Virus record (IMG/VR): IMGVR_UViG_3300042868_003806
Span: 1 to 37,284 of that record
Source of the DNA: a virus
Direction: 5' to 3' (one strand)
DNA: 37,284 nucleotides
Part shown: positions 1 to 37,284 of the stretch, piece by piece
How the letters are laid out: the number at the start of each line of letters is the position of its first letter
How positions within the stretch are numbered: the first letter of the stretch is position 1
Translations under genes and position numbers: made by a program
The notes under the pieces: generated by a model
The model's input: only the letters and a program-made list of their open reading frames with translations
Databases searched by the model: none
What the model was told of the DNA's origin: nothing

Positions 1-160
1 GTGTATATGTTCCATAAAAGCGTATTTTCTTTATCCTCCACCATATTTTCATCACGGCCTCAATGCTGACCATTGAATAAAGTTCTGGTATAGACAAATC
101 AATTTCACCAATGCAAAATGGAAAATACCCACTTCCACTAGCATGAAGAACTTTTCCCAT
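1..160 (-). CDS. 5' fragment of the 190-residue tail-tip protein (window-edge copy)
   Basis: Reading leftward from ATG at 160, the translation (MGKVLHASGSGYFPF...) is identical in sequence to the first ~53 residues of the complete gene at 36626-37198. The frame runs off the window edge. It is therefore the same gene seen again across a circular join, or a second copy. The spacer to the upstream gene (stop at 191) is about 30 bases and carries no clear Shine-Dalgarno; the start is preceded by GAAATCCTT. Confidence 0.85.
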   Translation of the reverse strand, partial: MGKVLHASGSGYFPFCIGEIDLSIPELYSMVSIEAVMKIWWRIKKIRFYGTYT

Positions 161-246
161 AAGGATTTCGTTAGGGCATCAGCCCCAAGGCTATTCTAAA
201 ACTCGCTTGGCTAGGCTGACTGTGGCTTGTGCAACAACCTGCTCAT
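1..246. repeat. Terminal redundancy, left copy (matches 37039-37284)
   Basis: This segment aligns without gaps to the last 246 bases of the window, with about eight mismatches. It holds the 5' part of the 190-residue tail-tip gene, a short spacer, and the 3' end of the 1286-residue gene. Differences inside coding sequence are silent (a Gly and a Ser codon), apart from a Val-Ala to Ile-Ser change at the far end. That pattern indicates natural variants rather than sequencing error. The likely explanation is a circular or permuted genome of about 37,038 bp with ends from two variants. A tandem duplication of the module is the alternative. Confidence 0.9.
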
Positions 247-3200
247 TCGTTCCGTCTGTCTCATAGACTTCCATTAGGATGTCTCTCTGGTTTGCTGTTA
301 ATAGGATTGCATTGGCCGAGGCCGTGGTAATGTTAAAGTCTCCCTCAACAAAAGATGCTTCTAGTGGGCTTGGAATTGGCTCTGTAGGGGCAGAGAATTG
401 AATGGCTGGGGTGTTTGAATATCCATAGCCTCCGTAAATAACTGGTATCAATTCAATCCTTCCACTAGATAGAATCGGAGAGCCGAGAGATACACTAGAC
501 CCACTAGAATCATTCAGAGTAAATGAGGCTGTGTGCGGCTCATAATATGAACCCTTGCACGATATTGTAATAGATTTAATTATGTTCCCAGATGGGGTAG
601 GAACTGAAATGCTTGGTGCAGTAACATACCCACGCCCAACTCTTGATACCTCAAAACTTCCGACTCCTATATTATCAACATTGAAATTAACTGATGCCGT
701 CTCGCCCCCAGAGGGAGCATCTGTTATGTTGCAAATGTATGAGCCGGGAGCAAACCCACGGCCAAGAGTTGATACAGAAACGCCAGTTAAAAATCCTTGG
801 TCTAGGTCTGGGGATGCGGCCGTGATCGTTGGCTTTGTGATATAACCAAATCCAGCATCTTGAATTTCTGTAGAGATAACACCAAGGCTTGAGACGCTAA
901 ACTTTGCTGTAGCCCTTCCGTCGGCTTGTGGGCTTTCACTAATCGTTAGCTGATACTCATTGTTTGGTTTATATCCAACTGGTGTATTTGTGAGTTTTAA
1001 CCCAACAATTTTCCCATAATCAAGAGAGTCTGGTGCCGGTGCTGTGATTGTTGGTGCTGTCGCATAACCAGACCCAAGATTATGTGTGATGCCGATGTAT
1101 CTGTCCCTAGAGCTCAAAACAAGATTACTTGAACTTTGTTCAATCCCCACTAGCGATTCGTCATATACTCTTGGGGAGCCTAAGACACTATCATATTGTT
1201 GAAAAGAAGAAAATTCAGATGCGAGGACTTCTGGGTCTGGATAGACTTCTACTGTTGAACTACCACGGGTTAAAATAGTAATCCTTTCAACATCAATTAA
1301 CTTAAAGGAAAGTTGTGCCGTGCCATTTGATACTGGTGATGTCGCAACTGAACAATCGTAAGTGGTATCTAAATTATAGCCAACTGGCTTATTCATCAAT
1401 CTAATGGATTGAATTTCACCGCCAGTTGACTTTGATGGATTTTCTCCAATAGCAAGCGGGGGAGTTGTATATCCAAACCCCGGATTCGTAACCCGATATT
1501 CAATATAAGTTATTGTTCTTTCTATAATTTCTTGGAATCCATAGCCATTCCCAATACTGTTTTTTTTCCCAACACTTATTACATCTGACAAAGAAACAAT
1601 CTTTGCGTTTTGCGGTATTGGTGGTTCGTATTTTTGTCTAACCCCAAGAGCTTGAAATGGGTCTGTTGATACGCCATTGTATATAACATAATCCGTGTCG
1701 GCTGTGCTTGCCAATGGGAAGGCTTGCGTAAGTTTGCTTGTTTTTAACGAAAATTCCCCTTCGGCGGTTCCACCAGTTGCCGCACTTGCAGAAAACAAAA
1801 GACCAACGCTAACACCAGCCGTGTACCCAGATGGATTATTAAGTGAAGATAGCAACGAAACATATCCATTTCTTCCGTTTGGCAAGGGGGCTGTAATGAT
1901 TGGTGCCGAGGTGTATCCAGAGCCTCCATCAATAATAACTACGCTTGCGGTTGTCGAGGATATGACAAGCTGAATTTTGGCCGTTGTCCCGCTTACCGGG
2001 GACTGCACTTGGCAATCATAAGTTCCAGATATATACGCTCTTGGGTATGCAGTAAGACTTGCAGTAGTAACAATGCCAGCACTTGTGGAGACAATAAGGC
2101 CACCCGCAGTAGTTGTTTGAGTAACAACTGTAGATGTATATCCAGAAAATGCTGTGCCTATGGCAGATTTAGAGAATCCAAATCCTCCATCCTCAATAAA
2201 ATACTCGGTTGCTGTTCTTCCGCTTCTTGTGGCAACAGTTGGTGACTGGCTTATGATCGTAGCCACGAAGCTGTTTGTAGCTACAGTAGGAATCGTAACT
2301 ACTGAATCTATTGGAGATTGAAAAATTGATTGTCCAGATTGTAGAGATGAAAGAGGTTGGATTGGAGTAAAAACAGAAAGGCGAGGATTTGTATAAGATT
2401 TTCCATAATCAAGAATTTCAAATTCTGTTTCATATAACCCGCCGCCCTGTCTACTTCTTGTAGTTTCGCCGCCGATTAGGCGGCCACCAATTACATTATA
2501 TCCAGATGTTAGGGCTGGAACAGATGCCCTAATTAAAGCATTTTGAATTACAGAGCCAGTTACAGACCCATAAAATATCTTATTTGCATAATCAAGTTCA
2601 TTGAAATTAAATAGCTCTTGGTCGATAGAATTTGCATTAACATTTTCAAAAAAAGAAATTGTTGTTTGGCTAGATTTACTCGTATTGATACCATAATTCG
2701 CCCCAGCAAGTCCGTATATTCCAGTGTCTTGATTTGCTATACCCCCATTTGGAATAATTGGCAATCCCCCATTAGAAATATATGAAATTCCAGATGTAGA
2801 TACTGTGAGTGCAAAACCACTGCCAAACCTATTTATTTTAATTTTCGCAGTTGATGCTGGAGCATCATCGTGAGTTACTGTTGGAGTTGCAACATATCCA
2901 TACCCATTATTGTTGATATTTATTTCCCAAGTTGTTCCCTCAACAAACTGTAGAAACGCCGAAGGGACAGAAGTATTTGTAACAATGCTTGTCGTGTCTG
3001 GATTTGTGAATCGAATTGGGGCTTTATCTCCTGCGGTTCTCCCCAAAACCCACTCGAACCTAGATCGTCCACCAACTGTTCCACGAGAGTTTGTCGGTAG
3101 GATTGAACTTAAAGATTTTGCTGGTGTAAATAATGTTGCTGTTGGGGCTGAGGCATAACCACTACCACCATTTGTAAGCGTGATTGATTGAACTTTCCCA

Positions 3201-4051
3201 TTATTTGTAGAAACTTCTGCTACTGCCGTTACAGTCCCAGCGGTTGCTCCCCCGCCGCTGAAAGTTAATGGGTAAAGTCCGTTGGGATATCCAGCACCTT
3301 CTGCAACTAATGATATTGTTGATACACTCCCTCCATCAAAAGAACAAGAAAAAGAAGCCGCTATCGGGGTGTTCATTTGAGCCGTTAAGGAAAGCGGGGG
3401 GAGTGCTCTATATGGCCGACCCAGATTGGGCACCTTTGTATTTAAGAAGTTAAATATGTTTGGCGAATCTTGTAATGGAGCAGAAAATGTAGATGTGGAT
3501 ATATAAGAGAATGTAGTGCTAGTTAATGACGCGGCGGTTGTAGCTACAAATTGAGTTACCGTGGTTAAAATGCCAACCGTAACAGATGCGGTGACTGGTG
3601 CAACATACACAATATCTGTCTTAAATAAGGCAGTAATGGCTGGGTTTGTTTTGAATGTTACTGAAAATTGAGCCGTTACAGCGGTTTCTGTTGATACAGT
3701 AGCTTCAAATGTTGCTGTTACTGGCGAGTATGTCGCAACAATTCCAGAGCCAGTTGCTTGACTCGCTGGGGATGTTACAACAGAGCCAAGTGCTGTAATA
3801 AGAACAACTGGGGCTGTCGGAACATCGGTTGCATCTGCAAGTTTTTGGGTCGCATTTCCAAGCCGAATTTTATATCTAGCGTTTGTGGATGGTGTTACAG
3901 ATGATAGCCTATTGTTTCTAACTTTTCGTACTGCAAGCCTAATCCTTCTTTGTTCATCAGAAAAAAATGCTGGCTTATTGGTTGGGATTGTACTTTCACC
4001 ATCCAAGAATCTGCCACTAGATACATCCAAAAATAGCTCTTGAGCGTTCAC
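191..4051 (-). CDS. Large repeat-rich tail or receptor-binding protein (1286 aa)
   Basis: This is the longest gene in the window. It begins with GTG at 4051 (MNAQELFLDV...), about ten bases after an AAGGG-like ribosome site. The protein is Thr/Ser/Gly/Val rich and built from at least nine copies of a short turn motif of the form G-G/F-G-Y-x-x-x-P-x-I/V, spaced roughly 60-100 residues apart from about residue 250 onward (for example GGSGYTSAPIITAP, GSGYATAPTITAP, GRGYVTAPSISVP). The final ~40 residues (NQRDILMEVYETDG...) look like a separate terminal domain. Position after the tape-measure and distal-tail genes and before lysis suggests a tail-tip, fibre or adhesin component that contacts the host surface. 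That role is inferred from context and composition; no enzymatic motif was seen. Confidence 0.75.
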   Translation of the reverse strand: MNAQELFLDVSSGRFLDGESTIPTNKPAFFSDEQRRIRLAVRKVRNNRLSSVTPSTNARYKIRLGNATQKLADATDVPTAPVVLITALGSVVTSPASQATGSGIVATYSPVTATFEATVSTETAVTAQFSVTFKTNPAITALFKTDIVYVAPVTASVTVGILTTVTQFVATTAASLTSTTFSYISTSTFSAPLQDSPNIFNFLNTKVPNLGRPYRALPPLSLTAQMNTPIAASFSCSFDGGSVSTISLVAEGAGYPNGLYPLTFSGGGATAGTVTAVAEVSTNNGKVQSITLTNGGSGYASAPTATLFTPAKSLSSILPTNSRGTVGGRSRFEWVLGRTAGDKAPIRFTNPDTTSIVTNTSVPSAFLQFVEGTTWEININNNGYGYVATPTVTHDDAPASTAKIKINRFGSGFALTVSTSGISYISNGGLPIIPNGGIANQDTGIYGLAGANYGINTSKSSQTTISFFENVNANSIDQELFNFNELDYANKIFYGSVTGSVIQNALIRASVPALTSGYNVIGGRLIGGETTRSRQGGGLYETEFEILDYGKSYTNPRLSVFTPIQPLSSLQSGQSIFQSPIDSVVTIPTVATNSFVATIISQSPTVATRSGRTATEYFIEDGGFGFSKSAIGTAFSGYTSTVVTQTTTAGGLIVSTSAGIVTTASLTAYPRAYISGTYDCQVQSPVSGTTAKIQLVISSTTASVVIIDGGSGYTSAPIITAPLPNGRNGYVSLLSSLNNPSGYTAGVSVGLLFSASAATGGTAEGEFSLKTSKLTQAFPLASTADTDYVIYNGVSTDPFQALGVRQKYEPPIPQNAKIVSLSDVISVGKKNSIGNGYGFQEIIERTITYIEYRVTNPGFGYTTPPLAIGENPSKSTGGEIQSIRLMNKPVGYNLDTTYDCSVATSPVSNGTAQLSFKLIDVERITILTRGSSTVEVYPDPEVLASEFSSFQQYDSVLGSPRVYDESLVGIEQSSSNLVLSSRDRYIGITHNLGSGYATAPTITAPAPDSLDYGKIVGLKLTNTPVGYKPNNEYQLTISESPQADGRATAKFSVSSLGVISTEIQDAGFGYITKPTITAASPDLDQGFLTGVSVSTLGRGFAPGSYICNITDAPSGGETASVNFNVDNIGVGSFEVSRVGRGYVTAPSISVPTPSGNIIKSITISCKGSYYEPHTASFTLNDSSGSSVSLGSPILSSGRIELIPVIYGGYGYSNTPAIQFSAPTEPIPSPLEASFVEGDFNITTASANAILLTANQRDILMEVYETDGTNEQVVAQATVSLAKRVLE

Positions 4052-4072
4052 TTTAGTCTATGCCCTTGTCAA

Positions 4073-4348
4073 TTACTTGCCCAAGACCGTGATTGTGGCG
4101 GGTGTTCCGTTGGAGCAGACGGTGAGGGTGATCTCTCTAAACCCTGCCACCCCACCCCCAGCCAACGCCCCTGCCGTTGCTGATATTACAAAACTTCCAT
4201 CAGTTACCTTAATATCGATATTCGCCCCCGCTATTGGGGTTCGTTGCTTTACTGCGGCCTCCAGATCGTGTAGGTAGGTCTTTGTAATTAGGCCATTATC
4301 AGCCAATACTGGGACTTTAGAAAAAGAACTTCCAGTTCCCGATCTCAT
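4073..4348 (-). CDS. Small tail protein (91 aa), unknown function
   Basis: The start ATG overlaps the stop of the upstream 220-residue gene (ATGA), indicating translational coupling. The sequence has a short helical stretch (about residues 18-38, LITKTYLHDLEAAVKQRT) followed by a glycine-rich, beta-prone C-terminal half ending GTPATITVLGK. It lies between a distal tail protein and the giant repeat protein, so a small tail-tip or fibre-attachment role is plausible. I do not recognise a family. Confidence 0.7.
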   Translation of the reverse strand: MRSGTGSSFSKVPVLADNGLITKTYLHDLEAAVKQRTPIAGANIDIKVTDGSFVISATAGALAGGGVAGFREITLTVCSNGTPATITVLGK

Positions 4349-5007
4349 AGAGATAACTGCATTTGGCCTTTAGTTGCCGATGCCCTAACCCTAAATAATC
4401 CACCAGCGGTTTCAACCGATGAGCCTATAATGTTAATTGCATTCACATCTATCCCCGGCCCGAATACAGGGTACTGAACCGTACCAATGAGTGCTGTTGT
4501 GCGTGGCTTATTTCTAATGATCTGCACTTGCTGGCTTGCCACAAACCCCCTGACCCTATCTTGAACTGCTGTGACATCTTCGGTTTGGCTGTTTGTGGTA
4601 ATCGTGACTGTAGGAGACAACCACTCGCAGATATAGTTAATTGCAATATCTTGTGCTACTGTCTGCACAAATCCACTCACAATCTCCCTCTGATACTGGT
4701 AGCTGGTTTCTAGGATATAAAGGGAATTATCCCCAGTCCCACCCTCTGCTGATACTTGTAGCCTATAAAGCCCATCGGATGTATCTCCAGCTATATGACT
4801 CATATTTCTACGAACAACACGGAAGTTTCCGGGTGGTTGATCTGGAACTCCAACCAATACCTGATCTAAAGAGAAGTTTGAATTGAGTGCCGAGAACGAA
4901 CCAACAACAGAGAATTGAAAAGCTGTAATCCCATCACGGCCATTGTCTGTCGTGATGTCTGGCTCGTAATCGAATGACGAAATGTTGGAGATAATAGTTG
5001 TTGCCAT
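4345..5007 (-). CDS. Distal or minor tail protein (220 aa)
   Basis: The gene lies directly downstream of the tape measure with only a few bases between them, which is where siphophages encode distal-tail or baseplate components. The protein is beta-rich (FQFSVVGSFSALNSNFSLDQVLVGVPDQPPGNFRVV) with aromatic repeats (ILETSYQYQREI) and no signal peptide or membrane segment. Start ATG at 5007; the end overlaps the 91-residue gene by four bases. Family not recognised; assigned to the tail by position. Confidence 0.65.
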   Translation of the reverse strand: MATTIISNISSFDYEPDITTDNGRDGITAFQFSVVGSFSALNSNFSLDQVLVGVPDQPPGNFRVVRRNMSHIAGDTSDGLYRLQVSAEGGTGDNSLYILETSYQYQREIVSGFVQTVAQDIAINYICEWLSPTVTITTNSQTEDVTAVQDRVRGFVASQQVQIIRNKPRTTALIGTVQYPVFGPGIDVNAINIIGSSVETAGGLFRVRASATKGQMQLSL

Positions 5008-5012
5008 ATATT

Positions 5013-6431
5013 TTACCCAGTTGCTACTGCGGCTGGAAGCTTGTCGGACAATGCCTTAATTGCTTCTAGTAGAGATTTTTGCATATCTGCCCCACCCCCA
5101 CCTTTTGCTTTTTCTGCGGCAACTTGACTTGCGGGTGCTCCACCTTGCATCGCCCCAAGTTTTTCAGACAGAAGGGGCATTTCACCTGCGGCTTGTTGTG
5201 CGGCCACCCTTTCCCGCATATTCTGGGCTGTTAATGGCGGCAATCCTTGTGCCTTCCTCTTAACATTTTCCTCTTTTTTCATCTTTTCAAACACTTCATC
5301 TTGCGTTCTAAAATCTTCTTTATTCACCTCTCTAGCCCTTACTTTCCTTGCTGTATCAAGGGCTTGTTGCCCAGCCCTGCTTGCACCCAATAGTCCACCG
5401 CCAGCTTCTCGTGCTTGCTCGGGTCTTTTTTTCTCCTCGGCTCTGCTTCTGTATAAGTTCCTTAATAATCTGTCGAAGTCTCTTTTGTCTTTAGCTTCTT
5501 CGAGACGGCTTGTTTCGTCTATGTTATACATTTCCTCTCGCAAAATACTATTTGTATTTGATATTCTTCGTTCTGTAATTTCTTGTTCTGATTTTCTTCT
5601 TCTTTCATCAGAAGCTTTTTGGAGCTTCTCTTCTGCATCAAAAACCATTTTTCTAAATTTTATATCCGATTCAGCCCGATCTTTTGCAATCTTGTCTAAT
5701 ATGGCGTTTCTTTTTCTTGCCATTACCTCTCCACTTGCCTCTTGAAATTGTTTGCTTGCTTGTGGGTCTTGGATGGTCTGACCCAATTTTTGTCTTTTAA
5801 CATACTCGTTATTTACATCCTGCAACGCCCTTGCCTCTGCATCTAGACCATCTACTGTTTCTTCATATAAATTCTGGCTAATAATCCCTTCAGCAAGCTT
5901 TAGGTCTCGCAACTTTTGATTTGTTTTTAATAGTGCATCAAGCTCTGTTTTTGCCCCAGTTGCACCAGCAATAAACTTCTGAAAAGAATTTCTTTCTAGT
6001 TCTTGAATTTTGTTATTAAGAGATTCAATGTTTGCATCAATCCCAGAAACTTGTGATAGTGCCTCGGATAGGTTCATTGCCCTTCCAGCCTTTTCTATTT
6101 CGTTAAATGCCTTTTGCGACACGGTGGCTGTCTCTCTCAACATTTCTCCCATTCTTGTGATTTGATCTGTAAAGACCTTAATCCCTCCAACTGCAACCGC
6201 ACCAACTAGAGACCTTCCAACAATACTTCCTAGGCTTTCTGCGGCAGAGGCGGCCACATCGCTTGCATCTCTAGCTTGTGAAAGGCTACTGCTAAAACTC
6301 CTAAATGCTTGACCAGCCTTTTGACCAGAAACCTTTAGCTTTTCAATGGCCTTGGTTGTACCAGCCATCGCCTTGTCTACTCCGCTATTGTCCCCACGGA
6401 CTCGGAGCATTAGCTCTTGTGCGTCTGCCAT
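5013..6431 (-). CDS. Tail tape measure protein (472 aa)
   Basis: The protein is almost entirely helical, with long charged heptad-like segments (about residues 120-390, rich in K/E/R/Q/A). A hydrophobic, glycine-rich segment near residues 65-95 (AAESLGSIVGRSLVGAVAVGGIKVF) is typical of tape measure proteins. The opening (MADAQELMLRVRGDNSGVDKAMAGTTKAIEKL) resembles the start of many siphophage tape measures. Using the usual 0.15 nm per residue, 472 residues would give a tail of about 70 nm, which is short. It follows the tail chaperone (7231-7814) with one gene in between and precedes the distal tail genes. Start ATG at 6431, two bases after the upstream stop. Confidence 0.82.
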   Translation of the reverse strand: MADAQELMLRVRGDNSGVDKAMAGTTKAIEKLKVSGQKAGQAFRSFSSSLSQARDASDVAASAAESLGSIVGRSLVGAVAVGGIKVFTDQITRMGEMLRETATVSQKAFNEIEKAGRAMNLSEALSQVSGIDANIESLNNKIQELERNSFQKFIAGATGAKTELDALLKTNQKLRDLKLAEGIISQNLYEETVDGLDAEARALQDVNNEYVKRQKLGQTIQDPQASKQFQEASGEVMARKRNAILDKIAKDRAESDIKFRKMVFDAEEKLQKASDERRRKSEQEITERRISNTNSILREEMYNIDETSRLEEAKDKRDFDRLLRNLYRSRAEEKKRPEQAREAGGGLLGASRAGQQALDTARKVRAREVNKEDFRTQDEVFEKMKKEENVKRKAQGLPPLTAQNMRERVAAQQAAGEMPLLSEKLGAMQGGAPASQVAAEKAKGGGGADMQKSLLEAIKALSDKLPAAVATG

Positions 6432-6432
6432 A

Positions 6433-7221
6433 TTATAACTTCAGCTTGTCACTTGCCTCTTTGTTCTTACGAGCAAGATAGACATTCATATCTTTCATTA
6501 CCTTTTCAATAGCCATTTTTAAGCCCGGCATACCAACCTTAACCGCACCAGATACAGCCCTTTTCCTTACTGGATAATATCTTGTATCTTTATCGCCAGC
6601 CCGATTGAAAATAATCCCCTCCATCTGTGCTTGTTTTTCATCTGCTTTAGTACCACCACCAAGCCTCATTATCGCTTCTTTGCTGTAATCGCCACGAGTT
6701 AGATTAGCCCTTTTACCAAAAACAGAAGCCGCCGCCGCCCATCCGTTACGAATATAATTAATAGATCGCTTTCTGCCAGCCACAAGCCTCCTAGCCAATG
6801 CTCCAATCGTTCCGGGCTTTGTCCCCATCCCAAGACCACCGACTCCAAGCTTTGTCTTTCCTAATGTGGGAAGCCCTCTGTTTTTCAAAAGCCAATTTAC
6901 AAGCTTATATGTTCCAACATAGGAAACCGATTGAGCCTTATATCCAACTGCATATTCCCCAATCTTACGCTTCTTAACCTTACCAGATTTTGTCAGACCA
7001 AATGGCTTAAACACCTTCTTTGTAATAACCTTTCCCTCAACTCTTTGTAGTTCTGATGCAATTTGAGCCGCATTGGTTCTATATGTTGTGCCGATGGCCG
7101 TTACTGCGACATCTCCCAATTTATCATTAATGACTTGAGCCATATTCTTTCTTGAGGCTTTTTGATATTCTTGAAGTTTATGGACAAACCTTGCTTGGTT
7201 CAACAACTCTATGGTTATCAT
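6433..7221 (-). CDS. Basic tail-module protein (262 aa), unknown function
   Basis: This Lys/Arg-rich protein has helical ends and a central glycine-rich section (about residues 120-150, LGKTKLGVGGLGMGTKPGTIGALARRL). It sits between the frameshifted tail chaperone and the tape measure, a slot where lambda has no extra gene. It could be a tail-completion or head-tail component, but I do not recognise the family. Its ATG lies inside an 8-bp inverted repeat (7220-7227 with 7246-7253), so initiation may depend on ribosomes finishing the -1 frame that ends at 7231. Confidence 0.65.
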   Translation of the reverse strand: MITIELLNQARFVHKLQEYQKASRKNMAQVINDKLGDVAVTAIGTTYRTNAAQIASELQRVEGKVITKKVFKPFGLTKSGKVKKRKIGEYAVGYKAQSVSYVGTYKLVNWLLKNRGLPTLGKTKLGVGGLGMGTKPGTIGALARRLVAGRKRSINYIRNGWAAAASVFGKRANLTRGDYSKEAIMRLGGGTKADEKQAQMEGIIFNRAGDKDTRYYPVRKRAVSGAVKVGMPGLKMAIEKVMKDMNVYLARKNKEASDKLKL

Positions 7222-7253
7222 ATTCTTAATCTATTTTTTTTCGTCAAGAATAT
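7220..7253 (-). promoter_or_regulatory. Inverted repeat covering the start of the 262-residue gene
   Basis: ATATTCTT (7220-7227) and AAGAATAT (7246-7253) form a perfect 8-bp stem around an 18-base loop. In the minus-strand mRNA this would fold the start codon at 7221 into a stem whose other arm lies in the last codons of the frameshift extension. Only ribosomes in the -1 frame reach the extension, so translation of it could open the stem. This is an inference from base pairing only. Confidence 0.4.
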
Positions 7254-7814
7254 CATCAATTATATTTACTGCGTTAGAATTGTGCCTTCTGACATCAATT
7301 CCTCGATTGACAAGCATAGCGTGTTCTAGCTGAACAAGTTGCACCTCTGCCATCTCCCACAATACTTGCTCTGCTGTCCACCCAAACTCCTTTGCAAATA
7401 GCCAGACGGACGAAGCAATCCCGGCTGGCTGAACTATTTTGGGGAGTCGTTCCCCCCATTAGTCTGCACACGAGCCTCTGCAATTTCAGAGAAGATTTCG
7501 TCTACAATTTTAACTCCTTCAATAAAATCAGCCTCATTAAACTCGTCAGACCAATTTAGAACCGCCTCCCTAAACTTGGCCTTGTCCCAAGCCAATTTCA
7601 CTAGCTCCGATCTTGGGTGGGTTAGGCAGTATAGGCTCGACCAAATAAAGAACTCTGTAGTATCCGCCTCCTCACGAATTTGGTTCATAACAATTCGTGT
7701 GCCAAGGGTGAACTTCCCAACCCTACTTCCCTTAAACATTCTTTCGTTTATGACAAAGGATTTGTCGAGTGCCTTGTTTAGAATCTCCTCATCTTTTTGT
7801 AGGTCTAGGTTCAT
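7231..7814 (-). CDS. Tail assembly chaperone, -1 frameshift fusion (about 194 aa)
   Basis: This is a lambda G/GT-type arrangement. The 126-residue zero-frame product ends CCA AAA TAG, and the slippery heptamer C-CCA-AAA sits immediately before the stop. Moving one base back continues as IVQPAGIASSVWLFAKEFGW... for 68 codons to TAG at 7231. That extension has protein-like composition. It has no usable start codon between its previous in-frame stop (TAA just upstream) and the slip site, so it can only be reached by frameshifting or by poor internal starts. A stable hairpin starts six bases after the slippery site. In this family both the short and long forms bind the tape measure during tail assembly; here the tape measure is two genes downstream. 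Confidence 0.85.
7400..7444 (-). promoter_or_regulatory. Programmed -1 frameshift signal (slippery site plus hairpin)
   Basis: On the minus strand, CCCCAAAA (7444-7437) is followed by TAG (7436-7434), then TTC, then a hairpin at 7430-7400. The outer stem AGCCAG/CTGGCT has six perfect pairs. It continues through a C-T mismatch to CGG/CCG and an A-T pair with one bulged G, closing an 8-base loop. A heptamer X-XXY-YYZ, a six-base spacer and a stem-loop is the canonical bacterial and phage frameshift layout. Confidence 0.8.
7434..7814 (-). CDS. Tail assembly chaperone, short (G-like) product (126 aa)
   Basis: This is the zero-frame product that results when ribosomes do not slip. It is acidic and mostly helical (MNLDLQKDEEILNKALDKSF...), with a conserved-looking middle (FFIWSSLYCLTHPRSELVKLAWD). 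Start ATG at 7814 overlaps the 3' end of the 128-residue gene (stop at 7811, ATGA). Its length is close to lambda gpG (140 aa). Function as a tape-measure chaperone is inferred from gene order and the frameshift architecture. Confidence 0.8.
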   Translation of the reverse strand: MNLDLQKDEEILNKALDKSFVINERMFKGSRVGKFTLGTRIVMNQIREEADTTEFFIWSSLYCLTHPRSELVKLAWDKAKFREAVLNWSDEFNEADFIEGVKIVDEIFSEIAEARVQTNGGNDSPK

Positions 7815-8197
7815 AGATATTTGCTTAATTTCTTTCTTAGTTCTGGGGATGCGTTCTTGCTAACTAGCAAGGTGGCTTTTCCAAACTGCTTTTTGACTAG
7901 CGGGGTAGCGTTGTTCATAGCGTCTAAAAGACGCTCTCTGTTCTCTAGTACGGCTCTGCAATAGGCTATGGGGTCATCGTAGTTTGTAATGGCTGACCAG
8001 CCCTTTTCCCACATATCAACAATCTTGCCCCCAAGACCACTAGGAAGGTCGCTGAAGAAGAATGTGACGCTTCTTCGGTTGTTATCGTCTGCATCCTCAA
8101 TGACGGCCATTGGCTCTTTCTCTCTGAATGGAATGCCAAATGTGGCAAGAACCGAGGCTAGTTTAATGTTGCGAGTATAAAGGATTTTTTCTTGCAT
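7811..8197 (-). CDS. Tail-module protein (128 aa), unknown function
   Basis: A mixed alpha/beta protein (MQEKILYTRNIKLASVLATFGIPFREKEPM...) with a basic helical C-terminus (SPELRKKLSKYL). It lies between the tail-tube candidates and the tail chaperone, where phages sometimes encode a tail terminator or a chaperone accessory. No family recognised. The start ATG at 8197 is preceded by TAGAAATCCTT rather than a Shine-Dalgarno sequence; its end overlaps the next gene by four bases. Confidence 0.7.
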   Translation of the reverse strand: MQEKILYTRNIKLASVLATFGIPFREKEPMAVIEDADDNNRRSVTFFFSDLPSGLGGKIVDMWEKGWSAITNYDDPIAYCRAVLENRERLLDAMNNATPLVKKQFGKATLLVSKNASPELRKKLSKYL

Positions 8198-8216
8198 AAG
8201 GATTTCTAGGTTAAAA

Positions 8217-8573
8217 CTAACTTATACCATCGTATCGAACTGCCGTGAAGGACACCGTCTCAAAGTTATCTGCACTACGGTTTCTAGCGGTTTCAGTAAT
8301 ATAGGCCGCACCAGATAGATCGTAGTTGCTTCCGTTGGACACAATAATAACCGCCCCAACGCTACCGCTAAAAGATGTATATGCACCTTCAACGGAGTAG
8401 GTAACTTTCTTGTTGCGGAACATAACCGCCGTAACATCGCCACTCTTGTTCTTTAGCTCAACAGCATCAGCAGAGGCAGAGGAAGAGATGGACTGAATTA
8501 CCATTCCAGCTTGGTCAGAGCCAATTCCAAAGGCCAGATTTCCCGACCCATTTCCGATAATTGTGGCGGCCAT
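8217..8573 (-). CDS. Tail tube-like protein, second paralogue (118 aa)
   Basis: It aligns by eye with the neighbouring 119-residue protein at 8575-8934. Shared features are G-x-VIQS-S/F-S near residue 25, an acidic/charged loop with S/G-D/E-x-x-AV-x-F near residues 45-52, K-x-x-x-S-x-x-G, and a C-terminal F-x-A-x-x-Y-D/T-G-I/L-S. Small, beta-rich and cysteine-free, it lies just upstream of the chaperone and tape-measure genes, where siphophages encode the tail tube. The duplication suggests two tube or tube-like subunits, or a tube plus a decoration protein. Start ATG at 8573. Confidence 0.65.
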   Translation of the reverse strand: MAATIIGNGSGNLAFGIGSDQAGMVIQSISSSASADAVELKNKSGDVTAVMFRNKKVTYSVEGAYTSFSGSVGAVIIVSNGSNYDLSGAAYITETARNRSADNFETVSFTAVRYDGIS

Positions 8574-8574
8574 A

Positions 8575-8934
8575 TTAGGTGGAGCTTAACCCCGTGTAAG
8601 CTGTTGCGGACAAATCAAAGCTGTTGAAGCCATCGGCGGCTTGTGAGAAAGAAACATCTGTTACAAAGTAAGTCCCGCTAGATACTGCGGTTGTGTTGCC
8701 AGTTAGGGCAAGAGTCCCTCCAATTCCAGAGGATGCAACAGCACCGCTACAATTACCAGAAAGACTAACATTTCTTTTGAAAGCAGAAAAAGCAACGGCA
8801 GAATGCTCTCCGTTGTGCTTGGAAACTTCGGTTGTCTCGGCTGTGCTTGTAAGAGAAAAGCTCTGGATAACAACGCCAGTCTCGGCGGCTAATCCAAAAG
8901 CAACCCCAGTAAGTCCTATACTTGTAGCGGGCAT
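8575..8934 (-). CDS. Tail tube-like protein, first paralogue (119 aa)
   Basis: Beta-rich, Thr/Ser/Ala-rich protein (MPATSIGLTGVAFGLAAETGVVIQ...) paralogous to the downstream 118-residue protein. A clear ribosome site AAAGGAA lies about seven bases before ATG at 8934, stronger than for its paralogue, which hints at higher expression. A tail-tube role is inferred from size, fold character and position. An alternative is a decoration or tail-completion protein. Confidence 0.65.
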   Translation of the reverse strand: MPATSIGLTGVAFGLAAETGVVIQSFSLTSTAETTEVSKHNGEHSAVAFSAFKRNVSLSGNCSGAVASSGIGGTLALTGNTTAVSSGTYFVTDVSFSQAADGFNSFDLSATAYTGLSST

Positions 8935-8955
8935 TTGCTATTCCTTTATGTCAAA

Positions 8956-9210
8956 TTATCGTGGGAACACTCGTACCTTTATCAGTTCCCAGATGGTTGA
9001 AAAGACCGCCCCCGACACTAGGGCAACCAACCATAGTTTGGTTTTAATGGTATGCGACTCCCTCTCTAGGGTATCTACCTTGCTGTTAATCTTGGCTGTC
9101 CATTGAGCCAACTCGCTAGTGTGCCTTTCTAAAATCTGAATTATACTTGTCTGCCTTTCTTCAATCCGGGCGAGCCTCTCCCTCAAATCCGCTACTTGGT
9201 CTGCGCTCAT
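8956..9210 (-). CDS. XhlA-like coiled-coil membrane protein (84 aa), holin-associated candidate
   Basis: The N-terminal ~58 residues form an amphipathic coiled coil (ADLRERLARIEERQTSIIQILERH...). One hydrophobic segment follows at about residues 60-76 (LWLVALVSGAVFSTIWEL), and the protein ends in a short basic tail (KVRVFPR). This is the layout of XhlA/haemolysin-type phage proteins that associate with the membrane during lysis. The start ATG overlaps the upstream 46-residue gene (ATGA). It sits inside the tail region, well apart from the main lysis cassette at 35561-36610, so a tail or superinfection role cannot be excluded. Confidence 0.65.
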   Translation of the reverse strand: MSADQVADLRERLARIEERQTSIIQILERHTSELAQWTAKINSKVDTLERESHTIKTKLWLVALVSGAVFSTIWELIKVRVFPR

Positions 9211-9347
9211 ACTTCACAATCCTCTGCCCCCTCGCACACACGAACGCATAGATCGCCGTTGTTATCGTAGAACTTCTCTATGTAGCCCTCGGCCTCAAGC
9301 CATTTGAGCGAGGACATAAAATCCTCATAAGTATATTGGTGCATCAT
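9207..9347 (-). CDS. Small acidic protein (46 aa), unknown function
   Basis: The frame runs from ATG ATG at 9347 to TGA overlapping the next start (ATGA). The product is MMHQYTYEDFMSSLKWLEAE... and ends with a cysteine-containing acidic stretch (LCVRVCEGAEDCEV). The composition and the four-base overlap support a real gene. No family recognised; the first ~25 residues look like a small helical or winged-helix-like unit (FMSSLKWLEAEGYIEKF). Confidence 0.6.
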   Translation of the reverse strand: MMHQYTYEDFMSSLKWLEAEGYIEKFYDNNGDLCVRVCEGAEDCEV

Positions 9348-9354
9348 ACCGGCT

Positions 9355-9480
9355 CTACTTGCTTGGCGTTTGCCCTGCTTCAGAGGCCGCTGACATATCA
9401 GAATATCGCGGCAGTCCTGTGTTATCTGTCTGCTTGGGCGAGCAGGAGCAGAACAAGAGGGTGAGGAGGAGGAGGGGCAT
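9355..9480 (-). CDS. Small lipoprotein (41 aa)
   Basis: The start ATG at 9480 shares its A with the stop of the lectin-like gene (TAATG). The product begins MPLLLLTLLFCSCSPKQTDN, a short lipoprotein signal with a Cys at about residues 11-13, followed by a 28-residue polar tail. Tiny lipoproteins of this kind occur in phages as Rz1-type outer-membrane spanins or as superinfection-exclusion factors. It neighbours an XhlA-like membrane protein, which fits an envelope-directed role. The exact lipidated cysteine (FCS-C or LLF-C) is uncertain. Confidence 0.6.
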   Translation of the reverse strand: MPLLLLTLLFCSCSPKQTDNTGLPRYSDMSAASEAGQTPSK

Positions 9481-10172
9481 TAGTTCGCCTGTAAATAGAT
9501 GTAGCTAACGTCTAGGTAAGCATTGGTTAGTCCAACTCCTCCACTAGCCCCGCTTAATAAAATAGTGCCTTCTGTATTTGATGTTATGCCAGTTGGGCCA
9601 GAAGTTGTGCTGGCAAATTGAACTCCGTTTGCGTACCAAATTACTGTTCCATTTCCAAGGTTATGTATATGAATGGTCGTGTTTGTAATTGTGGTAGAGT
9701 TTACCAAATTAGCAGATGTGCTAGCGGGTTCTGAATAGGTTGTGCCATCGTGAAATGCCGCATAAATTGTTTCATCTAAAACCCTGAACCCGATACATTT
9801 TTTTGTATTATCTCCGACTGTGTAGGAGGTTGTTCCTCCTAAATAAAATCGACTAGGGCCATTCCTAATAGTGTTTATCGATGAAAATTGAATTGCTATC
9901 GTGAAATTGTAGCCAAAGTTTACGGCCGTAAGGTCATTTCCAGAAGGCATAAAGTTTGTAAATAAATCCCTCATTCTTAATCCAGCATGGCCTGCCGCAT
10001 CTGTACCAGAGTTTGTCCTTGTTCTGAATGGCCCTCTGTTTACTGTAGATCCAGCCCCAGATGTATATGTTGTAACGTTATCTCCAGAAAGATTGGTTAG
10101 AAGCAGTCTTTTACAACTAGATGACTCGCCGAAAACAGGCACTAGCGATTTGTCTGCTGTGAAAAGAGGCAT
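9480..10172 (-). CDS. Lectin-like (concanavalin/LamG-type) tail or fibre protein (230 aa)
   Basis: A beta-rich protein with the feel of a jelly-roll lectin: alternating hydrophobic strands, FTIAIQFSS, FYLGGTTSYT, the pattern TTIHIHNLGNGTVIWYANGVQFAS, and an ending with LDVSYIYLQAN. The W-Y-x-N-G-x-x segment is characteristic of LamG/concanavalin-like folds, where it links two strands. It follows the 578-residue repeat fibre and likely acts with it in binding surface sugars. Start ATG at 10172. The family is inferred by pattern, not searched. Confidence 0.6.
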   Translation of the reverse strand: MPLFTADKSLVPVFGESSSCKRLLLTNLSGDNVTTYTSGAGSTVNRGPFRTRTNSGTDAAGHAGLRMRDLFTNFMPSGNDLTAVNFGYNFTIAIQFSSINTIRNGPSRFYLGGTTSYTVGDNTKKCIGFRVLDETIYAAFHDGTTYSEPASTSANLVNSTTITNTTIHIHNLGNGTVIWYANGVQFASTTSGPTGITSNTEGTILLSGASGGVGLTNAYLDVSYIYLQAN

Positions 10173-10181
10173 CGCCTACTC

Positions 10182-11918
10182 CTAGCTGACTTCTGTCACT
10201 CTAGCCGTGCCCGCCGTGGCAAATACTGCCGAGTGGGTGATCGTCGTTTGGTGGTTTGGAACCTCGTAGTAGTCCCCCGCCGATAGGCGAACTTGATAGG
10301 CAATCGTCGTGCAAGTTGCCCCTGCACAGATATGTAAATTACCCGCCCCCTCGTTAAAAATTGTCAGCACTTCCCTTGTCGCGTTGAAAGAGGCAAGCAC
10401 GGTAGATGCGGTGGTGCTGGTGAAGTTAGATGTGGTGACTGCCGTGCCTTGCAGGGCAAAGGTGTTGGCGGTGACCGTCCCACTAATCGAAGGGAGCGAG
10501 CCGATGGTCACCGAATTGCCAACCGTGACTGTCCCTCGAATCACCCCGAAAGTGACAGTTGAATCACTCGCATCTACCTTCATTGCACCGCCAGCCGAGA
10601 CATGGACGATATGTTCTACTGAGTTTGCGCCATCTTGGTGGCCTCCAATCTTAATAAAATTTGTTGTGGCTGGCGTGCCTCCGTCTGTGCCAACTGAATT
10701 ATTTAGGCCAGTTATATTTGAAGCAGAGACAATCGCTTGGCCAAAGGTAACCGCTTGCGAGGCGGGGAAGTTTCCAATAGTGACGCTATTTCCTACTGTA
10801 ACAGAGGAGATCGAGACTGGAACCGTGCCGGAGATAGATGCGGTGACGCTCCCGATCTGCGCCGTCCCTGCTCCGATTGTGACTGTCCCTGCTCCAATCG
10901 TTACCACGCCGATGCGGTTTGTGCCAGCGGGGAGGGCAGAGCCGATGGTGACTGTACCGCTAATTGCGGGAATGGAGCCTACTGTGACAACAGATTGCGG
11001 CGATTGGGCGACTCTAATAAAAGCATTTCCATCATAGCCAACAACACTACCGCCACCAGAATCAGCCGAAGCATCTATTAGCAACTTGCCAGTTGAAGAT
11101 ATCGAAAGAGGTCTTACCACATAAGATGAAGCAACATCTGTTGGGTTATATGCCCCAGCAATCGTAGTGAATTTTACATCAGCCTTGGTAACGGTACTGC
11201 TATTTACAATGGTAAGTGCGCCAGAATCATTCGCCGTCACCGTGCCAGAGATGGCGGGGAGGGAGCCAATGGTCACCGAATTACCAATCGTGATAGTTCC
11301 AGAAACAGGGAGAGTCCCCCCAAAGCGCAGAGAATTTCCACCAACAGATTCTAGCCCAACATGAACATAGCTATTAACACCATTATATCCCTGCAGTGTT
11401 CCGCCATACACGCCGTTGGTTTGAATAACAACTGGTATTCCAGTAACCGATGAACTGCCATACGAGACCGCCGTTGCGCTATAATTACCCACATTCGCCG
11501 TAACCGTGCCAGCAATCGTCTGTGTCCCAGTTGGGTTAGCTGTGACTGTTCCAGCGATTGTAACTGTGTTGCCGATTGTAACTGACGCAATAGATACTGG
11601 TTGTGTATAAACAGAACCATCGACACGCAACGCCCCAACAGAAGAAACATGAACTATATTTCCAGTTGTCGATGTCCCAGTATGCCCACCAATTTTAATA
11701 AAACTACCAGATGCAGAAATCCCCTCTGTTGCAACAGTAGATTGCAAGAGGCCAAGATTGCCAACACAGACCGTGCTACCACTTATTGCACTACTAATGT
11801 TTGTAATCGCTTGAGTTCCAAGGCTTACAACGCTATGGGCTACAATATGCTCTCCCCCAGTTACTACTGAAGAAAGGGTGGTTGCCGATTGATTGCCGTC
11901 TAAAATTGGAAGTGCCAT
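10182..11918 (-). CDS. Repeat fibre protein (578 aa)
   Basis: A low-complexity beta protein dominated by Val/Thr/Ile/Gly/Ser hexad-like repeats such as TVTIGNSVTIGSLPAISG and GTVTAN, occurring about ten times between residues ~110 and ~490. This is consistent with a fibrous beta-helix or triple-stranded stalk. Segments resembling IKIGGH and EHIVHVS appear twice, flanking the stalk. The C-terminal ~90 residues are less repetitive (STVLASFNATREVLTIFNEGAGNLHICAGATCTT...) and may be a head domain. An AAGGAGA ribosome site precedes ATG at 11918. Position between head-tail connectors and tail tube suggests a tail or head fibre. Confidence 0.7.
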   Translation of the reverse strand: MALPILDGNQSATTLSSVVTGGEHIVAHSVVSLGTQAITNISSAISGSTVCVGNLGLLQSTVATEGISASGSFIKIGGHTGTSTTGNIVHVSSVGALRVDGSVYTQPVSIASVTIGNTVTIAGTVTANPTGTQTIAGTVTANVGNYSATAVSYGSSSVTGIPVVIQTNGVYGGTLQGYNGVNSYVHVGLESVGGNSLRFGGTLPVSGTITIGNSVTIGSLPAISGTVTANDSGALTIVNSSTVTKADVKFTTIAGAYNPTDVASSYVVRPLSISSTGKLLIDASADSGGGSVVGYDGNAFIRVAQSPQSVVTVGSIPAISGTVTIGSALPAGTNRIGVVTIGAGTVTIGAGTAQIGSVTASISGTVPVSISSVTVGNSVTIGNFPASQAVTFGQAIVSASNITGLNNSVGTDGGTPATTNFIKIGGHQDGANSVEHIVHVSAGGAMKVDASDSTVTFGVIRGTVTVGNSVTIGSLPSISGTVTANTFALQGTAVTTSNFTSTTASTVLASFNATREVLTIFNEGAGNLHICAGATCTTIAYQVRLSAGDYYEVPNHQTTITHSAVFATAGTARVTEVS

Positions 11919-11933
11919 ATCTCAATCTCCTTG

Positions 11934-12422
11934 TTAAATCGTGCCGAGATAGAAGCTGTTGAAAGCGTCCGAGAAATCGTATTCTCTCAAACCACCGGCG
12001 TTTTCATCTGGGGTAACGATAAACGACAATGTTAAGCCCCTTTGCCAAGCCCTCTTGTCGGCTCGAATTGTAGGGCTTTGGCTTGTGATTCTGCCCATAA
12101 ATATCTTCAAATCAGTCACCTTGTCTTGAACCTTGTTGACTAGGGTGTTGTTGTCTGGGTAGAGCCTTTGAAAGATGTTGAAATAGGTTGCGTCAAAGTT
12201 GGCTTGGCTGGTTAGGGTTGCGGAATCCGAGTAGGCAATATCTACGCTTACCTCAAATACGCCTGAATATGGGATAATCTGTTGCGCCCCAAGCGATGCT
12301 TGGATGGTGACATAAGGGAACAATCTTGCGCCCCTCCTATTTGAAGTGAACACATTAAGCCCTGAAATTGGAGTCAGGATGGCCGCTAGAGCGTCCTCAA
12401 TCTTAAACTGGGGGGATATCAT
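11934..12422 (-). CDS. Head-tail connector or tail-terminator-like protein, paralogue 2 (162 aa)
   Basis: Start chosen at ATG 12422 (MISPQFKIEDALAAIL) because it overlaps the upstream stop as ATGA; a longer frame begins at 12464. It is clearly homologous to the upstream 136-residue protein: both contain SG-x-N-x-F-x-S, GARL-x-P, I-PYSGVF, I-x-YS, A-x-x-D, LK-x-F, TS-x-SP-x-I and R-x-W-x-x-x-L-x-L in the same order. It extends about 26 residues further (GGLREYDFSDAFNSFYLGTI). Its place after the 106-residue protein fits a neck or tail-completion role. Confidence 0.7.
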   Translation of the reverse strand: MISPQFKIEDALAAILTPISGLNVFTSNRRGARLFPYVTIQASLGAQQIIPYSGVFEVSVDIAYSDSATLTSQANFDATYFNIFQRLYPDNNTLVNKVQDKVTDLKIFMGRITSQSPTIRADKRAWQRGLTLSFIVTPDENAGGLREYDFSDAFNSFYLGTI

Positions 12423-12829
12423 ATACTGGTGCAACTGATGTCTAGGGAGAGGCTTTTCGACCAAGTCCTGTTTTCTGACTTAATCTCTGGGCTTTCCGAG
12501 GTTACATTGGCAAGAAAGACCTTGAGGGTGGCGGTGGTTAAAACGCTTGCTAGGTTCGGGCTTTGATACATTACTTGTAGAATCTCGTGAAACTTTGAGT
12601 CTAGTTCTGCCCTCGTAGTTGTGTCTGCCCTTGTGCTGTAAGTGATGGTTGCTGGGCAACGAAACACGCCAGAATAAGGTATGATCTCCTCTGAACCGAT
12701 TGAGACTTGGATGACAAGGCTGGGCAGTAATCTTGCCCCCTCGGTGTCGCTCTTAAATATATTAACTCCGCTAACCCCCGCCAAGGCAGTCGCTAGGCTT
12801 TCTTCTAACTGCCTCTCAATCGAGGTCAT
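12419..12829 (-). CDS. Head-tail connector or tail-terminator-like protein, paralogue 1 (136 aa)
   Basis: Tandem paralogue of the next gene (11934-12422), sharing the ordered motifs SGVNIFKS, GARLLPS, EEIIPYSGVF, ITYS, LKVFLANVTSESPEI and R-x-W-x-x-SLSLDI. The start shares a base with the upstream stop (TAATG at 12829). Small alpha/beta proteins at this point of a siphophage late operon usually form the neck or tail terminator. The duplication could give two rings of different diameter or represent redundancy. Confidence 0.7.
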   Translation of the reverse strand: MTSIERQLEESLATALAGVSGVNIFKSDTEGARLLPSLVIQVSIGSEEIIPYSGVFRCPATITYSTRADTTTRAELDSKFHEILQVMYQSPNLASVLTTATLKVFLANVTSESPEIKSENRTWSKSLSLDISCTSI

Positions 12830-13149
12830 TAGGTTGTCGGGTCAGCCACTTCAATAGTAAAGCTAACGCCGTCCACGCTCTGTTGAAATCCAGCAATCAT
12901 TCTCTGTGCTGTCCCCACGGTAATCAACGCCCCAATCGTGACTGGGGAGGAGATGGCCGAGGCGGGAACAGTTAGGCTTTGCGTAACCTTAATTACCTCT
13001 CCCCCAATATCTAGCTCTGAAGCAACGGTTAAATCTGTTACTGATGCCGAGACGGCTGATGAGCCTAGTCCGGTGACAACCGTGAACATATCCCCAATCA
13101 TAAAGTTGAGGTCATTCGCAAAGAAAGTGGTGTCGATAGTCCCCGCCAT
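12829..13149 (-). CDS. Small head-tail joining candidate (106 aa)
   Basis: A beta-rich protein (MAGTIDTTFFANDLNFMIGDMFTVVTG...) without membrane segments, ending DGVSFTIEVADPTT. A good ribosome site (AAGGGG) lies ahead of ATG at 13149. As the first structural gene after the sugar-transfer cassette and immediately before the paired connector paralogues, it is a candidate for a head-tail joining protein of the gpFII type. That is inferred from position and size only. Confidence 0.55.
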   Translation of the reverse strand: MAGTIDTTFFANDLNFMIGDMFTVVTGLGSSAVSASVTDLTVASELDIGGEVIKVTQSLTVPASAISSPVTIGALITVGTAQRMIAGFQQSVDGVSFTIEVADPTT

Positions 13150-13165
13150 AAACCCACCCCTTATG

Positions 13166-13837
13166 TCAATTTAACTCTACGCTGTCCCAGATGAAGATAT
13201 TGTCCTTGTCGAATGGCTCGTTTGTTTGTGGGAAATATACAACCCTACTTTCTTTTCTAACGCCAGCGGCGATTGCCATTTGCCCGCTATCTATTGACCA
13301 AAACTCGCTAGCCCCTCGTATTGCCTTCGCCATCTCTGGTATGCTGGGGGCTGTGTAGGTCGGCAATCCTTTGATCTCCATACCCGGAGGGCAAAGCACA
13401 AAGAAGTTTTTTTCACCACACTTCTTTCTTGCCTCAACGATGATTTGCAAGGGGTCACGCTTATGCCCTTGGCTTATCCCGAAGGGGGCAACCATATTGT
13501 ATTCTGCGGGTAATCCCTTGGCGGGTTTATCGTCTAGCTTATCAAAAAGGATGCTGGTCGGGTCAGCCTTGTTAATGGCTGGGTGTGCATAGATGAACTC
13601 TGTCCAAGTCTTGTTTGAGAATCTGTATTCTTGATATTTATTAGGCCAAATCTCAAGGTCGATCACATCACCTTTATTCCCAACCTTTGCGTAAGAAACC
13701 ATCTCGAAGATGCCGTGGTATTGAGGTAAACAATCCACGAACACCTCATGGCCTTGGTCGGCTAGATATTTGCAGGCAGGGAGGCAACGGATGATGTCTC
13801 CTAGCCTCTGGGAGTATTTGATTGTTTTAGCAGTCAT
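13166..13837 (-). CDS. GT9-like (heptosyltransferase-type) glycosyltransferase (223 aa)
   Basis: The N-terminus (TIKYSQRLGDIIRCLPACKYLADQGHEVFV) matches the first Rossmann unit of GT-B enzymes of the ADP-heptosyltransferase group. A later segment (ASEFWSIDSGQMAIAAGVRKESRVVYF, about residues 178-205) fits the second domain, where the usual pattern is a Thr/Ser-Asp-(S/T)-G followed by A-x-A-x-G. At 223 residues it is shorter than typical GT9 enzymes (~320-350), with a reduced linker. It overlaps the preceding transferase by eleven bases, so it belongs to the same operon. Confidence 0.6.
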   Translation of the reverse strand: MTAKTIKYSQRLGDIIRCLPACKYLADQGHEVFVDCLPQYHGIFEMVSYAKVGNKGDVIDLEIWPNKYQEYRFSNKTWTEFIYAHPAINKADPTSILFDKLDDKPAKGLPAEYNMVAPFGISQGHKRDPLQIIVEARKKCGEKNFFVLCPPGMEIKGLPTYTAPSIPEMAKAIRGASEFWSIDSGQMAIAAGVRKESRVVYFPQTNEPFDKDNIFIWDSVELN

Positions 13838-14594
13838 CGGCTACGCTCTTGTCGTGTAGGTGCGGGAAGTATTCGCTCAATCGAACTGGGCCGATTGTCT
13901 TTTGCAATTCCTTCCATCCATCCACCAGTCCCTTATATCCATAAAAATCTTCCTTAAACTCAACTTGCTTTTGAATTGCGTAGGCATAGTGATTGAATAC
14001 TAGACCCCAAGTTTCGGTCACTCCCCTTGGAACTAGGCGAGACTGGATATTGAGGCGGGGCGGCTCGTGGCTTGTGAAGCAAACATTCTTTCCCCACTTC
14101 CAAGCCCTCATCCACTCATACCAGTTCGAACCATAGCCCTCCCTAGTAACTACTCGTTTATTTTCTCCAACAAAGAAGTTACAATGGAACTGCATCGTTG
14201 CCCCCTCTTCTGCCCCCTTTAGACATTCGTAAATCCCCTCGATCTGTTCTGCTCTCCACATCTCGTCAGCGTCCACCTCCATCACAACCCCATCATCTAC
14301 ACCAAACAAGGCTTGCTGAATCATCTCTAGCTTTCCGTTAAATGGTTTGCCTTGAGAATGAACAATCACATTACCGCCTTGGATGCTATTGAGATATTCG
14401 TGCGTTCCGTCTATGCTCTTGAAATCTTTGTGCCATTTGTCGGGTACTTGTTTGCACCACCGGGTACATCCAACTGGCTCGCTTACCCCCTCAACAATCC
14501 TCCATCTCCAAGGAATCTTTAGCTTTTGAAACTCTGCTAGATGCCTCTGGATGAAAGGCATCCCATTGAGAACGATGGTAAAGATGGTTAGCAT
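13827..14594 (-). CDS. GT-A fold glycosyltransferase (GT2-like, 255 aa)
   Basis: It opens with a beta-alpha unit (MLTIFTIVLNGMPFIQRHLAEFQ) typical of family-2 enzymes. A metal-binding D-x-D motif sits in VVMEVDADEMW at residues 104-113. Downstream are aromatic and histidine residues (HCNFFVGENKR, TSHEPPRL) that could line the acceptor site. It overlaps the methyltransferase-like gene at its start and the GT9-like gene at its end. A sugar-nucleotide-dependent transferase acting on a virion or host-surface glycan is inferred; donor and acceptor are unknown. Confidence 0.65.
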   Translation of the reverse strand: MLTIFTIVLNGMPFIQRHLAEFQKLKIPWRWRIVEGVSEPVGCTRWCKQVPDKWHKDFKSIDGTHEYLNSIQGGNVIVHSQGKPFNGKLEMIQQALFGVDDGVVMEVDADEMWRAEQIEGIYECLKGAEEGATMQFHCNFFVGENKRVVTREGYGSNWYEWMRAWKWGKNVCFTSHEPPRLNIQSRLVPRGVTETWGLVFNHYAYAIQKQVEFKEDFYGYKGLVDGWKELQKTIGPVRLSEYFPHLHDKSVADDC

Positions 14595-15199
14595 AACTGG
14601 AATATGGCCGCCCCATTACGAACAGACCAATCCTCCCAGAGCAGTTTCCCAAATCCCTTGAGCTTGTTGTAGTTCGCCAAGTTCTTAATGTCGTTCACAT
14701 CGTCCAAGGCTATGATTGCCTTCTCCGCTAGGAATGGCCTTACGCAACGAAGTTCGGCCTCACCAGAAAAGGGCGAGCCATCAATCAGCACAAAGTTAAA
14801 ATCTACATTATGCTCAAAGTGAATATCCTCGATTGCGTTGGTGCTGTATGGTTCGGCAGATTCGACACATTCGTGATACCACCCAAGAACTTGATCTAGT
14901 GGATATTGATTGAGATTTGTTTTATTTGTTCCGTAAAACTCTGCCACATCCAGTTGATTCATCCATAGCTTTGCCAAAGTCGCAGTACCCTTGATAGAAA
15001 CGCCGCCTCTTGCTGATAAGTTCATTGAGTGCCTACCAATGCGGTCTGGGTGGTTCTCAATGCTGAATAGCCTTTTTGTCCTAATACATTGAGTTGAGCC
15101 ATCCCCAGTTCCTCCACCGATCTCTAGGCCAACATCAAGCCCCTCGCTATACTTTGCAAGGGCTTTTCCAAAAGAATCGTGAATGGTTACTTCTTGCAT
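14588..15199 (-). CDS. Rossmann methyltransferase-like protein (203 aa)
   Basis: Residues 25-35 (LEIGGGTGDGS) match SAM-binding motif I, E/D-x-G-x-G-x-G. A later acidic segment (FNFVLIDGSPFSGEAELRC, about 133-151) resembles the motif of O-methyltransferases of the Methyltransf_24 type. It lies between sugar-transfer genes, so methylation of a sugar or sugar-linked residue is the likely task, but a purely sugar-related non-methylating role cannot be excluded. Start ATG at 15199 overlaps the upstream gene by thirteen bases. Confidence 0.6.
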   Translation of the reverse strand: MQEVTIHDSFGKALAKYSEGLDVGLEIGGGTGDGSTQCIRTKRLFSIENHPDRIGRHSMNLSARGGVSIKGTATLAKLWMNQLDVAEFYGTNKTNLNQYPLDQVLGWYHECVESAEPYSTNAIEDIHFEHNVDFNFVLIDGSPFSGEAELRCVRPFLAEKAIIALDDVNDIKNLANYNKLKGFGKLLWEDWSVRNGAAIFQLC

Positions 15200-15441
15200 T
15201 TCACCATTTCCGCTAATGCTTTTTTAATTGCGTACTCAATCACGGCTTCTGGGTCGTGCTTTAATGCCAGCATTCCAGCCTCATACAATTCCTTCCCCGC
15301 CTTCCCATCATAGGTAATATCGACTAGGACATACCTTGTTTTGTCTGTGCGAGATTTCCCAAAAGTAATTATACCAAGCCCCCCAGTATTCTCTCCCTTT
15401 TTAGCTTTTCTACACCCAATTATTTGCTTTGCGTTTTTCAT
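15187..15441 (-). CDS. Small basic protein (84 aa), unknown function, in the sugar cassette
   Basis: This protein is lysine-rich (MKNAKQIIGCRKAKKGENTGG...), with a beta-strand middle (RYVLVDITYDGKAGKEL) and a helical C-terminus (AVIEYAIKKALAEMVKCKK). It overlaps both neighbours, so it is co-translated with the glycosyltransferases. No family recognised. It may be an accessory or target-binding subunit, but nothing in the sequence shows this. Confidence 0.6.
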   Translation of the reverse strand: MKNAKQIIGCRKAKKGENTGGLGIITFGKSRTDKTRYVLVDITYDGKAGKELYEAGMLALKHDPEAVIEYAIKKALAEMVKCKK

Positions 15442-17065
15442 AGATCGCTTTCCCTTTCTCGTAGTATTCTGGTTTGTTGTGGTTCTTTAGTTGTTCGTCT
15501 GGGTTGCCCCCTGCAAACATAGGGTTCTCGTGCCTAAACACCAAGTCCCTAGCTTCAATTATGCAATCATCGGCATAAGCTCTTTCTGTGAACTCGTTAT
15601 CGGAGTATATGCCGTCCGAATCTTGATAGCTTGGGTGGAACATATAACCCCCTTGCTTGCGTAGCCTCTTTTGCGTTAGGATAGCCATACAGAGCAGTTT
15701 GTCGGTTCGGAGGCCATCTGATACTGCCAGCACCCTTTCGGCCTCTAGGTTGTCGATCTTGCTCAAAATTAGGGCATCCCAGTATCTCGGTGGACTCCAA
15801 TCATCGCTCATTTGAATAATAACATCCCCCTTGGCTATTTTTGCCCCTTCGTTCCAAGCGTTCACAATCCCCCCCGGATTAACTCGCTTCCCATCGTGCG
15901 GGGTATAATCAACCGCTTCATCGTGGTCAACCATAAACAACCACTCAATCGCTAGGGGTTCTTTTGCTAAAGCCAGCCATTGCATCTTTCTTGAGAAAGC
16001 TATGTGAGGTCTGCCCCTTGTGGCGTGAACCACGCTGATCTTTGGCTTAGGATACATATTTGCCAGCTTTTGTGCCTCCTCCTTTTGGCCGTAGCAAACC
16101 GAGGCCATCCGGTATCCATCGAGGGCTTGCCAGTCATAAATTGCGTGAACTTGATTCCAGTAGTGAAGGTTGGGTTTGGGCATCGCCATACAAGCCCGAC
16201 CAGCGTGCCAAGCCTTCGGCCAATCCCCTCGTGCCGAGTATTCTGCCATCAAATAAAAGTAAGCCTCTCTGCGGATAGGATTCACCGCAATCGCTTCCCC
16301 CAGATATCTCATTCTTTTTTCTGTGGGGGAACATCTGCCTAGATTGCAAAGCAGTTCATATTTTAGGGTTTCGTCTAGGTCTGGGAATACTAACGCCCTC
16401 TCACCAACCTCCACCGCCTTGTCCACTTGTCCCCTCAAGAAAAACTCTTGGTGTTGGTAGTAAAGGTTGAAGGGGGTGGAGAGAAGCTCATCGGCTAGGA
16501 TGCGATGATTGCGGTCTGCGGAATCTGCCTTGCTAGTGATCGGCCTATGGATTCGGAAGATTTTATCTATGGCAAGGAGCTTGTTCTTGTCGTTTGGCTC
16601 AAGGGCTTCGTGAACTCTGTTCCTCCACCTCCCGCACCCCTTCCTCAAGGCCATCTCCCTAATAGGATTCAGCCCAGCATTTTCTACCAGATATCGAAAG
16701 CAAACAATTTCAGCCCCTACTTTTTCTGCTTGTTCTAGCCCCTCCTCCAAAACCTTCTCCCCATCCTCTGCCATTACATCATCAGCATCTACCCAGATAG
16801 ACCACTCGTTCTTACAAGCATCGAGGGCTGTATTTCTAGCAGTTGCAAAATCGTCTATGTGAGGCCAGTCAGTTTTCTTATTCTTGTAATGAATGACTTT
16901 AGCCCCAAGCGAAAGGGCGATCTCCTCTGTCTTGTCTGGCGTAGCTGACCCCCCAGCCATACAAACAATAATTTCCTCTGCGATGGGCTTAAACGATTCA
17001 ATGACTCGCTTAATGTGGGCTTCTTCATTTCCAGCGATTAGGTAAAGGGATACAGGGATTTTCAT
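15410..17065 (-). CDS. Two-domain glycosyltransferase (GT2-like, 551 aa)
   Basis: The first GT-A domain spans about residues 1-200, with the nucleotide-sugar start (VSLYLIAGNEEAHIKRVIESF) and the metal motif WVDADD at 91-96. A helical, TPR-like linker covers about 200-335 (repeated R-x-A-x-x-Y/L patterns). A second transferase-like domain begins at 341 (PKISVVHATRGRP) with VDHDEAVD near 379-386 and IIQMSDDW further on. Such double-GT proteins with TPR linkers can glycosylate proteins or build surface glycans. It is the first gene after the strong terminator at 17101-17137, so the cassette probably has its own promoter or is reached by readthrough. Confidence 0.75.
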   Translation of the reverse strand: MKIPVSLYLIAGNEEAHIKRVIESFKPIAEEIIVCMAGGSATPDKTEEIALSLGAKVIHYKNKKTDWPHIDDFATARNTALDACKNEWSIWVDADDVMAEDGEKVLEEGLEQAEKVGAEIVCFRYLVENAGLNPIREMALRKGCGRWRNRVHEALEPNDKNKLLAIDKIFRIHRPITSKADSADRNHRILADELLSTPFNLYYQHQEFFLRGQVDKAVEVGERALVFPDLDETLKYELLCNLGRCSPTEKRMRYLGEAIAVNPIRREAYFYLMAEYSARGDWPKAWHAGRACMAMPKPNLHYWNQVHAIYDWQALDGYRMASVCYGQKEEAQKLANMYPKPKISVVHATRGRPHIAFSRKMQWLALAKEPLAIEWLFMVDHDEAVDYTPHDGKRVNPGGIVNAWNEGAKIAKGDVIIQMSDDWSPPRYWDALILSKIDNLEAERVLAVSDGLRTDKLLCMAILTQKRLRKQGGYMFHPSYQDSDGIYSDNEFTERAYADDCIIEARDLVFRHENPMFAGGNPDEQLKNHNKPEYYEKGKAIYEKRKANNWV

Positions 17066-17100
17066 TGAGACTAGGATTTCTAGTTATTGGAGGATGTCAA

Positions 17101-17137
17101 TTAAAAGAAAAGGGGGGAGAGCTTTCGCCCTCCCCCC
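17101..17137 (-). terminator. Intrinsic terminator after the major capsid gene
   Basis: On the minus strand an 11-bp GC-rich stem (six C-G pairs, T-A, C-G, one mismatch, then two more pairs; 17137-17112) closes a four-base loop. The T-tract TTTTCTTTTAA (17111-17101) follows at once. It lies 28 bases after the capsid stop and just ahead of the sugar cassette. It would separate very abundant capsid mRNA from the downstream genes. Confidence 0.85.
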
Positions 17138-17164
17138 ATTCCTTATGAAACAACCAACAATTCT

Positions 17165-18130
17165 TTAGGCGAAGTTGGTGGTGATACGAACCGCCGCATT
17201 GGGGTCAATCACGACCTCATCGGTGTTCATACGCACACGCAACACTTGGCTACGGCGAGCTTCGTCACGATAGCTTTCGGAGACGAAACCACCAGCCGAG
17301 TCACCCGACCAGACCAAGGTGCGCCCGATACCACCAGCGGTGAACTCACCACCAGCAATCTGACCCACAACAATCTTGGTATCTGGAACAACGAATGAAC
17401 CAGAGTAGGCTTTGTTCTTACCAGCAGAGTTGATCGCCGCACGGCCAACGAGGAGGTTCTGAACTCCCAGAGCCGCCGCGATTTCAGATTCGCTCAACAA
17501 CCTTGCACCAGTATTCGAGATAACTCCGAAAAACTGATTCTGTAGGAGGGTAGAGCGACGAATCAACTCAAACACATTGGCAGACATCGCAACGCAATTC
17601 GGTTCGTAACCATACTGGTTAAGAGCCAATTTGGCCGCCGCCACATCACGAGCCACATCAATCGTGGTGATATTCGCTTGGGTGTAGGCAACTGCACGAG
17701 TCTGGTCAGCGATGGTGAAGGGAGTCGTTGCATTCCAGAGAAGATCGGAAACCCGCTTCTCGTGGGAGAGCTTCAACTGGCGGAGCAAGAACTTCGCAGT
17801 TTCGCTTTCATACGAAAAAAAACGCGAAAGGTCTGCCACGCTACTATCGTCTAACAATTCCTCAAGGCCGAATTCGTCCGTGCTGTAATTTGCAGAACTG
17901 AAGGAACGAATTCCTCTTGAATACCCCGAACCAGCATCACGAGCCGTTGCATTGTTGCTTAACAACTCTGCACCAGCCAGTTGAACTTTGAGGTATGTTC
18001 CCGCCTTCGCATCAACATTCTGCAAGGGGAGGAGTTGCGCTCCGATCAAACCGATGTCGGCTTGAGGGGCTTCAATGAGGGCTTGGTTTAAGTCAGCCCG
18101 GATGGTTGAACCGCCGCTAATGTAACTCAT
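17165..18130 (-). CDS. Major capsid protein (321 aa)
   Basis: Gene order (portal, protease/scaffold, decoration-like protein, this gene) and size fit the major head protein. The sequence shows features common in lambda gpE and HK97-like capsid proteins: a region rich in acidic and Ser residues that could be the E-loop (about 80-105, ANYSTDEFGLEELLDDSSVADLSRFF), a long helix (SETAKFLLRQLKLSHEKRVSDLLWN), and a C-terminal strand pattern with SESYRDEARRSQVLRVRMNTDEVVIDPNAAVRI. The last is characteristic of capsid C-termini. No cleavage site is evident. Start ATG at 18130. Confidence 0.85.
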   Translation of the reverse strand: MSYISGGSTIRADLNQALIEAPQADIGLIGAQLLPLQNVDAKAGTYLKVQLAGAELLSNNATARDAGSGYSRGIRSFSSANYSTDEFGLEELLDDSSVADLSRFFSYESETAKFLLRQLKLSHEKRVSDLLWNATTPFTIADQTRAVAYTQANITTIDVARDVAAAKLALNQYGYEPNCVAMSANVFELIRRSTLLQNQFFGVISNTGARLLSESEIAAALGVQNLLVGRAAINSAGKNKAYSGSFVVPDTKIVVGQIAGGEFTAGGIGRTLVWSGDSAGGFVSESYRDEARRSQVLRVRMNTDEVVIDPNAAVRITTNFA

Positions 18131-18158
18131 TTTTTATATTCTTTCTTGGTTAGTTAAA

Positions 18159-18518
18159 TTACTGGGTTAAGGGAACTGCGACTTCGATTACCGCATCAGC
18201 AAGAGCAGTTTCGAGGGCAACTCCGACAACGCCGACATTGGCCGCCGCCGTAGTCACAAGGCCAGAACCAGTCGTAGCAACAAGGTTGCCAGCGGTGATT
18301 CCGTACTCGGAGGTTGCAAAAAAGGTTGGGTAGAACAGCTTGACTGCGCCGTTGTCGCCAGCCGCCACATCAGCGATGGTCGAGCCAACGCAACGAGCAG
18401 AACCGGAAACAGCCGCACGAGCCGTGCCGTCCGTGTGAACCTCAACGAATCGGTAGGCCGAGATCGCCGAGGCAAAGTTAAAGGTGCGAACTGCACCACC
18501 GTCAATGTTTGTTGCCAT
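18159..18518 (-). CDS. Head decoration-like protein (119 aa)
   Basis: A small Ala/Thr/Val-rich beta protein (FVEVHTDGTARAAVSGSARCVGSTIADVAAGDNGAVKLF) directly upstream of the capsid gene. It has the same slot and character as lambda gpD or DUF2190-type decoration proteins. An AAGGAT ribosome site precedes ATG at 18518. It may stabilise the capsid after expansion and could be one acceptor for the virus-encoded glycosyltransferases; the latter is speculative. Confidence 0.7.
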   Translation of the reverse strand: MATNIDGGAVRTFNFASAISAYRFVEVHTDGTARAAVSGSARCVGSTIADVAAGDNGAVKLFYPTFFATSEYGITAGNLVATTGSGLVTTAAANVGVVGVALETALADAVIEVAVPLTQ

Positions 18519-18535
18519 TTTAGTATTATCCTTCT

Positions 18536-18943
18536 TTAGAGTTTGGTGATACCACGAGACAGAGCCTCGGAGTATTCTTTGGGGTTGGAGAGCATCACGG
18601 CTTTCATGGCCTTGAGCTTGCTTGTTCCGTAGTCGCTATGGGCGGCCACGAGAGCTTCAAAAGTTTTGGGTTCTTCCTTTTTCTCGGAAGGGACTTCGAT
18701 TGAAGGGGAGGCGGGGATGGGCTTAATGCCGAACTCGGTCAGAACTTTCTTCACAACCTCGCTCATCTCTTCCTTAGTCTCCTCTTTCTCATCTTCATCT
18801 TCTTTTTCGATGACGATCTTGGGAGCTTCCTCAGACTTCATCTCCTCTTTCTTTTCCTCATCCTTGGGTTTCAACGCCTCTTCCAAGGCGGCGAGACGAA
18901 CTTTTACTTCGTCCATATCTTTTTTGTAATCTGTGTTTTCCAT
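18536..18943 (-). CDS. Nested scaffold protein (internal start, 135 aa)
   Basis: An in-frame ATG at 18943 (MENTDYKKDMDEVKVRLAALEE) is preceded by a good ribosome site, AAAAAGGAC, about nine bases upstream, which is rarely found by chance inside a gene. It would yield only the acidic coiled-coil and C-terminal part, matching how lambda Nu3 is made from inside gene C. The product would guide capsid assembly and then be removed by the protease. Confidence 0.65.
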   Translation of the reverse strand: MENTDYKKDMDEVKVRLAALEEALKPKDEEKKEEMKSEEAPKIVIEKEDEDEKEETKEEMSEVVKKVLTEFGIKPIPASPSIEVPSEKKEEPKTFEALVAAHSDYGTSKLKAMKAVMLSNPKEYSEALSRGITKL

Positions 18944-19612
18944 ATTTGATTTGTCCTTTTTGTCAAGTGGAGCTTCCTCCACGGCTTCTTTGGCTACGGC
19001 TGGGATGCTCTTGCCTCCCTGCACATAACCGAGTTTTTCCATAAACTTCACCATCTCCTCGAATAATCCATTCGTGGCGGCTGGGCTGGAAACTAAATCA
19101 GCAGAGGCGATGCTCTGGGGTCGAATGTAATCCTTGCCGTTGATGGTCTCGGACTCATTCACAAAGGCTAGGGAAACGCCGAACTGGTCGGGGGCTTCGG
19201 ATGCCATCTCTTTGATTAGGCCATAGTGGGGGGAGTTGCGAAGTAGGCGAAGGTCGGCAACCAGCTTGTCTCCCTCAATGCGGGGGTTTCTGGCGAACCC
19301 GCAAACTGCCTCCAAACCAGAGCCGTGATTCATCTTAATTTTCACGCCATTCTTGGCTTTCTGCATAATTTTTAGGGCGGTCTCTAGGCTTGTTTTATCC
19401 ACGAAAAGGTCGTGTCCTTTGGCCTCTCCCACCTCCAAAATGCTTACCCCGCCTAGTTCCATTTCCTCCATCTCCTCGTCTCGGTATGTCGAATAGGCTA
19501 CGGCTGAACGCTGGCTTTCGTCTGGAAAATCGCTTACAGCTTGCTCGTCTCCCATAAAGCGGGAAACAAAGTCTTGCTCTGATTCGTCTGCGGAGGGTAG
19601 GGGTAAAGGCAT
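18536..19612 (-). CDS. Prohead protease with scaffold domain (358 aa)
   Basis: Three parts are visible. Residues 1-45 (PSADESEQDFVSRFMGD...FPDESQRSAVAYS) form a short domain often found at the start of phage head proteases. About 60-195 carry a protease-like region with candidate catalytic His in KMNHG and Ser in FGVSLAF. About 225-358 are an acidic, coiled scaffold (many E/K runs such as KPKDEEKKEEMKSEEAPK). The arrangement mirrors lambda C/Nu3. A palindrome AGGCATAAATGCCT covers the start codon. The exact catalytic triad is not certain. Confidence 0.75.
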   Translation of the reverse strand: MPLPLPSADESEQDFVSRFMGDEQAVSDFPDESQRSAVAYSTYRDEEMEEMELGGVSILEVGEAKGHDLFVDKTSLETALKIMQKAKNGVKIKMNHGSGLEAVCGFARNPRIEGDKLVADLRLLRNSPHYGLIKEMASEAPDQFGVSLAFVNESETINGKDYIRPQSIASADLVSSPAATNGLFEEMVKFMEKLGYVQGGKSIPAVAKEAVEEAPLDKKDKSNMENTDYKKDMDEVKVRLAALEEALKPKDEEKKEEMKSEEAPKIVIEKEDEDEKEETKEEMSEVVKKVLTEFGIKPIPASPSIEVPSEKKEEPKTFEALVAAHSDYGTSKLKAMKAVMLSNPKEYSEALSRGITKL

Positions 19613-19628
19613 AAATGCCTAGATTATG

Positions 19629-22031
19629 TCAAAGGAGATCGCCGTCTGCCTTGCGGTAGGAGTCTTTGACCTCTCCCCCACCGGCCATCTTTAGAAACTT
19701 ATTGACCCTAGCCATCGCCCAAGCGTTGCGTGAGTTGGGTTTGCCCCCGCTGATAGTGGGTCGGAAGCTGGTCGAGAACGCACCCGCACCCCTACGAAAC
19801 ACTTTCTTCAATGCTCCAAGGGTAGGGGCTTTCCTTGAGGGGTGCTTGTCCTTGAACTCGGCAATCTTGTTTTTCAATGCCTTCTCGTTCTCGGCTGAAA
19901 TCTCTATGTCACCAGCTTTGCTTCTGGTCGATGCCGTGCCTTCTGGGTTCTCCTTTGAGCCTTTGATTCGTTCTTTTGGAGGGGCTGGGGTTTGGCTTAC
20001 TGGTCGGGCTAGTTCTTTGTTATCCCTAGCCTCCATCTGTCCAACCACTTTCCTTGCCCAAGCATATCCAGCATCGCCACCCCATCCGTGCCACGCTTGC
20101 CATCCCTTGCCTTGCTCGTCCCAAGTGCTTCCCTTCTTATCGACTTCGTGCCTATCGAAAAAGGCTTTCATTCTGCGAATTGTGTCGGGCGACATCTTAA
20201 CCCCATTTTGTAAATCCCTCGCCCTAGCTATGCCTACTGGGGTCATTCCTCTTTGGCTAGATGGTTTGCCTTCCCGCACATCCAAGGCTCTTTTGGCGGC
20301 ATCCCTAGCTCCTTCTGGGGGCGTAAAATCAATCCCATCGTACTTGCCCAACTCAATACCACCCATCATTCCCTCAATCAGCATCTTAATGGATGCAGGG
20401 TCTAACTTTGCTAACGCCTCTTCAGTATCTTTTTTTTTAACTTCTAACTCCTCGGAGGATGGGTCAATCGGGTCTTCTGGAATGGGTTTTTGATCTCCCC
20501 CTATATCCTCATCACTTTCTGGGCTATCCTTAGCGGGGATAATCGGACTAATCGAGGGTGCTTCGGGTTTGGTCTGGGTGGGTTTCGGCGGAACAATGTC
20601 GGAAATCGTCTCTGGGTCTACGCCGTACTTCTCGGACAAATCCTTAATCAGCTTCGCCTCAATCGCCCTCTGCCTCATAGAGCTTTCAAAGTCTTGGCCT
20701 CGCTCGGCGTAGATGTCGGCGGCGGTGCGTAGGCCAGTTTTGAACTCGGAAATTGCGGAAGCGGACTCTCTGCCTAAATCAATAGAGACATTAGCCCCGA
20801 AATTGAAAATGCCTCTGGTCGTTCTGCTTCCAACATTCCTCTCAATCAATCCCCTTGCAACTCCATCAGCAATCACGATGTTCTTAATAGGGCGAAGCAC
20901 TTTATCATCTAGGAGCTTCTGGTATCTGCGGAAGGTTCGCCCTGCTTGTTGCATCTCAAGGCGGGCTGTCGGGCCACTCATAGCGGAAGGGTCTACGGCG
21001 AAGCTGTAAGGGATGCCAAGGCCAAGGCAAATGTTCCTTAATAGAATTTTGTGGAACTCGGCGAACGCTCCACTTGGTCGGCTCGGCCCATCTGGGAACA
21101 CAATGTCCTCACCCGGTTCTAGGTAGGAGATTTTGCCAGACTCAATCGCCTCTAGCTTAATCGTGTTGCCATTGAGATCTTCATCGTTTGTGAGGCTCGA
21201 CAAGTCAGAAGCATTGTTGTTGTTTCGCTTCACAATGCCAGCTTGTGAGCTTGCGTTCTTTGCGGCCATCTTCTCGAAATTAATTATATCGTATATGTCT
21301 TGTGCATCATTGATTGCGGTATGGAAAGCGGAGATTCCTCGGTACTGGTCAATGCGGAGTGGGTCGAATAAGTGGAAAGCTTGGCTTGAGGGGATAGTTG
21401 TCTGGTAGGTGTAGAAATCCCCGATGCTTCGGTTGTAAATATCGTAGGCACTTGGAGCACCAGTATCTCGATCAATATGGATTCCACCAATCAAGTCTAG
21501 GCTTGTATAAACCTTGAATGGGTCTCCCAACCTATCTGCCTCAATGCCTTGAATCTTTAGGTTGCCGTCCTTATCTCGAACTAAAACGAAAAGGAAGTCA
21601 CCATCTCGGAGCATCGACATCATCGCCACTTGCATAAGAGTTGAGCCAGTATGCCTTGTGGTTAGGTCGCACTTATCCCACCATTCTGCCCAATATGCCT
21701 CGACCTCTGTATTGACTTCGGGGTTCTCGGTTCGGGCTTGGTAGGAGATGTTTGCGGCGGTATGGCTGGCGAACTTCATTAGAATGGAGCGAACAAGGCC
21801 AACATTCTCTGCCAAGTCCCTCGCTCTTTTCATCAATTCTACTCGGTCGTAATTGGAACGATAATCTTCCGCACCAGAAAGCGAACTTGGCCCCTTTCTT
21901 TCCCTTGTATATTTAACTGCATCGTAAGAGAAATTGACGAGCTTTTGCCGTGCAATCATTCGATTAACTGCCCCTTGCGGGTTCAGAAAAGCAACGGCTT
22001 TATCTATTAAGTTTAGCTGTGCTTTTTTCAC
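19629..22031 (-). CDS. Portal protein, gpB family, with C-terminal extensions (800 aa)
   Basis: Residues ~1-480 match the lambda-type portal: an N-terminal helical region, RSNYDRVELMKRARDLAENVGLVRSIL, a beta region (MLRDGDFLFVLVRDKDGNLKIQGIEADRLGDP), and a GISAFHTAINDAQDIYDI helix. The remaining ~300 residues exceed the usual ~530-residue length. They hold an acidic linker and two small domains: EGARDAAKRALD...TPVGIARARDLQNGVKMSPDTIRRM...WGGDAGYAWARKV (about 580-670) and PTLGALKKVFRRGAGAFS...NAWAMARVNKFL (about 740-785). The gene starts with GTG overlapping the gpW stop (GTGA). Confidence 0.85.
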   Translation of the reverse strand: MKKAQLNLIDKAVAFLNPQGAVNRMIARQKLVNFSYDAVKYTRERKGPSSLSGAEDYRSNYDRVELMKRARDLAENVGLVRSILMKFASHTAANISYQARTENPEVNTEVEAYWAEWWDKCDLTTRHTGSTLMQVAMMSMLRDGDFLFVLVRDKDGNLKIQGIEADRLGDPFKVYTSLDLIGGIHIDRDTGAPSAYDIYNRSIGDFYTYQTTIPSSQAFHLFDPLRIDQYRGISAFHTAINDAQDIYDIINFEKMAAKNASSQAGIVKRNNNNASDLSSLTNDEDLNGNTIKLEAIESGKISYLEPGEDIVFPDGPSRPSGAFAEFHKILLRNICLGLGIPYSFAVDPSAMSGPTARLEMQQAGRTFRRYQKLLDDKVLRPIKNIVIADGVARGLIERNVGSRTTRGIFNFGANVSIDLGRESASAISEFKTGLRTAADIYAERGQDFESSMRQRAIEAKLIKDLSEKYGVDPETISDIVPPKPTQTKPEAPSISPIIPAKDSPESDEDIGGDQKPIPEDPIDPSSEELEVKKKDTEEALAKLDPASIKMLIEGMMGGIELGKYDGIDFTPPEGARDAAKRALDVREGKPSSQRGMTPVGIARARDLQNGVKMSPDTIRRMKAFFDRHEVDKKGSTWDEQGKGWQAWHGWGGDAGYAWARKVVGQMEARDNKELARPVSQTPAPPKERIKGSKENPEGTASTRSKAGDIEISAENEKALKNKIAEFKDKHPSRKAPTLGALKKVFRRGAGAFSTSFRPTISGGKPNSRNAWAMARVNKFLKMAGGGEVKDSYRKADGDLL

Positions 22032-22261
22032 GAGAACTTTGCGTAGGTTGTGCGGATGCGAGTACCATTGGCCGACTCAATGGCTAGGGTTAGTTCCGCA
22101 ATCGTATCTCTCACCTCACCGAGATTCGCTCTTGAAAACGAACGACCAGCTATCGAATAGCTTGAACCCGCCACCGCTATCGCCTCCAAACAAGTAATAT
22201 ACTTATCACGCAAGGAAGTTAGGGTAGCAAGGGGTAGCCCAATGAAATCACCCTTCGCCAT
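22028..22261 (-). CDS. gpW-like head-tail joining protein (77 aa)
   Basis: A small protein located between the large terminase and portal exactly as in lambda (A, W, B). The sequence (LATLTSLRDKYITCLEAIAVAGSSYSIAGRSFSRANLGEVRDTIAELTLAIES) shows the gpW pattern of an N-terminal helix, a short beta hairpin with G-R-x-F/Y, and a C-terminal helix. Start taken as ATG 22261; a GTG at 22273 is an alternative. It overlaps both neighbours. Role: attaches to the portal vertex after DNA packaging so that tails can join. Confidence 0.85.
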   Translation of the reverse strand: MAKGDFIGLPLATLTSLRDKYITCLEAIAVAGSSYSIAGRSFSRANLGEVRDTIAELTLAIESANGTRIRTTYAKFS

Positions 22262-24038
22262 TATCAAACTCACTTTCTGTCAAACTTGCGGGGGAGACTT
22301 TCAAACGCCCATACAAGGCCGCACCCACGATGTTCATACACTCGCAATCCATTAAGTGATTATGCTTTCCGACTTGCTTCCATACAAGCCTTTCCCTTCC
22401 AGTCATAGGATTTTTTACCCGCACCTTCACCTCTGCCTCGATATGAACTCGCCAAACATCGGGGGTATCCAATGCGATGTAGCCGGGTTCTTTTATTAGG
22501 TTGGAGAGGATGTCTTTGATGGATGGGTTCGACCACCGCCAAACTGGGCAGAACTTCCACTTCCACCCAGCCTTCGATTGCACCGCCTTACCGCTAAATG
22601 GGTCTCCATTTGCGATTCTTGCAAAAGGCCGTTGCAGTTTTTGCTCCCCCACAATTTCGGAGAAGCTAGTGCGGTCTGAACCGACTAAAGCCATCCAGCC
22701 ATTCTTACAACAATTATAATAAACATCTCTGGTCTGATCGCCCGAATCGCAGAAAACGCACTTGGATTCTACCCCAAACTCCTCGGCCTTGGCTTGGATG
22801 TCTCCCCAAGTTTCAAGCCTTCCAGCCCACACAAGCCTCGATCTTCCCTCAATGTCCCAAGCCCGAACAACGCACCAAGCGTGGAAGCCCCCAGCCTCTT
22901 GAATATCACAAGCCATAATCAGCTTCTCATTCACCCTGACCTCGCCCATCTTGTAGTCGCCAGCCACAATCTCCATCTTCTCCGACTCGTGTTCCATCCA
23001 AGGCTCGGCTAGAACTCGGTTCACGAAGTCCTGAAGGCCGATGATTCCATTGTGCTTATCTTGCAGAAACTTAACTGCCAAACTGCCGAAGCTAACCCAA
23101 GGGGCATAGAGGCCGTTCAAGTGGTAGGAGCGTCTAGCTGGTTCGCCCTTTAGGTTGGTTGCCCTCCACTCGCCCTCTCTTAACATCTTGGTTTTCTGTC
23201 CGTCCGTAATCTTTTCTTTGCACTCCTCGCACTCGTAGTAGGTCGAGGATTTCACCAGCTTAAAATCATAAACCCCATCCTCAATCTTGGCCGCCTCGTC
23301 CCACTTCACTTGCCCCCAGACCAGTTTCTGCTTATGCCCACAATGCGGACAAGGCACGAAGTAGAAACGCATATCCCCTTTTTGCCACTCGCTCCAAATG
23401 ATTGAGTCGGCAGTTGTCGGGGTGCTGGTTGCTATGATGAGGTGGTTTGGATAGGTGCTGACTCTTGCCTCTGCTAATTGAACTGGGTTCGCCTCTCGCC
23501 CCGAACCCGCTTGCTCTGGGAACTTGTCGACCTCATCCATACAGAGCAACGCAATCGAGCGACTGGAAAGAGCAGAGGGACTAGTGCCAGCCCACCAGAC
23601 CGAGCATCGTTTGAAGTGCTGTTCGAGTATCTTTATTTTATCGGTATTATCGGGCTTTTCTTTGGCTAGGGCTGGGCAATCGTCAATCATTGGAAGCCAG
23701 CGGGTTTCCGTGAACGATCTAGCTAAATGCTCGCTAGGCATCACCCACAAGGCGGGGCAAGGTCGCTCTGCTATTCGGTACGCTAGGCCAGCCAGAATCG
23801 TTGTGGTCTTGCTTGTTTGTGCCCCCCATACCAGCACCACCCTACGAATCGAGTCATCGCCAAAAGCCTCTAGTGGTTCACGGACATAGGGCGTGAGCGT
23901 TGTCGAATACGCACCGGGTATGTTCGTAACTCTTGCCGAAAGCGTTAAGTTTTTCTCTGCCCACTCTGGGATTGAGAGTTGTTCCCTTGGCTCAAACAAG
24001 AGGCGAGCGAAGTTCTTGGCCTCATCGATCTGGTTCAT
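22248..24038 (-). CDS. Terminase large subunit, GpA family (596 aa)
   Basis: Start chosen at ATG 24038 (MNQIDEAKNF) because it overlaps the HNH stop as ATGA. The ATPase domain shows VVLVWGAQTSKTT (Walker A-like, residues 67-79) and ALLCMDEVD (Walker B, 163-171). Two C-x-x-C pairs at 230-233 and 270-273 form a zinc-ribbon region common to GpA proteins. The nuclease region has acidic residues in IMACDIQEAG and VFCDSGDQT. GpA-type enzymes cut concatemers at cos sites, so the virion DNA may have cohesive ends. It acts with the small subunit at 24533-25132. Confidence 0.9.
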   Translation of the reverse strand: MNQIDEAKNFARLLFEPREQLSIPEWAEKNLTLSARVTNIPGAYSTTLTPYVREPLEAFGDDSIRRVVLVWGAQTSKTTTILAGLAYRIAERPCPALWVMPSEHLARSFTETRWLPMIDDCPALAKEKPDNTDKIKILEQHFKRCSVWWAGTSPSALSSRSIALLCMDEVDKFPEQAGSGREANPVQLAEARVSTYPNHLIIATSTPTTADSIIWSEWQKGDMRFYFVPCPHCGHKQKLVWGQVKWDEAAKIEDGVYDFKLVKSSTYYECEECKEKITDGQKTKMLREGEWRATNLKGEPARRSYHLNGLYAPWVSFGSLAVKFLQDKHNGIIGLQDFVNRVLAEPWMEHESEKMEIVAGDYKMGEVRVNEKLIMACDIQEAGGFHAWCVVRAWDIEGRSRLVWAGRLETWGDIQAKAEEFGVESKCVFCDSGDQTRDVYYNCCKNGWMALVGSDRTSFSEIVGEQKLQRPFARIANGDPFSGKAVQSKAGWKWKFCPVWRWSNPSIKDILSNLIKEPGYIALDTPDVWRVHIEAEVKVRVKNPMTGRERLVWKQVGKHNHLMDCECMNIVGAALYGRLKVSPASLTESEFDNGEG

Positions 24039-24340
24039 CTCTTGACCAGATAATCTTTCGCATATGCCCAAGCGGGGTTCATATGGATTTGATGATGGCA
24101 CTCGAAGCACACCGCCAAGAAAAACTCTACCTCGTTGAGCCTATCCCCAAACCTTCCTCGCCTATGATGAACTTGGCTCGCCATCTTGCACTTGCATACT
24201 TGGCAGACTGGATTGTTGGTTAGAAATTTCTCTCGAACATCTTTATAGACTTCGTTCTGGCCTTTTCTCTTTGCAGATACTCGGCGTAGTTTCCCGCCTC
24301 GCTTGAGTGGGGTTTTGCGTTTAAGTGGAGAGCGTTTCAT
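24035..24340 (-). CDS. HNH endonuclease (101 aa)
   Basis: Start at ATG 24340 (MKRSPLKRKTPLKRGGK) because it overlaps the preceding stop as ATGA. The N-terminus is highly basic. A zinc-binding C-x-x-C-x-C pair (NPVCQVCKCK), the catalytic-region VHHRRGR and a C-terminal CFECHHQIHMNP give a full HNH/beta-beta-alpha-metal motif. HNH proteins beside terminase genes in HK97-like phages assist genome cutting during packaging. It sits between the small and large terminase subunits, supporting the same role. Confidence 0.85.
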   Translation of the reverse strand: MKRSPLKRKTPLKRGGKLRRVSAKRKGQNEVYKDVREKFLTNNPVCQVCKCKMASQVHHRRGRFGDRLNEVEFFLAVCFECHHQIHMNPAWAYAKDYLVKR

Positions 24341-24411
24341 TGATCGAAGAATGGAAGCACTATGCCAAGGATTGCGATTGCTACCAGTAAAACAATGAAG
24401 CACTCGTTCAT
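24337..24411 (-). CDS. Tiny membrane peptide (24 aa)
   Basis: The frame MNECFIVLLVAIAILGIVLPFFDQ is a single hydrophobic helix. Both ends overlap neighbours as ATGA: its start with the 42-residue gene and its stop with the HNH start. This tight phasing makes chance unlikely, although the peptide is short. Function unknown; translational coupling between the two larger genes is one possible purpose. Confidence 0.5.
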   Translation of the reverse strand: MNECFIVLLVAIAILGIVLPFFDQ

Positions 24412-24536
24412 TTGTCGAAGTATGAAGCCACCCAAACAAATACGCAAAATAGAAATACACATATTACTTTAACCAATACGATTCCAGCCATAAGGCCGAT
24501 TCCCAATTTTGCTCCCCATAGGATTGTATCAATCAT
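24408..24536 (-). CDS. Small membrane protein (42 aa)
   Basis: The product MIDTILWGAKLGIGLMAGIV continues into a second hydrophobic stretch (LVKVICVFLFCVFVWVASYF), giving two possible membrane helices and a charged C-terminus (DK). ATGA overlaps join it to the small terminase gene upstream and to the 24-residue peptide downstream. No family recognised. It could be a holin-like or membrane-remodelling protein, but it sits in the packaging operon. Confidence 0.6.
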   Translation of the reverse strand: MIDTILWGAKLGIGLMAGIVLVKVICVFLFCVFVWVASYFDK

Positions 24537-25132
24537 TTGAATGCTCCTTCTGCTTTTTGAATGGTGACAAAGATTTGATCGATGCCCTCTTGGATAGCCC
24601 TTTTAGCACATTCTGGATCGCTGGGGTTTGCTCTGGCGGCCAAGCTCGAAGGCATAGCGTCCATTAGGTTTCTAATTGCTCCCAGCCATTTGCCGAACAC
24701 TTCTCGCACCTCGTCCATCCGAATCGTTACTCTGTTCACCTCTTCCCATCGAGCGTGTTCCATTTCGGCTTCTGCCACTCGCTTTTTTGCCTCGCCCCAT
24801 CCTTGAACTGCTGACCTCATAGCTACTGGGTTTTTGTTTGTGGCCGCCGTAGCTACCAACGAGTAAGCAACTACCTCGGCTTGCTTCGCTCGATTCAATC
24901 TGCCAAGCGAGCTTGTCGATTTGTATGACTCGGCATCCGATTCCTTCAATGGCTCGGAGGAGGTCGGGGATGGTGCTGGGATTAGAAGTTGCTTTCTGCC
25001 TACTCGCTTTTGGTTTGCGATCTTCCAGCTTTGAGCCTCTGCCTCGCTGGTTAGGGGCATACCCGCCTTTACTAGCTTGTTTATTGCCGCCCCAGATATT
25101 CCCCATAGTTTCGCTAGTTCTGATTGTCGCAT
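24533..25132 (-). CDS. Terminase small subunit (199 aa)
   Basis: It begins with a helix-turn-helix (MRQSELAKLWGISGAAINKLVKAGMPL, residues 1-27), as in lambda Nu1-type subunits that bind the packaging site. The middle and C-terminal parts are helical (RAKQAEVVAYSLVATAATN, EEVNRVTIRMDEVREVFGKWL), suited to oligomerisation and contact with the large subunit. Gene order (this, HNH, GpA, gpW, portal) supports the assignment. Start ATG at 25132, three bases after the ParB-like gene. Confidence 0.8.
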   Translation of the reverse strand: MRQSELAKLWGISGAAINKLVKAGMPLTSEAEAQSWKIANQKRVGRKQLLIPAPSPTSSEPLKESDAESYKSTSSLGRLNRAKQAEVVAYSLVATAATNKNPVAMRSAVQGWGEAKKRVAEAEMEHARWEEVNRVTIRMDEVREVFGKWLGAIRNLMDAMPSSLAARANPSDPECAKRAIQEGIDQIFVTIQKAEGAFK

Positions 25133-25135
25133 TTC

Positions 25136-25600
25136 TCACAAGGGCTTTCCACACGCCAAACATTTCTCGCCCCCTCCACCTTCTTGATCCTCTGGGCTAG
25201 TTGCCTCCATCATCTTTCCAATCTCATCCAAGCTAAACCCGGTAATATCAATATCGATTTCCCCTGCATCCAGTTCCTCTAGGATGTCTTTGAGTTGTGG
25301 CATATCAAATTCACCACTCAACTTGTTAAGGGCAAGGTTGGCCGCCTTCTCTTGCGTCTCATCCAACCACACTGCCCACACCTCTACCTCATCTTTGCCG
25401 AGAGCCTCGTAGCATTTCAACCGCTGATGACCTCCGACTATGTTCCCAGTTTTTGCGTTCCAAGTTATTGGTTGAAGATTCCCAAGTTCGCTCAAAGATT
25501 TTGTGAGCCTACCTAAAGCCTCAGAAGTAATTTTTCTAGGATTGTATTTTGCTGGCGAAAGCTCGCTGATTTTCTTTGTTACTAAAGAGGGATATTTCAT
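25136..25600 (-). CDS. ParB/Spo0J-like nuclease-domain protein (154 aa)
   Basis: The N-terminal ~95 residues carry the ParB signature: KKISELSPAKYNPRKIT, LSELGNLQPITWN and NIVGGHQRLKCYEALG, with the G-G-H-x-R motif. A helical linker follows (KAANLALNKLSGEFDMPQLKDILEEL). In many phages this domain is fused to a DNA methyltransferase. Here the protein stops after a Gly-rich stretch and a lone CLACGKPL, a half zinc-ribbon. It heads the packaging operon downstream of the 25601-25846 control region. Possible roles are DNA binding or site recognition for packaging or modification. Confidence 0.75.
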   Translation of the reverse strand: MKYPSLVTKKISELSPAKYNPRKITSEALGRLTKSLSELGNLQPITWNAKTGNIVGGHQRLKCYEALGKDEVEVWAVWLDETQEKAANLALNKLSGEFDMPQLKDILEELDAGEIDIDITGFSLDEIGKMMEATSPEDQEGGGGEKCLACGKPL

Positions 25601-25623
25601 AGGTCTAAAAAGTTACGCAAGAT

Positions 25624-25642
25624 TGTTTAACAATGTTTAACA
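25624..25642. repeat. Tandem operator-like repeat TGTTTAACA x2
   Basis: Two copies of TGTTTAACA (25624-25632, 25634-25642) are spaced exactly ten bases, one helical turn. Each half is nearly its own complement, as in sites for dimeric repressors or activators. The repeats lie just upstream of the ParB-like gene, where they could control its promoter. Confidence 0.5.
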
Positions 25643-25708
25643 CAAATATTTACTAGGTTAATTCGTACAGAAAAATCGCACCTTGGAACCTGTTTGGAGG
25701 GGTATTTG

Positions 25709-25730
25709 CAAATAGGAGTCTCCTAATTTG
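25709..25730. repeat. Long inverted repeat, operator-like
   Basis: CAAATAGGAG and CTCCTAATTTG are complementary over ten pairs, with one extra A and a single central T. Neither strand has a T-tract after it, which argues against a terminator and for a protein-binding site. The candidate regulators are the several small HTH proteins encoded at 26.6-30.4 kb. Confidence 0.5.
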
Positions 25731-25791
25731 TTGATACACTGCACACTTACAACTTGTAGCTAAATCGTTGATAGGCAACAACCAGCCTTTT

Positions 25792-25835
25792 GTAAGTCGC
25801 ACTTGTGCCTTGTGTAAAAACTTGCGTAAGTCGCA
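25792..25835. repeat. Direct repeat GTAAGTCGCA x2
   Basis: GTAAGTCGCA occurs at 25792-25801 and 25826-25835, 34 bases apart. Each is near a CCTTTTGT sequence, which precedes the first copy and follows the second. This suggests a protein-binding site or a short iteron pair. The second copy is immediately downstream of the 157-residue gene. Confidence 0.4.
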
Positions 25836-25846
25836 TATGCCTTTTG

Positions 25847-26320
25847 TCATAGCTCGCCCCCTGCCTCCTTGTAAGCCTCCACGATAGGGCGGGCTTCTTC
25901 AAGGAACTGGGTACGCTGGGCTGGTGTCCATTGGCTAGGGGTCTTGCGGGCAAGCCATTGGCGAGCCTTGATGATGTAGCTATGCCATGCTTGCTCGGCC
26001 TTGGGGTTGCTGGTCTCAATGGGGTCGGGTAGCAAGCCAGTCCATAGGGCTAACTGCTTGAGGCCACCGGGGGTAGGGGCTTGTAGGCTTGGCCTTGCCT
26101 TTGCCACACGCTCATACCGCCTTGCTTGCTCACCGTTTATTTGTGCTATTTCTTGGATGGCCTCTAGGTCTAGCCCCTCCACCCTTGCTGATAAGAGGAT
26201 GTCGCCAGCGTCTGCGGCTAGTCCGATGGCCTCACCCATCTGTTCGATTGCGTTTTGCTTGGCTTTGTCCAGTAGCCGTACCGTCTTTTGTAGCTCCATT
26301 CCGATCTGTTTTTCGCTCAT
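25847..26320 (-). CDS. DUF3102-like helical protein (157 aa)
   Basis: The helical sequence contains IGLAADAGDILLSARVEGLDLEAIQEIAQINGEQARRYERVAKARP, which resembles DUF3102-type phage proteins: a Gly-Asp pair followed by a helix and an R-x-Y-x-x-V/I-A-x-x-x-P ending. The C-terminal part is Trp- and Gln-rich (QWLARKTPSQWTPAQRTQF). Possible roles are DNA binding or host-takeover; neither is shown. AAGGAC precedes ATG at 26320. Confidence 0.55.
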   Translation of the reverse strand: MSEKQIGMELQKTVRLLDKAKQNAIEQMGEAIGLAADAGDILLSARVEGLDLEAIQEIAQINGEQARRYERVAKARPSLQAPTPGGLKQLALWTGLLPDPIETSNPKAEQAWHSYIIKARQWLARKTPSQWTPAQRTQFLEEARPIVEAYKEAGGEL

Positions 26321-26338
26321 TTTAGGATGTCCTTTTGG

Positions 26339-26629
26339 TTATGCGTAAGCCTCGGCCAACTCCTCGGCCTCGGCCTCTGCGGGTGGTTCTATCTCTCGAA
26401 ATCTATGCTGGGCAAAGCCTCGCTCCGGGTGGGGTGGGGTGGTGCTTAATGGGTTGTTGATGCCCTCCAAATAGACCACCACTTCCCCTGCCTCTCCGTT
26501 CAATGCTACCCCTATGCCAATGCCCCTTATTGTGTACTGTCTATCCTTGACTGGTAGGGCATTGTAAAAGGCTAGGATGTCGGGTGGGAATCTGTCGTCC
26601 ACGCACACTACTTTTGACCCAGTTGTCAC
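26339..26629 (-). CDS. Unknown small protein (96 aa)
   Basis: Start taken as GTG at 26629, which overlaps the upstream stop (GTGA) and has GAGGG ahead of it; a longer frame begins with ATG at 26689. The product has a compact core (VVCVDDRFPPDILAFYNALPVKDRQYTIRGIGIGVALNGEAGEVVVYLEGI) and an acidic, Ala/Glu-rich tail (EAEAEELAEAYA). The end has an unusual proline stretch (TTPPHPERG). No family recognised. Confidence 0.6.
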   Translation of the reverse strand: MTTGSKVVCVDDRFPPDILAFYNALPVKDRQYTIRGIGIGVALNGEAGEVVVYLEGINNPLSTTPPHPERGFAQHRFREIEPPAEAEAEELAEAYA

Positions 26630-27162
26630 CGTTTTTTCCCTCGCTTTTTTATGCCTTTTTCCCACGCTTCCTTGTTCCATTTTGGGCATTCCTCCCGCCT
26701 CTTTTTGTGGACTCTCAAGGCTCGTTCCTTGTAAATCTGCCTCACCCTTTCGCTCCTTTGGATGCGTAAAACTAGCCCAGTGCGTTGGCTCAATTCCGTA
26801 AGGCGAGCCGATATGGCCGCTCGTGTGTATGGCTTTCCAGTTGAGGGGTTGATGTAACGCTTTGCGATTGAGGTTAGGCTGTCTGGGCTTCGGTTGCTGG
26901 CTAGGGCTAGTAGTGCCTCATCCAAGGTATCGTCCCGCCTATGCCTCAACATTTGGGAATCGCCTTCGTGCTTGATCGTCTGCTCCACCACCTCTGCCGT
27001 GAGTTTGGCTAATTGGTCTAGATCGATGGCTGGGTTCATCGCCTTCATTTTGGCGAGCCTTTCCTTGACCCGATCTTCTAGGGTGTCGATGTGGTCGGCC
27101 ATATTGGGCGTATAGCTTGCCAAGATTGAGTCGGCTGGGTCTTGGCCTTGGTGGTGGTTCAT
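26626..27162 (-). CDS. HTH DNA-binding protein (178 aa)
   Basis: The N-terminal half is helical (DTLEDRVKERLAKMKAMNPAIDLDQLAKLTAEVVEQT). Near residues 95-130 is a helix-turn-helix-like unit that reads SLTSIAKRYINPSTGKPYTRAAISARLTELS, like sigma-factor region-4 or replication/terminase HTH domains. The end is very basic (KKRREECPKW...KKRGKKR). The start overlaps the upstream 3D-domain gene by ATGA. A transcription or replication regulator is plausible; the target is unknown. Confidence 0.6.
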   Translation of the reverse strand: MNHHQGQDPADSILASYTPNMADHIDTLEDRVKERLAKMKAMNPAIDLDQLAKLTAEVVEQTIKHEGDSQMLRHRRDDTLDEALLALASNRSPDSLTSIAKRYINPSTGKPYTRAAISARLTELSQRTGLVLRIQRSERVRQIYKERALRVHKKRREECPKWNKEAWEKGIKKRGKKR

Positions 27163-27713
27163 TGGATTTCTACTAACGCTGTCCGTCCCACCCTTGCCAA
27201 TTCCCGCCTTGCTTGCCGTTCTGTGGCATAGAAAAGATCAACAACTGGGAGCTTGGTCTTGCCCGATGCCTTCCGTGAGATTACTGCCGTCCCGGTGTCG
27301 TGAGCGTGGTATGCCTTGCCCTCGATCAATAGGGTCGTTCCGTAGGGGATGATTTTGGGGTCTACTGCACAAGATTTGCCAGAAACCAACCGTTTTCCAG
27401 TAGAGCTTTTCCACCCAAACTCGTCCTCCCCCAACCAATACGCCGTGATGCGAGCCTTGATGGTTTTCTTGGCTGGTGGCTTTGGGGTTTGAATCATTAT
27501 GTTCGCCGCTTGGCTTGAGCATAAGAGCGTGATGGCTAGGATTATGATGGCTTTTTTCATAGTTAAGAAGTGGAGACGCTCGCACAAATGGCGGTAGCGT
27601 CTGGATGGGGATTCGTCTCCCTTGGTTCTTTTGCCTTCTGCCGTGTCAATCGGGGTCTTGAGCTTGTCGATCTGTGCCTCGATTGCCTTTGCCTCCATCT
27701 TGTTAATCTTCAC
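27159..27713 (-). CDS. 3D-domain (RlpA-like) protein with internal signal-anchor (184 aa)
   Basis: The C-terminal domain (about residues 85-180) has the 3D/double-psi barrel pattern: TAYWLGEDEFGWKSSTGKRL, VDPKIIPYGTTLLIEG, HAHDTGTAV and VDLFYAT. These carry the conserved Asp residues of peptidoglycan-active 3D proteins. A hydrophobic signal-like segment (MKKAIIILAITLLCSSQA) begins at residue 52, not at the start. GTG at 27713 has a perfect GGAGGT five bases upstream, which supports the long form. An internal start at 27560 would give a normal exported protein. It probably targets the cell wall during lysis or entry. Confidence 0.7.
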   Translation of the reverse strand: MKINKMEAKAIEAQIDKLKTPIDTAEGKRTKGDESPSRRYRHLCERLHFLTMKKAIIILAITLLCSSQAANIMIQTPKPPAKKTIKARITAYWLGEDEFGWKSSTGKRLVSGKSCAVDPKIIPYGTTLLIEGKAYHAHDTGTAVISRKASGKTKLPVVDLFYATERQARRELARVGRTALVEIQ

Positions 27714-27999
27714 GATTTACCTCCGTCCAATGACATCGCTTGTTTGGCCTCTTGATCTTGCCCCTGCCCTCAAGGTAACGCAGATGGTATTGAATTGCTC
27801 CGTGGGTTTTCTTCAGCACCTCTGCAATCGTGCAAGTCGGAATCTCGTTGGTAATTAGGGTGAACACGGCATCTCTTAACATATCAATGGTCGCTTGGTT
27901 GCGAGTCGTTGCATAAAGTTTTTCCAATTCCTTGCCGGGATAGCGGTCTGTAAGGATGCCCCTCGCCTTAACCTCTGGCGTTGTGTATGCTTCTTTCAT
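27703..27999 (-). CDS. Winged-helix regulator-like protein (98 aa)
   Basis: A small protein whose C-terminal half reads DMLRDAVFTLITNEIPTCTIAEVLKKTHGAIQYHLRYLEGRGKIKR. This is the standard helix-turn-helix plus wing pattern (A-x-x-L-x-x-x-x-x-A-I-x-x-H-L-x-x-L). It could be a transcription regulator. It overlaps the 3D-domain gene by eleven bases and follows the glycosyltransferase gene after a twelve-base gap. Confidence 0.65.
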   Translation of the reverse strand: MKEAYTTPEVKARGILTDRYPGKELEKLYATTRNQATIDMLRDAVFTLITNEIPTCTIAEVLKKTHGAIQYHLRYLEGRGKIKRPNKRCHWTEVNRED

Positions 28000-28011
28000 T
28001 GAGTTTGCAAC

Positions 28012-29139
28012 TTACTTTGAGTCTTGATTGATGCAAGGTGTGGTTTTGGGTTGTTCATCTTCAACATATTCAGCACCCCTCCTCATACACTCCAATCTAT
28101 CCGCCTCTGTTATCTTGCCCCTATTAAAAATATCTCTTCCAGCCTCTCCTATCGGCATAAATATAGCACCGGTATAGCTTTCCCCATATACCTTTGTTAT
28201 GTTTTGATCTTTTGTTGGAGTTCTAAATACTGCCTCATAGGGCTTTTTATATGATTGGTCTACTATGACTGGCACGGTGTTTATCCATTTGATTGAATGA
28301 TGTATTCTTGGGTTGCTTGAATTAAGGATGGCAACTTTTACGCCCGATGGGTGCATCATAACTGTGGTAAAACTTTTACAATAAGTGCCATACTTCAAAT
28401 AGACCTCCGTCATACCACTCTTTGTTTTCTGCGTTGGTGTCTGCCGAAGGCTTATCATTGGAATGGTGGCAAACAGTTTACCCCTGCTTCCCAATGTTAC
28501 ATAGGTATTAACATCGTCATTAAACTGCCCAACAAATCTGAATGGTCTATCTGTTGAGCAGAAAAAGGAGTTCATACATTTCCTTAAAAGCCTCTTGATG
28601 GTTGCGTTGGCATTTTCTATTCCCCCAATATAATCCCCGTTCTGTGCTAGGGCTATGCTTGTAAATGCTGATGACTTAAAAAACTCTAGGTGAAGCTCAA
28701 ACACCTTATCCAAATTATCTATATCAATGCCCATTAGTTTTTGACCATCAGAACTTGGGTATCTATACTCAAAGTTTTCATAGTCATCTTCCAGCAATAT
28801 AAAATACTTAACGCCAAGGCTTTCTGCTATTTTGAAGCTGGCATTTCTTGCGTGAACTGTAGCCCTTCTGTCGTCAAAATTATTGCCCTCATCTATTGTG
28901 TCTGCTATTTCTTTTTTATTAAAAACAATAACATTGTCCTTACCATATAGCTGAACATATTGTTCTGCTGTTTTGTCCTCATTATCAATTATGAAATAGG
29001 TTTTGCCAGTATATCCAGCCTTTTTAAGCGCATTTACTGTGACTACTTTTTGTGGTCTGCCGTGAGTTAAAATAAAGACCACAAATTCTTTATTTTCTTC
29101 AACTGTCTTGCTCAATATATTGCTCCTTAATCTTTTCAC
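28012..29139 (-). CDS. TET-associated-type (TAGT) DNA glycosyltransferase candidate (375 aa)
   Basis: The first 130 residues show a GT-A nucleotide-sugar fold: VVFILTHGRPQKVVTVNALKKAGY (21-43), YFIIDNEDKTAEQY (48-61) and a metal motif FILLEDDYENFEY (113-125). This ordered pattern (LTHGRP, DNEDKT, EDDY) is the one I associate with the TAGT family, described by comparative genomics as transferring sugar to hydroxymethylated bases in phage DNA. The gene is 41 bases inside the 3' end of its neighbour. GTG at 29139 starts the long frame; TTG at 29115 with AAGGAGC ahead of it is an alternative. No TET/JBP oxygenase or cytosine methylase was seen in the window. Confidence 0.7.
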   Translation of the reverse strand: MKRLRSNILSKTVEENKEFVVFILTHGRPQKVVTVNALKKAGYTGKTYFIIDNEDKTAEQYVQLYGKDNVIVFNKKEIADTIDEGNNFDDRRATVHARNASFKIAESLGVKYFILLEDDYENFEYRYPSSDGQKLMGIDIDNLDKVFELHLEFFKSSAFTSIALAQNGDYIGGIENANATIKRLLRKCMNSFFCSTDRPFRFVGQFNDDVNTYVTLGSRGKLFATIPMISLRQTPTQKTKSGMTEVYLKYGTYCKSFTTVMMHPSGVKVAILNSSNPRIHHSIKWINTVPVIVDQSYKKPYEAVFRTPTKDQNITKVYGESYTGAIFMPIGEAGRDIFNRGKITEADRLECMRRGAEYVEDEQPKTTPCINQDSK

Positions 29140-29500
29140 ATAGCCTTACAAACCCATTTTGAATTGCTTTTTCAAAGTCTATAATTACAAGGGCAGACCT
29201 TTCCATAAGATGTTGGACATCCACAGATGCGTGTGCATAATAATCTGCAATCTTTTCATAGTTGAAAACGCTATGCCTTCTGGCCGCCTCAATAAGAAAA
29301 GCCTTTTCTTCTGGCTCTGCTCTTGACTCCTCAATTTCTTTTATTAGTTGCTTTGTTTTTGCAGTATCAACCAATTCAAGAAGATGCGGCTTCTTGTTGC
29401 TTGGCTCATAAGTTGGGGCTTTTATATTTTTTGAATACGTGGTGTCTGTTTGCTCTGATTGCCCAAAGAGATTTACTTGCCTAAAGATTTGGTCGCTCAT
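29099..29500 (-). CDS. TAGT-linked conserved protein (133 aa), unknown function
   Basis: Start at ATG 29500 (MSDQIFRQVNLFGQ) since it overlaps the upstream stop as ATGA. The protein is helical, with charged and histidine-rich segments (LIEAARRHSVFNYEKIADYYAHASVDVQHLMERSALVIIDF). The block HSVFNYEKIADYYAHA followed by L-M-E-x-SALVIIDF is conserved in my memory of similar phage genes beside TAGT-type enzymes, but I cannot name a family. The overlapping order suggests a partner protein, perhaps for substrate recognition. Confidence 0.6.
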   Translation of the reverse strand: MSDQIFRQVNLFGQSEQTDTTYSKNIKAPTYEPSNKKPHLLELVDTAKTKQLIKEIEESRAEPEEKAFLIEAARRHSVFNYEKIADYYAHASVDVQHLMERSALVIIDFEKAIQNGFVRLCEKIKEQYIEQDS

Positions 29501-29697
29501 CCAATTTGTTCCACTATTTCCCACCCATTGTCTGTCCTCTTAACGATTCTTGATTTTGGTATTTCATAGGCACTATGCCTTGCAAATTCAAGGCTTGCAT
29601 AGGCTTTTGGCCGTTCCCTCCAGCAATTCATTGAGTATTCTTGAATCTTATAGAATACCTTTTCTTTTCTTTTGGTTGGTAGGTCTTGAAGGTTCAT
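29497..29697 (-). CDS. Small basic protein (66 aa), unknown function
   Basis: A compact basic protein (MNLQDLPTKRKEKVFYKIQEYSMNCWRERPKAYASLEFARH...) ending in a strand pattern NGWEIVEQIG. ATGA overlaps link it to both neighbours, so it belongs to the same operon. No family recognised. Confidence 0.6.
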   Translation of the reverse strand: MNLQDLPTKRKEKVFYKIQEYSMNCWRERPKAYASLEFARHSAYEIPKSRIVKRTDNGWEIVEQIG

Positions 29698-29960
29698 AAA
29701 TAATACTGGGCTATGCTCTTTCCGCTATTGGTTTTGATTGTTCTCTTTTCTATCTGATTCCCTGCTTTACGCAAGTCACAAATTCGGCTTGCCAATCTGA
29801 AGCACTTGAACCATTCCAAAGCCTCCAAAGCCGTGAGTGTTCGCCCAGATTGCAAGTGGGCTAGGATTCGAGCGTTCTGGTCGTGGCCTTCCGTCTTTTG
29901 AGGATGGGTTGTCCTCATAAAAGGCAACTCGAACTGCTCTGATTCGACCATAGCGATCAT
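29694..29960 (-). CDS. HTH_39-like helix-turn-helix protein (88 aa)
   Basis: The core reads QNARILAHLQSGRTLTALEALEWFKCFRLASRICDLRKAGNQIEKRTI. This matches the small phage helix-turn-helix domain in which a Q-N-A-R-I-L-x-x-L-x-x-G start leads into E-A-L and L-A-S-R-I-x-D-L-R-K. Likely DNA-binding, perhaps controlling early genes. ATGA overlaps both neighbours. Confidence 0.75.
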   Translation of the reverse strand: MIAMVESEQFELPFMRTTHPQKTEGHDQNARILAHLQSGRTLTALEALEWFKCFRLASRICDLRKAGNQIEKRTIKTNSGKSIAQYYL

Positions 29961-30364
29961 CGTGAGCCTCCTTTGGCTTTCCTAACAACGAAGTTACGGC
30001 TCTTAGCAAATAAAATAGTTGTTGGGTGAACGCCCCAAGCTCTTGCAAGCTCGCTCATCGACATTCCGCTATCGAGTTGGTGCTTCCAGAGCGTCCATCG
30101 CTTCTTAACTGTGGAGTATTCACGATTTCGCCTTGCCCCGGCCTTCCCATAGGTCGGAATAAGCTCTTTTGGGATGTCTAGGGGGGTAGTTACCCCTATT
30201 ACGAACTTTTCAAGCCCTTTAGAGGCCAATTCCGCTCGATTTTGTGCCATTGTAGATGTGAGTGTGCTTACCATTTGCTCAAACTCCCGCAATTTGTCCT
30301 CGCACATCTTCACCCGGTGAATTGTGGCGGCTAAAACCATCTCTTGAGGGTAGTTCACGGACAC
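29957..30364 (-). CDS. HTH DNA-binding protein (135 aa)
   Basis: The first half is a helical coil (MCEDKLREFEQMVSTLTSTMAQNRAEL). The second half ends in KKRWTLWKHQLDSGMSMSELARAWGVHPTTILFAKSRNFV, an evident helix-turn-helix. The gene begins with GTG at 30364 (a second GTG follows at 30358) and overlaps the initiator gene by ten bases. It could be a regulator or a replication accessory factor. Confidence 0.65.
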   Translation of the reverse strand: MSVNYPQEMVLAATIHRVKMCEDKLREFEQMVSTLTSTMAQNRAELASKGLEKFVIGVTTPLDIPKELIPTYGKAGARRNREYSTVKKRWTLWKHQLDSGMSMSELARAWGVHPTTILFAKSRNFVVRKAKGGSR

Positions 30365-31089
30365 CCCGCTTCTACCCAGTCGCTATGAGTGTTAAAGCCA
30401 GCTAATTTATAGGTTGGTGGGGATTCGCACCCCGATTTGATTGGTTTCTTCATTGGTTGGTTGTTTCCTTTTGTTGGTTGTTGGTTGCTCCGTCTCTGAC
30501 AGTTCCTTGCACACGCTCGCCAGTCCTTAACCGATGCCCTTCCCCCGACCTTCCATCCGTTCGATTCGTAATAATCAAAAGCACTTTCCACATCCGTTCC
30601 CATCCAGCCAATTTCTTTTGCATACCCAATCCAATCCGCACGCATAGGACGCTCTTGCGTCCTTGTATTATCTAGCTTCTGGCTTCTAGCTTCTAGCTTC
30701 TGCCTCGGACTTTCGGTGGGACATTTGCTGGACATTTGCTGGACATCGCCGTGACGCATACGCATCTTTCTATTAGCGTCTGACTTACGCAACTGCTCAT
30801 CCTTCACCATTCGGCGTGAAATGATGGTCTCCTTATCGAAGCTGAACACGCCCGATGCGTGTAGCTCGTCCATCAACTCCGATGTTCGTTGCGGGGTTAG
30901 TCCACATATTCTGGCAAGCTGTTCGCTTCGGGCTGGGTTGCCGCCGATAAGCAAATATCCGTGCCGATCTGACTTTGCCATCAAGCAAATCATATCAGCC
31001 CAAAGACCCCTAGCCTCAACCGAGCAAGACCGCAGAGCCTCATCTGAAAGCCAGTCGGCTACAAAGAATTTAATCCACGGCAACTTCAC
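30355..31089 (-). CDS. DUF1376/DnaD-like replication protein (244 aa)
   Basis: The N-terminal part (MKLPWIKFFVADWLSDEALRSCSVEARGLWADMICLMAKSD, then a winged-helix with ARICGLTPQRTSELMDELHASGVF) is typical of DUF1376 and DnaD-like phage initiator proteins. The middle, about residues 120-140, is a repetitive linker (SPRQKLEARSQKLDN) with imperfect tandem repeats in the DNA at about 30670-30746. The C-terminal part (YAKEIGW...AFDYYESNGWKVG...VKDWRACARNC) resembles the DnaD C-terminal unit that recruits the helicase loader. No polymerase is encoded, so it likely recruits host enzymes. Confidence 0.75.
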   Translation of the reverse strand: MKLPWIKFFVADWLSDEALRSCSVEARGLWADMICLMAKSDRHGYLLIGGNPARSEQLARICGLTPQRTSELMDELHASGVFSFDKETIISRRMVKDEQLRKSDANRKMRMRHGDVQQMSSKCPTESPRQKLEARSQKLDNTRTQERPMRADWIGYAKEIGWMGTDVESAFDYYESNGWKVGGRASVKDWRACARNCQRRSNQQPTKGNNQPMKKPIKSGCESPPTYKLAGFNTHSDWVEAGCP

Positions 31090-31295
31090 TTCTTGGCCTT
31101 TTCCATATCTATCTTTTGATACTTCTTAGCTCGTTCCAATAGCTCTTTAGTGATTCGATGCGAGTAGTCGAGATGATTGATGATGTCTTTATAGTTCTCA
31201 CGCTTCGAATGGTCGAAGTCCTTAAACAAATCTCTCAATCTTTTTGATACGATTGCGTGGAACTCCTCTAATAGTTTTAATCTTTTTACGCTCAT
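31086..31295 (-). CDS. Small helical protein (69 aa), unknown function
   Basis: Charged and almost wholly helical (MSVKRLKLLEEFHAIVSKRLRDLFKDFDHSKRENYKD...), with overlaps to the initiator gene downstream (ATGA at 31086-31089) and to the 50-residue membrane gene upstream (ATGA at 31292). No family recognised; possibly a small DNA-binding or bridging protein. Confidence 0.6.
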   Translation of the reverse strand: MSVKRLKLLEEFHAIVSKRLRDLFKDFDHSKRENYKDIINHLDYSHRITKELLERAKKYQKIDMEKAKK

Positions 31296-31444
31296 TTCTT
31301 TTTAATCCTTTCCAGAATATCTTTTCCCAAATCCCACAATAGGCCGCTCACAAATAGAATGGTTAGATAGAGACTCAAACATCCTAAACCGATGATGAAC
31401 AAGTCCCACAAAACTCTCCCGATGGACGAAAGGAAAGTTACCAT
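31292..31444 (-). CDS. Small membrane protein (50 aa)
   Basis: The frame gives MVTFLSSIGRVLWDLFIIGL and goes on with GCLSLYLTILFVSGLLWDL, two hydrophobic stretches, ending in a basic tail (GKDILERIKKK). It overlaps the upstream DUF551-like stop by seven bases and the downstream start as ATGA. A longer frame through the same bases at 31302-31613 in another phase appears to be a shadow. Function unknown. Confidence 0.6.
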   Translation of the reverse strand: MVTFLSSIGRVLWDLFIIGLGCLSLYLTILFVSGLLWDLGKDILERIKKK

Positions 31445-31656
31445 TTGGGTGCAGTCGGCCAGCTTGACCAGAGCCGAATGTCCTTTTTAAGTACCTCGCC
31501 GAACGCACACACAAAGCGACCATCGAGATACCTACCGCTAAAGACCACACCGCCAGATTCCATAAGTATTCTTTCATCTTTTTTTGGGCACTCCTTGGCT
31601 GTACGCCATTCAAGCATTGACCATTTTAGTTTTGGAACATCGACATCAACGCTCAT
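31438..31656 (-). CDS. DUF551-like protein (72 aa)
   Basis: The order W-R-T-A-K-E-C-P-x(3)-E-R-I-L, a central G-x-Y-x-D-G-R-F and a C-terminal W-S-S-W-P-x-A-P is the DUF551 pattern common in phage and prophage genes. Function unknown in this family. It overlaps the 61-residue gene upstream by eleven bases. Confidence 0.7.
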   Translation of the reverse strand: MSVDVDVPKLKWSMLEWRTAKECPKKDERILMESGGVVFSGRYLDGRFVCAFGEVLKKDIRLWSSWPTAPKW

Positions 31657-31831
31657 CCGTAAGCCTCCGAAGGGCTACGACAACCTCGTTGAGAATGTCT
31701 TGAATGACTTGATCTTCTGTTCCGTCTGCTAATCGTTGGACAAGTTCGGCACACCGCTCCCTTTCGAGGGCGGCGGCCTTACTCATCGCATCGTTGATGA
31801 TGTCTTGCACTAGTTCAGAATGGGATTTCAT
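31646..31831 (-). CDS. Small helical protein (61 aa), unknown function
   Basis: A helical, acidic-basic protein (MKSHSELVQDIINDAMSKAAALERERCAELVQRLAD...). It overlaps the recombination gene by 17 bases and the DUF551-like gene by 11. The repeated E-R-x-R-C-A-E-L motif is common in small phage early proteins that accompany DUF551-like genes. Confidence 0.6.
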   Translation of the reverse strand: MKSHSELVQDIINDAMSKAAALERERCAELVQRLADGTEDQVIQDILNEVVVALRRLTDER

Positions 31832-32642
31832 CGTTGGGATTTCCTTTCGCTATTGCATCTGCTTCCGCAAGAATCTCTGCGATGATTTCGTTTCTGATGA
31901 TGTCGTTCTTATATGGCTTCCCATCTGCACCGGGCTTGAGGTCTTGCTTGGATAACCACTCCAAATAATCTAATCCCTTGTTGCCGAAGGCGGCGATCTG
32001 GCGAAGCGTTGAGCCTTTGTGCTTACCGAACTTTAATTCCATATCTCTCGGCTCACCGCCATTACTTTTAACCACAACCCCATTGAGCTTGTTTGTGATG
32101 TCTGCTAGGTCGGCCTTGCTAATGAAGTCTGCCTTTACTGTATCTAGCTTAACTGGCTTTGGTGCTTCCTCATATTTGTTGGTGTTGATGTCTTCAAAGC
32201 CACCGATGGGAATCTCCTCTGCCGGGGTCGTACTTAATTTAGAATCTATCAGCACGACGATGTGTGCGAATGCTGAACGACAAGCCCTGCTAATTGCTCT
32301 GGTCTGAACCATCGCTCGCTTGGCGTAGGTCGGGCGGCTTGCCCACATAGCCTCATCATCACCCAAGAACCCCTCGGCACTTGAGATTACTTGGCCGTTG
32401 TCCATTCGCTTCACCTCACCGATGCAACGATAGCCATCTTCGAGACGCTCGACATCTCTTGCACTTGCTACGCATCCGTGAGCTACTGCGATTGCTTGCC
32501 AGCCTTCAACTCGCACATAGTCCTTTTGGCCTATGCGTTGGCAAGTTTCCTTTACGATGGCTCGGCAAGCCCCAGCCACATCAGTCGCTTGCCGAATATG
32601 GGTTGAGACTCCGTTGCCGTTGGTTACTGCTAGTTCATTCAT
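31815..32642 (-). CDS. Recombination or ssDNA-binding protein with ExoX-C-like domain and SSB-like tail (275 aa)
   Basis: The N-terminal ~140 residues (QRIGQKDYVRVEGWQAIAVAHGC, RAMVQTRAISRACRSAFAHIVVLID) look like a phage protein of recombination/ssDNA-binding type, though no catalytic motif is evident. Residues about 203-232 (KFGKHKGSTLRQIAAFGNKGLDYLEWL) match the small ExoX C-terminal-like domain (F-G-K-H-K-G...Y-L-x-W-L). The last residues, NDEIPF, imitate the acidic tail of bacterial SSB, which recruits repair proteins. The start has AGGAG about ten bases upstream (32642). Confidence 0.6.
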   Translation of the reverse strand: MNELAVTNGNGVSTHIRQATDVAGACRAIVKETCQRIGQKDYVRVEGWQAIAVAHGCVASARDVERLEDGYRCIGEVKRMDNGQVISSAEGFLGDDEAMWASRPTYAKRAMVQTRAISRACRSAFAHIVVLIDSKLSTTPAEEIPIGGFEDINTNKYEEAPKPVKLDTVKADFISKADLADITNKLNGVVVKSNGGEPRDMELKFGKHKGSTLRQIAAFGNKGLDYLEWLSKQDLKPGADGKPYKNDIIRNEIIAEILAEADAIAKGNPNDEIPF

Positions 32643-32661
32643 TGGTTGTTTCTCCTATTTT

Positions 32662-32877
32662 TTATTGTTTATCTTGTCCGTAATCGAATATGCCAAAACC
32701 TTCGGCATTTTCTTTTGCGGTTGTGGGTAAGTTCAAACACCTAAAGTCATTACGCTGGTCGAACTCGGTATCTGGGAAAGCTCCAAAAACTCTTACTACC
32801 CATTCATCCGTGGTTTCATTTGGTAATTTTTTATTGGCTGGTTCTTGATGCCAAAATGTAGGCAGTTCTTCACTCAT
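32662..32877 (-). CDS. Small protein (71 aa), unknown function
   Basis: Start at ATG 32877 (MSEELPTFWHQEPANKKL) because it overlaps the preceding stop as ATGA; a longer upstream extension in the same phase overlaps the nuclease-like gene. The sequence is polar, with a probable folded core (DEWVVRVFGAFPDTEFDQRNDFRCLN). No family recognised. Confidence 0.6.
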   Translation of the reverse strand: MSEELPTFWHQEPANKKLPNETTDEWVVRVFGAFPDTEFDQRNDFRCLNLPTTAKENAEGFGIFDYGQDKQ

Positions 32878-33194
32878 TTTTTTGTCCTTTCGTTTATGGT
32901 TTTGATTATCGGGGAAAGCCACTTGGTGCTGATGTCGTGGGAGGGAACACGGAAAACTAGGATGCCCATTGAGGCCGCTAGATTGTATTTTTCCATATCG
33001 TTCAAGAACCCGGATGGATTCGTGTGGCGGCCACGCACCCAAATTCCCCCCTCCAATTCTACGGCTACGCCCTCGATGTGATAGTAGTCAAATCTAAATC
33101 TTCTAGTATCAGCAAACTTGTATTCCCTTAACAACCCCCACCCGCCAAGACTCTTCCAAAGAATCTCAAACTTGGCTGATGGGGTGAGCTTCAT
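32874..33194 (-). CDS. VRR-NUC or DUF559-type nuclease-like protein (106 aa)
   Basis: Start at ATG 33194 (MKLTPSAKFEILWKSLGG). The order REYKFADTRRFRFDYYHIEG-VAVELEGGIWVRGRH, then an F-L-N-D-x-x-K-Y-N-x-A helix and G-I-L-V-F-R-V, resembles the endonuclease-like fold (R/K-F-D-x-x-x-x-x-x-x-V-E-x-x-G). Here the position usually taken by Asp/Glu and Lys is D (DYYHIEG), E (VELEGG) and K (the N-D-M-E-K-Y helix). The role could be Holliday-junction or flap processing. It adjoins the ligase and recombination genes, supporting DNA repair. Confidence 0.6.
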   Translation of the reverse strand: MKLTPSAKFEILWKSLGGWGLLREYKFADTRRFRFDYYHIEGVAVELEGGIWVRGRHTNPSGFLNDMEKYNLAASMGILVFRVPSHDISTKWLSPIIKTINERTKK

Positions 33195-33195
33195 T

Positions 33196-33435
33196 CTAGT
33201 TACGCCCCACCCAGTTCTTTGTGGGCAAGACCAGCTCTGGCTGTTTAGGCTGGTTGCCCTCGGCCACAATCTTGTCCATCTTTTCTAGCTCGGCGGCCAC
33301 ATACAAATAGAACTGCCGTCTTTCGTAGTTCTGCTGGTCGATGTGTTTGGCAAAGAGCCTCACCCCTTGCAGAATCAAAAGCCCAAAGAATGCAACTAGG
33401 AAAATAATCACCAGCGAATCCTCTGTTTCTGCCAA
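33196..33435 (-). CDS. Membrane protein with one N-terminal helix (79 aa)
   Basis: Residues 9-28 (VIIFLVAFFGLLILQGVRLF) form one membrane helix. A basic and acidic cytoplasmic or periplasmic tail follows (YERRQFYLYVAAELEKMDKIVAEGNQPKQPELVLPT). It overlaps the ligase gene by 28 bases. Unknown function; a small inner-membrane protein of a phage early operon. Confidence 0.65.
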   Translation of the reverse strand: MAETEDSLVIIFLVAFFGLLILQGVRLFAKHIDQQNYERRQFYLYVAAELEKMDKIVAEGNQPKQPELVLPTKNWVGRN

Positions 33436-33977
33436 GCGGGTGAGCAGTAGTTTGGGTTGGTAATGAATGGATACTTGCCGTCATCCATAGCCTTCATAAC
33501 AAAGCCCTCCCAGATTACTTCCCCCGCCTTGTTATTCTGATAGTTCATCTCTTCCCAGATTGCATTGATGTTGTGGTGGGCAAGGCGAACAAAACGAAGG
33601 AGCTTATTCTGTGGCACATCGAAGGTCACGGCTTCGAGGTGTTCGATATCCTTCATCCTCTCGGCGTAAGGCTTGGGGTTGGCGGGGTCGAATGCGTCCA
33701 TAACTACTATCGTTCCCTTGCCAGTCTTTGTGCGTTGCCCCATAATTTCGCAATCAATGTAGGGGGCTTTGATACCAGCATTGGCGAGACGCTCTACCAT
33801 TAGATTATGGTTGGATGCGATCTTTCCGTGGCGGTTGTATCCGATGCCAGTCTTTTGATTAAACAAGCCCCGCCATCCGTTCAGCTTTCCCTCAATGGAG
33901 AACCCATCGGAAAACTCCTCGTGGCTAGCTGGCACGGCTGAACCTACTGGCCTTGCTGGGAGGGGGAAGGATGTCAT
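33408..33977 (-). CDS. Minimal ATP-dependent DNA/RNA ligase-like protein (189 aa)
   Basis: Motif I is SIEGKLNGWRG, with Lys31 the likely adenylated residue; the usual Asp after K-x is replaced by Asn33. Motif III-like YIDCEIMG (73-80), then VVMDAFD (91-97), motif IV WEGFVMK (156-162) and motif V WQKQR (182-186) follow in order. It has only the nucleotidyltransferase domain; there is no OB-fold, which most DNA ligases have. It could be a DNA nick-sealer or an RNA ligase. Start ATG at 33977, after a noncoding stretch. Confidence 0.75.
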   Translation of the reverse strand: MTSFPLPARPVGSAVPASHEEFSDGFSIEGKLNGWRGLFNQKTGIGYNRHGKIASNHNLMVERLANAGIKAPYIDCEIMGQRTKTGKGTIVVMDAFDPANPKPYAERMKDIEHLEAVTFDVPQNKLLRFVRLAHHNINAIWEEMNYQNNKAGEVIWEGFVMKAMDDGKYPFITNPNYCSPAWQKQRIRW

Positions 33978-34015
33978 TGTTTTTTTCTAGGGATTTCGTG
34001 GGGTTGTGGCAAGAC

Positions 34016-34102
34016 TTATTTTAGCAGTTGCTCAACGATGCAGAGGGTTACACCAGCCCCGACGATTAGCCCAACTATGTATGCGATTAGGATTTTGTTC
34101 AT
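34016..34102 (-). CDS. Very small membrane peptide (28 aa)
   Basis: The product MNKILIAYIVGLIVGAGVTL continues with a few residues (CIVEQLLK) and is one membrane helix with a short C-terminus. The frame begins at ATG 34102, preceded by an AGGG-like ribosome site, in an otherwise noncoding gap. It is short, so it could be chance, but its composition and start context favour a gene. Confidence 0.45.
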   Translation of the reverse strand: MNKILIAYIVGLIVGAGVTLCIVEQLLK

Positions 34103-34191
34103 ACCCACACCCTAACACACTTCCCCAAGTTGTCTACTCTTTTTTTATCCTATCTTAACGATTGTTTGTAAGTACCTATAAATAGGCTACT
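34103..34191 (-). promoter_or_regulatory. Noncoding stretch with inverted repeat
   Basis: AGTACCTAT-AA-ATAGGCTACT at 34171-34191 is an inverted repeat with one extra base in the right arm. It covers the stop codon of the 90-residue HTH gene. The rest is AT-rich with a run of A on the minus strand. No T-tract follows the stem, so it is more likely an operator or an RNA structure than a terminator. A promoter for the ligase operon could lie here but no confident box was found. Confidence 0.4.
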
Positions 34192-34459
34192 TGTGAGGGT
34201 GCTTAAGGGGTAGTATTTTGTAGATTTGCAGTTGCCGTAGGGCTGGTTTTGTTTTTGTCTCAATTAGGAATGGGTGCTTCCGCATCTCTAGCTTTTTATT
34301 TTTCATCATATCCTTGATGAGTCTTGCGGTCGTGTTGGTTTTCAAGCCCCAGAGTTTTGCAATTTCTGGCCGAGTGTAAAAACCCTCTGGGCGTGGTGGA
34401 GTAAAGCGATTGTAAATGTGTTCTTGTAGAAGTTTCTGCCAAGGATTTCGTGGTTTCAT
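34187..34459 (-). CDS. HTH DNA-binding protein (90 aa)
   Basis: The central part reads GFYTRPEIAKLWGLKTNTTARLIKDMMKNKKLEMRKH, a helix-turn-helix with a following wing. Basic residues flank it (KPRNPWQKLLQEH). Likely binds DNA; target unknown. It follows the phosphoesterase gene with one base between. Start ATG at 34459. Confidence 0.65.
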   Translation of the reverse strand: MKPRNPWQKLLQEHIYNRFTPPRPEGFYTRPEIAKLWGLKTNTTARLIKDMMKNKKLEMRKHPFLIETKTKPALRQLQIYKILPLKHPHK

Positions 34460-34460
34460 A

Positions 34461-35201
34461 TCAAAAGGATTTTATATTTGTGGGTAGGTGGAACTTGTTG
34501 CCTCGTTGTCTTGCTTGGAAAACATCGTGGGTCTTGTCTGGGTGAATCATCCCATAAGCCCAGCCGTGTTGCCATCTTAATCTACGCAACTGGCCTCGGT
34601 TATATTCGGGAGTCTTATTGCAGAGGCATCCGATGTTGTACCCGGTGCGAGGGTCGATCGAGATGCTTCTAAAATAATCGATTGCGTGGGTGTGGCCGAA
34701 GATAACATCTCCATAAGCATCGCTGTGCTGTTTGGCAGAATGCATAGCGTGGCCGTAGCCGTGTGCGAATGAAAGCGTCCCGCATTTGTAGATGCCAGCA
34801 ACGGAATCATAGGGGAACATTCTTGCCCTTGTCTCTTTCATAATCGCCTCAATGTTTTCAATCCCATCGTTGGCGTAGTCTCTTGCTATTCCGCTTCGAG
34901 AGTTACGGCTCAAGTCATATATGCGTTCATCGTGGTTGCCTCTCAAAAAGATTCTCTCATCACCGAACTTGAAGAACTCCCGAATGAACTCCTCACCGCA
35001 ATCCCAATCCTTCTGCAGACTCGATGCTTGCTCCTCATCCCCTGCTCCTTTGCGAATGGCTCGGAAGTCCCAGAGATCACCGATGCAAACGACTAGGTCT
35101 GGTTGATATTCTTTCGTGAAAGCGAGTAGAGCCTTTACTGAAGGAGCGTCTTGTTCATCGCCGTGGATATCGCCACAAGCGACAAACTTTATTGGCTTCA
35201 T
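34461..35201 (-). CDS. Calcineurin-type metallophosphoesterase (246 aa)
   Basis: The five blocks of the family are present in order: ACGDIHGDEQD (8-18), VVCIGDLWDF (37-46), FLRGNHDERI (near 85-95), LSFAHGYGHAM and VIFGHTHAIDYF. These supply the two-metal site (D, H, D, N, H, H, H). Phage members act on nucleic-acid ends or nucleotides. The nearby ligase and MazG-like genes suggest work on polynucleotide ends or nucleotide pools. Start ATG overlaps the upstream stop (ATGA). Confidence 0.85.
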   Translation of the reverse strand: MKPIKFVACGDIHGDEQDAPSVKALLAFTKEYQPDLVVCIGDLWDFRAIRKGAGDEEQASSLQKDWDCGEEFIREFFKFGDERIFLRGNHDERIYDLSRNSRSGIARDYANDGIENIEAIMKETRARMFPYDSVAGIYKCGTLSFAHGYGHAMHSAKQHSDAYGDVIFGHTHAIDYFRSISIDPRTGYNIGCLCNKTPEYNRGQLRRLRWQHGWAYGMIHPDKTHDVFQARQRGNKFHLPTNIKSF

Positions 35202-35557
35202 ATTTGAGGTTTAGATTGTCCTGTAAGAGTTGTGTAAATTAAATGACAACACTCTCTAGCTCTAGGATTTGTCAATGTCTCATCCGTGCATCCGTCCCTA
35301 GCTAATTCCATAACGATGTGCATTTGTTGGCGTAGGGAAAGAAGATAAACCATTTGATCGGTTGCCTCTGCTATCGCCTCCTCAACCAAGCGAGCGGTGG
35401 GCATTTCCCATAATTTCGTTCCGCTATTTTCTTCGACTCCCTTTTTATATTTCTTCTCCATCGATTCGACCGCCGCAACTTGCAAGGTCGTTAAATGGAG
35501 TTCGTGCTTTTTGGTAAAATGCTTTTGAGTTTTTCCCACGCCTTGCTCTAATGTCAT
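35198..35557 (-). CDS. MazG-like helical protein (119 aa), tentative
   Basis: The central segment KKYKKGVEENSGTKLWEMPTARLVEEAIAEATDQMVYLLSL has the layout of MazG-type all-alpha NTP pyrophosphohydrolases: a K-Y-x-K-G start, W, then E-E-A-x-x-E-x-x-D. The second acidic group expected in full MazG enzymes is weak. It could alternatively be a structural or regulatory relative. Start ATG at 35557, four bases after the endopeptidase. Confidence 0.5.
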   Translation of the reverse strand: MTLEQGVGKTQKHFTKKHELHLTTLQVAAVESMEKKYKKGVEENSGTKLWEMPTARLVEEAIAEATDQMVYLLSLRQQMHIVMELARDGCTDETLTNPRARECCHLIYTTLTGQSKPQI

Positions 35558-35560
35558 CCC

Positions 35561-36067
35561 CTATCTGCTAGACCAAGGGCGTTTGCTGACTAGAGAAACT
35601 TTTTGATTATTCACTTGTTGCTTTTGTGGGGAGATTAACTCACGCCACCCAGAAATTGTTGCGTCCTCTAGGTGGGGTTGCTCCCATTCTAAATGCCGTA
35701 GCTGGTGTTTCTGTGCGATCTTCTGACAAATAGAGTAGGTCTGGTCATCGTCCCACGAGGCCAGTAGATTGCCAGTCGGGGTGCGGGATAGGGGTACATA
35801 GTCTATTGCGTGAGAGCCTTTACCTAGGTCAATGTGGAGCGATTGCGGGGGTATTCCACGAGCGTTTGTGACTTTGGTTCCGGGCTTCGTCCGTCCACGG
35901 CTATAGAGTTCTTCTTGCTCTTGGGGCGTTCTTACTGAGCAGTAGATCAAAATTGGAATCTTTTTGCTCATCAGCTCCGAGTACCAAGCCCCCACCCGCT
36001 TGCCGAAACTAGGCTCACACTTTTCGATGTGGCCTCTTGACCTTTCCACGGCTTCCCGAATCGTCAT
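35561..36067 (-). CDS. Endolysin: M15-type L-alanyl-D-glutamate/D-Ala peptidase (168 aa)
   Basis: This cell-wall peptidase has the order SVRTPQEQEELYSRGRT-KPGTKVTNA, then SLHIDLGKGSHAIDY and later HLEWEQPHLED. The zinc ligands are probably H78, D89 and H132, with E129 or E127 as catalytic acid. The region between H78 and D89 is longer than in simple S-x-H-x-x-G-x-A-x-D enzymes. It cuts the peptide part of murein and would be released after holin action. The start overlaps the o-spanin stop (ATGA). Confidence 0.85.
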   Translation of the reverse strand: MTIREAVERSRGHIEKCEPSFGKRVGAWYSELMSKKIPILIYCSVRTPQEQEELYSRGRTKPGTKVTNARGIPPQSLHIDLGKGSHAIDYVPLSRTPTGNLLASWDDDQTYSICQKIAQKHQLRHLEWEQPHLEDATISGWRELISPQKQQVNNQKVSLVSKRPWSSR

Positions 36068-36342
36068 TGGTCAAGCCTCTTTCGGAGTCGTTCATTCTCC
36101 TCCACGAGTCGAGAAATCGTTTTGAGCGTTTGCCCATAAAGCTGGCGGTATTCGTCTGGGGTTGCCTTGGTTCGGTCGAGCTTGTCCCACCGCATAATGT
36201 AGTCGCTAATCGAATCTTGGTTCGGGACTTGGCCAAGGTCGTAAGGGCGGGTGGTTACGCACCCACAAAGGAAACTACCTACGATGAATCCAAGAATCGA
36301 CCTCCGAATCACGGAGACGGCGATTGTAAGCGATTTCTTCAT
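36064..36342 (-). CDS. O-spanin-like lipoprotein (92 aa)
   Basis: Start at ATG 36342 (MKKSLTIAVSVIRRSILGFIVGSFLCGCVTT), inside the i-spanin-like gene but in a different phase. The signal ends in a lipobox FLCG-C. The C-terminal half is helical and charged (YRQLYGQTLKTISRLVEENERLRKRLDQ), longer than classical Rz1. It would sit in the outer membrane and join with the inner-membrane partner to finish lysis. A longer frame starting upstream (36399) lacks the signal position. Confidence 0.75.
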   Translation of the reverse strand: MKKSLTIAVSVIRRSILGFIVGSFLCGCVTTRPYDLGQVPNQDSISDYIMRWDKLDRTKATPDEYRQLYGQTLKTISRLVEENERLRKRLDQ

Positions 36343-36436
36343 CGTCTCTTTCTTTGCGAGTCTTTGCACGATTTTTAGTCCACCAAGCGATAATCCCAAT
36401 TACACCAGCAAGCGAGGCGAGAATGGCCTCCCACAT
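36275..36436 (-). CDS. I-spanin-like (Rz-type) membrane protein (53 aa)
   Basis: The start lies three bases after the holin-like gene. The product begins MWEAILASLAGVIGIIAWWT, one membrane helix, and continues into a charged segment (KNRAKTRKERDDEEIAYNRR). The o-spanin gene begins within it in another frame, the same nested arrangement as lambda Rz/Rz1. At 53 residues it is shorter than typical i-spanins, whose periplasmic helix is usually longer. Confidence 0.65.
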   Translation of the reverse strand: MWEAILASLAGVIGIIAWWTKNRAKTRKERDDEEIAYNRRLRDSEVDSWIHRR

Positions 36437-36439
36437 CTC

Positions 36440-36610
36440 TTATTTCCGTGAGAACTTCGAGAGGAAATCGACAATCTTTTGGAGGGTGTTCTCTGGCTCG
36501 TCACCGGGAATCAAAGAAGCAACGGCAATCACGGCAGAGAGAAGGGCAACCAACGCACCAAGCCAAGCAAACACATCTTGAGATTGAACGAAGGCTAGTA
36601 GTTGTTCCAT
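36440..36610 (-). CDS. Holin-like protein (56 aa)
   Basis: The product MEQLLAFVQSQDVFAWLGAL continues with VALLSAVIAVASLIPGDEPE and a short charged tail (NTLQKIVDFLSKFSRK). It has one or two hydrophobic segments in the first 35 residues and a C-terminal amphipathic helix. It is the first gene of the lysis cassette, followed by spanin-like genes and the peptidase. No strong ribosome site precedes ATG at 36610; a C-rich run lies ahead of it. Confidence 0.65.
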   Translation of the reverse strand: MEQLLAFVQSQDVFAWLGALVALLSAVIAVASLIPGDEPENTLQKIVDFLSKFSRK

Positions 36611-36625
36611 AAGAAGGGGGGGGTG

Positions 36626-37198
36626 TCAAAGGGGCAATCCAGTAGAGGTGTTGTATGTTCCCCCATATGACCAATACTCAAGAATTTGATAATTTATGCT
36701 TCCGGGGAGGGTAAATTCTGGCGGTGTATTTGTGAATGAGATGCCTTCGAAAACAAATTTTTGGCTTCCTTCGTCCACCGGGATGCTACCAAATGAAATG
36801 GCCTCTTCCTGAGAAACATCCTCTAGGATTCCGCCAACGCTGGCGGCTAAGACAAATCGGTTATCAGTTGTGCCTTTATAAAGAACCGACAATGTATTAA
36901 AAGAGCCATTGGTAATATTTTGCTGTGATATGGTGTTCCAAGAAGGAAAGGGGTTGCATACTAGATTTTCCTCGTTGGCGGCGTTTCTCTGCACAATAAG
37001 CTCCCAAGGAACATCAATGGGATTCCCGTTGTTTCGCTGTGTATATGTTCCATAAAAGCGTATTTTCTTTATCCTCCACCATATTTTCATCACGGCCTCA
37101 ATGCTGACCATTGAATAAAGTTCTGGTATAGACAAATCAATTTCACCAATGCAAAATGGAAAATATCCACTTCCACTAGCATGAAGAACTTTTCCCAT
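36626..37198 (-). CDS. Tail-tip or fibre-associated protein (190 aa)
   Basis: A beta-rich protein (GKVLHASGSGYFPFCIGEIDLSIPELYSMVSIEAVMKIWWRIK...) with aromatic and glycine motifs (YWSYGGTYNTSTG) at the end. It follows the 1286-residue protein directly in the circular reading and precedes the lysis cassette, so a tail-tip or fibre partner role is likely. ATG at 37198 is preceded by GAAATCCTT rather than a Shine-Dalgarno. Family not recognised. Confidence 0.65.
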   Translation of the reverse strand: MGKVLHASGSGYFPFCIGEIDLSIPELYSMVSIEAVMKIWWRIKKIRFYGTYTQRNNGNPIDVPWELIVQRNAANEENLVCNPFPSWNTISQQNITNGSFNTLSVLYKGTTDNRFVLAASVGGILEDVSQEEAISFGSIPVDEGSQKFVFEGISFTNTPPEFTLPGSINYQILEYWSYGGTYNTSTGLPL

Positions 37199-37284
37199 AA
37201 GGATTTCGTTAGGGCACCCGCCCCAAGGCTATTCTAAAACTCGCTTGGCTAGACTGACTGTGGCTTGTGAGATAACTTGCTCAT
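37039..37284. repeat. Terminal redundancy, right copy (matches 1-246)
   Basis: The same sequence as bases 1-246 with about eight substitutions, denser in the last ~20 bases. See the left copy for how the changes fall in codons. Position 37039 would correspond to position 1 in a circular genome. Confidence 0.9.
37229..37284 (-). CDS. 3' fragment of the 1286-residue tail protein (window-edge copy)
   Basis: The last 17 codons and stop of a frame whose translation (EQVISQATVSLAKRVLE) matches the end of the large repeat protein, with Ile-Ser in place of Val-Ala. The rest lies beyond the window edge. This is the same gene met again in a circular reading, from a slightly different variant. Confidence 0.85.
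   Translation of the reverse strand, partial: EQVISQATVSLAKRVLE

Follow-up and report, generated by a model that had tools for sequence, protein, structure and literature searches.

A programmed −1 ribosomal frameshift very probably operates at the end of a short gene of this virus, a tailed virus of bacteria, and would there produce a G-T-like fusion protein of the kind that serves lambda as a tail-assembly chaperone. The window, that is, the whole stretch of DNA analysed, comprises 37,284 bases of a virus record from IMG/VR, and the long open reading frames (ORFs) in it lie nearly all on the minus strand. The mechanism is already known, and the gene family that appears to use it here is new and unannotated. 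The zero-frame gene reads GAC TCC CCA AAA TAG at its 3' end, and the elements of the site are the following:

7434-7814, minus strand: zero-frame gene (126 aa), whose product is predicted to be a gpG-like tail assembly chaperone.
7437-7443, minus strand: slippery heptamer C_CCA_AAA (CCA-AAA to CCC-AAA).
7434-7436, minus strand: TAG that ends the zero frame, adjoining the heptamer on its 3' side.
7231-7436, minus strand: extension in the −1 frame, made up of 68 post-slip codons and a stop; predicted gpT-like C-terminal domain.
7400-7430, minus strand: predicted 3' stimulatory hairpin of 6 + 4 bp with a 9-nt loop and a 6-nt spacer.
7452-7457, minus strand: G-rich Shine-Dalgarno (SD)-like stretch 8 nt 5' of the heptamer, candidate 5' stimulator.

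The preliminary description had a zero frame ending in CCA AAA TAG with CCCAAAA right before the stop, which is what is seen at 7443-7434, and a hairpin six bases further on, which is found at 7430-7400 behind the 6-nt spacer. Its −1 extension of 68 codons ending at 7231 was borne out as well: the first codon starts at 7437 by re-reading the last base of the heptamer, the stop occupies 7233-7231, and the predicted 0/−1 fusion is 194 aa long and includes NGGNDSPKIVQPAGIASSVWLFAK across the slip site. A stop closes the −1 frame a short distance 5' of the slip site. The extension was also said to lack a start codon near the slip site and to be missed by ORF callers; indeed, no start-type codon occurs in it before a TTG roughly 27 codons from its beginning, and the ORF listing recovers only the 43-aa piece that begins there, not the full extension.

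The arrangement of the site exceeds chance. The called genes of the window hold 39 in-frame X_XXY_YYZ heptamers, four of which (in three genes) are followed by a −1 extension that runs well past the stop, and only the one at 7437-7443 among these four stands directly before the stop. Elsewhere in the window, the gene at 26626-27162 (minus strand) overlaps that at 26339-26689 (minus strand) by 64 nt and carries in-frame CCCAAAA and AAAAAAG near its end, with a 94-aa −1 extension; the downstream gene has an ATG of its own, and the pair is probably an ordinary gene overlap. The gene at 33408-33977 (minus strand) has an in-frame CCCAAAC 13 codons before its stop and a 69-aa −1 extension past the stop that overlaps the next ORF. 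Both of these genes have the appearance of simply overlapping the ORF that follows.

In the mechanism that we propose, most ribosomes would stop at the TAG and yield the 126-aa G-like protein. A fraction would pause at the hairpin while CCA occupies the P site and AAA the A site; the paused ribosomes would then move back by a single base, re-pair with CCC and AAA, and translate a further 68 codons, which gives the 194-aa G-T-like fusion. By analogy with lambda, the short form may bind the tape measure protein and the extension may recruit tail-tube subunits. That the shift occurs we infer with high confidence from its evolutionary record; any rate of slippage and the chaperone role are putative.

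This record rests on relatives found in two rounds of searching, the first with the extension as query and the second with a profile of it, which gave 76 IMG/VR contigs, 75 of them with a complete site. The preliminary description had pointed to conservation in relatives as the check on its reading, and in all 75 contigs an X_XXY_YYZ heptamer of canonical form is present in the required phase and is followed by a homologous −1 extension that stays open and measures 67-73 codons from the heptamer onwards. Twenty-four contigs are close relatives at 79-99% identity, and every one of them has CCCCAAAATAG together with an open extension. The contigs fall into two main lineages whose proteins differ by up to about 70%, identity going down to about 28%. 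CCCAAAA is the heptamer of 31 contigs, and the sister lineage has GGGAAAC (42 contigs), GGGAAAT (one) and CCCAAAC (one). The zero-frame stop follows the heptamer directly or, in some relatives, one codon later (+3), and the position of the heptamer is constant. Replacement of the heptamer together with displacement of the stop by a codon is what selection for a −1 shift predicts. The exchange of slip sites between lineages is thus independent evidence that selection keeps the −1 shift and not a particular sequence. C_CCA_AAG is highly shift-prone in E. coli, and the haloarchaeal virus HCTV-1 uses G_GGA_AAC (PMC5009743). The gene of HCTV-1 is of the same type and shares its G_GGA_AAC with the sister lineage, a likeness drawn from its description rather than from sequence; the window itself differs in having C_CCA_AAA.

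The same comparison bears on two other ways of expressing the extension. It could be a separate gene, reached by re-initiation after the zero-frame stop or from an internal start of its own, as stop-proximal re-initiation is common in phages and the TTG about 27 codons in would yield a 43-aa product. However, strong conservation precedes this TTG (the PAGIAS..VWLFAKEFGW part), and 31 of the 76 sites have no start codon between the upstream stop and 25 codons into the extension; at the remaining sites its position varies, and no internal start codon is conserved across the 76. Since a separate gene would also leave unexplained both the invariant X_XXY_YYZ heptamer and its swap for other slippery heptamers, we regard this alternative as very improbable. 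Slippage of the transcribing polymerase rather than of the ribosome is suggested by the site CCCCAAAA, which consists of two short homopolymer runs. Runs of four bases are short for transcriptional slippage, however, and relatives exchange them for GGGAAAC yet keep the heptamer in codon phase and a hairpin 6-7 nt away from it; this route, too, is very improbable.

The extension evolves as a protein only in the −1 frame, in which it is under purifying selection. Among the 22 distinct sequences of the window's lineage, the extension has a pN/pS of 0.216 when read in the −1 frame versus 1.06 in frame 0 and 3.7 in +1, and among ten distinct sequences of the sister lineage it is 0.252 in the −1 frame versus 1.3 and 1.5 in the other frames; the zero-frame gene stands at 0.126 across 22 distinct relatives. 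Synonymous divergence in the window's lineage falls about ten-fold, from roughly 0.6 in the zero-frame gene to 0.06 at the slip site and hairpin, and is back to roughly 0.6 near the end of the extension. The main sister lineage has a shallower dip in the same place. A second, weaker dip (0.22-0.26) spans codons 26-44 of the extension (about 7362-7305) in the window's lineage and is absent from the sister lineage; recombination or another RNA element are candidate causes.

The hairpin of the window has a predicted energy of −13.9 kcal/mol, and when the 40-nt stretch is shuffled with its dinucleotides preserved, two of 200 versions fold equally well. Across distinct relatives in the window's lineage, 95% of the alignment cells are paired, with no two-sided changes in this alignment, and its stability is only mildly unusual against synonymous recodings (P about 0.12). 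The sister lineage carries a longer, 16-bp equivalent in the same place, with 94% of cells paired. There, 33 cells show two-sided (compensatory) changes versus 11.8 in shuffles, and none of 500 shuffles reaches 33, in a control that leaves relatedness in. Shifting the pairing partner by 1-3 columns lowers the pairing from 94% to 34-48%, and this hairpin is stabler than synonymous recodings in all seven members tested (P 0.01 or less). Heptamer and hairpin are 6-7 nt apart across relatives, and many studied −1 sites have spacers of 5-9 nt (PMC5009743). Judging from this spacing, the suppression of synonymous change and the covariation in the sister lineage, a 3' RNA structure lies within 5-9 nt of the heptamer and is under selection at the RNA level.

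The SD-like stretch invites comparison with E. coli dnaX, where a heptamer and a 3' stem-loop are joined by an SD element; some bacteria are reported to have the dnaX arrangement in reverse, the slip site being followed at once by the stop (PMC5009743). The dnaX gene and its purpose are different, and the SD element is here only a candidate. It is GGGGGG in the window and GGAGG in most close relatives, and in each of the 22 distinct sequences from the window's lineage GGAGG or GGGGG stands about 8 nt 5' of the heptamer. The predicted duplex with the anti-SD has an energy of −9.3 kcal/mol in the window and of −9.3 to −10.8 kcal/mol in its lineage, which places it among the strongest few percent of the gene's 8-mers. 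It is possible that this stretch acts as a 5' stimulator, and the window's lineage may have a dnaX-like cassette of three parts with an internal SD-like element. However, the stretch encodes a conserved Gly-Gly and is explicable by a Gly-Gly linker; it is also lineage-specific, being absent in the main sister lineage and weak or absent across most of the sister lineage, and SD enrichment upstream of gene starts in the window is not significant (p 0.11). An inverse relation between SD and hairpin strength, strong in the raw data (rho −0.87, 66 sequences), is gone under independent contrasts (r 0.03), and the claim of a trade-off was dropped.

Why the frameshifted gene should encode a tail-assembly chaperone in particular is a matter of its position and mechanism, from which the function is assigned because no sequence or fold similarity to gpG or gpT is detectable. 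The landmarks of the tail module and of the genes upstream are as follows:

24110-22248, minus strand: gpA-type terminase.
22031-19629, minus strand: portal protein.
18130-17165, minus strand: major capsid protein.
8575-8934 and 8217-8573, minus strand: two tail-tube-like genes of about 119 aa, so called by position and size.
6433-7221, minus strand: 262-aa gene between the −1 extension and the tape-measure-like gene, with a similar-sized gene there in both lineages.
5013-6431, minus strand: short tape-measure-like protein of 472 aa, so called by position and N-terminal features only.

The order in the module is two tube-like genes of about 119 aa, a 128-aa gene, the 126-aa gene, the 262-aa gene and the 472-aa tape-measure-like gene. 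Order and sizes fit a place between tail tube and tape measure in both lineages, with neither neighbour confirmed by profile and one extra gene intervening. The match of one tube-like gene to DUF7299 is sub-threshold, the tape-measure-like protein has no Pfam or PHROG match of note, and the chaperone region of the module has no convincing match in either collection. The gene before the tape-measure-like gene and the N-terminus of the tape measure itself come in two clearly different types among relatives (L057-L061 versus L060, L070, L073-L078), which suggests module exchange. Other genes of the window encode a TET-associated glycosyltransferase (Pfam TAGT, E 3e-32; 28012-29139, minus strand) and a second glycosyltransferase (phrog_13126, E 1e-25; 15410-17065, minus strand), two enzymes that may be a sign of DNA in which cytosine is hypermodified, and a 3D-domain protein (E 3e-7; 27159-27713, minus strand) that is probably a cell-wall lytic enzyme.

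Homology searches return little for the two halves. Modelled by AlphaFold as separate chains, the 126-aa protein (mean pLDDT 81) and the extension (pLDDT 74) are both mostly helical. Neither half shows homology to lambda G or T by hhalign, a fold match in the PDB by Foldseek or similarity to a known chaperone in Pfam, PHROG or PDB profiles. The best match among viral models, and the only good one, is an uncharacterised phage protein (E 1.5e-4). Of 19 extension sequences, 10 weakly match phrog_11996, a family of unknown function; the best E value, 0.0016, falls short of a convincing level. Only insignificant matches to either half or to the tape-measure-like protein turned up in 50,697 phage records, and scans of bacterial genomes found no relatives.

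The absence of homology to known chaperones, together with the absence of tail genes annotated by profile search, is what speaks for a genuine −1 fusion in a protein other than a tail-assembly chaperone. Yet in both lineages the gene follows the tail-tube-like genes and shortly precedes the tape-measure-like gene, both parts have fitting sizes, and terminase, portal and capsid genes stand upstream in the usual order, which makes a different function unlikely. A tail-assembly chaperone is also the reading that agrees with what is known of such genes, as long-tailed phages widely retain G-T frameshifting even where their sequences have little in common (PMC5009743). As with lambda gpG/gpGT, a short zero-frame protein is paired with its −1 extension, an X_XXY_YYZ heptamer stands at the end of the zero frame (PMC5009743), and the order and sizes of the neighbouring genes fit a place between tail-tube and tape-measure genes. 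The differences from lambda are that no sequence similarity is detectable, that the extension is half as long (68 residues versus about 140), that the stop directly follows the slip site with a hairpin at 6-nt spacing, and that an extra 262-aa gene precedes the tape-measure-like gene. Of the lambda G/GT mechanism that the preliminary description had recognised, the arrangement, conservation and RNA constraint stand, the gene order fits, and homology to gpG and gpT in sequence or fold is undetectable.

A broader reading, which we put forward with reservation, is that in this uncultured phage family evolution has altered the slip heptamer (CCCAAAA, CCCAAAC, GGGAAAC, GGGAAAT) as well as the stimulators of the tail-chaperone frameshift while its output has stayed the same, an SD-like element with a moderate hairpin perhaps doing in one lineage what a long hairpin does alone in the other. 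If true, the members of the family would form a naturally occurring series in which to follow how a frameshift ratio is kept up. Pfam, PHROGs and the PDB contain nothing that matches the family convincingly. Its recognition corrects the gene calls of at least 76 virus records in which an ORF caller would miss the extension, and its slip sites and hairpins are naturally occurring variants on which the setting of the frameshift level could be measured.
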